Of a DNA stretch of 64,000 nucleotides, positions 1-64,000 are shown piece after piece (positions within the stretch are counted from its first letter, which is position 1; each line of letters opens with the position of its first letter). The notes beneath the pieces were generated by a model. The model was not told the DNA's origin, did not search any database, and saw only the letters and a program-made list of their open reading frames with translations. Location of the stretch: positions 620,001 through 684,000 of the forward strand of contig OX596342.1 in assembly GCA_951394405.1 (NCBI GenBank), written 5' to 3'. Source of the DNA: Coprinellus micaceus. Lineage: Eukaryota > Basidiomycota > Agaricomycetes > Agaricales > Psathyrellaceae. Made by a program: the position numbers and the translations under genes.

Positions 1-3000
1 AGCATGCTGCACACACGAACCCCCGGACGGTCGACCTCTCTGGAGTCCAGCTGACGTTCGTGAAGGCGTCCGTCCTGTCTGACGTGTTTTCGATCGAGTG
101 GGGGTTGCGCAAGGTCGTGTTCCGGGAGTGCGATCTGGACGAACACGTATGTCGGCCGTCACCATCGCTGGCTCGCTGCTCACACCGTGCAGGTTTTGAA
201 ACCCATCCTGCATTCACTGCTCATCCCTGGGACGCTGTCGTTCATCTCGGTGGCCTCCAACAGGCGTCTCAAAACCCCTGCGTTCCGTCTGCTCGGAGCC
301 TATCTGCAGAAGGTGGGCCGATTCGCGGGTTCTTTGGCTGGAGATTGACTTTCTCCCCTCAGGCCAAAAGCCTGCAGTTCCTGGACATCTCGCAGAACCC
401 AATAGACAAGAAGTCGATTGAATACATCGTTGCGGCGCTGGCGACGGCGCCGGAACCCGGTTTAGTGTCTTTGCGAATGGACGATTGCATGCTCCGGCCA
501 GCTGTTCTGGAAGTGCTCTGTGAGTCGAACGATCCTGCAATCGCAATTTACCCTCGTTGACCTTTCTCCAGGCAGAGCGGTCAGGACCTCGTCCCTGAAG
601 AATATCTCGTTGCGTCATAACCGAATATCTGCATCAGGAGGTGTTGCACTGGCGCTTATGATCAGAGACTATCCCGACGTGGTCCCTACACCCCTATCCC
701 CAGCCCCTTCCAGCGCATTATGGACGCCCTCATCGTCTGCAGCGTCCTCACCGACATCCTCTGTTACGAACCTTCCCTTGCCCGTGCCCGCGTCACCTTT
801 AACCCCCGCCACCGGAACCTTACCACCTCCTCCACGCCATCCTCCTGTAGGTTTGCAAACCACATACACTCCTTATGTCCCCCGCGCACGTAGGGGTCGC
901 GCGACGGGGACACCCACTACTGCCACGAGTGCAGTGTCGTCGACCGGTAGCCACATGCCACTGGTTACATCGTCATCGCACGGCGGTGTCACAACTCGTC
1001 ATGGAATCCCACCAAGTCCTATTACGCCTACCCAATCCGACGGTAACCCAAGGCACGATGCTGGGCCGAGTGCAGCACTTTTGGACAAAGTCAGAGCTCT
1101 CGACTCGCTCCCCCGCCTTGGTGCTCTTCGAACGCTGGACCTCAAGGGCAACGATCTTCGAGTGAGTGCCCGAAGTATGCTTGGGCTGTCATCGGTATCT
1201 GAACCTTATTCCAGGCGGGTATCACCTATCTCGCGCAAGTGCTAAAGCGTAATCGGACACTCAAGCTTCTGAACCTGAGCGAGAACAAGCTCGACGTAAA
1301 TTGTTTGGTGATCATCGCCGAGGCACTTGTGCGTTCCTTGCCCCATGATTAGGTGCGCCAACGCTGACATTGTTGTAGAAATACAACTCATGCCTGGAGA
1401 CCCTCGACCTTAACAAGAACCCATGTTGCGGTCCAGGATTGGAAGGGGTTAGTAGAATGTGTATGTCTTTCATTGATCATTTTCGATGCTGAACATGAGC
1501 CACAGATCCAATCCCTACGAACGGCCTTCACCCTCAACACTGCTCTGAAGCGCCTATTCCTCTCATCCACTAACATGAACTCCGCAGGCGCCATCGCCCT
1601 AGCCGAGTTCCTCCCCGAATCCAACTCCCTCCTGCACCTCGACCTGACGAATAACAATCTCGACATCGCGGGTGTCATGGCTCTTTCCTCGGGGCTGAAG
1701 GCCAACCATGTCATGCGCTGCATGGATGTGAACATCCCTCCTGGGGACGAGGCATTCGCTCGGATGTGCAGGGATATCCTGAACTCGTGTATCCGAAACA
1801 CGGAGGACGCAGAGAGGAGCGCGAAGGGTACGAGTCAGGAGGGACAGGGAGGCAGGAGTGGACGTGGGTTGGGGAAGGGCGTGTGGGGTATGATCGAAGA
1901 AAGCGAGCTTGCGAAGTCTATTCGGATGGATGAGGAGAAACGGGTAAGTTGTCCAACGACCCTCATGTAATGCAACCACTCACTAGGGCACAGGTCGAAT
2001 CCGACGTCCTCATTCGCGGGCGTGCGTGTGTGACAGAGCTCTCTGAAGTCATTAGTTCCGCTGGACTCCTGAAGCCACCATCTGGGGTCTCAGAGGATAA
2101 CATGGCTACCGATATTGCTGCTAGTACCCGAAGCATCATCGGTGAGCTTGCGACGGCCATTCAAGAGTCGGAAGACCCTGTCCGGCTAGAGGAGCTGCTC
2201 GAGATCAACGACCAGCTACTAGGCCTACTCAAGAAGCTCCCAGTCGCCGGGAAAGCTAGCAAGCCGATCCTCTCTTTGACCGGGCTTGGGGTTAGCTTGA
2301 ACGGGGGTGCGCCAGAGACAAACGGTATCTTGAATGTAAACAGCGTACTACTTCCAGGTATCGCAGAAGACGATGATGGGGAGGTGGATGATACGCCGAC
2401 TACCCCCAGGGTGGACAAAGGAAAGCGTCGCGCGGATCCGGAGCCTGAGGAGATCGAGAAGGTGTTGAGCCCCGCGTTTTTGATCAGCGAGACCTCGGAG
2501 GACGAGGACGAAGATCCGGGGTATGGTACCCCACCGGAAGAGGGAGAGATCCCCGGGATACCGTCGCCTACCGATAGGTGAGTTTCCCGTCGCCGACCGG
2601 GATCGTCATAGACGATCACCTGGGATATGTTTCTTCCTCCTGCCGTGTGAGATTGGATCGCCAGCTGATGCACGATTGATTATCTAGGTCGAGAAGCTGG
2701 GTCGCGGAGGAGGGTGAAGTGTTCAGGAAGGGGCAGGTGTTGTTGGGTCCCGAAGAGATGGAGGGCGAGTACGCCGGCGAGGATTTGCGGAAAGAGGTAT
2801 ATATCTATCCCTCTCCCATCACAATCCTTCCTAACGTAACCTCTCCCCACCAGCTCCTCGAAGCTCAACTCGAGCGCCCGCCCCCTCGTCCCATCACCGA
2901 TGATTTCCTAGAAGGTGGGCCAATGCCGCCGTATGAAGACCCTATAGGTTCAGCGCCGTCCACCCCGATCATTGAGGACGCGCCGAAGCCAGCGCCGAGG

Positions 3001-3129
3001 CCATATATTTCGCGCTCGAGATCGAGTTCTGCAGCGGTTGGGGGGCCCGACAGTCCGCTTACGCCGACCCATGGATCGCCTGTGCCTGGTAGGCCCACGC
3101 CTCTGAGAACGAACTCGATAGGCTTCTAG
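1..3129 (+). CDS. Leucine-rich-repeat (RNI-like) protein, PPP1R37-like, 5' truncated
   Basis: The gene enters from the left edge, so its start lies outside the window. Spliced exons give ribonuclease-inhibitor-type leucine-rich repeats such as LQFLDISQNPIDKK, LKNISLRHNRI, LRTLDLKGNDLR, LKLLNLSENKLD and LLHLDLTNNNLD. A Ser/Thr/Pro-rich stretch encoded at about 660-1080 is looped out between two repeats. The downstream part is disordered and acidic, with EEGEIPGIPSPTDR at about 2540-2579, and the frame ends at TAG 3127-3129. Introns of 50-100 nt follow GT-AG rules, for example after LDLKGNDLR (about 1160). Repeat type and order resemble the PPP1R37 family, which binds protein phosphatase 1. That function is inferred from family resemblance only; any RNI-like scaffold would fit. 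Confidence 0.7.
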
Positions 3130-3965
3130 TTGCAGCGTAGGGATACTGGGTTGAGAGGTCCTGGTCGATGTCGACCTACGCTTGAAGCCCTTCGACCGCT
3201 CCTTCCCTATCAACTGTCCCTGGATAATGCCTCACTTTTTCCGCGGGCACTTCATGAAACACACCACTCTTCGTACATATATCCTCCTTCTTTTGGACAT
3301 TCCAACACTTCTGGGGAACCTATATATCTTTACACATACCACTTTACCTACTGCAACCTTGCTTCACGATGTCATTCAGCATGTACGGAGCTTTGCATTA
3401 TCTATTTATTCAACCAGTTGTTGTCTCCAGCTCTGTTAATCACCATTACTATCCCCTCGTTGTGCCCTGAGATGGCCGCTGATATTCTCGACAGGAACAC
3501 CCACCAGGTGGTCGGTACCAGGGCTCAACCCCGCATAATAGAAGACCGTCCACCGGCAAGCGAACTCCCGCCTTTCGGCCGAAAATAGGCGCTCGGGATG
3601 ACAGAAGGGGATTAGAGGTCCGCCCCGCCAATTGAACCGTGGGTTTCTTGAACGCGAGGTGACTCTTGAAGCACGCCAGGTTGGGTTCATCCACTGCTCT
3701 GTTCCACTCTCTCACCTCGACACTCAAGTCACCCCATAGTCTCAAGCTCACCGCCCTCGAATCCCAAAATTTCCAGCAATTTCGGTGCTGAGTACTCAGC
3801 AGACCTAGCCGAAGGCCCATCGATTGCACCCTCCTGTCCTCGGGAGTTGAACGATCGCTTCGTCTATACCCTTTAGCTTTTCCTCGAATTTTCGAGGACC
3901 CTTTTGAGTTTCTCTTTCGCCCGTGTTCAACCGAAAGCACCACCCCAACGAGAAACCAGGACCAG
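3130..3965. other. Intergenic: 3' end of LRR gene and leader of peroxiredoxin gene
   Basis: No gene is supported here. Several short open frames exist on both strands, but they lack splice-consistent extension or recognisable composition. The right part is pyrimidine-rich and probably carries the promoter and leader of the peroxiredoxin gene starting at 3966. Confidence 0.5.
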
Positions 3966-4904
3966 ATGGCGCCGCGTGGCAAAGCAACTGAAAATGCGGA
4001 CGACGGGGACCAGGTTGCCCCGAGGCGATCCACTAGGATTGCAGGTATTCCTCCGCCTGCGGGGGCCGCAGCCGCAGCCACAAAGCCAGCGCCCAAGAAG
4101 GCTGCCGCAGGCAGTTCTAAGAAACGTGTGGCGGAGGGCAGCGACGCGAAGGCCGAATCCTCTGCGAAGAAGGTGTGTTGAAGGCGTGTTTTTGAATGCG
4201 GGGGAGGACGTGCAAACTGAAGATGAGTTATTTCTGGGGTTGTAGAGTAAAACCAGCTCTCCTGCTGAAGTAACTGAAGATGCGCCTGCTGTCATTGAGA
4301 TCGGAGGTAGCTTGCCCGACTTGACTCTCAAGAATGAGAAGGGAGAGGACGTCCAAGTTGCTGACCTGGCGACCGAGAAGGGCGTCGTGTTCTTCCTGGT
4401 TCCCAAGGCCGACACTCGTAGGTCCTTCTGGCGTTCATTATTCGGTCCAGTATCTGAATTTATCCCCTGCAGCGGGATGCACGCAGCAGGCTTGTGGTTT
4501 CAGGGACATCTACCCCGACTTCTCGTCGCATGATTTCGAGGTCTACTGCCTGAGTGCAGACCTGCCCACTGCCCAGGCTAAGTGGCAGACCAAGGTGGGT
4601 TAGATCTGCATCTGTGACACTCAAAGTGCTAAATTGTTGTGCAGAAAGAGCTCCCGTATCCTCTGCTCTCGGATCCCAAGAGGACGTTCATCACTGCTCT
4701 GGGAGCAGGTGAAGGAGGCAAGACCAAGCGAAGTCACTTCATTTTCGCCAAGGGCGGCGAGCTGGTAGACAAGAAGATTCCCGTCAAGCCAGCGGATAGG
4801 TAAGCGAATCACATTTGCCTCTTGACTACCCTCGCTAACTCTCCCGACTCGATAGCCCACGGCTTGCTCTCGAGTTCATCAAGACCCTTGAGGCTGAATC
4901 TTGA
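3966..4904 (+). CDS. Peroxiredoxin, BCP/PrxQ class, Dot5-like, with basic N-terminal extension
   Basis: A thiol peroxidase that reduces hydroperoxides. Five exons are deduced: 3966-4172, 4246-4417, 4473-4594, 4645-4799 and 4856-4904. Splicing at 4417/4473 rebuilds the active site TPGCTQQACGFRD, where the first Cys is the peroxidatic residue. The second Cys, five residues on, is the expected PrxQ resolving position. The first 70 residues are Ala/Lys/Pro-rich and carry PRRSTRIAG, a basic motif that fits nuclear or chromatin localisation, as for yeast Dot5. The thioredoxin-fold domain follows from about residue 80. The start was chosen because it is the first ATG and precedes the whole basic extension. 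The same RRS-x-RI motif occurs in the chromatin-type protein at 18767. Confidence 0.9.
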
Positions 4905-5207
4905 TTAACCGCCATTTCGTCGTGTAATACTTGTCAGGCACCTTGTACTTATAGCCATGCTTCTTCCTTGCCTATTACTTCTTGGGTTTTACTGTCGCAG
5001 CAGCCACGGAAGGCCGAAATTGAATGCAAGAGGTGGAGGAGGGAACGAATTGGGAGGAGCCCCTGTCTTGGAATTACGTCATCAATTCCTTGAATATTCC
5101 GTACTCGGAGAGCACTTGAACAAGCATTCGCATTTTGCTTCCGCCCACGACGTCCCTCTCCTCCTGTACCCCTTCAGAGTCGAGTATATCTTGATAATAT
5201 CGCAAGT

Positions 5208-6241
5208 ATGGGGTCCGCGATCTCATTTCTCATAGGCGACCGACGCGACTGGCCAGATACTTGGCCACCACTCGGAGACGATGACTCGGAGGGTCCAAGC
5301 AAGACGGATACACCGCATACACCGACAGAACGCGACGTCTTCGATGTCAAGAAGACACTTTTGGACTACCTGCCTCTGGAGTTGGTCAACATCATTCTCG
5401 ACGATGCAGAATACTGGCCGGTACTGATCTGTCATAACGAGTCGACACCGGCTCGCAGCGTAGCAGCGATGTCATTCCCGCACCATATCGCTAGTTATTG
5501 CTACTTCATATCTCCCAAAATACCGGAAACCTCTGGCCTAGACGGGTCGCAGTTCAAGGTCAAAAGGATCCTCTTTCGTATCTGCAGTCGCGACCAAGGT
5601 TGGGGAGGAGATCCAGGACTTGAAGGTACGTCAGCGGCCGGCGAGCCTATGCGCTAAACGCCACTCCTTTTCAGCGGTAGTATGTATTTATTTCATGTGC
5701 TCGTTTTATCATAGATCCATACGCTGGGTCTTGGACCTGGTTCGAAGCAGCTATTATTCGGGGCCTCGGTGGAGACGACTTCGTTAATGAGCCGGACGCG
5801 GTCGCGCATCAGATTCAGGGGTCGTCAGTGCTCCCACCGGCATCCACCGCTCCCAGCGACACGTCCGACGCATCCCCTGGACCGTTCCAGGTTCCTCATC
5901 CGTTCAACCGAACAAGAGCCTGGATGCTCCAGCGGAACCTGAGAGCAAACCGAGAAGAGGCGCTGCACGAGGTTGCCTGGACGAACACCGACGACGACAG
6001 CGCCAAGGAAGATACCAACGAGGTATTGGACAAGTCGGGAACAGGCGCTGGGTACGGTTTTGTCCGCTCCCTGGAACCTGGTGACAGGATCGCGGTATAT
6101 GCGCAAGCGCAGGTGATTTTCGTTCTGGCCGAGTTGTCCACTTGACGCGTATCTGACCGGGTGCCTCTTTATTACCTCTAGTATCCTGGATGGGTCAACC
6201 ATGTCCGAGGCGTTGAGATACAGATTTTCTACTCGGCGTAG
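5208..6241 (+). CDS. Conserved basidiomycete hypothetical protein with C-terminal 'VEIQIFYSA' module
   Basis: Three exons are deduced: 5208-5625, 5715-6112 and 6182-6241. They join in phase (GAA G|AT CCA; GCG CAG|TAT CCT) and end at TAG 6239-6241. The protein is soluble and acidic, with DYLPLELVNIILDDAEYW near residue 50, which is reminiscent of an F-box-like helix. The C-terminal part reads GYGFVRSLEPGDRIAVYAQAQ then YPGWVNHVRGVEIQIFYSA. To my knowledge this ending recurs in uncharacterised agaricomycete proteins. No catalytic motif is visible and no function is assigned. Confidence 0.65.
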
Positions 6242-6344
6242 CTTCTTTTTCTTGGTGCAGATCACGAAGCTATAGTGTGCTCCACGTCGAATCACACACT
6301 GTTTCCTCTGCTTCTACCGCCGGTGGCAAGGTTCAAAGTTCTCG

Positions 6345-7101
6345 GTGTCGGAGAAGATTTCGCTCGCTCCTATGTACCCCTCCCTTTCCCTCTTTCCCTC
6401 CTCGAAAAAGGCGCCCGCGCTCTCGGTCGTTATTTTGTTATCGCGCGTCTCCGTGTTTCAAAGCTATCCAAGTGCGGCACTGTTGGATTCCAAGCTGAAT
6501 ACACCCGTTATCTCGTCGGACTGCTCGCGGTCAAGCGAGTCCATCTCACAGCCCAGCCTTTCAACATGCGCATCTTCTTGGCCCGCAGTTGTCTTCTCCG
6601 TTGACCTGGACGACGGTGGACTGGTGGTGAGTAGCCGTACGCACCGCATGGTCGCCCTATTGATATACAAAGCTATCACCATTTCTATCGTGCGAAGTTT
6701 CCTTCTATCTATTGTGACCCACGCTGACCCCGATATCAGTATGTTGTAGCATTTTTTGACCTTCCAACGAAGTGCTATTGGTAGCTCAGGATTCGATCAT
6801 CCCATGCACTGGCAAAGGTTCGAATCATCTCAATTTGCACTTGATATTGACATGGTCGTGTGCTCTCTTCTCGTAAGCCGTGATGCTGGATTTGCTGCTA
6901 ATCTACATGCTCCAGGTGGCTCGATAGCCGTATCGAAAGACACTCCAACACAGCGACATTTCCACCTCTTTCGAGATCAACTTTGTCGAAGCACGAGCTT
7001 CTTTTCAGGCACATCGCGATGCGTGGTACTTCGGTCCCAAGGTCCCTTCATCTTTGGTTGAGGTCGGTCAGACGGTCATTGGTCGCGTTCCGCCGCGATA
7101 A
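6345..7101 (+). pseudogene. Coding-like remnant or small spliced gene of unknown function
   Basis: Three stretches look like exons: one ending SWPAVVFSVDLDDGGLV before a GTGAGT donor at 6627; YVVAFFDLPTKCYW after a TATCAG acceptor at about 6739; and a segment ending FGPKVPSSLVEVGQTVIG with a stop at 7099-7101. Codon use in the last stretch looks coding. However, the intervening phases do not give one clean model, and upstream of 6500 the composition is weak. It may be a small gene or debris from a duplication of the neighbour at 5208. No family was recognised. Confidence 0.3.
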
Positions 7102-8307
7102 GCATGATATTTTTGTCGTTCCGTGCCGAGATTCTAATTTGCCTTGAGCCAACCTAGCCGCAGGCCTCGCATCCTTCTACAGCGTGTCCTGGCGCAGCTA
7201 GAATGTATGAGCGTGGTCACGAGCACCCTGTATCGAAGCTGTCGGCAAGGACACGTCAGAAAACATCTGCTACCTCAGGTCGTGTGGCCTGGCGTTCATC
7301 GCGCACGAGCCGGACGTATTCAGTCAACGCCTCAGCCCTATCTCATGATCAAGCTAGATCACAGCTTCAGCTGCGATAGAGAGGCCACGACTCGGCCGCG
7401 ACAGCTCGAGCATGAGGTTCGATTGTTCGAAGGCTCGAAGGCTCCCTCGATATGTGCCTTGTTCGCTCACGATGGGCTGCCACAAGGATCCATATTGGAT
7501 GGGAGCATCCGGTGGCGAGCGCCTCCACGAGCGCCTCCACCCAGGTCATATGTATTGCGTGTCGTGTGGGCTTGTGGGCGTTGACAGAGTTGGAGCGCCC
7601 AGAGACAACCAGAGATGCTTCCATCTGTGACCGCCCTCATGGTCGAGTGTGGGGGTGATGCCGGTGGTTGCCAAGCCCCTTTCAGTTGTTTGACTCTGTC
7701 GGTCCACTGAACACACTAGGCAACACGGCCAAATAGCGGATCGGAAAAATGCAATGAAGGTGAGTCGGGCCCACCTTTCCCCGATACCCACCTTCCGATT
7801 CACCGATCGAATACCAAATTGTTTATCCTGGGCCCTCTCCTGACAATTCCATTCATCCTTACAGGACTCCACCGATAATTCATTTCCAAAATCATCGTCC
7901 GCACCACGTGGTGGCTGTCGTTGCAATGGGTCAGCGCTTGACTGGAATAGGTGCACAGCCGAGGAGTGGGCTCTAAGGAGATGTTCGAGACGAGCATCAG
8001 CGCCAAGCCTGTGGAACTTGTGGCTTCTCCAGGTTGCGGGTATCTGAGATAGGCCAATTCCGTTAGGTGGAGCGGCTAATGGGCTTTGTGGCATGCGGTT
8101 CATCAGCTCTGATTCCGGAGGGAATTGAATCTCAGATCCACAATCTCGCTTGTACGTATCTCTTCATACCGTGTTATCTGGCTGCGTGGTACATATCTGG
8201 GTCGGGAAGCCCCAACCTAAACGCTCCTGTTGAATAAATATCAGCCTTCTTGCCGACGCTGTTTTTCCACCCTTCTCCCCCCCATTTCCTGTCCCTCCTC
8301 ACAGGCC
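7102..8307. other. Intergenic region upstream of amino acid permease
   Basis: Only unconvincing open frames are present. The last few hundred bases, pyrimidine-rich just before 8308, probably hold the permease promoter and leader. TTATCT-type GATA motifs occur (for example about 8176), which would fit nitrogen regulation, but such short motifs are common by chance. Confidence 0.4.
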
Positions 8308-10468
8308 ATGTCCGACACGAAAGAGAAGGACTTCGACTCCGCGAGCGTCGCCTCCGTCCCCAAGGGTGGCAAGGTCGAGTTCTATGACCCCTCCAAGGAG
8401 TCCATCTGGACGCGCCTCGGGCTCACGCCTGAGTCCTTCAAGCGCGCTCCTGGTACCACTGGGTACGTCGCTTCCATGGATGTCCCCTGCGCCCTCCTAA
8501 CCTTCATCTTAGTGGTCAGGTCGTCGCCGGTGCCACCAATGTCCAGGACATCGAGCGTGTCCTCGCAGATACGCCCATGCTCCAGCAGAAGATGAAGCCT
8601 CGCCACCTGACGATGATTGCTGTCGGTGAGTCGTTATGAAGCTTCCCGATGTCAACAGCGTTCTTACGGTGCTCCCAGGTGGATCCATCGGCACTGGTCT
8701 CTTCGTTGGTTCCGGATCCGCTCTTAGTCGGGGTGGTCCCGCTGGTGTCCTCATCGCCTGGATTCTCATTGGTATCATGTTGATCAACGTCACTCAGGTG
8801 CGTCTCCATGCTGGAATGGTTCTAATCGCTTTAGACTGACGCCGTGACCTCAAGGCGCTTGGTGAAATGTCCATCCTTTACCCTGTCTCTGGCGGTTTCT
8901 ACACTTTGGCTATCCGATTCTTGGACCCCTCCTTCGCTTTCGCTATGGGCTGGAACTACGTCCTCCAATGGGCTGCCGTACTACCGCTAGAAATCACAGT
9001 GGCGGGAACGACAGTCCAGTATTGGGGGACAGACGTTCTACCATTAGCAGCGTGGATAACGATCTTCTGGCTGGTCATCGGTGCGTTTGATTAATGGTAT
9101 CCACAGCGTTTTACAGCAATGCTAACCGCGTTACAGTCATTGTCAGTATCTTCGGTACACTCGGCTTTGCGGAAGAAGAATTCTGGTCGTCATGCCTCAA
9201 GCTTCTTGTGGTCATCATGTTCGTCTTCATCGGAATCGTCTGCATCTGCGGTGGCGGTCCCAAGGGTGGCGCGTACGACCACTACATCGGCGGGTCTCAC
9301 TGGAAGAGCCCCGGCGCCTTCGCCAATGGCTTCAAGGGTGTTTGCTCAGTGTTCGTCACTGCTGCCTTCGCTTTCGGTTAGTCCGTTCTCCTTGTCACGA
9401 TGCTGTTTCATCACATTAACCTCTTGATTCAGCTGGTACCGAGCTCGTCGGTTTGGCTGCCTCTGAGACGCCTAACCCCCGCGAGACCATGCCTGCTGCT
9501 GTCAAGGGTACCTTCTGGCGTATCACCATCATCTACATCACCTCCCTCACCATTATCGGTCTCCTCATCCCCTACGACGAGCCTCGTCTCCTCGGCAACA
9601 GTGGAGCTGCCGCCTCTCCCTTCGTCATCGCCCTCAAGGATGCTGGTATTAGGGGTCTCGATCACTTCGTCAACGTGACGATCTGTATCTCCGTCCTCTC
9701 CATCGGCCTATCCTGCGTCTACGCCGGATCGCGTACCCTCACCGCTCTCGCTGAGACCGGATACGCCCCCAAGATCTTCGCCTATGTTGACAAGTCGTCG
9801 CGTCCCCTGTGGTCCGTCGTCGCCATCCTCGCCTGGGCACCCCTCGCCTACATCAACGTCAAGGCCGTTGGTGATGATGTTTGTAAGTTTGTCTCGACGA
9901 CTGCCGACTTTTGAGATCTTGCTGACTTGTACTCCTTCAGTCATGTGGTTGTTGGCCCTCTCCGGTCTGTCGACCTTGTTCAGCTGGCTCTCGATCTGCT
10001 TGTGCCACATTCGCTTCCGTCGCGCTTGGAAGGTCCAGGGCCACTCCACCGAAGAGCTCCCCTTCAAGGCCCTCGGTGGTGTCTACGGCTCTTGGTTCGG
10101 TGTCATCCTCATTGCCGTCGTCCTCGTCGCCCAGTTCTACGTCGCATTGTGGCCCATCGGCGGCATGCCTGATAACGCTGGTGACGTTGCCACCAACTTC
10201 TTCTGTGAGTGTTTTTCGGTCAGCTCTTGCATAGGCTTCGTTCTGATTTCCTTGCCTTCCAGCCGCCTACCTCGCTGCCCCCGTCATGATCCTCTTCTAC
10301 GCCATCGGCTACCTCTGGAAACGAACCCTCCCTCAACGTGCACACGAAATCGACCTCGACTCGGGACGCAAGTCCTGGTTGACCGCCGAGGAGATGAACG
10401 AGTGGCGGGCAGAACGCCGCAAGGCACCTCTCTACATCCGTCTTTACCGCATACTATTCACGAATTAG
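8308..10468 (+). CDS. Amino acid permease (APC superfamily, fungal AAT/YAT type), copy 1
   Basis: A plasma-membrane proton-coupled amino acid transporter. Eight exons are deduced: 8308-8462, 8513-8625, 8679-8797, 8855-9080, 9137-9376, 9433-9882, 9941-10204 and 10263-10468. The family signature is clear: MIAVGGSIGTGLFVGSGSAL at TM1, then ALGEMSILYPVSGGF and AFAGTELVGLAASETPNPR. About 12 hydrophobic segments are visible. The cytosolic tails carry ERV-type acidic/basic residues and the C-terminus is RIYRILFTN-like (LYRILFTN). The start is the first ATG after a pyrimidine-rich leader. A convergent paralogue lies at 12713-14970, with the same intron after the APGTTG codons and an almost identical C-terminal protein segment. 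Substrate specificity cannot be read from the sequence. Confidence 0.93.
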
Positions 10469-12712
10469 AGCAAGGCCGAGTCTTCGTCAGTCTGTTTTCT
10501 CTCTACTCGCATCACATCTCCACTTCCCATTCGCATTTATCACCACATAGTACGCGGATTCCTTGTACACCCCCCATTCTTCATCCCTTTCTCAGTCGGG
10601 CACAATGTAACTAGACGAGAGTTGTAACATTACTACTAGGATACCAGATCCCACGTTTGGATTGGGGGCCAAAATATTGGCGGATTCGCGGTTACCCTCC
10701 TTGTCGACTACCATGGCATGTTGTGTCTATTTGCTTTCGGGCTGTTGTATACGATAGTTTATTATAATAACATTTCTCCAAACTCAAACTACCTTGCGAT
10801 GCTATCGTGCTGATTGAATCCTCCAACACGAACGAACCTTGTCCGACAGTGGGAGAAGGGCGAACCCGGGTATGACTTCCACAGCTCACTGAGCTCAGTT
10901 AGATTACCATTGAGAAACAATCAAACTCTGGCTGGACTCTCGTACTAGGTAACGTCACTTGGTACAGACTTGGAAAGTGACTGGGACGACGAGGGGCACG
11001 GGTTTAACGGGATATCCGAGCAATCGGGGCGTCTGGGCGGTGCACGAGGTGAATGAACAAGTGATCATGGAGAAAAGGCCGCAGCGTCTTTCGTAACATA
11101 CGCACATGAAATCCAATAGATGCCACCCCTGTTCCGAAGCTTCAGCGAGAGAGAAAACCATACTGTGCGACACCGGGTGACCAAGCCAAGGCCATGGACC
11201 ACACGGTGTATCCAACTGCTGAATGGTAAACCCCCTTTTAACTGGTGTTCGCGGCGCTCTTTAGGCTCTCGGGAATCGGTAAATGGGCGAAGGAGAAGCA
11301 GTAAAAACATTGCCATAGATTACAGGAAAGCAAACTGCCTGTGGAAACTTATGCCCGAAAACTCAGTCGGATTGGGCCCTCGCTGACGAGGGGTATGGGT
11401 CGGGCGAAATATGGCGCTCACGCGCTCTGGCCAATTGCGAGTGCTCTGACAGTCACGCGAGCGGGTTTGGGCACCAGGATAGCGAAGTTTAGGCAATGAG
11501 AATCTAATAGAATTAGCTCAGACACTGGTAGCCATCGATGTTCCGTGGCTATAATTCCTGCCTTCTAATTGAATGGAGATGGAGGGCGGGTGTAGCTGTT
11601 GACATTAAGCCCAGCCCCTACTAAATGGCGAACCCTAGCTCCCCCCGAGCCTGCGGAGCTGTGCTCAACAGCATTAGATAGGAGGTAGGGTGTGTTTCTC
11701 GATAATTCGAGATGATACAGCTTCATCGTGCGCTATTATCGCAAGCTGGCCTGGATCGGGCGCTTAATCGCTGAGCCTCGAGATCAAGCAATCTGGCCTT
11801 TGCCCAGTTCCGATTGTCCGTTCATTGGAGACAAGGGTAGACACCGCCCTCAGGATAGTTTATTTGAGCCACCTGAAGGGCGATAAAGACGATAAAGCAC
11901 AGGAACTGCGCCCCCAAAATATATCTGGAGCTCTACTTAGATCGTTTCTGGTATCCATTTCGTTCTGATGGTCCTCGGCTGTCGACAAGATATCGGCGGG
12001 TCCTGTGCGAGAGGGTTACTCCATTCGAGGCAAGCGATTCCCCAAATTGATAATCACCTGAAAGCGATACCCTGCGGCCCCTGAACAGTTAGGCGCTCGT
12101 GGCGCTTCGTGGCGCCATGGCGACTTAATATCGGGTGTCTTTCCAATCCGACGGGAGTATACCGCATGGTGCACGTCGCTACACCCACCGTAGACGTCGC
12201 CCGCGACCTTGAGGCTTGTCCTGCCTGGCTTGAGGATGATCAAGTCTTATCCACTCGCCGGTACCACTTTAGCCCACACCGACTCTGGTCAGCCGGCAAG
12301 CAACAACCAGATTGGGAATAGAAAACGAATCGACCCATCGACAGCCTGTCTCCCTGGTACCTCGATAACGATGACAGTTTGCATGGGAGCGTGCGTGCCG
12401 CTCTGGGGATGCCCACACAGCACACCCGATCGAAAAGCCATCTACGTCCCGCCGAGAGAGCCCACCCCCCACTATAGCAGCAAAGCCGATAACCGAGCAA
12501 GAGCGCCAGAAGGGTAAACCGCGAAGGCCGTCCGTCTCCCCCTCTCCCACTCCAACGGCCCCAACCTTCCAGCCCTAGGAACACCCTATCCATCTATCTT
12601 TAGACTGCTCGTCGAGTCGACAGCACTTGGCAGTTGATGGTTATCCATACGAATACGAATCCAGATCCAAATCCAAGTATACAGAAAAGGCACAGTGGAG
12701 ATCACAGAACAC
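10469..12712. other. Gap between convergent permease genes
   Basis: About 2.2 kb without a supported gene. It contains the 3' untranslated regions of both permeases and AT-rich stretches near 10740-10800. One copy of the recurrent motif TTAAGCGCCCG lies at 11757-11767 on the minus strand. Short open frames (for example 11120-11386) show no coding character. Confidence 0.5.
11757..11767 (-). repeat. TTAAGCGCCCG motif, copy 1
   Basis: One of four exact copies of this 11-mer in the window. Confidence 0.6.
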
Positions 12713-14970
12713 CTAGTTGGTGAACAAGATCCGATAGATCCTGACGTACCATGGCGCTTTCCTTCGTTCAGCCCTCCACTCATTCATCTCCTCTGCCGTC
12801 AGCCACGACTTCCTGCCCGAGTCCAGATCAATCTCGTGTGCCCTCTGAGGGAGGGTGCGCTTCCAGGCGTAGCCGCCGATGTAGAACAAGATCATCACAG
12901 GGACGGCAAGGTACGCGGCTAAATATGAAAAGTTAAAACAAAGTTAGCCAACATGCGTCGATTGGGGGCGGAGAGGCGGCGTCAGGATTGGAAGACACCC
13001 ACCAAAGAATCCCTCCGCGATCTCGGCTGAAGTCTCGGGCTGCCCACCCAGGGGCCAGATTGCGACGTAGAGCTGTGCGATAAGTACGAGAACGATGAGG
13101 ATAACACCGAACCATGATCCCCATTGTCCTCCAAGGGCCTTGAATGGAAGCTCGTCGGTGGAATGGCCCTGGACCTTCCAAGCCCTCCTGAAGCGGATAT
13201 GGCATAGGCAGATCGAGAGCCAGGTAAAGAGGGTTGACAGCCCAGAGAGGGAGAGGAGCCAGTCGACTGGAATTTAAGCAGTAAGCCCGTAGCCAAGCGG
13301 TGGGTGAGGGGTGGACTTACAAACGACATTCCCAGTAGTTGCGACTTTAAGGAACGCAAGAGGTCCAAAGATGAGGATAGCCACTACCGACCAAAGCGGG
13401 CGAGACGACTTGTCGACATAAGCGAAAATCTTTGGCGCGTATCCCGTCTCGGCGAGTGCAGTAAGTGTTCGCGAGCCAGCATAGACACACGACAACCCAA
13501 TAGAGAGAACTGAGATGCAGATGGTGACGTTGACGAAGTGGTCGAGCCCGTTGATACCAGCGTCCTTGAGGGCGATGACGAAGGGGGAGGCGGCTGCTCC
13601 ACTGCCTCCAAGGAGTCGGGGCTCGTCGTAGGGGATGAGGAGGCCGATGATAGTCAGGGAGGTAATGTAGATGAGCGTGATACGCCAGAAGGTACCCTTG
13701 ACGGCGGCGGGCATCGTGTCGCGGGGGTTGGGGGTTTCCGAGGCAGCCAAACCGACGAGCTCGGTACCAGCTGAGTGAAGAGTCAACTTTGAAGGATCCA
13801 GAAACCCAAGCGTAAGGCTCACCAAATGCAAAAGCAGCAGTGACAAATACGGAGCAAACTCCTTGGAAGCCATGGGAGAACGCGCCAGGGTTCTGCCACA
13901 TAGATCCACCGATGTAGGTATTATACTTGCCGCTTGATGGACCGCCTCCGCAAATGCAGACGCTAGTAGGTCACTATCAGCGACCATAGACTGTGGCAGA
14001 GGGCGGAAAGGCGACATACATTCCAATGAAGACGAACATAACAACCACAAGTAGCTTGAGGCACGATGACCAGAACTCCTCTTCAGCAAAGCCGAGCGTA
14101 CCAAAGACGCTGACGATAACTGAAGGCCGTCAGTATTCCGTGGCTAGAAGCTTCAAATAAGAACGCACTGATGACTACCCAGAATATCGTTATCCATGCC
14201 GCCAGTGGCAGGATGTCTGTCCCCCAATACTCCACTGTCTGACCCGCGACGACGATCTCGAGAGGTAACACGATAGCCCACTGGAAAACATAATTCCATC
14301 CCATGGCAAAAGCAAACGACGGATCCAAGAACCGGACAGCAAGGGTGTAGAAGCCTCCAGAGACCGGGTAGAGGATGGACATTTCGCCGAGAGCCTAACA
14401 ACGACCACGACGATAAGCAAATGACAGTCGCGAGAGGGATAGTTGGCAGCGCGGGTGCGACATACCTGGGTGACGTTAATCAACATGACACCGATGAGAA
14501 TCCAAGCAATGAGGACTCCCGCGGGGCCTCCTCTGAAGAGGGCCGCTCCTGAGCCGACGAAGAGACCAGTACCGATGGATCCGCCTGTTCCAGGTGCAGC
14601 CTTGAGTACTTGTGTGGAAAGAGGGAGGGGGTTTTACGCACCGACAGCGATCATGGTTAGGTGGCGAGGCTTCATCTTCTGTTGAAGCATGGGGGAGTCG
14701 GCTAGGATTTGCTCGAGGTCGTGAACATTCTGGGACCCAGTGACGACTTGGCCACTTTGCGAAAAGGAAGGTTAGGGGTGAGGAGTAAGTCAAATGGCAA
14801 CGAACGATCGCATACCCTGTAGTTCCAGGAGCTCGCTTGAAGCTCTCAAAGGTGAGGCCTAGACGCGTCCACCGAGACTCCTTGTAGGGGTCGTAGAACT
14901 CGACACGCTCTCCCTTCGCTTGCGACTTGACGCTGCTAGAGTCTGCGGTTTTCTCTTCCTTCTCAGCCAT
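12713..14970 (-). CDS. Amino acid permease (APC superfamily, fungal AAT/YAT type), copy 2
   Basis: Paralogue of the 8308 gene in opposite orientation, tail to tail. It starts at ATG 14970 (MAEKEEKTADSSSVKSQ) and ends at TAG 12713-12715. The first intron follows APGTTG exactly as in copy 1, and the next exon opens GGQVV. Later exons encode SILYPVSGGFYTLAVRF, TELVGLAASETPNPR and KALGGQWGSWFGVIL. The last 55 residues are nearly identical to copy 1 at protein level, while the codons differ widely. That argues for an old duplication under purifying selection rather than recent gene conversion. All exons appear open, so the gene looks intact. Same expected role as copy 1; different specificity or regulation is inference. 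Confidence 0.92.
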
Positions 14971-15950
14971 GGCTGGTATCCTGACTTGAGGGAGGATCGG
15001 ATGGAGGCTTCTTCTGTCTCCCCTCAGACGGGAGGTTTATATGTATTCTACAGGACCTTGGAACCCATCAACACACCTCATGAGTTCCACGACGATAACG
15101 AAGACACCAGTGAGAACCAGGGGCATAGGATGGTATACATCAGACTAGAAGAGGAAATTGGTGGAGATTATCAGCGTGTAGAAGGATCGGTAGCAAAGCA
15201 ACTTGCCTTAGCTGCAGGGTCGCTGCACTACCAGACACAGAGCATTGCCAGAAATGTCAATACTTGGAAGTGCTTGGCTCGTCCTTGGACAGCCAGGATC
15301 AAGAGAAGCCCATGCGCTCAAGTCCTGCTGTGGTCGCTCCTTTGGCAGATAAGTGGGTATGTACCTTGAATATACCGTCGGAAACGATAACAAGTAAGGC
15401 TGTAACGCTGCCCAGAACTCGAACGCATGTTAGGGGTTCGCGATCGGGTAGTGGCGAGATTGAACCGATTCCGTTACTCAACCACAGGCCTCCCGCGCAG
15501 AAGACCAGCAGACCAACTTCTCGTCCCCTGTTCGCAGAATTCGAAGCAGGTCATCGGCTGTGCACGAAGCGGCCCCAAAGTGCGAGGTTGTGGCAAGGCC
15601 TCGACAACGCAAAGTCCGGCAGAACTGGCCCAATTCGACCGCTAATAGAGCTAGTATAGAGTTGTTCTGTGAGAACAACGGAAGAAGCTTGGTGATGGAA
15701 CGGCACACGAGTCCGTGAGCCTGGCGCACAGAGGTTATTCAAGAATGTAGAATGAGAGGTGGAAAACGTACGGGATGTGGCCAGCTGATACGGCCAAGAT
15801 AAATAGCGCGGAATCTGTTTGGAATCGTAGCTCACGCCGGCGTCCGATTCGGAGCGATTGACTAGAGAAACAGTCGGTAATCCTTCTGGCCTCCTCGAAG
15901 CCACTCATAGGGGGTAGTGACTGGGGTATGACGGTGTAATAGAGCCCAAC

Positions 15951-16080
15951 GCAACATGGTAGATGATGGCGGGACGAGAGCAAGAGCGGGTGATGCGTCA
16001 CCGCCGCCTCACGGCGACGCCTGCCGCCAGGTTCGGCAGGGATAAACAAGTGCCAAACAGACGAATAGTAGGCGCCCAAA
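15951..16080 (+). repeat. Diverged direct repeat R1, copy 1
   Basis: This segment shares with 17504-17612 the ordered blocks 'agcaagagc', 'gatgcgtcaccgccgc', 'ggcagggataaacaag', 'gccaaa' and 'taggcgcc'. The order and spacing are similar but there are substitutions and small indels. Two such copies 1.55 kb apart fit remnants of a dispersed element. Confidence 0.6.
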
Positions 16081-17089
16081 GCACATGTTGATCGTAGATC
16101 GTAGTTCTTGAATTGTGCAGTGAATGAAAAGACGAGCGCCACATTGATACGCACAAAATATAGCTGGTTTCCTGGGGTGGTGCACGGGAAATATAAATAG
16201 ACGCTTGAGGGATGTGCAGGCGAATTCAGAGGACGTTAGCTGAAGATAGTGTGCAACACGAAGCCGATCTGAAGTGCAAAATAGATTGTGTAGCTGGGCG
16301 ACCGATGAGGCAGAAATTCTAGAGAATTAAAAGCCTTGATTCACTTGCCACGGGAACAAATCAGCACAGAGATCTCGGAGGTAGCCACTCGCTCGTCCTT
16401 GGGGCAACAGCGTCGACAGAGAGTGCTCCATTGAACAAGCGGAAATTAGTTGGTTTTCTTATTCATAGTGTCCAACTTACTCCACAATTTACGCTCTGGA
16501 AACCAGGACAAGGTTGGTCAAGCCACGTTCGGACGGCTGGAAGCAACGTATGGTGTCGAGTTTACTAAGGTACGGCCCTCTCGCCGTTCGTTGGCCAAGA
16601 CAAACCGTCTGGCCGGAGATACTTATTTCTCCAGAATGTAGTGGTCCTGAGATAGGTGAGCCCCGCATAAGGGTTTGGAAAATTTGAATCAAAAGTATAG
16701 CCAATGGCCGTTCAGTACAGTCAGGAGTCACGGTGCAGCGTCGGTGCTAGCGGAGAAACACAATACATGCTTCGGGAAACCATGTACCATCTGTTGGCAG
16801 AACCAGTGCAATATGCACTGAGATTCCCAGTGTCCCGACGTTGCTTTTCGTATTGTCCCTTTCTGTCCAAGGTCGCTGGTCGTTGATTCGCCGTGCGGGG
16901 CCGGGCCAGGCTCCCGAAGAACGGATTTTTTGGATGGAGGATGGGGTCGAAGACTTGGAAATTGGACGCTCGTATGTAGACCCACCGGTTATTTTGGAGC
17001 GATTGGCGCCAGATTCTGGGCTCGATTGACTGACCAATCCCCTGCCCAATCTTCCAGCTTTCGGCGCATGGATTTCACTGGATTCCGGG

Positions 17090-17142
17090 CCCCTCCCTAT
17101 ATTTTTAAGTAGAATGTCGGAGAAGGGTCACCATTTCGACGG
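17090..17142 (+). repeat. Diverged direct repeat R2, copy 1
   Basis: The block 'ccctccctata' followed by 'aatgtcgg' and 'agaagggtcaccatttc' matches 17680-17733 with a few substitutions. Confidence 0.6.
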
Positions 17143-17503
17143 AATTCGCAGGTGAAGGCTTCTTTTTGTGTTACTTGTTGACTAAATCGAAGGCCCAGAG
17201 GTTTCCTGGGCTGATAGCGGGTCCTCCAAGGATGGCCCAGGGATATTGCTTCGGTCTGTATGGTAATTCCATACATGAGCGTTGAGTGAGGGGACTGGGG
17301 GCGTGAGTCGTCTACCTGGGAGGAGGCTGCGATTGTAAACGATACAGCAGTGCATGAGCCACAACACTGCCCCTCTCTGTGGCTCTCCACAGTTTTGTGT
17401 CTTGTTTAATTTGCCCTTAGGGTTCTACCTGACCTTACCCACAGCTAGGAGGGTGTCTTCGAATTCGAAGCCGCTTCTGAAGGACTAGTGGGCGAAGTAT
17501 CAT

Positions 17504-17612
17504 GATGATGGTGGCAGGAGAGCAAGAGCTGTGCGATGCGTCACCGCCGCTTCACATCGACACTCGGCGGGGATAAACAAGCGCCAAATAGCTAACTTAA
17601 TAGGCGCCTATC
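17504..17612 (+). repeat. Diverged direct repeat R1, copy 2
   Basis: Second copy of the repeat at 15951-16080. It ends in the palindrome TAGGCGCCTA (17601-17610), which recurs at 42100-42109. Confidence 0.6.
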
Positions 17613-17679
17613 GTCAAGTCGGGTTCGGGCCCAACTACTCCGGCTTCTGGAACTTGAATATCAGAATTTTACAGGTCCC

Positions 17680-17733
17680 TCCCTAGATTCGCCAATTACA
17701 ATGTCGAAGAAGGGTCACCATTTCACCGGTTTC
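17680..17733 (+). repeat. Diverged direct repeat R2, copy 2
   Basis: Matches 17090-17142, with 'agaagggtcaccatttc' identical. A further short shared block, 'accttaccca' preceded by 'ctacc', occurs at about 17424 and 18296, so at least three repeat families are interleaved here. Confidence 0.55.
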
Positions 17734-18766
17734 ACCCATAAAACTCAATGAAGTTGCGGGGGCGAGCATGCTGCTAACGAGAGAAGCACACCCTCACAAA
17801 GAATTGGTCGAAGCGAGGTCGCTGCGTCTTCTCACAAGGGGCACTGACCCAAGAGGGCCTTCAGTCAAAACGTGCTTTTCGCACTTGCGATTTAGGCGCC
17901 CGTGGGGCCAGGCAGCTTGCTGTCCTTTTTGGGGCCCTATACTCGTGTGGAACAAGCCAGTAGCCTGGATTAATCATAGCGGAAGGGAGAGGTAGACCGT
18001 AAATCCTGACTACAGACAGCAGGGTATACCTACCGCCGGATCCAAGCCTCATTTGTGCGAGCCCACGCTAGCCCGAGCTCACTTGGGCTCACTTTTCAGT
18101 AACTTCTGAACACACAACGGACTTGGGTCCAAAACGTTAGAAAATGTTAGTTTAAACCGCGTCAGGTTAGAGTGCGCGAGTCACTTTGCTGACCACCGAA
18201 AACTTACCACTACAGTGTCTGGAGATATTCGTTTCACCCGCGGTCGATTATATATAGCCGCCATGTTTTCCTCTTCACCAAGTATCCAGGGCTCTACCGG
18301 ACCTTACCCACGTATATCTATTGAAATCTGAACCAGACCCGCGTCTAGAGCTCTTAACATCGCCTTCTATTCAGAAATCCACAATAAACTTTCCCCGGTG
18401 CCGTTGAATTGAGTGTGACAGTTAGTGCCCAGATTAAAAGGAAACGAGTCATCTATATCACATGAAAGCATATCAAGGATTGCGAGACTAGAGTCTGCTT
18501 TTCTAGCTCACCCTTCAATCCCCCGGGACACTCTAGTGGGTAGGGTTGAATCGAGGGACGAGGCGCGCTTCACCTGAGGTGCACGTGCAGCGACGCGTAC
18601 CACGTGATGAGAAAGTGTTGCCCTCAACAAACGATGTTGGGAATCGCGTCCGAGTCCTGGATTTCAGCCTTCTTCTCCTCCCAGAACCACGCCGCCTCCA
18701 GCCCTCCCGCAATCCCCTCCGGAAACCCCCCATCCACGTCCCCCAAAGGCCCCAAAATCCGATAAA

Positions 18767-19603
18767 ATGCCCCGCAAAGCCGCTAATGCTGCCAGTGCCG
18801 ATGAACCCAGGCGGTCTGCGCGTATCAAGGACCAGCCCAGGGCCGGGTCTGCCCCAGTGAAGAAGGCACCTGCTAAGCCCCGGGCGAAGAAGGCTGCTGC
18901 TCCCAAGGAGAAGGAGGCCGCGAAGGAACCCGCCGATGGAGAGGAGGCGGGTGAGGCCAAGGAGGAGAAGCCAAAGGCACCTCGTGGTCGCAAGAGGAAG
19001 GCCGACGACAAGGCTGAGGAGAAGACGGCGGATGCTCCCAACGGCGCTGAGGCGTCTGAGGAGCCTGCTGAGGCCCCTGCTGCTAAGAAGGTACGCTTCG
19101 ATCTCTTTCTTCGTTATCTATCCTGTTTTGTCGGATTTTTTGAGTCGTGGAGCCTGACTGCGCGTTTTTTCACTGTAGGCAAAGCCTGCATCCAAGGCTG
19201 CTAAGCCCGCATCTACCGCCGCGAAACCCGCTCCAAAGGCTGCTACTAAGCCCGCGTCCAAGGCTGCGAAACCCGCATCCAAGGCGACTAAGCCTGCATC
19301 ATCCGCTGCGAAACCTGCCTCCAACGCTAAGCCTGCATCGTCAACTAAGCCTGCCTCACGGGCGGGTTCCAAGAAGCCTGCTTCCAAGGTGTGCATCAAG
19401 TGATTTTTTCTCGTATCTGAGGTGACTGAATGCTTTTGGGCGTAATTTTTCAGGTTGGCGCCGCCGAGACCGTTGCCGCTGCCGCTCCTTCTGGGGAGAC
19501 GATCGCTGAAGACCCTGAAGCTGAGGCCGCCGCCGAAGCCGCTGTGAGTTCTTTCTATTCTGGGGATGAACGGCCTTACTAACCTCATTAACAGGCGGCC
19601 TAA
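18767..19603 (+). CDS. Basic nuclear protein with HMGN-like RRSARI motif and histone H1-like KPAS repeats
   Basis: Four exons: 18767-19090, 19179-19388, 19454-19543 and a 9-nt terminal exon 19595-19603 encoding Ala-Ala-stop. Residues 14-24 read EPRRSARIKDQ. Next come Lys/Ala/Pro-rich sequence, an acidic patch and PRGRKRKA, which resembles an AT-hook or nuclear localisation signal. Exon 2 is a run of KPAS/KPAA repeats like histone H1 tails, and the C-terminus is acidic and alanine-rich. No globular domain is visible. Composition predicts a nuclear, DNA- or nucleosome-binding protein. RRSAR is the core of the vertebrate HMGN nucleosome-binding motif (RRSARLSA), but homology to HMGN is not implied. 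Confidence 0.75.
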
Positions 19604-20414
19604 ATTATTCCCCTCTATTATCTATCTCCGTCGATATCCTCCACTTGATTCATTCACTGCACGATGACTTGACTTACCCGCCCTGACGAATCCATCCCTC
19701 TGATATAACATCCTGGCTTGTGTCTTGAACGTATCTTCGATGGCTCATCTCTCTTTGAAAGGCTCTCACCAAGCCCTTTCACTCTTCTCCTCTCGACCAA
19801 CCCTCCCTGCGAACGAAACCAAACGAAATCCGTCTTGACCTGTCCACGGTGACTACCTCTATCATACGTGGCGGTTGTTGTACCTACATACTTGCACCCA
19901 GGTCGCTTTAAACACAGAGCCCACCCAGTCTCATCATCCGGCCTCTTCGTTTCCTTCTCTCCCTTGTACACGCCTGGCTTTCCCTATGACTTTAATGTAT
20001 CTATCCTCTTCGCCCCCTCCTTCCCGCCTTTCGGAAAACTTACTTTCATTCTGATTGCGCTTTCTCTCTCTGTGTTACTGTTATTTCTCTGCGGTCTGAT
20101 ACCTTGTTATCTCGCTTTCGGGTTATGGAAGGACCCTGTTTTCCGAACGTCTCCTGCTCTTCTTTTCCCTGTTGTTGTATGTATGTACGTCGGTGTATAC
20201 AACCTTCTTTCTCTCGAGTTTTAAAACTTAGACCTTTCGGAGTGGTCCCCTTGGTTGGGGGTCGACAAAGCGGCCATCAGTGCGTCTCCAGGTTTCTCAA
20301 AGTCAAAGGTGCAGTTAGAGCAGTACTTAAGTTAGGCTACAGCAGGGTTACCCTGGTAAATGATTCTCAGTGGTGGTAAAGTGAGGGGGGTTCTTGGGTG
20401 CGAAGAGAGAGGGG
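19604..20414. other. Gap between convergent genes
   Basis: Contains the 3' ends of the chromatin-type gene and of PEX19. It is pyrimidine-rich with no supported gene. The open frame at 19868-20224 is low-complexity and hydrophobic by chance composition. Confidence 0.5.
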
Positions 20415-21701
20415 CTATACGATCGTGCAGTTCTCGTCGTTGGGATTGATGCCGGGGAAGCCTGTACCATCGAACCCTGGAGGTAGATCTCCCATAATCT
20501 CGGCTGGAGGAGAGCCGTACGATTGCATCTATAGCAAGCCGTTAACACGATGGAGATGCAGCGAGAGAGGACGCTGCGTACCTCAGACATCAGGTCCACC
20601 ACGAGCTTGTTGCTCTCTGGATTCGAGTCGCTGTAGGAGGGTTCTTCGAAGACGGTAACGATCCGCTTTACGCAAGAGAGCTGCTTCTCGTATCGTTCGC
20701 GGTCTTCGGCGGAGAGAGGTTTCGGGGGGTCTGCGAGGTACTTGGGGAACTACTCAGGGGTATGAAGTCAGTGGGATGGCACACGATCGTAAATATGGAT
20801 GGAAGACCCACCCCATCTGCGAGCTCTTTCAAAGGCTCGTGAAGGATCTCTTTGCTCATTAGCTGACCCATCATGGATTCCAGGAATCCAGCGAGCTCGG
20901 TATCGTCCCCTCCACCACCGTCCAGACCAAGATCACCCAATCCCAAGTCACCCAGCGTCTTCAGGATCTCCTCCATAGACTCGGGGTTCGCTGCGCCGCT
21001 CCCAGACGACTCAGCCGCCTTGGTCTTCGTCTCGGACTCCTTCATCTTCTCCATAGCCTGCTTGATCTTATCTTGGAACCCAGCACCCGCCGACGATGAC
21101 ACCGTCCCAGGCTTCGTGTCTCCCAGAACCTCACCCAGCGAAACCAACGGGTCCTCGCCCTCCTCCCCGTTCATCCCTTCAACGAGCATGGCCTCCCAAG
21201 CGGCCTTGAACGCCCGCGCCTGGGCTTTCGTCTCTTCGTCGAGCTCCTCGTCGTCATGACCGGCTGAGGCAGAGCCCGTAGGCGGCGGGGCTCCCGCCTC
21301 CTCCCCGATCTCCTTCATGAGGTTCTCCATACCCCTCGCCAGCTCCTTCGCGAACTCGGAAGACAGGAGGTCCTCGTCGATCTCGGACGTGGCGTCGAGG
21401 GGGGGCCCGCGCCCGGGGACGGAGGGGGGTGCGCCATCGACGCGAGTGTTGGTGCGTGGTCGGGCGAAGGTGGACGAGGCGGCCGCGGCCGTGGGTGGGG
21501 GCGCGGATGGGGTGGGTTTGGACGTGAATTCGTCGAGGACGTCTAGTGGTATTAATGGTGTGGCGGCGATTGGGTTCAATGGGAGGGGTTAGGTGATGAC
21601 GACACTGAGAGTGGGGGTGGTGACGTACCGTCGAGCTCGTCGAGATCGTCGTCGGTGTCGACAATGGGCTTGGGGAGGGTCGGTGTTGGCTTTGACGACA
21701 T
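20415..21701 (-). CDS. PEX19: Peroxin-19, peroxisomal membrane protein receptor/chaperone
   Basis: PEX19 binds peroxisomal membrane proteins in the cytosol and docks on PEX3. Four exons: 21701-21629, 21542-20812, 20749-20582 and 20528-20415. The N-terminus is MSSKPTPTLPKPIVDTDDDL with the acidic DELDDVLDEF helix typical of the PEX3-binding region. The family core includes KELARGMENLMKEIG and GFLESMMGQLMSKEILHEPL followed by KEL. The C-terminus is GFPGINPNDENCTIV, giving a CaaX box (CTIV) for farnesylation, as in other PEX19 proteins. The start at 21701 was preferred over an upstream in-frame ATG (21776), because the conserved N-terminus begins there. Confidence 0.93.
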
Positions 21702-23157
21702 GGTGGTGACGAGCAACAGCAAGCGAGGTTTGTGGGGAAGGGAGATGGGGCCGGCACAATTTGAGCCGGTGGCCACGTGAAATCATATGTGGGACCTTGG
21801 AGGTCCACGGGCGCTTAATATGTTTTAGCTTGGCCTTGACTCTTGGGATTGACCCAAAGTTGATTTACCTAGGCCCTTCGAGCAAAGAGGGGTGGGATAT
21901 TGTCATGGTGCAAGCCCTCTACTTCACAGTGAGCCCAGTTCATTTATTCGTTATGAACCTATCGGCTTTCCGTCGACGCGCGAAACATAGCCTCGTAGAT
22001 GGGATCTGGGTGCACGTTCGCCAGAACCGCGAAATAGAAGATGTGGCCTTCGAGTGAGTTGGAACACTCCGTTATTCTGGGCATTTCGAGTCCCATGACT
22101 CGGGAGCACGTTAGGGAGATGGGACCTTTTCGCGGCTCCGGCCTACTTATACGCTCTTTCAACTGGCAAGGGTATCCCCGATAGGATACTGAAAAGCTGG
22201 CCATCGGACCCTGCTTGCTCGTCCTCGGGATAGTATCAGTGGCTTAATCAACCTTCCGTGTATCTCTGATGGATCGACCTCGTTCCAACCTCGTTCCCCA
22301 CAGATCTACTACGACGCTCCCCCAGCAGGCACTCCGGATCACCTCCCGTAATGTTTTAGCTGGGACTCGGGAGAAGCACCAGGTGGAGTATCGTCGCCAT
22401 GAGGGCAGTCCGATCTTGCAAAAAGAAGATGTCGGCAGCATGGATCGAACTGTGCACCCCGTTTGCACCCTGCTGGCAGCCTCCACCCCCCCTTCTTGCC
22501 TTCTCCCCCCATGGCCGTAAACGCGACCTTCAAGTCTCTCATTATTCCTCACACAGTGAGTGTTTCTCTGCCCGATTCTATTGTGGAAGTCTCATATGTT
22601 GGCTTGACGCGATGTCCGTACGCCGCCTTGCCTCTCAGTTCGAATGTGAAGACTTGATTGTATTGGTGTGAACACCTCGCAGGATTCCATTCCCTGATAT
22701 TTTCTATCTATTCATCCCTGACTGGAGTCACTACCTTCAATTTCACCCATGAGGTAATGCTTTTGCGCGGGCACTCCTGCACTAACTGACGCCGCTAACG
22801 CCGCTCTTATTGTCTTGCGGTGCCAGCAAGTGGTGGCCCGGAATGTATACCTGCAAGACAATAGCTCGCCTTCTTCTCTGAGACACAATCATGGGGGCCA
22901 TGACCTGAATGCAACAATTGGGGCGAATCTAGCCTTAGTCGCATCATCCCGAGTCCCGAGTTCTCGTGGCAAAGTTGGGGCGCGCTAAGCTCTTTTTGTC
23001 TTTGGAAAGAGGGTATATACCCTCCTTGTGGCGGCCCAACTCCACCGCTAGGACCACTTTTCCCCTCTTTCACGGTATACCCGGCCACTAGGACCTTGTC
23101 CTCCTTTTTGGCCTCCCTCCGTACCACTGCCACCGTCGCCAGCCTACTCTGCCTGTC
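21702..23157. other. Intergenic region between divergent PEX19 and Ser-rich gene
   Basis: No supported gene in about 1.45 kb. A minus-strand copy of TTAAGCGCCCG lies at 21808-21818, about 110 bp upstream of the PEX19 start codon. Open frames near 22269-22670 have no coding support. Confidence 0.5.
21808..21818 (-). repeat. TTAAGCGCCCG motif, copy 2
   Basis: Exact 11-mer, extended to 12 bases (TTAAGCGCCCGT) shared with copies 3 and 4. It lies about 110 bp upstream of the PEX19 start. Confidence 0.6.
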
Positions 23158-24335
23158 ATGACCACCATCACTACCACACAGACCAAAGTCGTGTTCCCGG
23201 CGCCCCCACCGACGACGAACTCGTTGACGAATCAGCAGCGCACTCAGCTGCTGCGAAAGACGAAGAAGCTCGAGCAGCTTCTCGGGGCTGCACCTCATCT
23301 TATCGACCATTCAGGCGCTCTACCGAATGGTGCGTCGACTGATATATATGTCCGCGAATATTCCCGGATTTCTGACTTCGATGACCAGATCCCGTTCATG
23401 TGCCCCTCCCATCCGAACCCAGGAGACGCTCCTCCGTGTCTACAATGACCTCACAAAGATCATTCGACTCCTTCTCCTCCGGATCCGTCGCCTCAACACA
23501 CAGCAGTACATCCCGACTCCTTTCCTCCTCCCTTGAACGGTCGGGCTCAACAGCCTCGCGAAGCTCCCGACGCTCAAGTATGCTCCTAAAGAAAGTCGCA
23601 CCATCTCCCTCACAGTCTCATTCTCCGCCCTCGTACGAAACCTGGTCGGAAACCAAGCCCCCATTCCTCCGGATCGATACCGAGTCGGATGCTGAGAGGT
23701 CGTACTGGACCTCGACAGTTGGGGCTGGAGGATCGAAGCGTTATACCCTCGCCCTGTACACCCGCGATTCAGACTCGGAGGATACCTCGCCATCGTGCCC
23801 CTCATTCAACATCCGATCCGCTAGCAGCTCCCGCAAGACCAAGATGGACCGGCTTCGAAGGAAGCTAGGTCATGGTGTCCCCATCGAGCTAGTGTTCCCC
23901 GGAGCAAAGGACGAGGACGAGCTTGAAGATGACGATGATGAGGAGGAGGAGGAAGAAGTCACTAGCGATGGTTCTTTCGAGCTAGTCACCCCACCAACGA
24001 GCTGCGAGGACCTTCCTGGAGCCCTGGGTCGGAGCCGGAAGGCCACGTCCCCCAAGGGCATCGCTAAGTCTCGCGACTCGCTGTTGATTCATCAAGTGCC
24101 GCGGAAGTCTGCCTCGCCTCCCCCAGCGACCCCTTCGCAGGCTCCTCTTCCCCCAGTACCCGCAGTTCTGGCTGTTTCGAAAGCACCCAAGGGACGCCCC
24201 CTCAGCGCCATACTTGAAGGGACGGACGAGCAAGTGTACTTGGAGACATCCCTCAACGCACGGTTGGGCGAGACCCTCCAGGTCCCTGAGGTCATTCCTT
24301 CCTCCGCTCGGCGGAGATGGAGTCTCAGGACCTAA
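23158..24335 (+). CDS. Conserved hypothetical protein, Ser-rich with acidic stretch
   Basis: Two exons, 23158-23329 and 23389-24335, join as AAT G|AT CCC. The N-terminus contains QQRTQLLRKTKKLEQLLGAA, a basic amphipathic helix that looks like the conserved core. A long Ser/Arg-rich region follows (SSRRSSMLLKK), then PIELVFPGAKDEDELEDD running into about 15 acidic residues, and a Pro/Ser-rich tail ending RRRWSLRT. The RRxS sites suggest phosphorylation by basophilic kinases. No enzymatic domain or membrane segment is seen, and the function is unknown. Confidence 0.7.
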
Positions 24336-25181
24336 TTGGAGTCTGCATTTTATTCGCATCCCTTTCCTTCACGATAATTTTTACGACACTCCACCGTTTT
24401 TCTGCATACCCTTGCATACCCCTTCTCCACTTTGATTCCCTGGTAGGACACATCATTTTGCCCTGAGATTCTCGGATAGGAACTAGAACCATCTTCGCCA
24501 TACGCACATAGATACCTCGCAGCATAATAGTAATTACCTCCATACCATCCAATGAACCAGCTTGGACCTCCGAAATTGCCGGTCTGAACGGGCGGCCCAA
24601 ATACCCCTGGCATCATCCGGTCAAAGCAATTGTCCAATATTTCATCGTCCGTTTTGCGTCCGTTCTTCTGGGGCCTGACTTACCTCTGGCAAACAAGTAT
24701 GACGCTGTATGCCCCACGTAGCACGCGGCGTGTCACGGCGGGCATTGAAATTGGCAGCTTAAGCGCCCGTCCACCTTACTAACGACCAGCCCCGATTAAA
24801 ATGACCATTTGTCCTGAGCCATCAGTGGTCCAAGCAAACTGGGAGCACCCTTTTCCAATCTCCCTATCTCCCGTCTGTCGGCAACGGCGCCTATCTCACC
24901 CAGTGCTCCGGCCGTGGGCCACCCACGAAAATGGGTTGCTATTACATATACCAGGTTGACAGTTTTAGATTCTTCAACCCTACGGCCGCAGTGTAAACAT
25001 GACGAAAAAGGCAGACAGTCGCGTTCCAGGGGCCCTGTCGCACGCAGGATGAATTACCTGAAACGCGATGACGGCGCGCACAATAAGCTCGTTGATATCT
25101 TTAGCCTGGCCGATCTCTCCGTCCGAGTAGCCTGCCAACGGCGTTGTCCTTACTTCTCTGACTTGAACCACCACCACGACG
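24336..25181. other. Intergenic region
   Basis: No supported gene. It carries one copy each of TTAAGCGCCCG (24759-24769) and GGCGCCTATC (24886-24895), only about 120 bp apart. Confidence 0.5.
24759..24769 (+). repeat. TTAAGCGCCCG motif, copy 3
   Basis: Exact 11-mer within a 15-base identity with copy 4. Confidence 0.6.
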
Positions 25182-27041
25182 ATGAAGGACGCGCTCGTGG
25201 CAGATGAAAGGCGAGGCGTGCGGTCAAGGGACACGTTCTGGCTAGCACGACGTGCTGCTGCCGGCGTGGTCATGGCATACGTGGCAGTCATAGCCTTTAT
25301 TATGCTTCCAGCTATCCAGACCTAGTGAGTGGCTTGTCCTTTATCCAGGTGCAGCCAGTCTAATTAGCTCGCCGAAGCACGATCTTTGCGCACCACGTCG
25401 ATGTATGGGGATACTCCAAGTTTGAGCATCCAGAACACTATGGCTTAGCTCGTGAGTGCTGCCGTCCCTAAACGCGACTCGGGCGAGGTCTGACACTCGC
25501 GCAGCTGGAAAAACCGTGAACATGAACCTCACATCGTCCGACAATACGACTATTGGCGCGTGGTTCATCTTCTCTGACTCGTTTTACCGGACCCTCCCTC
25601 ATCCTCACCTCCACACGCACCTCGGCCATGGGACCACGGCCTCACACGAGTCCATCCAGGCCACTTCTCGCACCCACATCCCATCTGCCCTCCAAACGAC
25701 CCCTACCCTCCTTTTCCTCCACGGGAACACAGGAACGCGCGCACACAAGCTGCGCATAGCCATCTACTCGTCGTTGACGGCCCGCCTGGGTGCCAACATC
25801 CTCGCGATCGACTACCGCGGGTTTGGCGACAGCTCAGGGCACCCCACCGTCGAGGGCGTGGGGCGGGACGCGCGGGCGGGGTTCGACTACCTCCTCCAGC
25901 ATGGGGCGAAGCCCAAAGACGTTCTCATTGTGGGCCATAGCTTGGGTACCGCTATTGCCGGGCTTCTTGCCTCTCAGCTTGGGCAAGAGAACCTTGCTTA
26001 CCGGGGACTTGTACTGATGTCGCCGTTCTCCTCCATAAGGACGCTACTGGACCAGTACTACCTCCTAGGCTTCCTGCCATTGTTCAAACCACTCGCCAAA
26101 ATACCGCTGATGCCCCGGTTCATCAGCTGGTCTTTGAAGCATGGATTTGATACCAAGAGGCGTCGCCGATTCAGATCTTGGAAAGGCATGATGGCACGTC
26201 GACCCTGAGTCGGGAATTTCCGAGAAACGGCAGGTGCTCGGCGACAGCAAAAGGCCATCAGTTCAAGTAAGTGCCGCTTGAGGCCAGTGGGGACGTACCG
26301 TGGCTAGTAAGAGCTCGAATGTTTACAGGAGGACAAGAAGGTAGAGATGTACCCAGGGCCTGAGGAGCCAGTGAGGATGAAGGAAAATCGAGAGGTCGTG
26401 CAGTTGCAGGAACGGCGCGAGCTCGATGTTGGCTCGGCGAGGGGGGAGGTTCCGTTCATCAACTCCTGGCGGTAACCAATGCGAATTGTATTTTGGATGG
26501 TTGGTGCGCGTCCCCAGTGGAAGCTGCGTTTAAACGCAAGTGGACGAGCAGTGGGATGACTGCAATGCGGGCGATGACGCGACAAACGTGAGCCGTGGCT
26601 GATCAGCGGCATTCGGTCTTTGCCGTCTTGCTCTGCCTGCCGTTTGCCATCCGGTTTTCCCAATTTGGGGGGGGTCTCAATACCCTCCCCTCCCATCATT
26701 TCTTCCATGATCTGAATCGGTCACGCCTCTTGTTTGATACGCTGAGCCTGGTTCCGGATATCAAGGAGGACGTCCTCATCGCGCACGCTGAGGATGATTG
26801 GGATATTCCACACTCGCATTCAGACGCGCTCTTTGGGGCGTTCCGGGACCTGGGCCTGGCGGCGAAGGATAACTCCACGGTTTCGACGACGCGGGTTACC
26901 GGCTATGGCACCTTCTCGCAGACAAAGGTGGGCAACCGTAACGTCGCGCTGCTCAAGACGGAACGCGGGGGCCATGACCTTGGGAAGGTGGAGGGTGTGC
27001 AGGATACGATTGGGAGGTTGTTTGGGTTGTATAATCCGTAG
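25182..27041 (+). CDS. ABHD12-like alpha/beta hydrolase, interrupted by a 579-bp transposon
   Basis: Serine hydrolase of the ABHD12/BEM46 type. Exons 25182-25324 (N-terminal hydrophobic anchor MAYVAVIAFIMLPAI), 25378-25451 (VWGYSKFEHPEHYGLA) and 25505 onward encode LLFLHGNTGTRAHK, AIDYRGFGDSSGHP and the nucleophile elbow VGHSLGTA. At 26146 the coding sequence reaches GFDT and is broken by a transposon. It resumes in frame after the second target duplication as LSLVPDIKEDVLIAHAEDDW, with Asp in EDDWDIP and His in RGGHDLG. The insertion adds 587 bp (not a multiple of three) and brings a stop at 26206-26208. Unless unusual splicing removes it, the allele makes a protein lacking the Asp and His. 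Joining the flanks with one target copy restores the reading frame, so the insertion is the only visible lesion. Confidence 0.85.
26146..26740. mobile_element. Non-autonomous DNA transposon (hAT-like MITE) with 8-bp target duplication
   Basis: The element spans 26154-26732 (579 bp). The left end CAAGAGGCGTCGCCGATTC matches the reverse complement of the right end CAAGAGGCGTGACCGATTC. Similarity continues to about 40 bp with three substitutions in the first 30. It is flanked by direct copies of TTTGATAC at 26146-26153 and 26733-26740. Long inverted termini plus an 8-bp duplication are typical of hAT-type elements; the superfamily assignment is inferred. No transposase is encoded. The interior carries a coding-like segment with a consensus intron (26267-26328), suggesting captured host sequence. 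Confidence 0.88.
26192..26475 (+). pseudogene. Gene-like cargo inside the transposon
   Basis: A frame open from 26192 (HVDPESGISEKRQVLGDSKR) meets a GTAAGT donor at 26267 and a TTTACAG acceptor ending 26328. It continues in phase as EDKKVEMYPGPEEPVRMKEN to a stop at 26473-26475 (after FINSWR). The 62-nt intron and charged composition look like a real 3' gene end. No family was recognised. A captured host fragment is likely but unproven. Confidence 0.4.
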
Positions 27042-27308
27042 AGTACGGTGTGCGAGAGTGGCATGGTATATATATAGTGCGAACCGGTGACGGTTAATTT
27101 TTGGACATTAGTTGTTGTACCCTACGATACCCTACCATATACCCTCCATATAGTCTGTAGATCTATTTAGCATGGGCCAAGTGTCTGTCATATGATCATT
27201 CTGTCCTCGTCTGCAACAATCGAACGGGAGGGACGAAGCTTCGCCCAAGAGCGTCCGCGTGCCCTCACCGGTAGGGGTGGTTATTGGTAGGCGCTTCGTG
27301 ACCGATCT

Positions 27309-29235
27309 TCATAAGTGCTTCAGCTCGATTTCGTCTGCGAAGGGGCGATGATAGGCGTCGCGTAGGTTCAGTATTAGGCGGGACCCCAAAAGGGGGGAGC
27401 TTAGCGCGGCAAGGTTGATCGTAGGCTGGAGCACTCCCAGCTATGATCAAGGTGTGCGGGTCAGTTGGGTGTGGGCGGCGGAGAGAGGCAGCGGACGCAC
27501 CGGGAGCACATACCACGCAAGAATATTCGACAAACAAATCATAATTCCGCTGCATCAACGGAACGTTGAGAAAACGTTGGGGATAAGTGGTGCAAGAATA
27601 GACGCTTACAGAAATGGGAAAACGACGCTATCCCTCAAGAATATCCTGAGCACACTCCCCTCCGAGAACCTCGAACTCACTCCCTCTACGATTGCCTCTT
27701 CCTCTTTGGTCCTTAGACGGCCGGGATGTTCTTTGAGGTACCGTATACCTTCGGCTACAGCGAGACTGAAGATGGCGAGGTCGAAGGTTAGGATGACGAA
27801 CCACATGGCGGCGGACCAGGATGTCCAACCGAGAGGGATGCAGGTCCGGAGTGTCGGACTGTAGATGGCGGAAACTGATACCAACGAATCAGTATTTCTC
27901 GAAATTGGAGCGAAGTTAAGTGCCCAATGCTCCAAAGCAGAAGAGGGGAATAGACCCTGACTGACCTCCAGTGATCCATATGGTCCAAACGATCCCCAGA
28001 GCAAGGCCGGTGATGAGCAGGGCCCCGAGGCAGACCATCATGGAGACGAAGACGATGCGTTGGCGCCGGCAGAGACTATATATTCTGTGTACCATGATTC
28101 CTGCCATATCGGTTTAATTTTAGCAAGCGAACGGGTTCATGCACGCCTTTTAAGGGTGTTTGTGGGGCAGATGGATATACTTGCCTTGGTATGAAAAGAG
28201 CGAGGTCATGGAGAGCCATGTATTCACGGTTCCAAATGAAGGGCCTAAGGGTGAAGATGTCAGTCAGCCTCGGATTTGAGCGGAAGGTAGGTTGGACCAT
28301 TCCTACATCTGCGAGGGAAGGGGTCGCCTTGGTATGAGAACCGCGACGCTGCAAAGTGCAAGGGATACGCACAGCTACCGCTCTAAGTTAATTCCAAACC
28401 AGCAGACTTCGAGCATCCGCCTCTCACCTCGTTGAACTGGGCTTCCGGCAGCCAGAAAAGGACTACGACAATTGAAGCGGGTTGAGCGATTGGCTGTCTG
28501 GGCGCCTCAGATTGACCCAACTCACAAACGATTCCCCACCTATAGAGCGTACACCATTGTCAGAAACCCCAACGGTTGAAATTGAAGGAAGCTCTGAATG
28601 GGCTCACACAAACACGGCGTCGCCAATATAGCGGTTCTGATAAATGCAGAACACGATGTATATGATGATGTCAGTTCATCGTGCATCGTGCCCCAGCAAA
28701 GGGTCTAGGCCCAGAGGTAATTAAAGAACTGAGCGCACCGTGAAGTAGAGAACCTGCACCAAGGAGACCTTCCTCTTCTGCGTAACAAGCTGAGCGCAGA
28801 TGTTCCTTCAAGACCACTCGAAGGCCTTACCCAAATCAACTCGACCTAGAATGGGGTTGGGACAATAAGCGCCCAAAATCTTGGGACGCGTGACTCGGCA
28901 GACTGACCTCAAGATCGAATGTCGTGACTGGGGAGAGAGGATCAGCCAAGCTTCCGAAGAGTGGGCCTTCGACTCTAGGCAATATTACTCACTATGATCA
29001 TACAAGCAAATCGCGGTGAAAACAACTGCATCGTCATCGTTTAGCAACCGCACCCATTTGACGCCCAGGAAGGAACTCCTCCGACGCGTTTGTGACCACG
29101 CGGAAGGTCGAGGTAAGGCGGGTTTTGAACGATGCACGCACCCTGGGAGTAAAGCCCGTTCCTGACGATCCATGCGAGTTGCTCGTAGCTCAGAGGCGGA
29201 GGATTTGGATCAGTGTAGATGCTCGGCATGCGCAT
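27309..29235 (-). CDS. DUF6533-type seven-TM membrane protein, copy A
   Basis: The first exon encodes MPSIYTDPNPPPLSYEQLAW followed by IVRNGLYSQ. Small exons then give AVVFTAICLYDH, VTTFDLE, VELIW, RKVSLVQVLYFT and NRYIGDAVF, which is the order of the DUF6533 signature (YDH...FDLEV..IW...NRY). Downstream exons are hydrophobic: ASIVVVLFWLPEAQF; IVFVSMMVCLGALLITGLAL; FVILTFDLAIFSLAVAEGIR. The C-terminus ends LILNLRDAYHRPFADEIELK with a stop at 27309-27311. The family is expanded in agaricomycetes and has no established function. Exact splice sites at the 5' end are unresolved. A tandem paralogue lies immediately upstream on the same strand. Confidence 0.65.
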
Positions 29236-29807
29236 AACGGTTCAATGGAGGCTAGCGGTGAGGCTGAAGCTTGCCAGCAGCGCACATCGAGAGTGTCAGA
29301 ACGAAGAGGGAAAGATGACAGAGGACAAGTTAAGGGAGCGGTTACGTTACTTATGTGCGCTCTAAAGCATCTGAATTTGAGTTGACATATCTACTCCGAC
29401 TCGGGTATCGTGCATCAGCCTTGAGGCGTTCAGGGTTGTGCTTCGCTATGGTGTCCAAATACTCTGACAATCGGCTTGCTATGGAAGACTTTCAGTGGCT
29501 TTTTGGCGGCCTTCATTAAACTACAGGCCGGTGGATGAGGGCGAAAATGAAGGGGGCTACCGCAGCTGATGGTACGTTTCTCCCCTAGACACGCTCGTTC
29601 GAGCGAGGTAAACGCGTAGATCCTAGTCGGACGCAGAGTTCACCAGAACCGAGTAAACCAACCTATGAGTAGGCGTGCTTTCATATATCGATATCTTACG
29701 TATTTGTGCGCATTACTTTAAGGTCGTTAGTCGAGGTGCAAATACTAGTGTGGAGACTGTACTATCCAGGAAGCCCCCACCGAGTCTATCTTTAGTTACA
29801 AGAATGC

Positions 29808-31762
29808 TTAAGGTGAATGAGGGGGCTCGAACGTCCGTCGAGGAGTCAGAGTGGTCGTTGGGACCGCAACCGCAGGACGGGGAGTAGGGACAGCGTCTGA
29901 CTCTATACTCCGTCGGCAGCTGTTCGACGACGAGAGGAAATCGGCCATCTCCACTACCGCGGGGTCGTCGAGAACCCTCAGCGAGCGTTGGAACTCTTCC
30001 GAAAAGGGGTGGTAGTAGGCGTCCCGGAGGTTTAGGATGAGACGGCATCCGAGAAGAGTTATGGTAACTGACGAGATCGCGGTCGTGTAGGTGCCCGCCT
30101 GGTATCCGTTAGTCTATTAGAAGGAGCGAGGGAGTCCGACTTACGAAAATTAGCTGTGGGACGAGCCACGAAAGGATATTGCTAAATGCAACGATGACGC
30201 TTCTACGGGACAACGGTCAGACGGAACTGCTACAGGGAAATGGGGGTGGAAGGGGACGCACATGAATGGAAATGCGATGCTATCCCTGAGGAGGACGCGG
30301 AAAAGGATACCCTGCTTCGACCAATTTTTCACCGTCAGATAGCGGGAGGAACTTTGCAATGTCAGCTCCTGAGACTCTCGCAGGTACCGCAGACCTTCTT
30401 TTGCCGATAAGATCCAGATGGTAAAATCGAACACCATGGCCATAAACCAGGTGATGACAGACCACCGCGGGATGTCCCAGGCGGCACACACTCGGAGCGT
30501 TGGGACGTAGATGAATGAGTCTGCGTGGGAGGGTAGTAATGATAAGCGATTGTCTTCGGGCAGAACGGAGAATGGGAGGACGAATCGGTGCAAAGAATCC
30601 ACGTACAGGCGATGGCTCTTTGCAAATTCAAAGAGAAGAAGGCTACAACGATTGAGACACAAATAAAGGCCCCTAGGGCAATGCGGAGGTTCCTGTATAC
30701 GTTCTCTTGGTGCCGGTACATGCTGACAACCCGATGGACCATGATAGCTATGGAGCGACAGGACGGACCGAACTGAATACACGGACCGAAAGGACCTGCC
30801 GGGGAGAACGAACCTTGCATTGAGTTCAAAACTATCCCGCCCAGAACGACCTGAACCCTCGTATATGAGGGGCCTGTATACGAAAGTGGAGCATATTGAG
30901 CTTTGAACCATTCCGACACGCGTAAAGTGAATCACGCACATCTGCATCGCATAGGAACCCACGAGGAGTGAGGCCGTAGGGTTCAGGGTAAGAAGGGGGA
31001 GTCGTTACGGTGGAAGTTTACGTACGCCTGGCGTAACCTGAGTATGATGGGGGCATTGAACGAGATAGCAAGAGAACTAACCTCCAGGAAGTTTTCTTCA
31101 GGGATCAGCAGTAGGACTAGGAGGGGATGAGGTGGGCCTCGACAGGGGTTTTAGGTTGGAACTTACCTGCAACGGCATGCCTAGACACGGAACGGTAGTA
31201 AGCAGGAGCTGTCGCAGAAAGGCAACACGCTATCGTGCTTGGGACTCACAAGAACAAAGCGTCACCGGAGTAACGAACCTGTTCGACGACTCAAAACGAG
31301 GTATTTCCGGTAGTTTAAGCGCGCGGACCCACCAAGAAGTAGAGCAGCTGGACGGGCGACTTCTTTTGCCTCTGCGCGGAGAAAATAGTCCGTCAGTTAG
31401 CGTCAACGCGAACCAGACCAGGAAAGCGCACCCATATCAATTCGACCTACGCCCCAATGTTCCTCCAGTGAGACTTATCTCTCCACACGTGTTTTCGAGA
31501 AACCCCACCTCTAAATCAAATGTCGTGACTGGACGAGTGTACTCAATTAATAACCCTGGACAATGGAACTAATGAAAGGCATGTGGACTCACTGTGGTCC
31601 CAGATAACGACTGTAGCTGCTGCGACTATGCACGAAAGAGCCCTTTTAGCCTGCTAAATTTCATGAAAATTGGCGTTAAAAGGACTGACGCTGGAAGTAC
31701 TGGCCCTTTTTCGAGATCCATGCAAGTTCTGCGAACAATACAGGGTCGAATTCGGTGGTCAT
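29808..31762 (-). CDS. DUF6533-type seven-TM membrane protein, copy B
   Basis: The start MTTEFDPVLFAELAW at 31762 aligns with the LAW motif of copy A. Later exons encode KRALSCIVAAATVVIWDH, VTTFDLEV and, near the end, AMVFDFTIWILSAKEGLRYL, FSNILSWLVPQLIF and LILNLRDAYYHPFSEEF. The stop is at 29808-29810 after FEPPHSP. The C-terminal tail is longer than in copy A. The junction of the first two exons is not in phase with any simple GT-AG choice I can find, so this copy may be damaged there or use an intron I have misplaced. Function unknown. Confidence 0.6.
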
Positions 31763-33164
31763 AAGATAAGGAAGACGAGACCCGCCGCGTCGAGCGCGGT
31801 CATGGAGGTGGTAAGAGCAAAACCAAGGAGCACTACCGCCTTTATTCATGCACGCGACCCCCGACTTCGCAACTACTTCGCATGTCGCCCTATGTCGCCT
31901 AGCAAAGGTGAAGTGAACAGAATTGCAACCGTGGAGTGTGAGAGTTCAAGCCGAGGGATAGCATCACGGAGGGACTGCGGCGGATCAGGGTCGCTCACAC
32001 CACAGTGCTGGTCGTCCGACATTCGTCCGACAGCCTTGGGAATGGATAGTTAAGGGGAGGACGCCCCAGGGCATGGGAAGTCCCATCCTGGAGCCTCCTG
32101 GAGCGCTGGCAAGGGGTCCGAACGGTGTTAAGACCGACGATCGCTCTACATCGGCCACGCATGCTGGGAAGGCGAGCCCACTAATATCGGAACGAACGTC
32201 CGATTTCGTCCAGTGGGGCTCTCCATTCAGATTTTTTAAGTCAAAGCGCCCGGTTTCAAAGCGCTTGAAAGGGTTGAGCTGGTGGTTGCGATTCATGATG
32301 GCAAGGTTCAACCAACCCAGTCAACAACGACTCGTCATAGACGGGGTGTATCCGAACCCTCTTTTTGGGTGGAATGGTTTGCCATAAGGGAGAAGCAAGT
32401 CAGTGGGGCTTGAAGTTTGAGTTGAGGGCAAACCAGAACAGCTTGACAGCTTGGACAAGTTGAAGTTGAACCTTAGTCAGCTAGGTATATTCCCACAGTG
32501 GTCTAGCTTAAGCGCCCGTGTGTCAGTCCACCGCGCTGTGAGGGCCTCAAACCCAGATACTAAGCCAAGCCTGGGCAGTGAAAGGAATTCGATGTAAAGG
32601 GAATATATTGCTCTTGACCTCATGAATTGTTTTCCGAATATTGTTAGGCGTCTGGGATCATTCAGACCCTCCTTCTGCGGCCGTCGGGGTGATATGACGC
32701 TTTATAAGCCCTCAGTAAGGCATCCAAGGCTCGCCATATCTTAGTTGGATGGATTTGTGGTTCGAGCGGGCGATATCTTTGCCCGAACGATACAAACCCA
32801 ACACAGAAGCCACACTCATGACCCAATCGTATGGACGGGACTCGAGATCACCAATCAAGATCACCCTCCTTGTCTATCATGTGCTTGATACCCCCCGACA
32901 TCTAATAATCACTCCATACTCTCACTCAGAGCCCCGCCCCCGTACACCCGCCGGTTCGCGATGGACGACTGTAGCGCACCCATATGGTAAGCCAGCCCCT
33001 AAATATAAGCGCTGCATTCGTCATCATCCGGTTGTGACGTTTGCCGGATGGATCACCGAACCCGTATAATAGCCGGACTCTGGTTGAACCTTGTTAGCTG
33101 ACAACCTTCTTTTACTCGTCCCCTCACACCCTCAACGTCCAACCCTCTTAGCCCGGTCGAAGAC
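31763..33164. other. Intergenic region upstream of Prx5-type peroxiredoxin
   Basis: About 1.4 kb with no supported gene. A plus-strand TTAAGCGCCCG copy lies at 32508-32518, inside a 15-base identity (AGCTTAAGCGCCCGT) with 24757-24770. The last 50 bases are pyrimidine-rich leader. Confidence 0.5.
32508..32518 (+). repeat. TTAAGCGCCCG motif, copy 4
   Basis: Exact 11-mer within a 15-base identity with copy 3. Confidence 0.6.
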
Positions 33165-34274
33165 ATGTCTATTATCAAGGAAGGAGAGGCTATTCCTGAG
33201 GGAACGTTCAAGTACGTTCCATGGTCTGACGCTTTGGAGGACAACGTGACTACCACTTTTTCAATTATCTGGGCATAAGGACTGACGGTGTACTTTGTCC
33301 ACGTAGCTCGTCTGTGGCATTCGTGAGTTTCATCTACGACGACTGAGAAGAAGGGCGGGTCTCTGATATGTAATGGCGGTTCCTCAAAGCCATCGACCTC
33401 TCCTCGAATGAGTGGAAGGGCAAGAAGGTAGTCATCGTGTCGGTACCTGGAGCTTTCACTGTACGCCTCTCCTATCTCTCACCGAAGCGACGCTTGACTA
33501 ACTAGCTATCCGACATTCAATCCACCACCCCTTTGCTCATTCCCCCTCAACCCTTGCTCCAACTCCCACCCTCTCTGCCATGTCGCCCGATAATAATGCA
33601 CTAGCCTACATGCCATACCAAACACCTGCCACCCTTCCTCGAGAAGTATGACGAGTTCAAGAGCAAGGGCGTCGACGTGATTGCCGTCCTCGCGGCCAAC
33701 GACCCCTTCGTCATGAGTGGGTGGGCTAGGTTCGAGGGTCTCAAGGATAAGGTTAGTTCTCCTCCAGACGCGTGTTCAAGTTCGGGTTCGGTTTCGCCGA
33801 GCCTCGTTCCCGGTTCCCTCCTCAACGAACGTTCCACAACCCCTGGTTGTATTTGAGCCTTTGGGGGTGAGGCTCGCCATGCTGCTCAGTCCCATTCAAG
33901 GAGCTCGTGATTATCGTCTTCCCATTACTCTCGATTCCCAAACTGTGTGCTATGCTGGAGACTAACCCTGCACTTTTGCCTCCGCAATAGATTGTTGCCC
34001 TCTCCGACAACGGCGCACAATGGTCGAAGAAGATTGGACTGGACAAGGATCTTACTGCGAACGGCCTCGGCATCCGCACCAACCGCTACGCTTTGATCCT
34101 CGAAGACAACGTCGTCAAATACATCGGGGTAAGCTTCCCTTCTCCTTTCCATCTATCTCTCGCACCGGAAGCGTTCAATTTATCATTATTCACGCCTGGT
34201 TCTGTTCGCTATAGGTCGAAACCGCTCCGGGTGTCTCCGTCTCTGGAGCTGAAGCCGTCCTCGCCGCCTTGTAA
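33165..34274 (+). CDS. Peroxiredoxin, Prx5/PMP20 (Asp f 3-like) class
   Basis: Thiol peroxidase of the atypical/Prx5 group. Six exons are deduced: 33165-33245, a 16-nt exon 33307-33322, 33390-33460, 33605-33751, 33991-34128 and 34215-34274. Spliced product motifs are KKVVIVSVPGAFT then PTCHTKHLPPFLEKYDEF, with the peroxidatic Cys in PTCH. These are followed by GVDVIAVLAANDPFVMSGW and NRYALILEDNVVKYIG. It ends VSGAEAVLAAL, without a canonical SKL-type peroxisomal signal, so cytosolic or mitochondrial location is possible. No second conserved Cys was noticed, so 1-Cys chemistry is likely. It is unrelated in class to the PrxQ gene at 3966. Confidence 0.92.
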
Positions 34275-34592
34275 ACCATTTGTCCTTCAAACGATACCAG
34301 CAAACGTCCGTACGTACCGAGAGAAGCAATGAGTAGAATCAGGGATGTACAACTAGAAGAGCGTAGCAATTGCGGACCAACCAATTCGATGATGAGAAGT
34401 ACATACTACACAACCTGGAAGAACCCGCCGCCTGCTTGGCCCCCGCTTCTCGCGAGCATCATTGGTGTCGGTTGGCGCGTTTCATATAATTTCCACCTCA
34501 GCGATGGTGGAATAGAGGAGCAAAACGTTAACTTCGCCTATTTCTGGCGGATCTGGCCTCCCCGTCTCGGATCTCCCCACACGATGCAAAAA

Positions 34593-34673
34593 TGTCCCAG
34601 GGAGGATTCGAACTTCCGGCTTCTCGGAGCAGGGAACCACAACGAGATGATTTAACCCCTAATCGACAAGGAC
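34593..34673 (-). tRNA. tRNA-His (GTG) with 9-nt intron
   Basis: The 81-nt minus-strand sequence folds as acceptor GTCCTTG/CTGGGAC (one mismatch, one GU) and D stem GATT/AATC. The anticodon stem is TCTCG/CGAGA and the T arm is GGAAG-TTCGAAT-CCTCC (one mismatch). Discriminator is A. The anticodon loop reads TTGTGG then nine extra bases (TTCCCTGCT) then C, giving anticodon GTG with an intron at the canonical 37/38 position. A TTTTT Pol III terminator follows the 3' end. The two stem mismatches leave some doubt about function. Confidence 0.75.
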
Positions 34674-35020
34674 TATTGTAGTAAAGGCAGTGGGCGGTTA
34701 TATAACCCCCTCGGTGTCGGGAAGGGCAGGAGGATGGTTTGGTTCTCCGTCGGTCCCCCACAATCGGCTGGCACGAAGCCTCCAGGAGCATGACCAGTAT
34801 ACCCAGCCATAGGGCATTGTTGGTTCGAAATATCTGAGCCAAAAGACGCTGTACGGATGCACCTCCCTATCACAAACGAATCCCACCCTGCCTGAGAGTA
34901 TGTCGCCAAAACGATGCCTCCCGGGCCAGGACATTTATGCCCTTCGTGAAAGACGCGTACACTCTATCCGTACATTGGATCCTAAATCTTAGATTGGTAT
35001 TTCTGTATAGTGTACTGCTG
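34674..35020. other. Intergenic
   Basis: No gene supported; probably the 3' region of the acidic protein gene at 35021. Confidence 0.4.
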
Positions 35021-35542
35021 CTACTTGGGCTGCAGCTTGACAGGCCTCCCATGCGCATCGCGGATGACTCCCTTGACCTTCGTCTCGTTCGATCCTCGTC
35101 CATCGCTGTGTTAGAGTGTGTGGTTAGCGATATTTCAAAGGATAAGGCCGCGCAGAACGACGCACTCAGGTTCGTCCTTTGGTAGGATTGGGCCGTCGGC
35201 AGCTCTGGGAGACAGTCGACGTGAGGAGGAGCATGCTGGGAGATGGCCGATGCTTACCCGTGGTCCTCTTCCTCCTCGATTTCCTCGTAGAACTCCTCCT
35301 CCTCCTCCAGGGTCACCTCAGTCGCGACTGTCACCGATCCGACTGATTTGGATTCCAATACTTCCGTCGTAGTGACTGTAGATCTGCACGGCAAAGATTA
35401 ATTCGTGTGATGGGCGATGAGGCCTCGTTGAAGGCTAAAGATACACTCACTGAGCTACGATGGTCGTCCCATCGTCGGCCGTAGTCGCCGTCGTTTGTTG
35501 AACCACCTTGATGGTTTCAATAGTAGTGGTAGGTTCAGTCAT
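35021..35542 (-). CDS. Small acidic hypothetical protein (about 100 aa)
   Basis: Three exons are deduced. It starts MTEPTTTIETIKVVQQTTAT at 35542, continues VTTTEVLESKSVGSVTVATE and a Glu-rich run EEEEEFYEEIEEEE, and ends KVKGVIRDAHGRPVKLQPK with a stop at 35021-35023. The junctions CA|A TCT and GG|C GAT are in phase. Thr-rich N-terminus, acidic middle and basic tail indicate a disordered protein. No family was recognised. Confidence 0.6.
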
Positions 35543-37678
35543 TGCCGGCGCTTGGTGGATGCTCGAGAACTGTGTGTCCTTAGGACGCTGTCAAGGGGAA
35601 CAATGCAATGTTCGAATTGAGTCCTTTCAGTGAACCCGTTATATAGTGCTTGCACGAGGCTGTGATGCGCCTCGGGCGGATCGATCACTAACAGTGCCAG
35701 ATAGGCGCCCGCAGCCACGAGACCGCTGCGCTGATTCAGAGTTCCTGGCGCATCAACGCAAACGCCGTCCCCGCCGCCGTGCCTGGCGCATGACAGCGCA
35801 GAGCATGCCCTTGTTCCCCCTGTGCCTTTAACGGGACAATCTACGTTCGGTTCACTGACCCTTGTCGTCGGAGCCGGGAAATCTCCATCACGAACCTGGA
35901 TCCGTAGTGCCAGCCTAGAGGCTACAGCCACTTGGCAGTGGATAGGAGGATTGGTCAACCAAACGTTTCAGATTCTGGGTCCTCCTGCAAATCCAGACGT
36001 CACTTGACAAGTCCATCGGTCGGTGATAGGCGGTTAAGTGTTGGCTATTTTGGATCACAGGGTATTGCAGGAAATGATAGTTGTGCGCCACAGTATGGGG
36101 GCAAGTCCAGAACGAAGAATTCGCGAAGCGGGTCTCGCCCAGGGTGCCGCTAAAGGGAGCCCAGGGGAGGGCCTTTCGACAGGTATGTCGGGGGCCGAGG
36201 AAATTCAATTGAACATGCCAATTAATGACCTGGGACTGACGGTTTCGTCGGGGTAGCGTCGACCGTAGCATCGCCTTGAATACGCGGTGTATGCCCACCC
36301 TGAAAGTTAGGTTTGATGAGGTTGTGGTCTTCGGGTGGTTAGGAACCAAGTTTCTCTTTCCAGAACAGAATATTCGGGAAGTTTCGCCTTAGATGGGGGC
36401 CCCAGCGAGATTCCATGCCGTACACGAGAAGATGCGAATTCGTTCGATGCACGAGGGTGATGAGGGAGAGGGCGGTCCCATTTCATGTCGCCAGTTCCAC
36501 TGAGCATGAGTCAATTGGGTATATGAGCAAGAAAGATGGCATACGTACTCTGCTGTTAACGACCAAATTCTCTCCCGAAAAATATTAGATTTACCGGTGA
36601 TACACAATCGGCGGTGGGAGAAGACCGTCCATACGAGGAGAGCGATAATGACCCCCTGCACGATTTAATGGCTCGTGGAGGGGTGCCGCCGCCCAGGTCG
36701 GAGGCTGCTGGGCTATCACCTTGATTTATCTGGTGCCCAACAGCGCGTCGGGGGCGTGAACACCGGTTGAGCGCCGCACTTCCTGAGCTGAAGGGGAAGC
36801 GCCGTGGACGTTGGGCAAAGGGGACGTTGGAGTCGAGAAAGGGAAGAGAGAAGCGACCCGAAATATAAATTTCTCCATTCAGAGTCAAGCCAGCGAGCCG
36901 ACTGCCAGGGTAGCTTAACAATTCTAGGCGAACCCGTTCGATTTCGTTCGCGTTTCAGGTTTACACTCCTCCTCACATCACACCACGAGTTCGCCCTGTC
37001 CTGATCCGTACGTGATCCGCTTTGCCATAGCGAGAGTATCTCGAGCGGGGAGGTTGATAAGAGGTGGAGGCTGGAGCTAAGACTTCACTTCGCGCGCTTG
37101 GTTTGACCAGTAGATCTGCCAGTACAATGAACAGAGAAAGCCTGAAGGGGCCGGAACGTCTTGACAATCTAAGGCTGTGTATCATCCATGTGTTCGATTC
37201 GGAAAGGATCATCCTGGTGAATGACATCTGGAGCAAAGAGAAGGCGCCAATTAGCGCAGATGTAGTTGTAGATAGATTGGGGATCAGGAACCAGTGCTCT
37301 CTGGAGAGGAAGATGGGCTACAGCGGAGGAATAACGGTAGGGGTTCGGGGGCGTGTTTCATCTGAATGACCATTCATACGGACAGAAGGCAGGAGGGAGC
37401 CACTCTTTGATGTTGGGCACGCCTTTTGGGGTCGCCATGACTTTTATACAGCGTTATCCCGAAAGGTCGGGAATCGTCACGAAATACAAGGGCTAAGGGA
37501 GATGAATGAAGTGAAGATATCTTGGGTTGATGGTGGCGAGCGACAGTGTGATTATCGTGTTGGAATAGATCGCTAACACGCCAAAGAAAATTGGGCAAAG
37601 TGAGTGAATTGAAAGGGACCAAGTGAACTTGACGCACTTGTGCACGTTCGGAGAGATATGCCGGATTTGTTTGAGTGG
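35543..37678. other. Region with degenerate coding-like pieces
   Basis: No complete gene. On the minus strand near 36660-36600 an acceptor GTGCAG is followed by VIIALLVWTVFSHRRLCITG, a single transmembrane-like segment resembling the DUF6533 genes. Further pieces at 37000-37370 are open but not assignable. A minus-strand copy of GGCGCCTATC lies at 35700-35709. Decayed membrane-protein copies are plausible. Confidence 0.35.
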
Positions 37679-38013
37679 GCGGCCCACTTGGCTGGGTCGA
37701 GACGAAGAACTTAAGCGAGCCAGTCGGGTCTCCCCGCTCAAGACAGAGGGTAAAAAGCTGGCGGTCAGTGAGCGCGGCTCCTAAGGCATACGACCCGATC
37801 TCTGATGGGTATATATAGTAGACATGTCGGTTATCAGCTGGTATTTGCAACTTCGGGAGAGTCAGAGTGTGCTCTGACTCGACTGAAGTATTTCCTGACC
37901 TTAGCGTACACGAGCTCTCGAACCCGGCTCCCACTGGTAGCCCCGGTTACCTCGATGATTGAGTACTCCTCAGTAGTCGTGCTCGCGACGAGGCGAACAA
38001 GGGGTAGGGTTGC
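37679..38013 (-). CDS. Orphan RA-like module of Bck1-type MAPKKK
   Basis: Two exons, 38013-37900 and 37850 to about 37679, flank a 49-nt intron. The first gives TTEEYSIIEVTGATSGSRVR followed by ELVYAK. The second gives LQIPADNRHVYYIYPSEIGS, then YALGAALTDRQLFTLCLERG and DPTGSLKFFVS. This order matches the conserved RA/ubiquitin-like N-terminal region of fungal Bck1-type MAP kinase kinase kinases (EYS..DVTG; IRE.IF.KL; Y.IY.TEIG..A.G..L.D..L..LC...GD..G.LKF.VS). No kinase motifs (HRD, DFG) were found nearby. It may be a truncated gene, a fragment, or a stand-alone adaptor. Upstream pieces at 38230-38518 may be its N-terminus. Confidence 0.5.
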
Positions 38014-38229
38014 CTGAGACAGAGCAGAAGGCCTGAAGAAACACTACGGCCTCAGCAAGCTCAATCGAACATGAAGCATTAGTGTCGACTTACATGACGG
38101 TGAGGGGCGCTACTCTGAGGGGTGGAGTAACACTCAGCTCGAGAAGGTGTCTTTAAGTAACCCCTGCCGCGTGTTCGCCTCAGATCTTCCTATGCGCAAT
38201 ACGGTGTAATGCACACACAAATGGCCTTA

Positions 38230-38518
38230 CCATCATCAGAAGTGTGCCGTTGAGAATTGACCTGGTTCGGAGATATTGATCGGTGCTCAGGTCCAGCCCA
38301 TGAAAGGAGGCGCGGTTTGACTGACGAAACTAGTCGATGAACCATATTCCGAGCCAAAGGGTAGGAACGTGACAATCAGCGGGGGCTGGGTGATTTTTGG
38401 AGACAAATTTACTCACCGTTGGAAAGCTGTTGTGAATTTCTTCAGTCCATCCAACTCGTGCTTTGCGGCGGAGAATTGCAAATAATTCGCCCCGTAAGGC
38501 ATGAGGTTGACAAGCCAA
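38230..38518 (-). pseudogene. Coding-like exons upstream of the RA-like module
   Basis: Minus-strand sequence reads LMPYGANYLQFSAAKHELDG then LKKFTTAFQR before a GTGAGT donor. After a GACTAG acceptor it continues FRQSNRASFHGLDLSTDQYL then RTRSILNGTLLMM before GTAAGG. Composition is coding-like with two consensus introns. The family is not recognised, and the link to the RA-like exons 200 bp further on is speculative. Confidence 0.35.
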
Positions 38519-39055
38519 GACCTTACCCTTCATCGTGTTTCATCTCCCGTTAGGAGTTATAACCGAACGATGTCGAGTAGAGTCCAACGCCAGTAGACTA
38601 GGCGTTGAATTCCTTGCTCGTCGGATCGTCCCAGGACACTTTTGAGACCAAACATTCAAGGTAAGCATCTGAGGGTTTACTGCACTGAATTATGCACGAT
38701 AGAGATGCTCCACTGTCCTACAAGACGAGAGAGCCGCTGGTATGGGAGACGACCCGGGGATCTACCAAGCGCCGAGGTAGAAGTTCGGATTGTTCATTGA
38801 AAACAGATTGAACTGGAACGAAAAGAACAGAAGCCTGATACTAAAGATTCAGCAAGAGTAGAAGAGATGCCGGACTGAAGAACTGACCTCTGATTTCCTT
38901 GATATCGGAAACCAACAGCATCTAGTTCTAACAACATCCAGAAACTGAAGGTCCGAGTCTGCAGTAGGGTCACTGCGCTGTTGGCGGACCCAGCAACCCA
39001 GGTCGGTGTTTGTCGCTGGTTGCTTTCCAGGGTGTTGACCTCAAAGTCCGATTGA
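38519..39055. other. Intergenic region upstream of OST-alpha-like gene
   Basis: No gene supported. Probably contains the promoter of the transporter gene starting at 39056. Confidence 0.4.
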
Positions 39056-41665
39056 ATGTCCGATAGTACGTCATTCAGGGTCCGACTGCGGTCTCATCAT
39101 GTCCCCGACGAACACGACGACGGCGACGACGGCGACAACGACGAACCCACCGACACCAAAATGACGATATCCGGCACCGGGTTGCCTGCATCGGTCGCTA
39201 CAATTGTAGCAGTGGCTACCGTGGTCGCCGTCGCCGTTTCAGGATGGTCTATCTACCTCCAACTCAAGAACTACCGGAAACCAGCTCTGCAACGGTGAGT
39301 ACGACGTCCAATGATAGTCCGAGAAACTTATGAGAGACATAGAATGGTAGTGCGCATCATGCTCATGGTTCCACTCTACGCGATTTCTTCCCTGGTATCG
39401 CTACACTCTGTGGAGGCGGCATTTGTGATTGACGCGGTGCGCGACATCTACGAGGTGAGAGGGATCATATTAAAGCATCCAAGGTGCTGACGGGCCGTCC
39501 AGGCGTTCGTGATATACTGTTTCTTCGTGTTGCTGCTGACCTATCTCGGCGGAGAGCGCTCTCTCCTGATCATGCTTCACGGGCGACCGCCAAAGGTCCC
39601 CATCTTCCCTATCAATATCTTCAAACGCGAAATCGACGTTAGTGATCCACACACCTTTCTCTTTCTGAAGCGGGGTATCCTACGTGCGTTAACACCACTT
39701 CTTTTTTACTCGAGGCTCATATTTCGGTCCCCAGAGTATGTCCAAGTCAAGCCACTGCTCGCCGCAGCAACCCTCATCACCAAGGCCTGCGGAAAGTACA
39801 ACGAGGGCGACTTCCGCGCAAATTCGGGCTACCTGTACATCACGGTCATCTACAACCTCAGCATTACGACGGCGCTGTACTGCCTGGCTATGTTCTGGGC
39901 GTGCGTGAGCGACGACCTCAAGCCGTACCGCCCCGTGCCCAAGTTCCTCTGCGTCAAGGGGATCCTGTTCTTCTCGTTCTGGCAGTCGGTCCTGATTTCG
40001 ATTCTGGTTGCTGCGCACGTCATCGCCAAACTCGGGCCATACACCGACCCCGAGCACGTCTCCACGGGGTGGAACAATGTCCTCATCTGTATCGAGATGC
40101 CCATGTTTGCGTTCGCGCACATGTTCGCGTTCTCTTACAAAGATTACATGGACACACAACACACTTTTGTTGCGCGGATGCCATTCTACTACGCCTTCCG
40201 AGACGCTTTCGGCGTCAAGGACGTCATCGAAGACTCCAAGATAACCTTACGGGGAGAAGGCATGGACTACCGAGAGTTTGAGCCCGCAGAAGGTTTCATG
40301 CATCAAGGCGCTGGTCGCGAAGCTCGTATGCGCGCAGGCTTACGCTACAGTCAAGGCGGTCAGAAGAAATACTGGCTACCCAAAGCCGACCCATCTACCG
40401 TCCCCGTCGAGGGGCGGAGTGAACGCTTGCTGAACAAGGCGATCGGCAAAGTCGCCGGAGATAACCAAAGGGAAAGTGTGCACGCGCCTCTCCTAACACG
40501 CCAGGCCCAGAGCGTCGTGCACCTCGCCCCGGACATGATGGAAGACCGGGACGACGAGCCGTCCTTCTGGGGAGACCCGAGCGTGGAAGATGGATACGAC
40601 CTCCCCTTCGGCGACATCGACGAGGCGGACGAGGAGTTATTCGAGCATAGCAAACGTTATCTCTTTGGGGACTACAACTACCCCTGCATAGACGTCAGCA
40701 CGGAACCCGCGCGCAGGGCGATGTGGGACGAGGAGGAGAGAGTGCTGAATGACGAGCGAGGGGCGTGGTTCTCGCCTCTTCGGGGAGCGAAAGGGACGGA
40801 AGCTACCCTCAAGCGAGATGGCCCTGCGTGGCAGGGGTATGGTGCTGTGGGAAGCAGCCAGCCGCCTCGGGCCTCGACATCCAAGTCTCCAGATGAGGTG
40901 CGGCAAGTCCAAGGAGGGAGGGTTATCGACCTCGAGCAGGAACGAGCGACCCGGGAATCAGAGGCTGTCGAGAAGCAGAGGGGAGGTGTGGCTCTCAATT
41001 GGACGCGGTCTAGAGGGTATACGGGCAAAGCGTCCTCGTCGCCGTCTCCTGTATCCTCATCACCATCCTCACGCCCCAGTCCAAATGCGCGCTCCCCGAT
41101 TGTCCACCGCACAGACTCATCGTCCTCCGCTGGAAGTAGCTCAGGACATAAACGCCTGCGCCCGCCATCTGCAGCAGGGTCCGGGCCTGGATCGAGGTCT
41201 TCCCCTCTCCCACCTGACGCGGTCGACCTAGTTGTGGAGGACCCGCACGCGGCGGATGACGAGCTCTTCGAGAGGCGCACTGGGGACCCTACCGCGCGGA
41301 TGCCCGGTTTGAAGAAGATCTACCGAAGAGGATTCGAGGCTGAAGTACCGTCCCCCTCGGATTCTTCGAGGAAAGGTAAAGTCAGAGGGGAGGTGGAAGT
41401 GGAGGAGCCGAGTGAGACCCAGAACCCGAGGAGAAGGGTTGAGGCTGGGGAGGAGATTGCGGAGATTGTGGAGAGCGGGAGTGTTGAGCCTGGGGAGAGG
41501 GACGGTGCAGACGGTGTGGGGTCTCCGTGGAGTGACCATGCTCTGCACAAGACCCCTATAGAGGGCGTTGTGGCGAGGACAGGAACTCCGCCGTTGCACG
41601 CGAGGGTGGATGCGTACCGGTTTGATAATATACCTGAGGGACATGAAGATAACCCGTGGGCCTAG
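39056..41665 (+). CDS. OST-alpha/TMEM184 (Solute_trans_a, DUF300) family membrane protein
   Basis: Four exons: 39056-39294, 39343-39454, 39502-39683 and 39735-41665. The N-terminus is acidic and disordered, followed by seven hydrophobic segments. Family motifs include MLMVPLYAISSLVSL, FVIYCFFVLLLTYLGGERSL, LKRGILQYVQVKPLLA, GYLYITVIYNLSITTALYCL and PVPKFLCVKGILFFSFWQSV. After the last membrane segment (about residue 280) a disordered tail of more than 400 residues follows, rich in Ser, Pro and acidic residues. Homologues in plants (LAZ1), fungi and animals (TMEM184, OST-alpha) act at vacuolar or endosomal membranes or in solute transport. The role here is inferred. MTISGTGLPASVA at 39161 is an alternative start. 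Confidence 0.88.
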
Positions 41666-42138
41666 TGTATATACAAGCTGTTTCCCCCTTGTCATCACTT
41701 CGTTCATCGTTCTATCTATCGTTTATCACCTCCGCACCTTCGTATATCACTAGGGTCCATATACGCCCCTCTACGCTACCCCATTATTTGTTATCTCTTA
41801 CTCCCTTCCGCCTTCGATTCTTCTTTGACAGGTTGTGACCCTTTTTCCCCTTACCACCAACCGGTACTAGAAACTAGCGCTTTTTAGCCAACTGGTATCA
41901 GGGTGGCTTGGACCAGTGTCCGACGATTCTCCGCGCTGTTCCTGACCGACTGCGGTTTCGCGATATGAAGTTCGGTACTGACGGTACGCTCAGCTACTTA
42001 CTCTAGTCAGCATGGACAACAGGATGGCTATGGACGGGTTGTGAATGCTCAATGGCGGGATGGGTACCATCGGGCTCACGCGTGACTCGGAACAGAAGGT
42101 AGGCGCCTATGCCGGGCGCCTATCATTCTCTTGGACGC
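41666..42138. other. Intergenic with GGCGCC motifs
   Basis: 3' region of the transporter gene. Palindrome TAGGCGCCTA lies at 42100-42109 and GGCGCCTATC at 42115-42124. No gene supported. Confidence 0.5.
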
Positions 42139-42218
42139 GTCCTTGGATTAGGAGTTAAATCATCTCGTTGTGGTTAACCCGCTCCGAGAAGCCGGAACTT
42201 CGAATCCTCCCCGGGACA
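42139..42218 (+). pseudogene. tRNA-His-like pseudogene
   Basis: Closely similar to the tRNA-His at 34593-34673. It has the same D stem, anticodon stem TCTCG/CGAGA, anticodon GTG and B box TTCGAATCC. It lacks the two bases linking the acceptor and D stems, has a 10-nt intron (TTAACCCGCT) and more mismatches in the acceptor and T stems. A TTTT run follows. Probably a non-functional copy or the head of a SINE-like element. Confidence 0.65.
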
Positions 42219-43027
42219 GCTTTTGCTTCTCCCAAGCCCCATCGCGTCAAAGGGGAGGGGGACCCAGGAAAGTTGAAACGATAAGCTCCTTTGTGGCAGA
42301 GGGGGGGATTTTGTGTCGGATGCCCTAAGCCTTTCGATGACCCTCAATTTCTGGGTGGCCTCCAGGAAGACCCCCACCGCTTACTGCGCCACCAAGATCA
42401 GTCAAATCGGTGCTTACCTCCTCAAGCGAGACCCCAGTTCTTAGTAGCCGACGGCAATCAGTCTTGGTATCCCAACCCGATTCCAATATCCAGGCAGAGC
42501 TTCTCATCCGACCCTCAAACACTTCCAGGACCTTATCTTTCTCAGGAATATCATTCTGGAACGCTAACTCTCTCAACCTTGGTCAGAATTCCGATCTGGC
42601 GAAGCCTGGCTCGGTTCGTGTAAGTAACTAGGGTGCGTGTGAGGTTGGGCGCCTATCTGCCTCATGGAGACTCCTTGAGAGTCCTTGAGCACATGGAATC
42701 TGACCTGCTCCGCGAATCGCGTGCCCCGATTGTAGCGTCGTGCAAAATCGATGCCCGCGCCATGTGCCCCAGTGCACATCAGTCGTGGGGGTAAGAAAGG
42801 GCAGCCTAGGGCAATCCCAGGCCGTCCCTCAAAGCGATTGCGTCGGACGACGGCTGCGAGTTGGGCGTGCATAGGAGGCATGTGGACGGCGTGGATCCTT
42901 TGCACCCGGAAGGGCGTTCGAGCATAGATGGAGATCGCGGAAGGGAGACTCCGAGAGAGAAGCAGGCTGGGTGTGAAGTGTTGGAGAAGCACCCCCACAC
43001 TGACGCCGCGGTTCTCCGCTGTCGTCC
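42219..43027. other. Intergenic
   Basis: No gene supported. GGCGCCTATC recurs at 42648-42657. Open frames at 42291-42623 and 42573-42998 lack coding evidence. Confidence 0.45.
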
Positions 43028-43377
43028 AGTAGTCCTCCTCAATTCTTGCGGAATTTGGCCTGCGGTTTTTCGCTGCGGTTTTTCAAGCTGGCTTGAGCCA
43101 TGTGGTTACATGATGGGCCACAAGCTTCCGTGGCTCGTACGTCTTCAAGCCTCGTACTTGGGGCGCCTCGAGCAAGGACTTGATATCCCGAGTCTCTGCG
43201 TCGGAGAGCTCCAAAACGAGCCCACACAAGCATGCTTTGGTCGTTGTCGTTGAGGTGTTCAGGACAGTACCGGTAGGCGACCTGGTCTGCTGCCGATGCC
43301 CGGCATCAATTACTACCGTGACCTCAGACTCTCGAAATTCCGCCAGCGAAATTCCGCAAGAATTGAGTGGGACTAGT
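43028..43377. mobile_element. Foldback/MITE-like element with subterminal repeats
   Basis: 43028-43072 and the reverse complement of 43333-43377 match at 37 of 45 positions, including 19 contiguous bases (CTCAATTCTTGCGGAATTT). Inside each arm the unit GCGGNNTTTnGCT is tandemly repeated (three times left, twice right), like subterminal transposase-binding iterons. No clear target duplication is visible. The interior (43083-43330, minus strand) is one open frame with coding-like sequence such as LVLELSDAETRDIKSLLEAP. Confidence 0.6.
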
Positions 43378-43554
43378 GTGGTGCAATATTGTATTATTAG
43401 CGCGAAGCGGCACTGAGGTTGAGACAGACACGGAGAGGAAGAGCGAATTCGAAAGCGTGAGGTTATCACTAAATACCGAGTACGAATATCGTCGTGAAGA
43501 AATGGTACAAATCGTGAAAAAAGTGACATGCAGGTAGAAATGGAAATGAAGTGC

Positions 43555-44403
43555 CTATGCCGACTCGACCTTCTCGTTCTGGACGACGCTCTCTTTCGAT
43601 GAGTTATCATGAGCAGCAGGCTTCTCACTGATAGCGACACCTTCTGCTGGGAGCGCGTTGACGGCAGCGGTTGACTTCCAAGCGACGAAGGCAGAGACGA
43701 GAGCGGACACGATGGAGAGCCAGGGGAAGATGGCAAGGAGACGAACTAAACGGGAAGGTCGGATGTCAGGAGGACGTCATCGTACAAAGAGGGAGCATAA
43801 CGTACGATACCACATGGTTTGGTACTCAGTGCTGTGTCCACTCCTCGCGGCAGTCGCCTCAACCAGGGATGAAGGAAGCTCCGTCGTACCAAGGAAAGCG
43901 CGGACGTTGGCATGGTCATTCATGTAGTAGATCATGTAGGGGACCATGCACGCGAACACCCATGCTGCGCTGAACGTGAGGGTGATGACTTGGAGACGGA
44001 GAGTTTTGTTGGCCCATTTCCGGGCGAAGGGGAAGAGGGTAAGGTTGAAGAAGGCAGAACTGAACGAGCCAACGAGGATGCTGCCGACCGTTGCGACGAT
44101 CCCAACGTTTGTGATTTCTGAGAGCGGACGTCAACGGAATGCTCAGGTTCAAGAGGGTTGGGGTTACTCACGGCTGACGTCGATGTCCAAAGTCATAGGA
44201 GCAGTCACAAGCTTTTTTAGGTTAGTTTGAGACTGGTTGCTCCGGATGAGTGCATTAAGGCCTGAAGGGCGCAGCGTAAGTTTATGAATTGTCGCGAAAT
44301 AGGAACAGGAACACTCACCAATGCAAGCTGCAACCGTGCCGAACACCATCGACGCCAACAGGGAAGCCAGACGGGCAGATTGGTTGGGGACAGAGGGGGC
44401 CAT
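43555..44403 (-). CDS. Four-transmembrane hypothetical protein
   Basis: Four exons. The start is MAPSVPNQSARLASLLASMV at 44403. Next comes a short polar exon (LKKLVTAPMTLDIDVS), then a large exon with VGIVATVGSILVGSFSSAFF and LTFSAAWVFACMVPYMIYYM. The last exon is LRLLAIFPWLSIVSALVSAF and a charged tail ending NEKVESA, with a stop at 43555-43557. Four hydrophobic segments and a cytosolic-looking tail are seen. The layout resembles small fungal tetraspan proteins; no family was recognised. Confidence 0.7.
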
Positions 44404-46467
44404 CTTCCTCGTAGTGGTCTGCTTGTGCGATTTCGTAAGATCAATGAAATTCGAGATCGTCGCCCAAGGGAGAGGAGGGGGCAGAAGAGGAAGATGAACA
44501 GTCGCTCCATGCCCATGTCACTCTTTTTAAAGGGTGTAAACCATGGGTGGACAGTTCCTGGTATGCACTATTGGACCACGGCGTCTGTGTGGGTTTACGG
44601 CCATAAGCGAGATCCGCATTCGATCCAGCTGCCCTGCGTCCATGTGCTTCTCTATCACGAGTACCCCGCCCCATTTACCAATTTGGGGAGCATCCAACCA
44701 GAAGTGGCGAATTCTGGTCATGTATGGCCTTCAAAATAGGAGCAAAAATGGCGGCCGGGGGCAAGGTACTGGAGTCAAGGGTGCAAGAGCCGCAAGAATC
44801 GTCACAGTTGCATTCCATCGTTCTCTTGAGATAGGAGAGTGCTTGGTGGGCGTTCCGCGAAAATCACTGCGGTCTGCGGAGCTGTGGGGAAAACGACGAA
44901 GTCAGCGCATGGTGAGGTACAAGGTGCAAATTTACCGTTGTAGGAATCTTCGCGCTTGTCGGCCTGCGAAGGAAATCGGTGGTTATGGGCAGATATGTAC
45001 GCAGGGGCCACAGCGGGGGCCGCGTGCGGGGTCGCAGCTGGCTAGCAGACTCGATGATCGATCACCTTGGTATGATCAAATGCGGGGTCGGCTGTCAAAA
45101 ACAGAGAGGGATTGAGGAGTGCGTGCATTTCGTTACCATTCAGAAAGGACTTGAGCCCGGTCATCGTGCGCCAGCCGTTTGGTTCATTCATCTTCGTCTA
45201 CAACGACGCCCCACTGAAGAGCAGGTACTTTCGCTGAATGCAGCACCCTTCTCGACCGACGGAGCATGGTCAGAAAGGAGCGTTTAGTGGTGTCTGATCC
45301 GCCTCCAGAACATCTCTAGATCAGGATGCCCTCGAGGCCTGCTGACCTCTGGGAAGGGGGCATATGTTATTTAACCTAGTGTCCATGTGGATGCTGTCGT
45401 TGACTGTCAGTTATTGCACCCCGAGGAGGTGGAAGGCCGAAACGGAGAGGCGACTGCATTGGCTTTGTGAAAGCCGCGATTCAGTCATGTACGAGGCGAT
45501 AAGAAACTTGGGGCGTACTTCAAGTTCTCTTTGTGGTACATATTTCTAGCCTGTTGAGAACGTGCTGCCAACTGGATATAAGAGGCTGAAATGGGGTCCT
45601 TTTTAGCTCGCCGCTCATCTGGCCGACGATGCATTGATCAGACTTGTAAATCTCGGTGCCGTGATGAATTTACCTTCAACAGCCTTCAAGCTCTTCCCAT
45701 CCCTGTTGTCATAGATAAAGGAAAGGAACCCAGTGCTTCCGCAGACCTATATGGAGCATTCCGTTGACTATGGAGACGTCAGAATGAACCTTTAGAACTT
45801 GGAAGCATGGGTAGTACAATAATCACAGGTGAGATGCTTGCTAAACCTTATATATGGCCACTTCAACGAGATAGTGCTCAGGGCGTACGGAGCGGGAGGG
45901 CGCTGTCAATGGCAACAAAGCAATACAATAGGAGAGTCAGCGAAACTGTGAAAGCGAGCCAAGACCTAGGGTACTACCTTCCTGGTGCACTACCAGGGAG
46001 CGGATGTCAGTCTGAGATGCTAGAACCAAAATGTTGCCACTTACGTTGACTGTGAAGCCCCTCTTACTCTAGAGCTAGTCTCGAGAGAAATGACATCAGG
46101 TCCATGCGTCCAATATCACGATGACCTCAGCCCTCAGGCCGTAAGCGCCTGCGACCAGTGCCGAGGTCCGTACCTAGAAATGGAGCAAGGCGTCAGCACT
46201 CCGGCATTCAAACGACGGACGGACCTTTGGAGCGAGTGCATCAACCAAGCAAGGAGGTAAAACGACACAAAGGTACCAAAGGGTACACTGCTTCCATGAA
46301 CTACATATCGATACAGAGTGCTGATAGCGGGGCATATCCAAGAGGGTAGAGACTGGAGAGGATATCTGGACAACGAAGATGGAGATAAATTAAACTGAAC
46401 GTCCAAGCAAACGTGAAGAGGGATCGAAGAGGGAATTCAACCTTGACTAGCAATGAGCATTGAAAGA
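44404..46467. other. 2-kb gene-free region
   Basis: Contains the leader of the four-TM gene and the 3' flank of the chromodomain gene. A minus-strand hydrophobic open piece near 46200-46300 (FGTFVSFYLLAWLMHSL) is not supported by neighbours. Otherwise nothing recognisable. Confidence 0.45.
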
Positions 46468-49400
46468 TTAGTCGAGACCGTCAAGAGGGCTGGATGGCCG
46501 TGGAAGATGGCCCGCATCGAAGACGTGAGCTTCGAGTTTCTAGATTATGAGGATATCGTCGTTAGTCACCCGGAGAAAAGAGATTCTACGCCACACTTAC
46601 AGCTTGCGTTTTGAACAAGGCATTACACATCTTGTTGTCCTCTTTCCTCCACGTACAGCGGATAACCTCGTCCTCTGGGTCTTCCTCGGAGCTCTCACCC
46701 CCGCCCTCCTCTTCGTCCCGCACCATCGGCTGTGAGCGCGGCACATCCTCGTGGTCGGATAGATCATCCTCGGGTGGCTGGGATCGACCATAGTGTGATC
46801 CTTCAGGTGATCCACTGCCATCTCTATCAGTCCCGGAGTCATGTTCTTGCCATTGCCCGTTGAGCTGCAGCTTCAGCGCTGCGTTGGCCTTCTCCGCTTT
46901 CCGGAGCTGTTTTGTCAAGTCCATATTCCTGCCCTTCACTGACCGCAGTCGGCCCCTGAGTTCCTCCACTTCAGCAAAGTATTGGCGCTTGTGATGATGC
47001 TTCTTGGAACGATCATCCCTCTCCGTCAGCAAGACGGACATCCTTGAAAGTTCGTCCCTACGAGCGCCTACTACCTCGAGTTTCTTCTCAAAGAACGCTT
47101 TCTGGGCGCCCACTGCCTCCTTCGCCTGCTTCTGCGCGATTTCCAGCTCTTTGTTGAGTGCCTTTTTCTCCCTGAGAAAACCCTCCGCGCGGCCGTTCGC
47201 CTCTCGGAACATGGTCAAAACATTGTTATTTTGCCCCTCTATCGCGTCGATTTGGTTCTGCAGCGACTTCTGCTGCTGGCCCCAAGCTTCGCGCTCTACT
47301 GCAAGGGCTTCCATGGCGGCGGCGGACTTGGTGTTCGATTCCTCGAGTTTCTGCGCAAGGTCGTCGGTAGCTGCCTTCTGTGACTCGGCAGCCGAAATCT
47401 GGGCAAGGCGAAGCTGCTCCTCCAGCGCTGCAACTCTGCTCGCAAACTGCTCCTTCTGCGAGCGTTCGTCCTGTAGCTGCTTCGAGAGTTCACTAATCTC
47501 CTCAGACTTGGCGTTCAGGAGGTTCATGTAGCTGATGTGCTTCTTCTGGTCAGTAGAATCCTAGGCACCCGTCAACTCTATGATACGAAAAGCACGAGGG
47601 CGGACGTACGATGCTCGCGTTAGTCTTGTTCGATTCTTGGGAAGACTCGTCTTGATGCGTTGAAAGCGTTGGCGGTATCTCTTGGGTGCCTTCGACCCCC
47701 CGAGCTTGACCGGGAGGCGGAGGTTGCGTTTCTGGTTCATCTTCCCCAGGTGGATATTCGAGGCTTACACCTTGGGTTCCGATTTGTGGCTCCATCGAGA
47801 CCTGAGATTTATCGTTAGTAGATATCCGAAGGACCCCCAAAGAAAAGCACGTACATCGAAACTCTCCTCTGCGTCCTGTACAGGCTCTTCCAACAACTCT
47901 GGTTCTAGTTCGGGCTCGGGCTCGGGCTTAGGCTCAGGCTCAACCTGAAGCTGAAGGTCTGGTTCAGGTGACGGCGAAGCCGCGGGCTGGCTCACAGCCT
48001 GTTGCACCTCGAGCTCATGCAGCAGGTCTTGCGTTGATTCCTCTTCTTCCTCAGGTAGGTGCACAGGGGGAGGGAGAGGGGTTTCCTCTTCTTGCTCCAT
48101 CTGAGTGTCCTGATTCTCGGTTGGTTCATCCACGTAGAAGTCGTCGTAATCGTCGCCAGGCGTCTCTTCAGGTGGAGGTGGAGGTGGGGTCGGGGATTTT
48201 GAGAGGGAGCGAGACTCGGTCGAGGCACGGTCGGAATCAGCCTTTGCCGATAGGTGTTGTTGAATGACTTCCTCCAGCGTCCTCCGTTTGGGAACAGTGG
48301 ACTGCTCTTGCCGTCGCTTCTCTGCCTGCTTCTGGGCCTCTCGTTCCCGCATCTGCTCCACACTCAACACAATATCCCCAGCCCAAAACTCATCGTCCTC
48401 GACTGGCGATTGTTCGCGGGCCTTGCCTTTGCCTTTCGCCCCATTCGGAGGAGCCGGGACGACGCGAACGTGGGCGGATTTCTCTGGAGACTCGAACTGC
48501 TCGATGGAGCTCATGGGTTCTTCAACCTCGGGTTCAGCATCATCGATAGTAGTGTCGTCTAAAGACGGTTTAGGCAGGTGGGGATAGAATTTCGAAGGGG
48601 AGATTTGAGGGATAGGCCCCAGTGTCGGTTTCGACTGCGGTTTCGAAGTACCGTTGACCGTCCCGTTTACCACCTTGGTGGGAGCAGGTTCAACGGCGGG
48701 GACACCCAGGTCCATGGCGGGAGCCTCAGGAATGTCGGCGAACGATACCAAGGAACCTGCCCCGGAACGAGGCGTTCGAGGCCTCATCTTCGATTTGAGA
48801 GAAGATCGGGAGGGGGTTCCGGGGATGGGGCAGAAAGGCAGTGGCGGCGGGGAAGCGGTAGGTTGAACAAGGATCTCAGGCACTTCGTCGAGTAGGGTGG
48901 CTTCGCGTTCAAGCGCTCGAGGCTTATCTCTGCCTTTTTGCTTGGAGGTTCCAGTGGCTTCTTCGGGTGGCGGATACATGATGTCGACCGCAACAGAATC
49001 TACGTCTGACTCGCCGTATGGGACTGCAGCGGCTCTCTCGCTTCCGGTGGTGTCCTCTTCGTCGAGTCTACGCATTGATTCGTCGAATTCCTCGAGCCTC
49101 TGCAACGTCCAAGGCGTTAGAAGGGGGTCGGGTTTGGTAGAATCGGGCCTCGGAGTCGCCGTGGTATCTACCTTTTTCGTCAAGGAGTCTTGGTCGCCTT
49201 CCAATTCTGTTTCGTCAGCATCTACAACTCCGGTGCTCGAGGACTTCGTTGAAGCTCTGTTGGGAATGGGCTTTGCTTTGCTTGCTTGACCTGGCTTGGG
49301 TTGTGTGACGTTCGAAGCGCGAGCCTTGGATTTAGATTTGAGCTTGGATTCCTTCGGTGTAGGCGGTGGTTCTGAATCGTCTTCGTCACTTTCCGAGAGT

Positions 49401-50423
49401 TGGGCGTTTTGCGTTAGTTGATTCATAACTTCTGTCCCTGATCCTTCATCGTCATCGTCTTCCGATAGGATCACTAGTGCAGGTTTCTTCCCTCGGCCCT
49501 TCCCGCCTACTGCAGCACGCCCTTTTCCCTTCGCATTGCTTGTAGCAACGACTTTCGCGTCGGATGGCTTCCCTTTCGTACGAGTTGCATCTGGTTTTGT
49601 TCGGAAAACATCTCGACTGGATCCAGCCTTGGTGAGTTTGGCAGTTATCCGTTCCTCCTGCTCCTGCTCTTGCTCCTCGTCCTCATCCTCCGGTTGAACG
49701 TGCTTGAATTCCGATGTCGTCTGTTCGGCCCCCTCCGAGCGTCTGCGTTTGGAGGACGAAGCGGTCTTCGATGCCGAGGTTGATGCCCGAGGTTGAGCTT
49801 CCGCGACCTCCTCTGAAACCTTCCGTTTCTTCTTCTGTGGCTCTGACCCTTCCCGTACGCCTTGAAGCACAGACAAGATATCGGGGAGTTCAAAATCGGA
49901 ACTGGAATTAGGTGACCGAACAACGGCCAATTTCCTCTTGCCAGTAGTCTTCCGAGGTGAGGCAGAAATCGAGGCGGGAGGTGGGGGCGATCGTGATGCT
50001 GAAGGTGACCAAGCCTGCTTCACCGTGGACGCCACGCTCCCCCGGCTTCTCCGCGCAGTGACAGTAGATGTGGATGCTGCTCGCTCTGCCGAGCCTGTCG
50101 ACTTCTTCGACCCGGGTTTCGAGAGACTCTTCGTCACTGTTGGCGCTATGTATCAGCTTGGTTCTTGGACGATTGGCAAGGCAGGCATACAAGATTTTCT
50201 GCGGGCCTTGTGTGCTTGCTTCCCCTTCCATTCATCCACAACGTCCGGCGTCACGTCGCTCTTCTTCACCCAGCTGTTGCCCCACGGCTTCCCAGTTTTT
50301 GGATCCTCCCCAACCCATTTGACCTTGTACTTGTTGCCCTTTTCCGCGATGATCCCAAGAATTTCCCAGAGGTTCTCTTCGTCGCCAGATTGAGGTACGA
50401 ATTGGGATTCTTCAGAGTCCATT
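46468..50423 (-). CDS. Chromodomain protein with long disordered region, coiled coil and C-terminal C2H2 finger
   Basis: The start MDSEESQFVPQSGDEENLWE is at 50423. Residues about 16-67 form a chromodomain: WEILGIIAEKGNKYKVKWVG ... GNSWVKKSDVTPDVVDEWKG. A Ser/Lys/Glu-rich disordered region of nearly 800 residues follows (50137-47765). The next coding region (47527-46601) is a coiled coil, for example LAQKLEESNTKSAAAMEALA and ELRGRLRSVKGRNMDLTKQL. It ends CTWRKEDNKMCNALFKTQA before a GTAAGT donor. Splicing over 61 nt to 46539 adds KLEAHVFDAGH and a short tail, completing C-x9-C-x12-H-x5-H. Readthrough instead ends in VSVA at 46586. Binding of methylated histone is the usual chromodomain role, but its aromatic cage was not checked residue by residue. 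Confidence 0.8.
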
Positions 50424-50774
50424 TCACCCCCGAGAGGTAGCCCTTTAGCCACGGAGAAAAAGAATACAATTCAAAGTGAACAAGAGCACCGATTCGACCC
50501 GAGACAGCGAGGAGGATGAGAGACGAAGGTAACAACGATTCACGGCTGAGTGCGACGCGCCGTTGAACGTCACGTGGCTCCATCACTGATCTCCTTACGT
50601 AACTTTCACATCCTCGATTCACTGAGTCAGTGGCAGTGATATTGGGCGGCTAACTCCTCGTCCTCCTCCTTCACCATGCCAGGTGGCGAACTGGGAGCCA
50701 TGAAGCCGTTGGATGGCGCGGCTGACAACATGCCTTTCTATCCCTGGATATCATTGCATCCACACAGTCTCGAG
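50424..50774. promoter_or_regulatory. Divergent promoter region
   Basis: About 350 bp separate the divergently transcribed chromodomain gene and Kre9-like gene. It must hold both promoters if they are independent. No specific element is identified. Confidence 0.4.
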
Positions 50775-51801
50775 GATGTTCCAATCGCTCTTGATATGGC
50801 TTCTTTCTGGCTTGGCCTTCACGTCAGGACGTATTTCTCCAATTCAGCCCACGGAAAACTCGATATATACCGCTGGAAGCAATATTCTCGTGTCTTGGGT
50901 TGATGATTCTCATAGGCCGTCGCTGGAGGATACGGGCATGATGCAGATCGACCTCTACGCGGGCAATTCAGTACGTATATGGTTCATCGACGTCGAACAT
51001 AGAGAGAATTAATGACATACATCTAGACTTATATCGATACGCTGGCAGTGGATGTTCTACCCACGGCTCTGAGCCAGACGGTGCCACTACCATTGCACTT
51101 GCCGTTTACTATTGCTGACTAGTCAGTCCCATTTATTGAGTCTTGTGCTGCGAGAGTTTGACCATCTCATTAGCACTCTCAGGTTCACCACAACCGTCCC
51201 ACCAATGACCATATACTCGATCGAATTCATCATCGTATCTGCCTCGGGACCTTCTATCACGCTGGCGTCCTACGGAACCCCGCTGCCTCCCACTATCACA
51301 GTCACCAGAACCACAGTGATCCCAGCACCAACGCAGCGGGAGGCCGTTAGCACGACCCGCATCGTCACCCTCACCCAACTTCCCGTGGGACTTGCCCAAC
51401 CTGCTCTGGTGTCACCTGCCTTGGGTCCACCCGTCTCGGATGCCACTTTCATCGAAGAAGTCGACCCAGACGACATCATTACGGCTCCTGTGCCTCAGGA
51501 GGCCACCCCCACAGGAGTCACCCGGGTTTACCCCATCTTCATCTCCAGGCTCGCTGATCTAACTTCAACTTCCCAATCATCGTCTTCCTCCCCTTCAAGC
51601 GACTTACTGGCGACAACTCAACCGGCTAACGCTACCTCATCCTTTACAACTCCTGACGGCTCCACGGTCCTTATCCCCACCAACATCGTTCGACCCAGTT
51701 CTTTGAAAGGTTCCCAAACCTCTGGAGTAGGTGTTCGACAATCGCGTACATACCTTGGTCTTCTCGCAGTGATCCCTGTGACCGTGTGCGCGCTTCTGTG
51801 A
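50775..51801 (+). CDS. Secreted Kre9/Knh1-like Ser/Thr-rich cell-wall protein
   Basis: Three exons: 50775-50970, 51027-51121 and 51174-51801. The signal peptide is MFQSLLIWLLSGLAFTSG. The N-terminal domain reads PIQPTENSIYTAGSNILVSW then MMQIDLYAGNS, TYIDTLAVDV and MTIYSIEFIIVSASG. This is the Kre9/Knh1 fibronectin-like pattern (ITSP...W.AG....V.W; V.LY.G; Y.I.I.S). A Thr/Ser/Pro-rich stalk and a terminal hydrophobic segment (TYLGLLAVIPVTVCALL) suggest GPI anchoring. Kre9 proteins act in beta-glucan assembly, which fits the glucanase neighbours. Functional assignment is inferred. Confidence 0.75.
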
Positions 51802-52480
51802 GAAGCACAGCACTTCCACTGGAGGCGCCGCCGTACTTACCTGGCAACCCGAACCAATAACAATTGAACCGCATGTAACAAGTATTGCACCCCGTGCCGT
51901 GGCTCCCAGGTTCAATGGAGGGTGCTTCTTCTCTGACCTGCTATTCAACCGGAACTCTACCGCCTCATCGCTTCTTAACTTGTGCTCTGGGAACCACGAG
52001 TTTAGCAAGCTTCCAAAATGGGCCACCAAGCCAACACAAAAATGATGTACTCTCCCCCTTGAGCATAATCATCATGTAAACTGGCATACTCTGTCGGTTT
52101 ACGTGTCTTCTGCGAGTGTCCGGTGGCTGCGTCGATACCTCGGATGAAGGCTCGAAGCACGCTTGGGAATCACGGCTCCAGCGCGGTGCACGTCGTACTA
52201 AGATTCAAGAATCACACAGCCAGAGCTTGCCGCCCTCATCCGCAGTGTTCGCTGAGAAGTGTATGGATTGGGATCCGGCAGACGGAGTTCGCTCTGCCTT
52301 GACGACGACTGGAGGCTTAACTCGAACTCACCGCGGCGACCTGGGGAAGCTTCTTCACTTCTTTAACGGTAATTTTTACATGCAGGTATGCAACCCTATG
52401 CGACCTATAAAGCACCATCGCAAGGACCTGGTGAGATTCCACCTCGCTGTTGCTCCCCGGATATCCAAATAGCAAGCACC
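51802..52480. other. Intergenic region upstream of GH55 copy 1
   Basis: No gene supported. It probably includes the glucanase promoter; the sequence 'ctataaagc' lies at about 52404, roughly 75 bp before the ATG, and resembles a TATA box. Confidence 0.4.
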
Positions 52481-55400
52481 ATGACGCCCCCGGCGTCGAG
52501 GTTGGGCTCCCTGGTCTCTTTAATCCTCTCAAGTTCTTTTCTCTTCTCCTCCATCGCCAACGCGGCTGTGACTGGCACTACCCCAAACACCGTGTCATCA
52601 ATCGTCGCAGCAGCGGCAAGCGCCTCGTCGGCTCCCTCGGCAGCAGCCTGTGCGATTGGAAACGCTGCTGCAGACGAGCCGTTCTGGTTGGAAGCCATCA
52701 AGCACCAGGGGACCTCACCCTTCAACCGTGATCCGAATGGGTATCGCGTGTTTCGGAACGTCAAGGTGCGCCCTGCTGATCTTCAAGCGGTTCTAGGTGG
52801 GCGTGTTAATGCGAACCTCTGTGCACAATAGGACTTTGGGGCTGTTGGAGATGGCATTCACGATGATACGGCCGCGATCAAGTACGCACCAGTCACTTCC
52901 CCCACTCTGGGAGTGCTAGTAACCCAAATGTGTTTAGTGCCGCTATCCAAGCCCAGGGACGGTGCGGATTAGGATGCCAATCATCTACGTTCGTCCGATT
53001 CCATTCTCCCATAGCTAACCTACTTGCATTCTTATGATCCGTCCTACCCACGCAGCGTCACCCCCGCAATCGTCTATGTCCCTAAAGGGTGCGTGCGTTT
53101 CCTTTTCGGCGGTTGTGGTTGTGATGCCCGCCGAGTGCCACCCCGATCATAACCGTCAAGAAACACGTCTCTCCCCTTGAACTTACTGATAATTTCGATC
53201 TCTATAGCGTATACCGCATCACGTCGGCTATTATTCCATACTATTACACACAGCTTGTTGGAGATGCGAAGCACCCCCCAACCCTACTCGCTGACCCTAC
53301 GTTCAACGACATGGCCGTTATCGGTACGTGGTTTGGCTAAACTCCTCCTAGTGTCCACTCATCAACATGCGAATAGACGCCGATCCCTACATTCCAGGAG
53401 GCGGTGGAGCGCAATACTGGATTAACCAGAATAACTTGTACGTTTAACTCACTTGAAGCTACCCCGTCATTCTGACCACGCTTGGCACATGTAGCTTCCG
53501 CTCCGTTCGTAACTTCGTCATTGACCTCCGGCAAGTTCCTCCAGAGAAGCCCCAAGGAACGGGTCTCCACTGGCAAGTCTCCCAATCGACCTCATTGGTG
53601 AACATCGTGGTGCATATGTCCACGGCGCCCAATACTGCACACCAGGGTATTTGGATGGAGAATGGCAGGTGAGTGGGACATCCTAGCTGTGCACTGGGTG
53701 CATGAACTAAGGACCTATCGATAGTGGTGGTTACATGGGTGACCTTGTCTTCAACGGTGGGAAGTTCGGAATGTGGGTCGGGAACCAGCAGTGCGTTTTC
53801 TTTGCGATTACTATGAAATCGCGCCGCTGACATGGCATGACAGGTTCACTGTGCGTAACGTCACGGTGAACAACGCGCAGACGGGCATCTATATGAACTG
53901 GAACTGGGGTACGTAGTCTTGCCTTTCCGGTAGCTCACCCTCTCACTTCGACTCCCTCACTATGATAGGATGGACCCTGCAAGGAATAACCTTCCGCAAC
54001 TGCCAAGTTGGCTTCGATGTCCGAACGGGTGGGCTCACGCTCGATGATCAGGTAAGCACTCTTGTGGATCTCTGTCCAACGTACTCACCTTCCCTCTCAC
54101 CCCAGTCCAGTGGCGCCCTTGCCATCATCGACGCCGTGGTGACCAACACCCCCATCTTCATCCGTACCTCCGAACCGAGCAATGGACGCCTCGCAGGCTC
54201 GCTCGTCATCAACAACGCCAAGCTCGAGAACTCTCAAGTTGCGGTTGGGGTTGTGGGTGGGGCCGTTGTCCTTGCTGGAGGCACAAAGACCATCGCGTCG
54301 TGGGGTCAGGGTAATGTCTACCATGGATCTAATGGGGTGCGGCAGTTCGTTCAAGGGAACTTGCCCGCCCCGAACAAGGCGTCAAGCCTGTTGGATAGTG
54401 CAGGCAGGATTGTGGGCAGGATGCATCCCCAGTATGAGAATTACCGTGCGAGTGACTTCGTCAGTGCGAAGGATCATGGGGCGAAGGGCGATGGGGTCAC
54501 GGATGATACGGCTGCCCTGAAGGCGATCTTCACTCAAGTGAGTCCTCCCTGCCCTCTGATGCCACCCAGATTGACCGAGGTCTCCCAGTTCGCGAACTGC
54601 AAGATCATATTCTTCGACGCGGGGCACTACATCGTCACTGATACCATCCACATCCCGCCTGGGACTCGCATGGTTGGGGAGGCATGGAGTGTAATCGCTG
54701 GTAGAGGTTCCAGGTTCTCAGACCAGAACAATCCAAGGGTCGTGTTCCAAGTCGGTAAGCCTGGTGAGGTGGGCACTGTCGAGATCACCGACATCATCTT
54801 CTCGACGGTCGGGCCCAACGTTGCTGGTGCAATCATCGTTGAGTGGAACATCCATGAGCCCTCTGGGACGAAGGCAGGGGCCGGTATGTGGGATTCTCAT
54901 ATCCGAACCGGAGGAGGTAAGTCACTCCCTGTCCACCCGCTCACCATAGGGAGGGCTTACGGAGTACCTTCGCAGTGTCCGGCAGCAACTTTGAAGCTGT
55001 ACATTGTCCAAGCACCGTTTTGGGACGATATGACGCTTGTGCAGCCGCCTTCCTCCACCTCCACATCACCAAGGGCGCGTCGGGTTACTTCGAAGGAACC
55101 TGGGTTTGGCTCGCAGACCACGAACTAGATGGGAGTGGCGTGGCACAGATTTCCGTGTACTCTGGGAGAGGAATTCTGTCAGAGTCCCAGGGGCCTGTCT
55201 GGCTTATTGGTACGGGTTCGGAACATCACTCGGTCTACCAGTACCGCTTGCTGGGCGCGAAGGATCACTTCATGGGCCTCATCCAAACAGAGAGTCCATA
55301 CTATCAACCGACGCCAGCTGCTCCTGCACCCTTCCCGTTCAACGCCCAATACGATCCACACCCTTACCAAGATGCAGCTCCGTCTGCTTGGGGGCTTCAC

Positions 55401-55731
55401 ATTGAAAGGTCCAACAACATTCTGATATTCGGTGAGCCTTTGGCATTCCATTTTTCATCTCAATTCAAGTCTCTGACTCACATGCACGTTCGTTCTAATA
55501 GGCGCTGGGCTGTACAGCTTCTTCCAGACGTATACACAGGACTGCGTTCCCGCTCGAAACTGTCAAGCTCAGATCGCGAACATCGACAAGGCCTCGACCG
55601 GGATCAGCATTTTCAGTCTTTCCACTGTCGCCTCGGCGAAAATGCTGAGCGTTAACGCCCAAGGCGTGATCAACGAATCCGAAAACATCAATGGGTTTGC
55701 CTCTACCGTTACGTTCTGGGGTGCGGAGTAA
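52481..55731 (+). CDS. GH55 exo-beta-1,3-glucanase, copy 1
   Basis: Secreted glucan 1,3-beta-glucosidase of glycoside hydrolase family 55, with two tandem beta-helix (pectate-lyase-3) domains. The signal peptide MTPPASRLGSLVSLILSSSF... is followed by a short Ala/Ser linker and FWLEAIKHQGTSPFNRDPNG. Helix 1 starts DFGAVGDGIHDDTAAI, and includes DADPYIPGGGGAQYWINQNN, FRSVRNFVIDLRQVP and MENGSGGYMGDLVFNGG. Helix 2 starts DHGAKGDGVTDDTAALKAIF and includes FFDAGHYIVTDTIHIPPGTR and AGAIIVEWNIHEPSG. It ends FASTVTFWGAE, stop 55729-55731. More than ten short introns are present, one within each GDG region. The catalytic Glu cannot be named without alignment. It forms a tandem pair with the gene at 56364. 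Confidence 0.92.
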
Positions 55732-56363
55732 TCGCCGAAGGCGGGAGCGACGCAGGGAATTAGTACTAAGTAGCGAAGATTAGGGAGGAATGAAGATGGG
55801 TACCACGCAAAGGACTTCTGAGCATCTCTCCTTGTTTCATCTTGTAGTCCATGTAATTTGTACCCATGGGAAACGGGGCTGTTGCTCGTCCCCATGCCCA
55901 CATGGACACTCGGAAGCTAGTACTTTGCATGCATTGATATAACATCACTTTTTACTCACCGATGTCCGCAACCTTCTTGAGCGCTAGCACTATCTGTCGC
56001 TCCATCTTGTTTGACGTGTGGCAATCCGCTTCAATCCACACCCCACAGGTGTGTTCATGACCCTGTTTCCGTTCATTTCGGCCCTTGGTACGCAGTGGAC
56101 CTTGAGTCCGTGACGCGAATAAAAACCTGTCCGCCGAGCAGAGGTGGGACAAGCGTGGGGTCAACGCGGCGACAAACGACGAAACACCTTGCGACCATGC
56201 CAATTTCAATGTCGCCGTTAGCGATCTACCGGAATGGGTGCCCCGTCTGATGCGGCTGGCATGCCATATAAAAGGCTAGGGGCTTGAACCGAACGAGTAA
56301 ACCAGACCGTTTGTCCACGTTCCCCCAACTCCTTTTATTCATTTACCCACTTCGCGCACCAAA
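55732..56363. other. Spacer between tandem GH55 genes
   Basis: 3' region of copy 1 and promoter of copy 2. 'tataaaagg' at about 56266 lies roughly 100 bp before the ATG and is a good TATA-box candidate. No gene is present. Confidence 0.5.
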
Positions 56364-59300
56364 ATGGCGGTGTCTGCGTCCCTACACTCTTTCCTCAAAT
56401 TGTCCCTTCTCTCCCTCCTCCTCGTGGGCACCACCAGTGCTGCGATCACACCCTTAGCTGAGGGCTCCTCTTCAGTCGAGCTTTCTGAGGTTTCCACCAC
56501 GGTCTCCGTGGTCCCCACCACAGTTGCTGAGGCATCCGCAACTATTTCTGAAGCCTCCTCAACCACTTCTACTACCTCCCCCGCGCCCTCTACCTCTCCC
56601 GATTCGACGGAAATTGACACTCTCCTCACTTCTGGTGGCCTTAAACCTGTATGCAAGGGAAAGCTCCCCCGCCAGGGCACTGCTAAGCCCGAAGAGCCAT
56701 TCTGGTTGGAGGCCATAAAACACCAGGGCAAATCTCCCTACAACCCCGATCCAACGGGGTACAAGGTTTTCCGAAACGTCAAGGTGTGTGATCGAGGAGA
56801 ATTCCCGGTCCCGAGAAATGCATGCTGAGAGCGCGTGTACAGGACTTCGGCGCGGTAGGAGATGGTGTCCACGACGACACTGCTGCGATCAAGTGAGCAG
56901 ACTTTGCTCGGCGCTTATTCGAACCCCGAGCGCTCTTTCGCGTGCTCCAGAAAGATGAACTGACCGTTTTCCCATAGTGAAGCTATTTCTTCCGGAGACC
57001 GTTGCGGGCAAGGATGCGAGGCTTCGACGTTCGTATCATGCTTTTTAATCTCTCAACCCCAATTCTGACCTGGGTAATACAGGATCTCTCCTGCTGTCGT
57101 CTACTTCCCCCAAGGGTGAGTGCTCAAGTGGTCAGTGGGTCGTCAGGACGGTAATATAATACGTCTTTTCCCCAGGACCTACCTTGTCTCCAAACCTCTA
57201 CTCGCTTACTATTACACTCAATTTATCGGAGACGCCAAGAAGCTTCCAGTCATTCTCGCTTCCGCCGACTTCGATTTCACTGGTCTTACTGTACCTGGCG
57301 GTGCTGTCTTCGGTAAGCTTCCAATCTCGCTCGTTTGGCACGCACAAGAGACTCACCTGCAACAGATGCTGATCCCTATATTCCTGGTGGAAATGGTGCC
57401 CAGTGGTACATCAACCAGAACAACTTGTAAGTTTGCGAGCACCTCCTGACTGACAGTGGACTGACCTGCCTTGAAATGCAGCTTCCGCTCCATCAGGAAC
57501 GTAATCATCGACCTCCGCCAGGTCCCCTCCTCTACAGAGGCTACGGGTATCCATTGGCAGCTCTCTCAGGCCACCTCGCTCGCGAATGTTGTCATCGAAA
57601 TGTCTACTGCTCCGGACACTCGCCACCGTGGTATCTTCATGGAGAACGGCAGTGGCGGGTACATGGGCGACCTCGTCCTTAACGGAGGTCAATTCGGCCT
57701 TTCAGTTGGAAACCAGCAGTACGTATTCAAGTTACGATCCACTAGGTTCTGAGCTGAAGATGGTCTCCAGGTTCACCGTCAAGAACATCACCGTCTCCAA
57801 TGCTCAAGTCGGCGTTTTCAGCATCTGGAACTGGGGTTGGACGTACCAAGGCGTCAACATCCGGAACTGCTCCATTGGATTCGACGTGAACAACCCAAGC
57901 GCGGGCTCCAACGCTATTATCGATGCCTTCGTAGTTGACACTCCCACCTTCGTCCGTATGGCCCAGCCCGCTGGAAACGGTACCACTGGCAACCTCATCC
58001 TCAACAACGCACGCCTTCAGAACTCTCCTATTGCGGTCGGATTGAACAATGGACCCACTCTTCTTGAGGGTGGTACCAAGACTATCGCTTCATGGGGCCA
58101 AGGTAATGTGTACCATGGAAGCAACTCCCAGGGCCAATTCACTACTGGCGACCTCCCCGTCCCATACAAGGCGTCGAGCTTGTTGGATAGCGCCGGGAGG
58201 ATCGTCGCCAGGCAGCAGCCCCAGTACGAGAACTACCGCGTCAGTGACTTCATTAGCGTCAAGGCCTACGGCGCCAAGGGAGACGGTACCACCGACGATA
58301 CCAAGGTCCTGCAGAAGATCTTCAAGGAGGTAAGCACACGGCAGCTCTTGTATACGATTTTGAAGGCTCACCTCCCTTTCCTGTAGTTCGCCGACTGCAA
58401 GATCATATTCTTCGACGCTGGTCACTACATCGTCACCGACACGGTCTACATCCCCTCCGGGACCCGCATGGTCGGAGAGGGTTGGAGTGTCTTGTCCGGC
58501 AGGGGTCCCAAATTCGCTGACCAGAAGAGGCCTCGTGTCGTCTTCCAAGTTGGAAAAGAAGGCGAACGCGGTATCGTCGAGATTAGCGACATCGTCTTCT
58601 CCACTGTCGGTCCCCAAGTCGCTGGAGCAATCATCGTCGAATGGAACATCCACGAGCCCGGCAATGCCAAGGCGGGTGCTGGTATGTGGAACTCCCACAT
58701 CCGAACTGGTGGAGTCGCTGGCACCAACCTCCTCGTCGAGCAGTGCCCCACCTCCTCCACCGACAACTTCGACAGCTGCTTCGCCGCCTTCCTCAGCTTG
58801 CACATCACCAGGGGCGCGTCCGGGTACTTCGAGGCTACCTGGGTCTGGCTCGCTGACCACCAGCTCGACGTCGACGGTCTCACCCAGATCTCCATCTACT
58901 CTGGCCGTGGTGTCCTTTCCGAGTCCCAAGGTCCTGTTTGGTTGGTTGGCACAGGTAGTGAGCACCACGCCGTGTACCAGTACCGCTTGAGTGGGGCAAA
59001 GGACCATTACATGGGTCTCATCCAGACCGAGTCTCCCTACTACCAACCTACCCCTTCCGCCCCCACTCCGTTCGCGTACAACCCGAGGTACGACCTCAAG
59101 CCATACGCATCCGACGCGCCTTCAGCTTGGGCCCTTTCCATCGAAAAGTCCAGGAACATCCTGATCTTTGGTTAGTCCACGCCCTTCCTCCTTTATGTTC
59201 AGCTAGACTTACATCGGCATTATAATAGGCGCTGGCCTCTACAGCTTCTTCCGGAGCTACAGCACCGAGTGTCTCGGTACTCGTGCATGCCAGGCTCAGA

Positions 59301-59458
59301 TCGCCAACATTGACAAGCTTTCCAGAGGAATCAACATCTTCAGCTTGTCCACCGTCTCCTCCACCGAGATGATCAGCGTCAACGCTCAGGGTGTCGTCCA
59401 CGATGCGGACAACATCAACGGCTTCGTGTCGACCATCACTTCCTGGAGCAGCGAGTAA
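56364..59458 (+). CDS. GH55 exo-beta-1,3-glucanase, copy 2
   Basis: Paralogue of the gene at 52481 with the same domain order and similar intron positions. The signal peptide MAVSASLHSFLKLSLLSLLL is followed by a Ser/Thr-rich linker of about 60 residues, longer than in copy 1 and likely O-glycosylated, then FWLEAIKHQGKSPYNPDPTG. Helix 1 carries DFGAVGDGVHDDTAAI, PYIPGGNGAQWYINQNN and MENGSGGYMGDLVLNGG. Helix 2 carries AYGAKGDGTTDDTKVLQKIF, FFDAGHYIVTDTVYIPSGTR and AGAIIVEWNIHEPGN. It ends FVSTITSWSSE, stop 59456-59458. All exons appear open. Copy 2 keeps long exons (57770-58328, 58387-59171) where copy 1 has extra introns. Wall remodelling or mycoparasitic glucan degradation are both possible roles. 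Confidence 0.92.
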
Positions 59459-59710
59459 TTGTGTACTCTCTGCACTGTAAAAGTAAGGCCTGTATTAAGT
59501 ATCGATAGTCAGTATTCGAGAGGAGAACAGGTCGACAAAGGATGAGGTGCACTCTTATTTATCACACTTTATACCACGTATGTACGATATCCGATCCTCA
59601 TGGCGTCTAATGCATCCAATATTGGCCTTGTCACCGTCTTGAAATGACGCTTGTAAGGAGGTCGTTAAGTGAACGGTCGTGGGGGTATCGTTCTCTGCCT
59701 TGTATAAGGT

Positions 59711-62700
59711 CTACCTAGACCGCCGCCCAACATTTCTCGACATCTGCTCTAACCTTTCCTCCAACTCTCCAATGTCCAACATCATCCGTCTGTGCCGCTT
59801 CGTCAAGTCCTCTAATAGCTTTTCGCTCGCCATCGAAGTATATGTTGTCAAGCTTCTCGACGAGTCTTCTTCTCCCTCCGTATTTCGCGGCTCTTGGTCA
59901 TAGGTTTCGTCTTCCTGCTCCTCTGACCGCTCCCGGGCCTGATCGTCGCCCTCGTCGCCCTCCCCGTCCATCTCTGTAATTTCTCCACGTCCGTCGCTCT
60001 CACTTTCACTCTCCGAGGTATATGTATCGCGATCGCTATCGTCTGCAATCGACACGGACACAAAGCTCGCTGACGTCTTCTTCAACCCCGACGGCACTCC
60101 TTTCTTTTCTCGACCCCCAGTTCTTGGCCCACTGGACTCGAAGCCCAGCTCAACGCCTATCATGCTCGCGGTCCTTGGATCCGAGCTCCCGCTTGCGCCG
60201 ATAATGCTCGGAAATCCCGAGCCCGAATTACTCCTCCTCCTTCCGTGCAAAGAAGACGTTGCAAGAACACCACTTATGCTGAACCCGCTCGCACTCCACG
60301 GTGCTAGCAACCCCCCTGCACTTGACGCAGAGCCCGACCTCATCCTCCCGCTCGAGATGCCCCCGGTCAACGTCGGCGTCCCACTTCTCCTGGACATAGC
60401 CGAGCCAGGACGGGGTGTTGGGCTCGGGCTTGGCGGACCTTCAGACTCCGTCCCTTCTTCCGCATCGCTGGCGGAGTAGTACCCCGCCTGTCCATCGTGA
60501 TAATGCCCAACCCTTGTAACGGGACGTGCGTACGGCTCTAAATCCAGAGGGGGCAGTCTTGATTTCGGTACAATAGACGGATCAGTGTAGAAACTGCTGT
60601 TGTAGTCGGAGACGGGTATACGGGTCGGGGTAGGAAAGAACCTGAGTTCCTTCCGCACAGTGCCCCCGTTCGTTGTCGTCCCAGCCGAGTTCAGTTTGGT
60701 ATTCGTTTTCGTTTCCACCGCGGCCGCAGAGAGATCGTTACTCCGTAAGCTGAACGAGGTGAGTATCCTCGGTTTCCGTCCGCTCTCCAGAACTTTCTTC
60801 CTCGCGCTCATCCCGACAGCTTCCACGAGCTGCTTCATCGCCTCACGATCCGACACCGTCCTCCTCGGTGCGGTCCTTCTCAGCGTGCTTGTCCTCCGCA
60901 TTGTGTCCATCCCCGTGACTGTTCCAGGCGAATAAGAAAATGCGCGGACTGGGGTCATGTAGTGCAAGGGGTTTGGCCCAGGGGTCGACACCACCCTCGG
61001 GTAGCCGGGGGTGAGGAACCCGTTGCTCGAGGTTATGGGCAGGGTGTTCCACGCGGCTGGGCCAAGCATGGTGGGAGTCCGGAGAGGTCTGGGAGTGGTC
61101 GTCGCTAAGGCGGCAAAAGGCGACATTTCAGCAGAACTCGGCGACTCGTTGGGAAACGCATCGAGCTTCGGGCCCCATGAGAACCCAATGAAGGCTGAGC
61201 TTGGGCCATCGCGGGAGGAAGAGGATCGGTGCGGGGTGGAGGTGGACCGTAAAAACGACAGAGCAGGGGAGTCATATCCTCGACCAGAATTGAGTGCGGG
61301 CGAGGCGGCAGATCCACGAGACGACTTCAATGCAGGGGTGGCGGTTCCGCGAGAGGACTGAAACAACGCAGAGAATGCGAACCCTTGGGAGTAAGCCTCT
61401 TCCGACTGCGACTGGGCATGTGGTTGGGGAGTCTCTGCAGGGCCGGCTTTGGGCTCATTGTATGTAAAGTGAGGCAGGTGTAATACTTCGGGCGCGAGCT
61501 CTGGTAGGAAAATATCAGAATATGACTGAATGGCAAGAGAACAAGCTCACCTGACGCTAGGTTTGGCCAATCAACTCCTTCGAAGAGATAATGGCCAGTT
61601 ATCTGTGTGATGTTTCTCCGCCCAAGGCGCTTCTCGGCGTCTGTGAGAAGGCTGAACCAACATTAGGGCAAGCCGAACCAAACAGCGATTTGCATACCCA
61701 TGTAAAAAGTCACGCAAATCAGCCGATACGTCCGCCTGAGGAGGCAACTTCAGGCTCTTTTCGTGGTTCATGATCCTCTGATACGTGTGCCGAATCTCGT
61801 TGGCGAAGAAGGGAGCGACTCCGTAGGCCATTTCATAGAGCATGGCACCAAGACTCCACCAATCGGTTTCCATCCCGTACCCCTCGGAGTCCTCCTCGAC
61901 CTCCTTGGCACGAGAAGCCTCGTCCTCGTCTTCCATCTCGAGGGCCACCAGCGCCTCCTCGTGGGCCTTGAGGATCTCCGGGGAAATGTAGTCACAAGTT
62001 CCACACGGCACGAGGCAGTACTGCTTGGCCAGGCGTCGCGATCCATCAGGACCAGGAGGAAGCAACGGGGCAGCAGAGCCGAAGTCGATCAATAAAATGT
62101 GGGCGTCTTTAGTGAGGACGAAGTTGTGGGGTTTGATGTCCCTGTGTGCAAAGCCTTGCGAGTGGCACCAGTGGATGGCGCTCACGGCTTGGGGCGCCCA
62201 CCATCGCAGGTCGGATTCGGAGATCTTACCATCGAGAGGGCTGGATTCAAGCACATCCCAGAGTGTCCCTCCTTCAGCGTAATCCATGACCAAATGCAGG
62301 TGGGTGGGCATTTGATATGCAGCAAGGAGGTGCGGCGCCCACGGAGAGTCGGTCAGGGTAGCACGAAGCAGGACATCCCGTTCTGTCTGCGGCGAACACT
62401 GCTCTCGTGTCCGGAGTGCAAACGATTTTTCAATAGACTTGCGGGCATAGACTTGATTGTCCAGTCGACAAGTGACGACGTCGATCTGGAAATGCTTAGC
62501 TCCGGACTTCAACCAAGTACCAATTAACTCACCACACCGAATTGGCCGTATTCAAGGGTCCCAGCAATTTGGAGGTCTTTATCCTGGAATCTTAACTCGT
62601 CTATTTCGGAGGTTTTGGCTGCACAAACCGCTGAGGTCCTACGGGAGGCCCGGGTAGAAGAAATCACTCACAGGTCCTCCCAATTACACTCTGCCCATGC

Positions 62701-62798
62701 ATGAGACGGTCGACGGCCGTTCCGTCTGCGTCCTCGTCGCCTAGACTGCTGACCAGGGCGCATAGTCGTGTCTTTCGTTGTCGCCATGAGGTCGACAT
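59711..62798 (-). CDS. AGC-type Ser/Thr protein kinase, DMPK/ROCK-like, with disordered tail and C-terminal coiled coil
   Basis: The start MSTSWRQRKTRLCALVSSLG at 62798 was chosen because it runs in frame through GRT|SKTSEIDELRFQDKDLQIAG. The Gly-rich loop is GTLEYGQFGVIDVV, followed by the Lys in QVYARKSIEK. Catalytic loop HRDIKPHNFVL, DFGSAAPL, CGTCDYISPEIL and MEТDWW-type helix F (GMETDWWSLGAMLYEMAYG) are all intact. About 36 acidic residues are inserted between SPEIL and the DWW motif. The catalytic domain ends LLTDAEKRLGRRNITQITGH. A Ser/Pro-rich tail of about 500 residues ends in a short coiled coil (LEDLTKRHRRMMLDIGELEE) and GRRSR, stop at 59711. The typical AGC hydrophobic motif was not found. 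Confidence 0.82.
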
Positions 62799-62988
62799 TC
62801 ATCGGGTCAAGTCCAGAATGAAGATAGAAGTAGAAAGCAAGGTAGAGGAACAGCTCCGGCAACCTAATTCCACTTAGCTAAGTATTCTCCGATCAATTAA
62901 TAATTCAATTACCCAGCATCACGTGCGCATTGCTAAGTCCTCATTCCGAAAACCGGGTCTCGCAACTTGACCCCAAACTTTTACCAAA

Positions 62989-64000
<1,012 letters not shown>

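What the first reader, a model, noticed from the sequence alone, without database searches (positions are those of the whole stretch)
26146..26740. hAT-like MITE splits the catalytic triad of an ABHD12-type hydrolase
A 579-bp element with about 40-bp terminal inverted repeats and perfect 8-bp target duplications (TTTGATAC) lies between the Ser elbow (GHSLG) and the Asp/His part of the hydrolase. The host reading frame is perfect on both sides if the element and one duplication are removed. The insertion length (587 bp) and an early stop break the frame. This is either a recent knockout allele or a case where the element is spliced out.
Basis: partly seen in the sequence, partly recalled or inferred. 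Interest (0 to 1): 0.85.

Follow-up and report, generated by a model that had tools for sequence, protein, structure and literature searches.

The report
Small transposon breaks mushroom lipase gene
A short jumping DNA element that encodes no protein of its own has landed inside the last exon of a lipase-like gene in a Coprinellus-type mushroom and separates the two halves of the enzyme's active site; it is a clean but ordinary gene disruption.

Summary
A 579-bp element (26154-26732) has perfect 8-bp flanking duplications (TTTGATAC) and imperfect terminal inverted repeats of about 43 bp. It belongs to a family: I located 14 copies with both ends in the 50.3-Mb genome (three with a related type of end); 11 of the 13 tested have perfect 8-bp duplications, all different. 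The host is an ABHD12-type alpha/beta hydrolase gene of a Coprinellus-like agaric. Without element and one duplication it reads as 388 aa, 92-97% identical to Coprinellus micaceus. The insertion is in codon 289, between Ser218 and Asp308/His367. As it stands, the frame stops at 26206 (306 aa) without Asp and His. Splicing-out is not supported: exon 3 has no consensus donor before the stop, and exact removal has no GT start. Best reading: a recent loss-of-function insertion allele. Corrections: the superfamily (hAT or Zisupton) is open, since no transposase with these ends was found; and 'MITE' fits only loosely (few copies, not AT-rich). A second ABHD12-like gene (51% identity) exists. Whether the insertion is fixed or polymorphic, and what RNA is made, cannot be tested here. 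A new family of a known kind, of modest interest.

The parts
25182..25324 (+). host hydrolase gene, exon 1 (Met1, N-terminal hydrophobic segment)
   Evidence: tblastn of homologues; donor GTGAGT at 25325
25378..25451 (+). host gene, exon 2
   Evidence: tblastn; introns 25325-25377 and 25452-25504, 53 bp each, GTGAGT..AG
25505..26153 (+). host gene, exon 3 part 1, with GHSLG (Ser218); ends in codon 289
   Evidence: Pfam Abhydrolase_6 and Abhydrolase_1
26146..26153 (.). target site duplication copy 1, TTTGATAC (part of the host exon)
26154..26732 (+). 579-bp non-autonomous DNA transposon, no transposase domain found
   Evidence: no Pfam match in its 134-aa minus-strand ORF
26154..26196 (+). left terminal inverted repeat (43 bp)
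   Evidence: 36 of 43 aligned columns match the right end
26691..26732 (-). right terminal inverted repeat (42 bp)
26206..26208 (+). first in-frame stop (TGA), inside the element; predicted product 306 aa
26733..26740 (.). target site duplication copy 2, TTTGATAC
26741..27041 (+). host gene, exon 3 part 2, with Asp308 and His367; stop TAG at 27039-27041
   Evidence: 97.1% identity over 102 residues to the C. micaceus protein P0001 (stretch begins in the second TSD copy); triad columns

Best explanation
A short non-autonomous cut-and-paste DNA transposon, moved by a transposase supplied elsewhere (hAT or Zisupton type), inserted into the third exon of an ABHD12-type hydrolase gene and duplicated 8 bp of target. 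Shown: the structure, the family, the uninterrupted relatives, the frame break. Inferred: the transcript, if made, keeps the insert, ends translation after 289 native residues plus 17 foreign ones, lacks the catalytic Asp and His, and is probably unstable; the allele is therefore null. The insertion is young on the scale of Coprinellus species divergence, since both gene halves and the splice sites are undamaged. A second ABHD12-like gene may cover part of the function.
For: Ten paired-end copies, 8 of 10 with perfect 8-bp TSDs; two longer relatives of 1710 and 1133 bp, both with perfect 8-bp TSDs; one more copy, split by a later 28.9-kb insertion, again with a perfect 8-bp TSD. 84 of 120 listed homologues run through the site without extra residues. 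Empty-site reading 388 aa, 93.7% identical to C. micaceus P0001 over 317 residues. Ser218 in 120 of 120 listed homologues; Asp308 in 77 of the 78 with a residue in that column and His367 in 77 of 77. No GTRNG[TA] donor in exon 3 before the stop. The upstream flank occurs once in the assembly.
Against: No RNA or protein data. The age is not dated. No transposase with matching ends was found, so the source of movement is unknown. 53 in-frame single-intron combinations exist on paper, all with weaker donors; one of them, GTACTA at 26055 to AG at 26746, would leave a 353-aa product with Ser, Asp and His. Two of the 13 copies tested lack an 8-bp TSD, and at least ten further ends have no partner located.
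Confidence: 0.87

Rival explanations
1. The element acts as a new intron (introner-like) and is removed from the mRNA, so the gene still works.
For: Frame and splice sites elsewhere in the gene are intact. The element holds consensus donors (GTAAGT at 26267, GTAAGA at 26307, GTGGGA at 26551) and an intron-like stretch GTAAGT..ACAG at 26267-26328, 62 bp.
Against: Those donors lie after the in-frame stop at 26206. Exon 3 has no GTRNG[TA] donor before that stop. None of the nine possible start points of an exact 587-bp removal begins with GT. Of the 53 in-frame single introns starting in exon 3, those with donors scored 4 or 5 of 6 are 596 bp or longer, against 53 bp for both native introns. Introns starting in exons 1 or 2, and two-intron routes, were not enumerated.
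Confidence: 0.05
2. The allele makes a shortened or split protein with some non-catalytic role (306-aa N-terminal part, or a separate C-terminal product).
For: The N-terminal frame is open for 306 aa. A GTG-started 148-aa ORF covers 26595-27041.
Against: The N-terminal part lacks Asp308 and His367, conserved in 77 of 78 and 77 of 77 homologues with a residue in those columns. The 148-aa ORF matches no Pfam family on its own. No evidence that either piece is expressed.
Confidence: 0.05
3. The insertion is an assembly artefact.
For: None seen.
Against: Perfect TSD; ten copies at places whose 300-bp flanks show no similarity to one another, with other TSDs.
Confidence: 0.02

Closest known systems
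MarorhAT-4, -11 and -12 of the mushroom Marasmius oreades (non-autonomous hAT elements; PMC9674265, passages)
   Same: Short elements without transposase (the paper gives 597-631 bp; the ten copies here are 521-771 bp) in an agaric, sharing TIRs.
   Different: There a 3,396-bp autonomous partner (MarorhAT-10) was found and movement was seen; here no partner was found and movement is inferred. I had no MarorhAT termini to compare.
Zisupton / Dileera (KDZ) transposons of fungi (PMC12730594, passages)
   Same: 8-bp TSDs; KDZ transposase domains are abundant in this genome (107 matches).
   Different: The 12 KDZ loci held (3.4-3.8 kb each, of 107 matches) showed only two chance-like matches to the TIR; their ends were probably not reached, so membership is neither shown nor excluded.
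hAT families in the same genome (27 PF05699 matches)
   Same: 8-bp TSDs are usual for hAT (PMC12730594 and PMC3942097, passages).
   Different: Pairs of recent hAT copies diverge after 3' ends such as ..GGTTGGAGCYCTA..GTTGGACCCTTA..GCAACACTA and ..GGTGAACACTA, that is TA-type termini, not CAAG..CTTG.
ABHD12-type hydrolases of Agaricales
   Same: Relatives are named 'abhydrolase domain-containing protein 12' or alpha/beta-hydrolase by their sources; the closest is from Coprinellus micaceus.
   Different: Here the gene is interrupted between Ser and Asp/His.

Membership tests
cut-and-paste DNA transposon, non-autonomous | TIRs, fixed-length TSD, several copies at unrelated sites, no transposase | tested here: met
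   14 copies with both ends; 11 of 13 tested have perfect 8-bp TSDs; flanks of ten copies unrelated; no transposase domain in the window copy's ORF or in ORFs beside some unpaired ends
hAT superfamily | 8-bp TSD | tested here: met
   shared with Zisupton, so not diagnostic
hAT superfamily | ends shared with an element encoding a hAT transposase | tested here: inconclusive
   in the 20 of 27 hAT loci held, a scan with up to 6 mismatches gave only chance-like matches, none starting with CAAG; 3' ends of several recent families differ
hAT superfamily | terminal consensus YARNG (recalled, from no call) | tested here: inconclusive
   CAAGG ends fit, CAAGA ends (including this element's) do not at position 5
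Zisupton / KDZ | 8-bp TSD and ends shared with a KDZ-encoding element | tested here: inconclusive
   TSD fits; 12 of 107 KDZ matches held as loci, no convincing TIR; one 9-kb fetch did not show element ends
MITE (features as listed in PMC3942097, passages) | short, TIRs, no coding capacity, in or near genes | tested here: met
   window copy; whether other copies lie in genes was not settled
MITE (features as listed in PMC3942097, passages) | high copy number and AT-rich interior | tested here: not met
   14 paired copies found (a lower bound); G+C of the ten copies 0.51-0.57, like the flanks
ABHD12-type alpha/beta hydrolase | alpha/beta hydrolase signature with Ser, Asp, His | tested here: met
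   Pfam, conserved columns; the ABHD12 name rests on source names; the PDB search gave only distant matches to alpha/beta hydrolase-type chains
introner-like element | splice signals for exact removal from the host transcript | tested here: not met
   no GT at any of nine start points; no consensus donor before the stop; RNA itself not available

The most novel reading that the evidence does not exclude
The insertion is not simply null: a cryptic long intron (for instance 26055-26746) removes the element together with about 35 host residues and leaves a shortened hydrolase with all three catalytic residues, or the element excises so that the gene differs between the nuclei of a dikaryon.
Probability: 0.05. 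Interest if true: 0.5.

Novelty: new member of a known kind. Interest (0 to 1): 0.25.

Why it matters
It is a clean natural disruption in a mushroom lipid-hydrolase gene and gives a ready marker: the uninterrupted form is known from relatives, so strains can be typed. It also defines a small transposon family (CAAGRGG ends with CCGATTCAGATC, 8-bp TSD) in a Coprinellus-like genome. The biology, insertional inactivation by a non-autonomous element, is well known.

Tried and rejected
Autonomous partner: searched hAT (PF05699) and KDZ (PF18758) in the own genome, scanned held loci for the TIR (only chance-like matches in the transposase loci), and scanned 8 ORFs from five loci with unpaired ends: two weak matches (NYN, Ig_NUP210_1st), both below their curated cut-offs. 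Two longer relatives show no obvious transposase frame (those ORFs were not scanned with Pfam). A KDZ copy was fetched to read its ends; no inverted repeat was found and the repeat seemed to reach beyond the 9 kb held.

Splicing: single GT..AG introns starting in exon 3 that restore an open frame were listed (53); none has a full-consensus donor. Two-intron routes were not enumerated.

Insertion preference for genes: of the ten copies, the window copy has the longest spanning stop-free frame at the empty site (332 aa); the others have 77-257 aa and were not tested for coding. PDB search found only distant matches. Rfam at gathering threshold found nothing at 24000-29000.

Rows set aside: ends without a partner (L012, L013, L015, L019; at least ten such ends) were not counted as copies, nor was the C12:2208804-2209531 copy, whose left end is damaged. 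The L012 end was later paired as half of the split C11 copy.

Papers: five searches, listings seen; passages read from PMC12730594, PMC9674265, PMC3942097, PMC4905642 and PMC13412209 (the last not used). No listed title concerned this element family, which is weak evidence of absence.

Full report
What is there. The window lies in a 50.3-Mb, 17-contig genome, contig C9 620001-684000. The best protein match to the host gene is from Coprinellus micaceus, so this is a Coprinellus-like agaric; no call names the species. The element is 26154-26732, 579 bp, with TTTGATAC on both sides. The ends match at 27 of 30 positions without gaps and at 36 of 43 columns with one gap.

It is a family. The element finds 25 matching stretches in the genome (a lower bound), the best near full-length ones at 94%, 83% and 71% identity. 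Pairing ends gave ten copies of 521-771 bp; 8 of 10 have perfect 8-bp duplications, the exceptions being C13:186533 and C13:1368984. A related end type added C5:1842777-1844486 (1710 bp) and C10:1959326-1960458 (1133 bp), both with perfect 8-bp duplications, and C12:2206903-2208803, whose duplication was not tested. A further copy on C11 is cut in two halves about 28.9 kb apart, with its outer 8-bp duplication ATGATGAA intact. In all: 14 copies with both ends, 13 tested, 11 perfect. Ends without partners, at least ten, were left out of this count. The backwards pattern control gave 0 hits against 28. The 300-bp flanks of the ten copies show no similarity to one another. The ten aligned copies keep their ends and differ more inside, as expected if an outside transposase recognises only the ends.

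The host gene. Homologues and splice signals place exons at 25182-25324, 25378-25451, 25505-26153 and, after the insertion, 26741-27041; both introns are 53 bp with GTGAGT donors. With the element and one duplication left out the gene reads as 388 aa without an internal stop. Identity to the C. micaceus protein is 92.2% over 218 residues before the site and 97.1% over 102 after it. Ser218 is present in 120 of 120 listed homologues (the search found 536 and listed 120); Asp308 in 77 of the 78 with a residue in that column; His367 in 77 of 77. The site is inside codon 289. Of the 120 homologues, 84 are complete across the site with no extra residue, 14 are partial, 18 do not reach it, and 4 have 2 to 16 extra residues that do not resemble the element's reading by eye.

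Consequence. With the element in place translation runs through 289 native residues, 17 foreign ones, then TGA at 26206. The product would have the Ser elbow but not Asp or His. No GTRNG[TA] donor lies in exon 3 before that stop; those in the element (26267, 26307, 26551) come after it. Of single introns that start in exon 3 and give an open frame to the native stop, 53 exist, none with a full-consensus donor. A null allele is therefore the likeliest outcome; this is inference without RNA.

Age and redundancy. The upstream flank of the gene has one copy in the assembly, so no empty allele is held. The element keeps its CpGs (observed/expected 0.96), unlike the C1:871663 copy (0.29), where 42 of 46 differences from the C9:1198019 copy are C-to-T or G-to-A, 36 of the 42 at CpG; that copy lies in CpG-poor surroundings (0.31 and 0.38), so the contrast tells more of location than of age. 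A second ABHD12-like gene lies at C7:1441973-1442746 with 51% identity; listed relatives such as Ephemerocybe angulata also have a more distant second protein.

What kind of element. The 8-bp duplication fits hAT, but Zisupton also makes 8-bp duplications (PMC12730594, passages). The genome has at least 27 hAT-domain and 107 KDZ-domain matches. By reading the lists, the nearest listed hAT domain to any located end is about 5.5 kb away (C13:181013 to 186533) and the nearest listed KDZ domain about 10 kb (C11:198127 to 208052). The 20 hAT and 12 KDZ loci held carry only chance-like matches to the ends, and the readable 3' ends of recent hAT families are of another type. So 'hAT-like' is possible, not shown. 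Marasmius oreades offers a close precedent: non-autonomous hAT elements of about 600 bp with TIRs like those of a 3,396-bp autonomous relative (PMC9674265, passages). In Pleurotus ostreatus up to 50% of TE insertions were polymorphic between two strains (PMC4905642, passages), so a polymorphic insertion here would be no surprise.

Verdict. It is a new small family of a known kind in an ordinary role.

Noticed in passing
L049/L050: G000:C11 about 1234102-1263029: A copy of this element family is split by a 28.9-kb stretch whose ends look like a short inverted repeat (TACATCAGGA .. TCCTGATGTA); a large mobile element of unknown kind.
   Followed up: partly
L003: G000:C1 871663-872275: This copy has lost most CpGs (observed/expected 0.29); 36 of 42 C-to-T or G-to-A changes are at CpG, and the flanks are CpG-poor too, as in RIP-like or methylation-driven decay.
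   Followed up: partly
L052: G000:C12 2208790-2208850: Two members with the two related end types sit back to back; the second lacks its first bases at the junction.
   Followed up: no
window 27606-28004 and 30150-30962, minus strand: Two neighbouring minus-strand ORFs share motifs (GIRYLKEHPGRL / GLRYLRESQEL, LRDSVVFPF / LRDSIAFPF), as in a tandem gene family; no Pfam match above its cut-off.
   Followed up: partly
window 26267-26328: The window copy holds an intron-like GTAAGT..ACAG stretch of 62 bp; the 94% sister has 11 bases just before it that are missing here. Function unknown.
   Followed up: no
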